Source: Candidatus Thorarchaeota archaeon SMTZ1-83 (GTDB lineage: Archaea > Asgardarchaeota > Thorarchaeia > Thorarchaeales > Thorarchaeaceae). From it: a DNA stretch of 7,359 bases. A model generated the notes under the pieces. That model ran no database searches. It worked only from the letters and a program-made list of their open reading frames with translations, and was not told the origin of the DNA. The DNA is taken from the NCBI GenBank assembly GCA_001563325.1, contig LRSK01000053.1:1-7359 (forward strand), read 5' to 3'. The translations under genes were made by a program, and so were the position numbers. Below, piece after piece: positions 1 through 7,359 of this stretch. The stretch's first letter is position 1; each line of letters begins with the position of its first letter.

Positions 1-125
1 GCCAGTTCCCTCGGTGCTATCGTCACGCACTTCAGCTGACCGTAAAGGTCAGAGAACATGAGGTCGATGAAGCTGATCTCCTCATGCTCAACTCGTGCTA
101 GGATCTCATGGTTCTGTTTGTTCAC
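1..125 (-). CDS. glnA: Glutamine synthetase-like protein, N-terminal fragment
   Basis: Read on the minus strand from a GTG at 125-123, this frame stays open to the window edge and gives 41 residues plus a partial codon. Residues 17-41 (ISFIDLMFSDLYGQLKCVTI, then APREL) match the first strands of the N-terminal beta-grasp domain of glutamine synthetases, whose usual form is FIxLxFTDxxGxxKxVxIP. The family joins ammonia to glutamate using ATP in the cytoplasm. An in-frame stop lies three codons upstream of the GTG, so this is the only reasonable start; a GAGG at 136-139 sits ten bases before it. None of the catalytic residues are in the window, so a GS paralogue such as a gamma-glutamyl-amine ligase cannot be excluded. 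The gene lies 107 bases downstream of the PH-domain gene on the same strand and may share regulation with it. Confidence 0.72.
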   Translation of the reverse strand, partial: MNKQNHEILARVEHEEISFIDLMFSDLYGQLKCVTIAPREL

Positions 126-187
126 ATCAACTCATCCTCAGAGATAACCTGTCCCCGTATCCAACGGATTCTCTCAGACTTGGTTTC

Positions 188-197
188 TATCCTTAAG
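188..197 (-). promoter_or_regulatory. CTTAAGGATA motif upstream of the glutamine synthetase-like gene
   Basis: On the minus strand this reads CTTAAGGATA, with the palindrome CCTTAAGG at 191-198 on the plus strand. It lies 63 bases before the GTG start of the GS-like gene. Nearly identical CTTAAGGAAA copies lie 65 and 103 bases before the start of the next minus-strand gene (852-861 and 890-899). The shared sequence and spacing suggest a promoter or regulator site. No clear canonical TATA box was found between the two genes, and the motif could itself be a weak TATA-like element. Confidence 0.35.
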
Positions 198-232
198 GTA
201 TTTCTGGATAAGGGAGCCTGATGTCAAAACGG

Positions 233-787
233 CTAAAGAATCGCAGCACAGTTCCTGCATCTTGTGCTAACTGCTGTGTTTTGGAGGCCGCAATAGGGAC
301 ATTCAATGGTGTCACCAATTCTCTGGAAAGCTCTCGTCGAAGATCCATCCAGACCCTTGAGCTCAAAGATCTCATCCGAAGTGGGGTCATAGACTCTGAT
401 TGTGTATATGGGACGATTGTTGACAGAATGGGTTACCTTCGACTCGATGAACTGTTCCAGAGGTCTGCCTGCAAAATGCTCCAATGGAACTTCCTTCAAC
501 ATTACCCCCCCTCGAGTTTCAACAATCCTGTCTGTTGTCAAGTAGTACCTGGTTCTTCTCTCACGAACAAAGGCCACGGTAATGGTGAGTAGCATCACCA
601 ACAGTAGGAAGGTGACCGCTCCAGCCATGCTAAGCCCATAGAGATTGTAGGTGCCAACCAGGGCGACAGGTGATAACATGAAGAATAGGAAACCGGACGC
701 AATTACCTTTCCACTAGTGCCTTCCCTTCTTGTCCAGACGATACTCTCGCCCGGCTGCAGACCTTGCTCCGGGGGGTCAAAACGCAA
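233..787 (-). CDS. Membrane protein with PH-like (DUF304/bPH2-type) domain and C-terminal zinc ribbon
   Basis: This 184-residue protein has a short polar N-terminus, two hydrophobic helices at about residues 27-46 and 53-74, a basic junction (RERRTR, 75-80), then a beta-rich segment at 80-158. The pattern YYLTTDRIVETRGG with a following EVPLEHF resembles the start of prokaryotic PH-like domains of the DUF304/YdbS type, where 'yxlTxxRi' opens the fold after two helices. The C-terminus is a CPYC...CRNC zinc ribbon (C163, C166, C177, C180). The start is a TTG, chosen because GAGGT lies six bases upstream and no in-frame ATG precedes the first helix. The substrate or partner is unknown; the helices place the PH-like and zinc parts on the same, probably cytoplasmic, face. 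It precedes the GS-like gene on the same strand. Confidence 0.72.
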   Translation of the reverse strand: MRFDPPEQGLQPGESIVWTRREGTSGKVIASGFLFFMLSPVALVGTYNLYGLSMAGAVTFLLLVMLLTITVAFVRERRTRYYLTTDRIVETRGGVMLKEVPLEHFAGRPLEQFIESKVTHSVNNRPIYTIRVYDPTSDEIFELKGLDGSSTRAFQRIGDTIECPYCGLQNTAVSTRCRNCAAIL

Positions 788-793
788 GTCGAT

Positions 794-798
794 ACCTC
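794..798 (-). promoter_or_regulatory. Shine-Dalgarno site setting the TTG start at 787
   Basis: The minus strand reads GAGGT, then six bases (ATCGAC), then TTG at 787-785. This standard spacing supports the TTG as the start of the PH/zinc-ribbon protein. A nearby GTG at 800-798 is out of frame. Confidence 0.6.
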
Positions 799-851
799 AC
801 TGAAGAAGTACACATCTATCAATTTGAGATTTCTTCGTTTAACATAGAGCC

Positions 852-899
852 TTTCCTTAAGTCAAACTTGTCACAATGTCTATCCAGTGTTTCCTTAAG
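852..899. repeat. Two copies of TTTCCTTAAG in the divergent promoter region
   Basis: The 10-mer TTTCCTTAAG occurs at 852-861 and again at 890-899, 38 bases apart, in the 187-base gap between the minus-strand PH/zinc-ribbon gene and the plus-strand YdeI-family gene. The left copy lies 65 bases from the TTG start at 787. A one-mismatch copy precedes the GS-like gene. The same gap also holds AAGTCAAA at 859-866 and its inverse TTTGACTT at 929-936. These are candidate regulator sites; no strong canonical TATA box was seen for either gene, although TTTTTA at 945-950 is about 25-30 bases before the ATG at 975. Confidence 0.4.
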
Positions 900-974
900 A
901 TACACCCTGTCAACTGGTCTCCCAAAGATTTGACTTGTGACATGTTTTTAGCCCATAGAAACAACCAGATAGCT

Positions 975-1544
975 ATGGAAATAGAGGATGCTCTCTTCTT
1001 CAAGGATAGGGCCGAATGGCAAACGTGGCTCGAGAGAAACCATGACAGAGAAACGGAGCTCTGGCTGGGATTCCACAAGAAACACACCAGCAAAGGGTGG
1101 CTTCAGCTGGATGAGGCAGTTGAAGAGGCAATACGCTTCGGGTGGATAGACGGCAAGCTGAGAAGAATTGATGATGAGAAACACAAGATAAGATTCTCAC
1201 CGCGAAGACGTGGTAGCGTCTGGTCCAAGATAAACAGAGAGAGAGCGGAGAGGTTGATAGAGGAGGGGAAGATGACAGCTGCGGGACTGGAGAAGATCGA
1301 AGAGGCAAAGCAGAGCGGAAGATGGGCCGCTGCCTACTCCCACACAGAGAGACCCGAACTGCCCGAGGATCTGAAAGAGGCTCTATCTAGGAACCCTAGA
1401 GCTTGGGAGAACTTCAACCAGTTCTCCAACTCGAATCAGTTCATGTACGTTTTCTGGGTCAACGAGGCAAAAAGGGAGAGCACCAGGAAGAAACGCGTTG
1501 ACGAGGTTGTCGAGCGGTCTGCTAGGAATGAGAAACCGGGCTAG
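975..1544 (+). CDS. YdeI/OmdA-family protein (bacteriocin-protection type)
   Basis: This 189-residue protein is recognisable across its length as a YdeI/OmpD-associated (OmdA) family member. It opens with FFKDRAEWQTWLERNHD and WLGFHKK (residues 8-36). The family core follows: DEAVEEAIRFGWIDG (46-60), then IRFSPRRRGSVWSKIN (72-87). The C-terminal OmdA part runs about 128-181 (LPEDLKEAL, then NQFMYVFWVNEAKR). In some bacteria members are linked to resistance to antimicrobial peptides, but the biochemical activity is not settled and is not assignable here. The start was set at ATG 975 because homology begins directly after it; upstream in-frame ATGs at 876 and 942 would add unconserved residues and have no Shine-Dalgarno site. 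The gene stands alone and is followed by a terminator-like structure. Members are widespread in bacteria, so transfer into an archaeal genome is possible. Confidence 0.85.
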   Translation: MEIEDALFFKDRAEWQTWLERNHDRETELWLGFHKKHTSKGWLQLDEAVEEAIRFGWIDGKLRRIDDEKHKIRFSPRRRGSVWSKINRERAERLIEEGKMTAAGLEKIEEAKQSGRWAAAYSHTERPELPEDLKEALSRNPRAWENFNQFSNSNQFMYVFWVNEAKRESTRKKRVDEVVERSARNEKPG

Positions 1545-1622
1545 CAAGAAAGAGCAGTGAAACTGGCCATTGAAACTCGATGTTCACTAGGAGTGTCAAG
1601 GGCATGTGTCATGCAATTCTTT

Positions 1623-1661
1623 AAGGGCCTTCTTCGAAGAAGTGTTATGAGGGGCCTTTTT
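1623..1661 (+). terminator. Probable terminator of the YdeI-family gene
   Basis: AAGGGCC at 1623-1629 pairs, with one bulged G, with GGCCTT at 1653-1658, directly followed by more T to give TTTTT at 1657-1661. The loop contains the perfect 12-base palindrome TTCTTCGAAGAA (1630-1641). It lies about 80 bases after the stop codon at 1544. Two smaller hairpins precede it (CACT/AGTG at 1585-1595 and GCATG/CATGC at 1602-1614). Archaeal termination depends mainly on the T-run, so the hairpin role is uncertain. Confidence 0.5.
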
Positions 1662-1662
1662 G

Positions 1663-1711
1663 ATATTTAAGAGTTTATCAGCCCCCTAAACAATTCTCAA
1701 TATGTTTATAA
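1663..1711 (+). promoter_or_regulatory. Two TATA-like boxes opening the gene-poor region
   Basis: ATATTTAA at 1663-1670 and TTTATAA at 1705-1711 both resemble archaeal TATA boxes. The second is the better match and would start transcription near 1733-1738, inside the small reading frame at 1718. The first would start near 1690-1696 and could serve an ATG at 1702 or 1718. Together they suggest that the following 300 bases are transcribed rightwards. Confidence 0.4.
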
Positions 1712-1717
1712 CCTTTC

Positions 1718-1804
1718 ATGATGGAAAAGAAGACTCGAGGTTTTCTGTACAGACTGCCCGACCAAGTCCCGTGTCTAAAGGCGTGGGCGGCGTCCAAGGC
1801 ATGA
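1718..1804 (+). CDS. Possible 28-codon small reading frame ending in TGA
   Basis: ATG ATG at 1718 opens a frame reading MMEKKTRGFLYRLPDQV, then PCLKAWAASKA, and stops at TGA 1802-1804. The residues look protein-like and third codon positions are G/C-biased (18 of 28). After the TGA the same frame continues open for 30 more codons to TAG at 1895-1897, through a lysine/proline-rich tail. This could be one small gene broken by a nonsense change, a recoded TGA, or chance. No Shine-Dalgarno site precedes it, and the best TATA box (1705-1711) would start transcription inside it. No family is recognised. Confidence 0.22.
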   Translation: MMEKKTRGFLYRLPDQVPCLKAWAASKA

Positions 1805-1824
1805 ACAACCTTAGAGGGGGCCAT

Positions 1825-1832
1825 GGAGGTGA
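1825..1832 (+). promoter_or_regulatory. Perfect Shine-Dalgarno sequence GGAGGTGA
   Basis: GGAGGTGA is the full complement of the 16S rRNA 3' end. It is followed after five bases by a GTG at 1838, the ideal spacing. It is the strongest ribosome-binding site in the window, yet it lies where no conventional gene is found, and it decides the start of the tiny frame at 1838. Confidence 0.45.
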
Positions 1833-1837
1833 AACCA

Positions 1838-1897
1838 GTGGCCAAGGACAAGAAGCAAAAGAAGCCTCAGAAACCAGAGCAGAAGCCGAGAAGGTAG
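1838..1897 (+). CDS. Possible 19-residue basic peptide
   Basis: With the GTG at 1838 read as Met, the frame is MAKDKKQKKPQKPEQKPRR and stops at TAG 1895-1897. The composition (nine Lys or Arg-rich turns, four Pro) resembles the basic N-terminal tails of ribosomal or nucleic-acid-binding proteins. An ATG at 1823 in the same frame would add MEVKP. The perfect Shine-Dalgarno site supports real translation. The peptide is very short, so it may be a genuine microprotein, the surviving start of a broken gene, or a leader peptide in front of the hairpins at 1919-2050. No homologue is recognised. Confidence 0.3.
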   Translation: MAKDKKQKKPQKPEQKPRR

Positions 1898-1918
1898 CTG
1901 GCAGCCTCGGTTAGCACC

Positions 1919-2050
1919 CTAGTGTGAAACTAGTCCTCAGGGGAGGAAGCAGACCCCCTCCCCGCAATCACCTATAACTGTTTCTCCCGGCGTTGGGTGG
2001 AGCTGGCGATCTGGAGCCTCCGACCCCCATCCCTATCTTCTTCCTGGAAG
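1919..2050 (+). other. Row of GC-rich hairpins in a gene-poor stretch
   Basis: Four inverted repeats follow one another. CTAGT (1919-1923) pairs with ACTAG (1929-1933). GGGGAGG (1940-1946) pairs perfectly with CCTCCCC (1957-1963). GGGTGGAG (1995-2002) pairs with CTCC and ACCC at 2018-2026 with one bulged G. CTTCC and GGAAG flank a single T at 2040-2050. No open frame of note, tRNA or recognised RNA family was seen here. Because the region lies downstream of TATA boxes at 1663-1711 it may be a structured RNA, a long 3' leader of the small frames, or an RNA with separate function. Confidence 0.3.
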
Positions 2051-2055
2051 CGCAT

Positions 2056-2136
2056 CTTACGCACTTGAGAACCCTTTTATACGTAAGTATTCTTAATTAT
2101 ACTTGAGTCAAACAAAACATACTCAAGTCAAAGGAG
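2056..2136 (+). promoter_or_regulatory. Promoter and probable operator of the TetR operon
   Basis: An exact 8-bp inverted repeat, ACTTGAGT (2101-2108) and ACTCAAGT (2121-2128), has a 12-bp spacer, so its halves lie two helical turns apart on one DNA face. A third half-site, ACTTGAG, is at 2063-2069. TATA-like boxes are at 2075-2082 (TTTTATAC) and 2095-2102 (AATTATAC); the second abuts the left arm, so a bound repressor would block promoter use. CTTACG (2056-2061) and CGTAAG (2082-2087) form another inverted pair. GGAG at 2133-2136 is the nearest ribosome-binding site, 13 bases before the TTG. Autoregulation by the adjacent TetR protein is the natural inference. Confidence 0.55.
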
Positions 2137-2149
2137 TCGCTGATTCGTA

Positions 2150-2818
2150 TTGAGTAATTCCAAGGAACGAAGACTGGAGAGAGAAAGGAAACAACGTCGG
2201 GAATCAATAATCGACACTGCTGAAAGGTTCTTCGTGGATCAAGGCTATGAACAGACGATGGTTGACAAGGTCGCAATCGAGGCCGGATACACGAAGGCGA
2301 CAATCTACAACTACTTCGAGTCGAAGGAAGACCTCTTCGTTGCTGCCGCGGCCAGGGGCTTTGAGATCCTGTTTCGTATAATGAAGGCCCACTTGGACAG
2401 ACCAGACGTCAAGTATGAGCTGCGGTCCCTAGGAGACGCCTACCTCACTTTCGTGGAGAAGCACAGGGGCCATGCCGGACTGATCGACTCAGGACAAGTC
2501 GGCGTGGCGCTTGCGAGAATCTCAATCAAGGAAGAAACGCGAGAGGACTTGAGTGAGAGCGAGGCTGAGCTCAGGGGGCATCAGCTGAAGATTCAGGAAC
2601 TTATGACTGATGTCATAATGAACACGATGAGAGAGTCTGGAGTTGAGAAGAAGGTTGGCACTTTCCCTGTCATCATGGCCCTCAGCAGCATAGGGGTGGC
2701 AATCAGGGAGATGGTAATGAGAGTGGAGAGAGGAACCCAGACCGAGAGGGAAACCAGAGAGTACCTGAATGTCCTGTTCAACATCATAGACAACGGGTTG
2801 AAACACTACAGCAAATGA
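2150..2818 (+). CDS. TetR/AcrR-family transcriptional regulator
   Basis: This 222-residue protein has the standard TetR layout. A basic N-terminal arm (residues 1-17) is followed by the TetR_N helix-turn-helix at about 18-64: IIDTAERFFVDQGYEQT, then VDKVAIEAGYTKATIYNYF, then ESKEDLF. The remainder, about 65-222, is an all-helical ligand-binding and dimerisation part of usual length, with no recognised ligand. The start is TTG: an in-frame stop lies at 2141-2143, and the next ATG would cut into the DNA-binding domain. The flavodoxin gene follows 12 bases after the stop, and an operator-like inverted repeat lies upstream, so it probably represses its own operon and responds to a small molecule linked to the redox genes it precedes. 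The ligand cannot be predicted. Confidence 0.93.
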   Translation: MSNSKERRLERERKQRRESIIDTAERFFVDQGYEQTMVDKVAIEAGYTKATIYNYFESKEDLFVAAAARGFEILFRIMKAHLDRPDVKYELRSLGDAYLTFVEKHRGHAGLIDSGQVGVALARISIKEETREDLSESEAELRGHQLKIQELMTDVIMNTMRESGVEKKVGTFPVIMALSSIGVAIREMVMRVERGTQTERETREYLNVLFNIIDNGLKHYSK

Positions 2819-2830
2819 AGAGGATTTGAG

Positions 2831-3307
2831 ATGACACGTGCAATAGTACTATACCATTCGCTACATGGAAACACTGGGAAAGTGGCCATGAGCCTAGCAA
2901 AGGGAATTGAAGAAGCAGGAGCTGAAGTCGACTGCCTGAGCATCGATGAAGTCGATTTCGGTCGAGTGTCGGAATACGACTTCATAGCGATAGGTGGTCC
3001 GACACATATGATTCGGATGTCCAAGCCCATGAAGGAATTCCTGGAGAAACTCCAGTCTGTCGACCTACGAGGGAAGAAGGGATTCGCCTTTGATACGAGA
3101 ATCCAATCTAGGATGAACAAGAAGAGTTGGGGAGGCCTAGAAAACAGCGCCGCGAGAAGAATCGAGGGTAAGATGAAGAAGATGAAGATGGAGATTGTCC
3201 GGCACCGGAAGTCTGCCATCGTGAACGGAAGAGAGGGGCCTCTTGAGGAAGGAACTGAGAAGATGTTCCGCCGGATTGGGTCTGAGATTGCGGAGGTGAT
3301 TGCTTGA
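2831..3307 (+). CDS. Flavodoxin-family protein
   Basis: This 158-residue protein has a complete flavodoxin fold. It opens with a beta strand (RAIVLYH) leading into the FMN phosphate-binding loop SLHGNTG (residues 10-16). GGPTHMIRMSKPMKEFL (55-71) carries the second FMN-contacting loop, and FDTR (87-90) with a nearby W100 follows the next strand. The GPLEEGTEK stretch near the end is typical of stand-alone flavodoxin-domain proteins that act as cytoplasmic one- or two-electron carriers or quinone-type reductases. An unusual Lys/Met-rich patch (GKMKKMKM, about 113-120) adds positive charge. AGAGGA lies six bases before the ATG. It sits between the TetR gene and a small membrane protein whose TTG start overlaps its TGA stop, so the three are cotranscribed and the last two translationally coupled. 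The redox partner is unknown. Confidence 0.9.
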   Translation: MTRAIVLYHSLHGNTGKVAMSLAKGIEEAGAEVDCLSIDEVDFGRVSEYDFIAIGGPTHMIRMSKPMKEFLEKLQSVDLRGKKGFAFDTRIQSRMNKKSWGGLENSAARRIEGKMKKMKMEIVRHRKSAIVNGREGPLEEGTEKMFRRIGSEIAEVIA

Positions 3308-3540
3308 GTTTCTGGGCACTGTTCGGGATTTCGATTGGTGGCGTCTTCGGAGTCTACCTGATATTGGCGATTGTGATGGTATTGAGGCAGAAGATGACAC
3401 CAAAGTCGGCTCTCAAGTGGTTCTTTGTCCTGTTCGTAGTGGCCGCCGTCGTTGGTTGGTTCGGCTTCATGGGATACCACTTCATGAGCACAGGAAACGT
3501 CCCCTTGCCTCCATGCAGTGGTAGTGGCTGTCACGGCTAG
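3304..3540 (+). CDS. Small two-helix membrane protein with C-terminal CX4CH motif
   Basis: The TTG at 3304 overlaps the flavodoxin stop as TTGA, giving a 78-residue protein. Residues 4-27 and 39-58 are membrane helices. The loop between them (RQKMTPKSALK) has four positive charges, so it should face the cytoplasm, placing both termini outside. The external tail ends PPCSGSGCHG: C71, C76, H77. CX4CH is a known variant of the haem c attachment motif CXXCH, found for example in some multihaem cytochromes c3, and H59 or M61 just after the second helix could serve as ligands. Other readings are a metal site or a simple disulfide. The coupling to a flavodoxin supports a redox role, but the haem idea is an inference. 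No named family is recognised. Confidence 0.75.
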   Translation: MSFWALFGISIGGVFGVYLILAIVMVLRQKMTPKSALKWFFVLFVVAAVVGWFGFMGYHFMSTGNVPLPPCSGSGCHG

Positions 3541-3592
3541 ATCTACTGGTTTTCCCGGGCCGGACGAAACGTTCAAAAGCATCTTTGCACAT

Positions 3593-3633
3593 GGATTAAC
3601 CGATATCGGTTAATAACCAATTCTGGTTAATCC
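3593..3633. promoter_or_regulatory. Tandem palindromic operator overlapping the TATA box
   Basis: Two adjacent 17-bp units, TTAACCGATATCGGTTA (3596-3612) and ATAACCAATTCTGGTTA (3613-3629), each contain TAACC-N6-GGTTA. The first lies within the perfect 20-base palindrome ATTAACCGATATCGGTTAAT (3595-3614). The outer ends also mirror each other: GGATTAACC at 3593-3601 and GGTTAATCC at 3625-3633. The segment between the units, TTAATAA (3610-3616), fits a TATA box about 27 bases before the ATG at 3640, which would give a leaderless mRNA. A protein bound here would exclude TBP, and the HTH protein encoded directly downstream is the likely binder. The array lies in the gap between the TetR operon and the HTH operon. 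Confidence 0.72.
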
Positions 3634-3639
3634 TTGGAG

Positions 3640-4122
3640 ATGTGCGTGGTCGTCTTGTTCAAGACTCTCAAGTATCCAACGAAGACACAGAGTCTGATCT
3701 GGTTCAAGAGAAGGATGAAGGTCAGACCCTTTGAGATTGCAGAGGAACTGAAAGTATCCAGAGCCTTTGTGAGCAAGAGTCAGCGGATAGCGAATCAGAG
3801 AATCAAGCGACTCATGGAACATGCTGCATCCATCAACCGCGTCGAGCTGGCGAAGGTCAGCCCTCAACATGGGTTTGCATTTGGCTACTGTCCCAGCCAC
3901 GACGCAGACACCTACATCACCTTCTCGCCAAAGATTGGCGTTCAGATCTGGCTGGACCACATAGGGGACTGTGGCAGCTGCAGTCAGAATCAGGAGTGCG
4001 AACGAATTCTTCGGGCACTTGCAGACGATTGGGGTCTCAAGATCACTGAGGGAGTACCTCCAACAGTGAAGGCGAAGCGTCTTTTTGAAACCATAATGGG
4101 GGAGTTGAAATGGCGAGCGTAA
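3640..4122 (+). CDS. Helix-turn-helix regulator with Cys/His cluster
   Basis: From ATG 3640 this gives 160 residues; a TTG at 3634 in the same frame would add two. ATG was chosen because the TATA-like TTAATAA is at the right distance for a leaderless start; neither start has a well-spaced Shine-Dalgarno site. The N-terminal third (about residues 14-60) is an HTH of the sigma-70-region-4/Tfx-like style: EIAEELKVSRAFVSKSQRIA is the helix-turn-helix core. The rest (about 70-160) contains CPSH (C84, H87) and CGSCSQNQEC (C111, C114, C120), which could bind a metal or cluster or sense redox. The tail is acidic then basic with no family I can name. The gene follows a double operator, and its last 13 bases overlap the next gene, so it probably regulates its own membrane-protein operon. 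Confidence 0.7.
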   Translation: MCVVVLFKTLKYPTKTQSLIWFKRRMKVRPFEIAEELKVSRAFVSKSQRIANQRIKRLMEHAASINRVELAKVSPQHGFAFGYCPSHDADTYITFSPKIGVQIWLDHIGDCGSCSQNQECERILRALADDWGLKITEGVPPTVKAKRLFETIMGELKWRA

Positions 4123-6077
4123 GAGAGCGAGTGGAATCGCTGGTGGCCGCGATCAAGGCATGCAGGATACCCTTCTTGTTGCCGGGAGATGCAGGGAGTC
4201 TGAGGAAAGGTGTCGTCGACTGGCAGCCAGATTATGGAAGGCTTCGGGAGGTGCTCATGGTCCTGCTTCTGGCAATGCTGTTCACTCATTTCATAGGAAT
4301 GATACCACCCTACTCGTATACCTATACGGATGCACAGTATGAGGTCGTTGACAGGACTGACATCGCGGGCAGTCCCGGGTTCATACTAGAATCGAATGCA
4401 CAGCTTTCAAGTCACGAGGTTGTACTCTTGAATGAGTCACCAACAGCAGAGAACGGCAGTTGGCGAGCACGGAGTATCAACTACACGGTTCCGGTCTACT
4501 CACCCTATGGGTTCTTCGTCCGTTCACCACCTGACCAGAGTGATGGAGTGAAACTGTATCTTCGTCAAGAAGGCGTCCAGTACAACACGCATATGATTAT
4601 TCCACTCCCCGACTTCTCACGCGTGGTGTTCATTGCCAAGTTCCAGTGCCTGCACGGTTCTGCTGATTTCGTCCTGGAGATTCGGTTTGAGGATCTTCTG
4701 ACATATTCCGTCACTGACGAACTTACGTATAGGGACCACATTTCTTTGTCAGAGGGAGAGGAAGGAACCCTTACGTTTGAGGTCCCGCTCGCACTCCTGA
4801 GTACATTCTATGAAGTACTGTCAACCAGAGCTGCGATTGACATCGAGATTGCGACCACTACTGAGGCGACTGTCAACGTCAAGCCACTAGTCGTGACTGC
4901 TTCTTCAGCTGATTCTCTAGTGCCTGTCATAGTTGACATGAGATCCACAGACAACGAGAGTCTGTTTGAACTTCACGGCGGAGTCTGGAGATCGCGCTAT
5001 CCAGCCCTAATTGTGGTCCGAACCGATAGAACAGAGAAACCGCGCATTCTAGCTCCTAGATGCTCCAACGACACCGTATACTTGGCGCCCGGAGAGTATT
5101 CGGTGGTATCTGGATGGTCCAGAGGGTGGTACTTCTATTCGGAGGAGTATGACATAACTCTCGAAAGCACTGTCGAGTTCAACATGTCCTTGGCAGAAGA
5201 CATGATGTATAAAGCAGCCATCCTCTTACCGTCGACTCGCATCCACGTAGTTGTTGAGCCAAACTTGCTCGTTTCACAGTACGAGGTGCTCACTTGGGAT
5301 TATGACACCCTTTATTGGGAGTGGCTTATGCTTGGCCCCATACCTGACACCTTCACTCTACCTCCTACCTTGGAAGCAATCGGTATTGACTTCCGTTCGC
5401 GGGGCTACTCTCCCTACTACGAGTACATAGGAAACGGATATGGAAGTCATGTGGTAACGAACGAGCAAGAGGTCGCTACAGTGCTGGTGACTTTTCCGGT
5501 GATACAAGTCCTAGGTCTTGCAGTCGACTACATGGGGCTTGTTCAGTCGCTGCTTCTAGCACTGACATATGCTGTCTTCGTGCTTTCGCTCAGAAGAAGT
5601 CAACCGGATGATGAATCGGCGCCGTGGTATCAAGACCCTCGACTAGGACCAGCCATGCTTCTGGGCTTGAGCATCTTCTTTCCATGGTTCACTTCAGTAG
5701 AGAACTACTACGGAATCTGGCCTGTCGATGTTTACTCAGAACTCAGACTACCGATTCTTTGGATTCTCAAGTGGACGCACACCGGTCTCTCCGTCCCAGC
5801 CTCTCTTGGAGACCCGGGTGGTGCCCTCTTCATTCCCGTGTTAGTGCTATTCTGGGCCCCATTCACCTACATCGTAGTTAGAATCGGCAAGACGGGGCGA
5901 TGGGACCTTCAAAAATGGGACCTACGAGCATTGGTGTGGTTGGCACTACTTGGCCTGGTTTCGATAGTCTTCGGACTCTATCTTGGGTTTAGAGTAGGAC
6001 TCGGCGCTGTGTTGGTAATCTGCGCACTTCCTTTCTGGCTCATTCAGTATGTCATGCGTGGAAGGAGATGGGATTGA
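4110..6077 (+). CDS. Multi-pass membrane protein with large probably extracellular domain
   Basis: This 655-residue protein has no family I recognise. A charged N-terminal 45 residues precedes one membrane helix (about 47-66). Residues 67-460 are hydrophilic, rich in beta-type sequence and aromatic residues, and carry six N-glycosylation sequons (N108, N115, N124, N282, N320, N358), which suits an outward-facing domain. The C-terminal 190 residues hold about five further helices (near 470-494, 511-528, 571-591, 607-627 and 628-648) and a basic tail. The ATG has GGAG five bases upstream and overlaps the HTH gene by 13 bases; its TGA shares one base with the ATG of the propeller gene. This coupling implies equal production of all three. 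A surface sensor, transport-associated protein or envelope organiser are all possible; function is unknown. Confidence 0.8.
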   Translation: MASVRERVESLVAAIKACRIPFLLPGDAGSLRKGVVDWQPDYGRLREVLMVLLLAMLFTHFIGMIPPYSYTYTDAQYEVVDRTDIAGSPGFILESNAQLSSHEVVLLNESPTAENGSWRARSINYTVPVYSPYGFFVRSPPDQSDGVKLYLRQEGVQYNTHMIIPLPDFSRVVFIAKFQCLHGSADFVLEIRFEDLLTYSVTDELTYRDHISLSEGEEGTLTFEVPLALLSTFYEVLSTRAAIDIEIATTTEATVNVKPLVVTASSADSLVPVIVDMRSTDNESLFELHGGVWRSRYPALIVVRTDRTEKPRILAPRCSNDTVYLAPGEYSVVSGWSRGWYFYSEEYDITLESTVEFNMSLAEDMMYKAAILLPSTRIHVVVEPNLLVSQYEVLTWDYDTLYWEWLMLGPIPDTFTLPPTLEAIGIDFRSRGYSPYYEYIGNGYGSHVVTNEQEVATVLVTFPVIQVLGLAVDYMGLVQSLLLALTYAVFVLSLRRSQPDDESAPWYQDPRLGPAMLLGLSIFFPWFTSVENYYGIWPVDVYSELRLPILWILKWTHTGLSVPASLGDPGGALFIPVLVLFWAPFTYIVVRIGKTGRWDLQKWDLRALVWLALLGLVSIVFGLYLGFRVGLGAVLVICALPFWLIQYVMRGRRWD

Positions 6078-7359
6078 TGAGATTGCGAGTCATCGTGATC
6101 CTGATCATCGGACTGATCATCTCGGTAAGCGTGATGCATAGTCCAGCTGTGTTTGGAGGGCCAGAACCAGATAGAGGGAGTTCATACACTCCCAGTCAAG
6201 AGGTGGTTGGAGACTGGTCTGTATTATGGGACACAACTCAGGATGACCTTGGCTACGACGTCGTGACTGACTCGGTGGGCAACGTGTATGTGTCCGGAGT
6301 GAGTGGTTCTAGCTTGATTCTTCTGAAGTACAGCAAATATGGCACGCTGCTTTGGAACAGGACCTGGGGCTCAGGCCGTTCAGGCTATGAGAATGCATTG
6401 ACCATTGGCCCCGGCGGCTATGTATACGTGGTTTCCAGTTATCTGTCCCCATCAAACAACAAATCGGATGCTCTGCTCGTCAAGTACAGTCAGACGGGCA
6501 GCCTTGAATGGAATGCTACCTGGGGAGGAGTGGAAGATGATTTTGGAAGGGGTATAGCAATCGGTCCGGATGGACACATATTCATCGCTGGTGGGACTAG
6601 TAGCTCTGGTGCTGGTGGATACGACATGTTCGTGGCGGAGTTCAACTCCCTTGGAACTACACTCTGGTCGACCACATGGGGATACACTCTGGATCAAGAG
6701 GCAAACGACATAGTTCTTGATGAAGCTGGCACAATCTACTTGGCGGGGTGGGGCGTTCCAAATGGCGGATCAGATTTTGATGCATACGTCGTAGGACTGG
6801 CATCCGACGGGTCTGAGATATGGAACTACAACTGGGGAGAGTATTCAGGACCACAGAGGGCATATGCCATTGATAGACATGAGAGTGGCAATCTAGCTGT
6901 AGTAGGATACACAGTGCTGGATGATGCTCCAAATGGATACTTGCTCCTTGAACTCAATGCGACTGGGGGTGTGCTCTATTCGGAACACGACTATCCGATG
7001 GCGGAAGACTTCGGGGCGACAAGTGGGAATGACGTCATCTATCTGTCACCTGGCTACATCCAGATAGTTGGAGAGAGCGAGGTCGGATGGATGGCTTTCA
7101 CAAGAGAGGGACCATACGGTGGAGGTTCGGGAGGATACGGCACCATCGGTGGCAGCTTGCAGGGAGTCTGCAAAGGTGCTGGAGGAGAGTTGTTCTATGT
7201 CGGATATGCATCCTGTAGAGCTGCATCCAAGTTCATCACACTTGACAAGAATCTGTTCGCGGAGGGTGACTGGGAGAGTCCTGAACCAGAGAGGCTCTGG
7301 GACTATGATGGAAGTGGAGTGATTAACCCGCTCACAGCAGCCGACCTCGATGCAGATGG
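6077..7359 (+). CDS. Secreted SBBP-type beta-propeller protein, C-terminus cut by window edge
   Basis: The ATG at 6077 overlaps the previous stop as TGATG, with GGAG nine bases upstream. The frame stays open for 427 codons to the window end. Residues 1-26 form a signal peptide (RLRV, then a long Ile/Leu/Val core, ending AVFG). Residues about 48-345 are six repeats of some 50 residues: a strand pair such as AIGPDGHIFIAGG, then a strand like YDMFVAEFNSLG, then a closing WxxTWG motif (W93-G98, W145-G150, W197-G202, W250-G254). This is the SBBP/PQQ-like propeller pattern. A Gly-rich segment (about 346-360) leads to DYDGSG (409-414) and DLDADG (423-428), which resemble the Ca-binding loops of dockerin or TSP3 repeats. 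It is probably an extracellular binding or adhesion protein; its ligand and its full length cannot be seen here. Confidence 0.85.
   Translation, partial: MRLRVIVILIIGLIISVSVMHSPAVFGGPEPDRGSSYTPSQEVVGDWSVLWDTTQDDLGYDVVTDSVGNVYVSGVSGSSLILLKYSKYGTLLWNRTWGSGRSGYENALTIGPGGYVYVVSSYLSPSNNKSDALLVKYSQTGSLEWNATWGGVEDDFGRGIAIGPDGHIFIAGGTSSSGAGGYDMFVAEFNSLGTTLWSTTWGYTLDQEANDIVLDEAGTIYLAGWGVPNGGSDFDAYVVGLASDGSEIWNYNWGEYSGPQRAYAIDRHESGNLAVVGYTVLDDAPNGYLLLELNATGGVLYSEHDYPMAEDFGATSGNDVIYLSPGYIQIVGESEVGWMAFTREGPYGGGSGGYGTIGGSLQGVCKGAGGELFYVGYASCRAASKFITLDKNLFAEGDWESPEPERLWDYDGSGVINPLTAADLDAD

Follow-up and report, generated by a model that had tools for sequence, protein, structure and literature searches.

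A double palindrome upstream of a thorarchaeal HTH gene as the likely operator of a conserved regulator and membrane-protein gene pair

The stretch of DNA analysed here (the window; 7,359 nt, contig LRSK01000053.1 of Candidatus Thorarchaeota archaeon SMTZ1-83) carries two adjacent palindromes in front of a gene for a helix-turn-helix (HTH) protein, which raises the questions of what binds them and what the operon behind them is for. To our knowledge, it is understood in few cases how archaea pass a signal from the cell surface to a promoter, and Asgard archaea are the least understood in this respect. The explanation favoured here, with a probability of roughly 0.7, is that this self-controlled operon is a conserved two-gene membrane-to-promoter signalling unit, which may report cell-surface events to genes in Asgard and in methane-producing archaea. 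It builds on the operator, its conservation, its near-exclusivity, the gene order and a tail motif of the membrane protein. The features of the window are listed in Table 1.

Table 1. Coordinates of the features in the window
Feature	Position	Strand	Basis
Candidate TATA box TTCAAAAG	3572-3579	+	sequence; alternative to TTAATAAC (3610-3617); not settled
Whole operator region, outer inverted repeat GGATTAACC / GGTTAATCC	3593-3633	none	read from sequence
Operator unit 1, TAACC-N6-GGTTA, TAACCGATATCGGTTA	3597-3612	none	exact; pattern search; kept in relatives
Operator unit 2, TAACC-N6-GGTTA, TAACCAATTCTGGTTA	3614-3629	none	exact; pattern search
GGAG, Shine-Dalgarno-like, 6 nt before GTG 3646	3636-3639	+	read from sequence
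Regulator gene, Tfx-like HTH plus C-terminal domain with H-x3-C-x2-C-x5-C	3646-4122	+	ORF list, profiles, model
Recognition-helix segment VSRAFVSKSQ, codons	3754-3783	+	alignment, helix-type comparison
Codons of H105-x3-C109-x2-C112-x5-C118, candidate metal or Fe-S site	3958-3999	+	53-row alignment; sub-threshold PF10588
Partner gene, 655-aa membrane protein, overlapping the regulator gene	4110-6077	+	ORF list, hydropathy
Cys-Pro tail motif ACRIP, codons, partner residues 17-21	4158-4172	+	tail comparison
Third gene, exported beta-propeller-like protein, runs off the window	6068-7357	+	profiles, clusters, tails

Both units are exact and start 17 bp apart, as the preliminary description had it, and the first is indeed enclosed by a perfect 20-base palindrome (ATTAACCGATATCGGTTAAT, 3595-3614). 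A larger 9-bp mirror had also been reported; its two arms exist (3593-3601 and 3625-3633), but they form an inverted repeat and not a mirror. When any 5-bp arm, a spacer of 3-10 and a distance of up to 60 bp were admitted, units 1 and 2 were the sole pair of identical-arm palindromes in the window, and 3 of 400 dinucleotide shuffles contained any such pair. With two mismatches allowed, the pattern alone was unremarkable (2 in the window vs a shuffle mean of 1.58). The claim that this symmetry is unlikely by chance thus holds for the exact pair and fails for the relaxed pattern; its strength rests on the two exact adjacent copies and, above all, on conservation.

Related loci were collected by a scan of genome contigs, which gave 21 loci; searches of their genomes and of 47 Thor-class and 8 Hermod-class genomes added more, and ten additional stretches were fetched. 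Removal of duplicates left 53 main-clade genes, and dropping the multi-domain L042 left 52 including the window, a set that leaves out the DNA of the closest relatives (75-99% identical). The upstream regions of these HTH homologues were inspected, as had been proposed, with the pattern T[TA][GA][CA][CAT]-N6/7-[GA][GA]TTAA within 220 bp. A site was found at 47 of the 52 Thor- and Hermodarchaeal genes, that is, at 46 of the 51 relatives, against 9 of 1416 equal-sized control pieces of the same loci, mostly coding DNA. No recognisable site was present within 220 bp upstream of five genes (L006, L075, L044, L010 and L070); L001 has one though it offers only 52 bp upstream. Two or more sites occurred at 25 of the 52 loci. 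Their spacing was 36-48 bp in 19 cases, and 17 (window), 23, 33, 82 (twice) and 120 bp in the other six. Since 17 bp is unique to the window in this set without the closest relatives, and the common spacing itself varies, cooperativity is not to be read from the window, and the cooperative repression suggested earlier is left without support.

The occurrence of such sites in whole genomes was also determined. The pattern GTTGCM-N7-GGTTAAY gave 33 matches in 20 of 52 genomes (reversed control, 16), and by hand count 31 of them have a main-clade gene at most about 200 bp downstream, the exceptions being G022:C1:1039451 and G029:C140:2043. It was absent (0 matches) from all 19 genomes without a main-clade gene. 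For TTAACC-N6/7-GGTTAA, 19 palindromes were found in 15 genomes, 16 at main-clade genes (one beside a partial copy) and three elsewhere, two of these in genomes without the gene. As the reversed control of this palindrome was commoner (36 vs 19), only location speaks in its case. Of 15 matches to the looser TTRCM-N7-GGTTAAY in 5 genomes, 9 lie at regulator genes, and controls gave 27. Neighbouring genes at 12 inspected off-target loci, of which L121 lies at a regulator gene, share nothing; a wider Thor regulon was rejected for want of a consistent neighbour at these loci.

These counts bear on whether the motif stands at this gene by accident, being a promoter element of general use or a site for some other regulator. 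The overlap of the first site with the BRE/TATA region would suit such a role, but it is very improbable given that 31/33 and 16/19 of the whole-genome matches fall at genes of the regulator family, and that genomes without the gene hold none of the first pattern and two of the second. A general promoter element was rejected because the sites are almost private to this gene family. Of an autoregulatory operator one expects symmetry, a place at the regulator gene's promoter, conservation upstream of homologues and rarity elsewhere, and this is what was found. Judged from conservation and near-exclusivity, the double palindrome is very likely the operator of the adjacent HTH gene, and the earlier assignment to the HTH operon is borne out.

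Concerning the promoter, it is common for the first site to extend into the TATA box (GGTTAATTTATA; 29/52 loci by regular expression) and to overlap the BRE position, and second sites sit in the start region. In the window, TTAATAA had been taken as the TATA box of a leaderless start at 3640. This reading was set aside because GGAG precedes GTG 3646 and TTCAAAAG offers an alternative TATA box. The latter stands 15 nt before ATTAACC, a spacing equal to that of TTAAAAG at L046 (by eye). GTG 3646 is the likely start codon of the HTH gene and ATG 3640 a possible one: P0001, a database protein 99% identical, starts at GTG 3646, the annotated starts of P0002, P0004 and P0006 match ATG 3640, and that of P0003 matches TTG 3655.

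The location of the sites over BRE/TATA and the start region suggests that the regulator probably represses its operon. A dimer would sit on each palindrome unit and control the regulator's own operon; bound over promoter and transcript start, it would block TBP/TFB or RNA polymerase. An activator that binds beside the TATA box and recruits TBP/TFB to the operon would agree with the adjacency of GGTTAAY and TATA box in 29 of the 52 loci (regular expression). It is improbable, however, as the second sites in the start region, and the site between TATA and ATG in Methanomicrobia (by eye), occupy usually blocking positions.

The regulator itself has 12 database relatives at E up to 0.001; a source name is given for three of them (one Promethearchaeota, two Thorarchaeota). 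A confident AlphaFold2 model built from 53 sequences (A2; mean pLDDT 92.5) predicts three N-terminal helices, four strands and two helices. The HTH is of Tfx type by a weak profile match of A2 to 8hno (E 0.0015), with tfx 1nr3 at E 0.7. The 8hno match covers profile positions 7-63 only (about 57 positions) and leaves the His-Cys3 C-terminal domain unmatched; a full-length Tfx match was not obtained, and the NCBIfam matches of the window protein include no Tfx family. The protein accordingly resembles the Tfx family and EnfR (8hno) in its N-terminal HTH, and differs from them in the C-terminal domain and in having a membrane partner. EnfR (TON_1525) is described, in the available text, as repressing through a pseudo-palindrome (PMC10570040). 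Pfam gave sub-threshold matches only, among them Sigma70_r4 in 4 of 53 members, which does not establish sigma-70-family identity. In viral contigs, 17 stretches matched a pattern and none was a relative of the regulator.

Within the motif H105-x3-C109-x2-C112-x5-C118, the three Cys are invariant in the 53 rows and the His is kept in at least 90%. In the NuoG N5-type Fe-S site (PF10588) the H-x3-C-x2-C-x5-C residues are the ligands. The window regulator shares this spacing; unlike in NuoG, its motif stays below the curated cut-off (18.8 bits vs 27) and stands isolated in a regulator. Sixteen of the 53 members gave weak PF10588 profile matches (best E 0.0012), all sub-threshold, and membership of this Fe-S family was rejected. 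It may tentatively be considered, at slightly less than even odds, that the site carries Fe-S rather than zinc.

To what extent the regulator can be regarded as the binder was judged from its recognition helix. Residue 8 of the helix segment (Lys/Gln) goes with the left half-site base (C/A) at all 39 scorable loci (26 and 13); a locus with Met at this residue was left out of the count. On the tree, the helix and base traits need four changes each, and the independent helix-base pairs number one on supported branches and three on all branches, so common descent may explain much of the match. The left half-site varies while the right stays constant, contrary to what would be expected of a simple symmetric contact. 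In the best-scoring 30 loci of Methanomicrobia, helix and operator type agree in 30/30 (20 SRQA/GTCAA and 10 TRQG/GTAAA); the two types may be two clades. From the sites upstream of relatives, their near-exclusivity to these genes and the agreement of operator type with helix type, the binder is quite likely the operon's own HTH product, as previously proposed, and autoregulation of the operon is supported at the level of sequence.

The gene order behind the regulator is kept as well. Behind 50 of the 52 regulator genes an ORF was identified, and in 45 of these 50 cases it overlaps the regulator gene by 4 to 34 bp. The partners span many sequence clusters of varying type; by hydropathy count, nearly all contain transmembrane segments, the truncated L046 ORF having none. 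For the window partner, a cytoplasmic N-tail, an exported middle and a C-terminal transmembrane bundle are predicted, and no Pfam family was found. What the partners share is a short tail motif, scored as C.{0,3}P within residues 5-40. It was present in 39/50 Thor/Hermod partners, in 16/19 of a second set made up of L050 and 18 loci from another Asgard lineage, and in 30/30 of the best-scoring Methanomicrobia loci, in 29 of 268 neighbouring control ORFs and in none of nine distant paralogues. Eight of the 11 Thor/Hermod partners without it belong to one tree fork (support 99), the others being L044, L014 and L018. The sequence cluster of the third gene is the tail-bearing partner itself in L002, L023 and others, a fusion that ties the third gene to the system.

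In the mechanism proposed, the cytoplasmic N-tail of the partner (ACRIP in the window) would probably hold or modify the regulator, perhaps at its His-Cys3 site, where a metal is presumed. Events at the variable membrane or exported part would then set the amount of regulator free on the DNA. From these comparisons, that the tail controls the regulator is given an even chance.

Several observations concern the diversity of the partners. The regulators of L046, L048, L056, L061, L063, L064, L072 and L077 form one subclade, whose partners lack the Cys-Pro tail and begin with a cytoplasmic TLYEMv.W..QPWdG domain instead. At L073, four tandem related small membrane proteins stand behind one regulator, and the two that were read are both Cys-tailed (VCRIQP, FCRIHP). 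Of the distant paralogues L051, L065, L066, L079, L081, L083, L084 and L085, several have a TATA box followed by a GTTTAC..GTAAAC-like palindrome, together with a membrane partner that bears a different shared N-terminal tail, RVIKPP..TSGRVFKP, without Cys. By sequence, these paralogues and their partners look like a second, parallel version of the two-gene unit.

The distribution of the unit was then assessed. At E up to 0.001, and with distant paralogues counted, matches were found in 66 of the 227 genomes of the Asgard phylum. Many of the 18 loci of the other Asgard lineage show a TATA box, then a palindrome, then ATG; several have sites on both sides of the TATA box, and L195 holds TAACC-N6-GGTTA itself (all by eye). 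Of 149 Methanomicrobia genomes 69 match, and homologues there carry names such as Methanoregula and Methanospirillum. The 30 loci read there, the best-scoring and not all places, fit GTCAA..TTGAC or GTAAA..TTTAC plus a C[PR] tail in 30/30 cases. Comparison of these loci indicates that the unit of regulator, membrane protein and promoter palindrome recurs in another Asgard lineage and in Methanomicrobia.

In the methanogens the sites are not confined to regulator genes. In 20 of those genomes, GTCAAC-N8-GTTGAC gave 30 matches in 16 genomes (control 2), 16 of them directly at a regulator gene; TGTAAAY-N8-RTTTACA gave 21 matches in 9 genomes (control 0), 8 at regulator genes, in both cases by hand count. 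Among 20 stretches examined around other sites, sites precede Yip1-like membrane genes (L209, L210, L212, L214, L217) and exported-protein genes (L220, L221, L224, L225, L228). At L215 and L218, operator-like palindromes stand before GWCP-tailed membrane genes with no regulator gene directly in front, where it is possible that one regulator is shared by several tails. The remaining stretches gave no clear target. Pfam on 8 partner or target proteins returned above cut-off only Yip1 (L209) and DUF6159 (L215); CARDB, Ig-like and lectin-like matches were below it, and three proteins had no match.

All the operator evidence would equally fit a plain autoregulator, with the membrane protein merely co-transcribed and the Cys-Pro tail serving another use, e.g. 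targeting or membrane insertion, and the tail-less partners of one subclade of eight would agree with it. Such an arrangement is unlikely, given that the tail motif is common to partners of many unrelated clusters and rare in neighbouring ORFs, and that methanogen operators also precede tail-bearing genes without a regulator directly in front (L215, L218). Beyond the signalling unit itself, the data may point, with as much weight for as against, to an undescribed archaeal membrane-to-promoter family of Asgard archaea and Methanomicrobia. Here a short Cys-Pro tail, transplanted onto a wide range of unrelated membrane and surface proteins, would hold a metal-binding HTH repressor, and a separate operator would insulate each pair; in methanogens the family would also control membrane and surface-protein genes.

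Among the closest parallels is a bacterial one. In the available text on Clostridium thermocellum, sigma-I/RsgI comprises an autoregulated regulator gene followed by a gene for a membrane protein that has its N-terminal part in the cytoplasm and varies in its outer part, with several paralogous pairs per genome (PMC4711584). The pairing of regulator and membrane partner in sigma-I/RsgI (and in ECF sigma/anti-sigma), with its gene order and operators, appears to be matched here. For the binding of the regulator by the partner's cytoplasmic part in such pairs, the shared tail motif would be the candidate counterpart. In place of a sigma factor such as the sigma-I described there, the archaeal unit has a Tfx-like HTH protein that carries a His-Cys3 motif, and unlike RsgI, whose domain has about 165 residues, the archaeal tail is a short Cys-Pro motif. 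Our reading, by analogy with that description, is that the unit would work like sigma-I/RsgI while being built from unrelated proteins. Membrane-to-promoter control in archaea is exemplified by the transmembrane transcription regulators ArnR/ArnR1 of Sulfolobus, described in the accessible parts of PMC10269533 and PMC13286277. There the HTH lies within the membrane protein, whereas the window unit consists of two separate proteins, and these parts hold no such regulator/membrane-partner pair. Titles and abstracts of the open-licence literature likewise gave no recognised earlier description of such a pair. The unit provides an operator, its regulator and a partner, as well as a short motif that can be mutated, and its presence in Methanomicrobia places it in organisms more amenable to experiment than uncultured Asgards. 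More surface sensors can be sought through the tail, which recurs on unrelated proteins.

Just upstream of the operator (2150-3540), genes for a TetR-family regulator, a flavodoxin-like protein and a small membrane protein stand in a row; no link of these genes to the operator was seen. A further observation concerns translation starts. Nine of the 52 loci (L002, L023, L003, L011, L070, L004, L008, L012 and L014) carry ACG at the position of the HTH gene's ATG start in other members, and these nine relatives appear, from their sequence, to start at ACG; a literature search on ACG start codons in archaea gave nothing related. The database copy of the L002 gene (P0012) is without the N-terminus. 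L002, L023, L003 and L070 have no in-frame ATG, GTG or TTG up to the conserved RYP, and the sole in-frame alternative at L011 is a TTG four codons further on. AGGAGG, GGAGG or GAGG is found 8-9 nt ahead of the ACG, and the fully scored Shine-Dalgarno sequence is stronger than in most ATG members, as if compensating.
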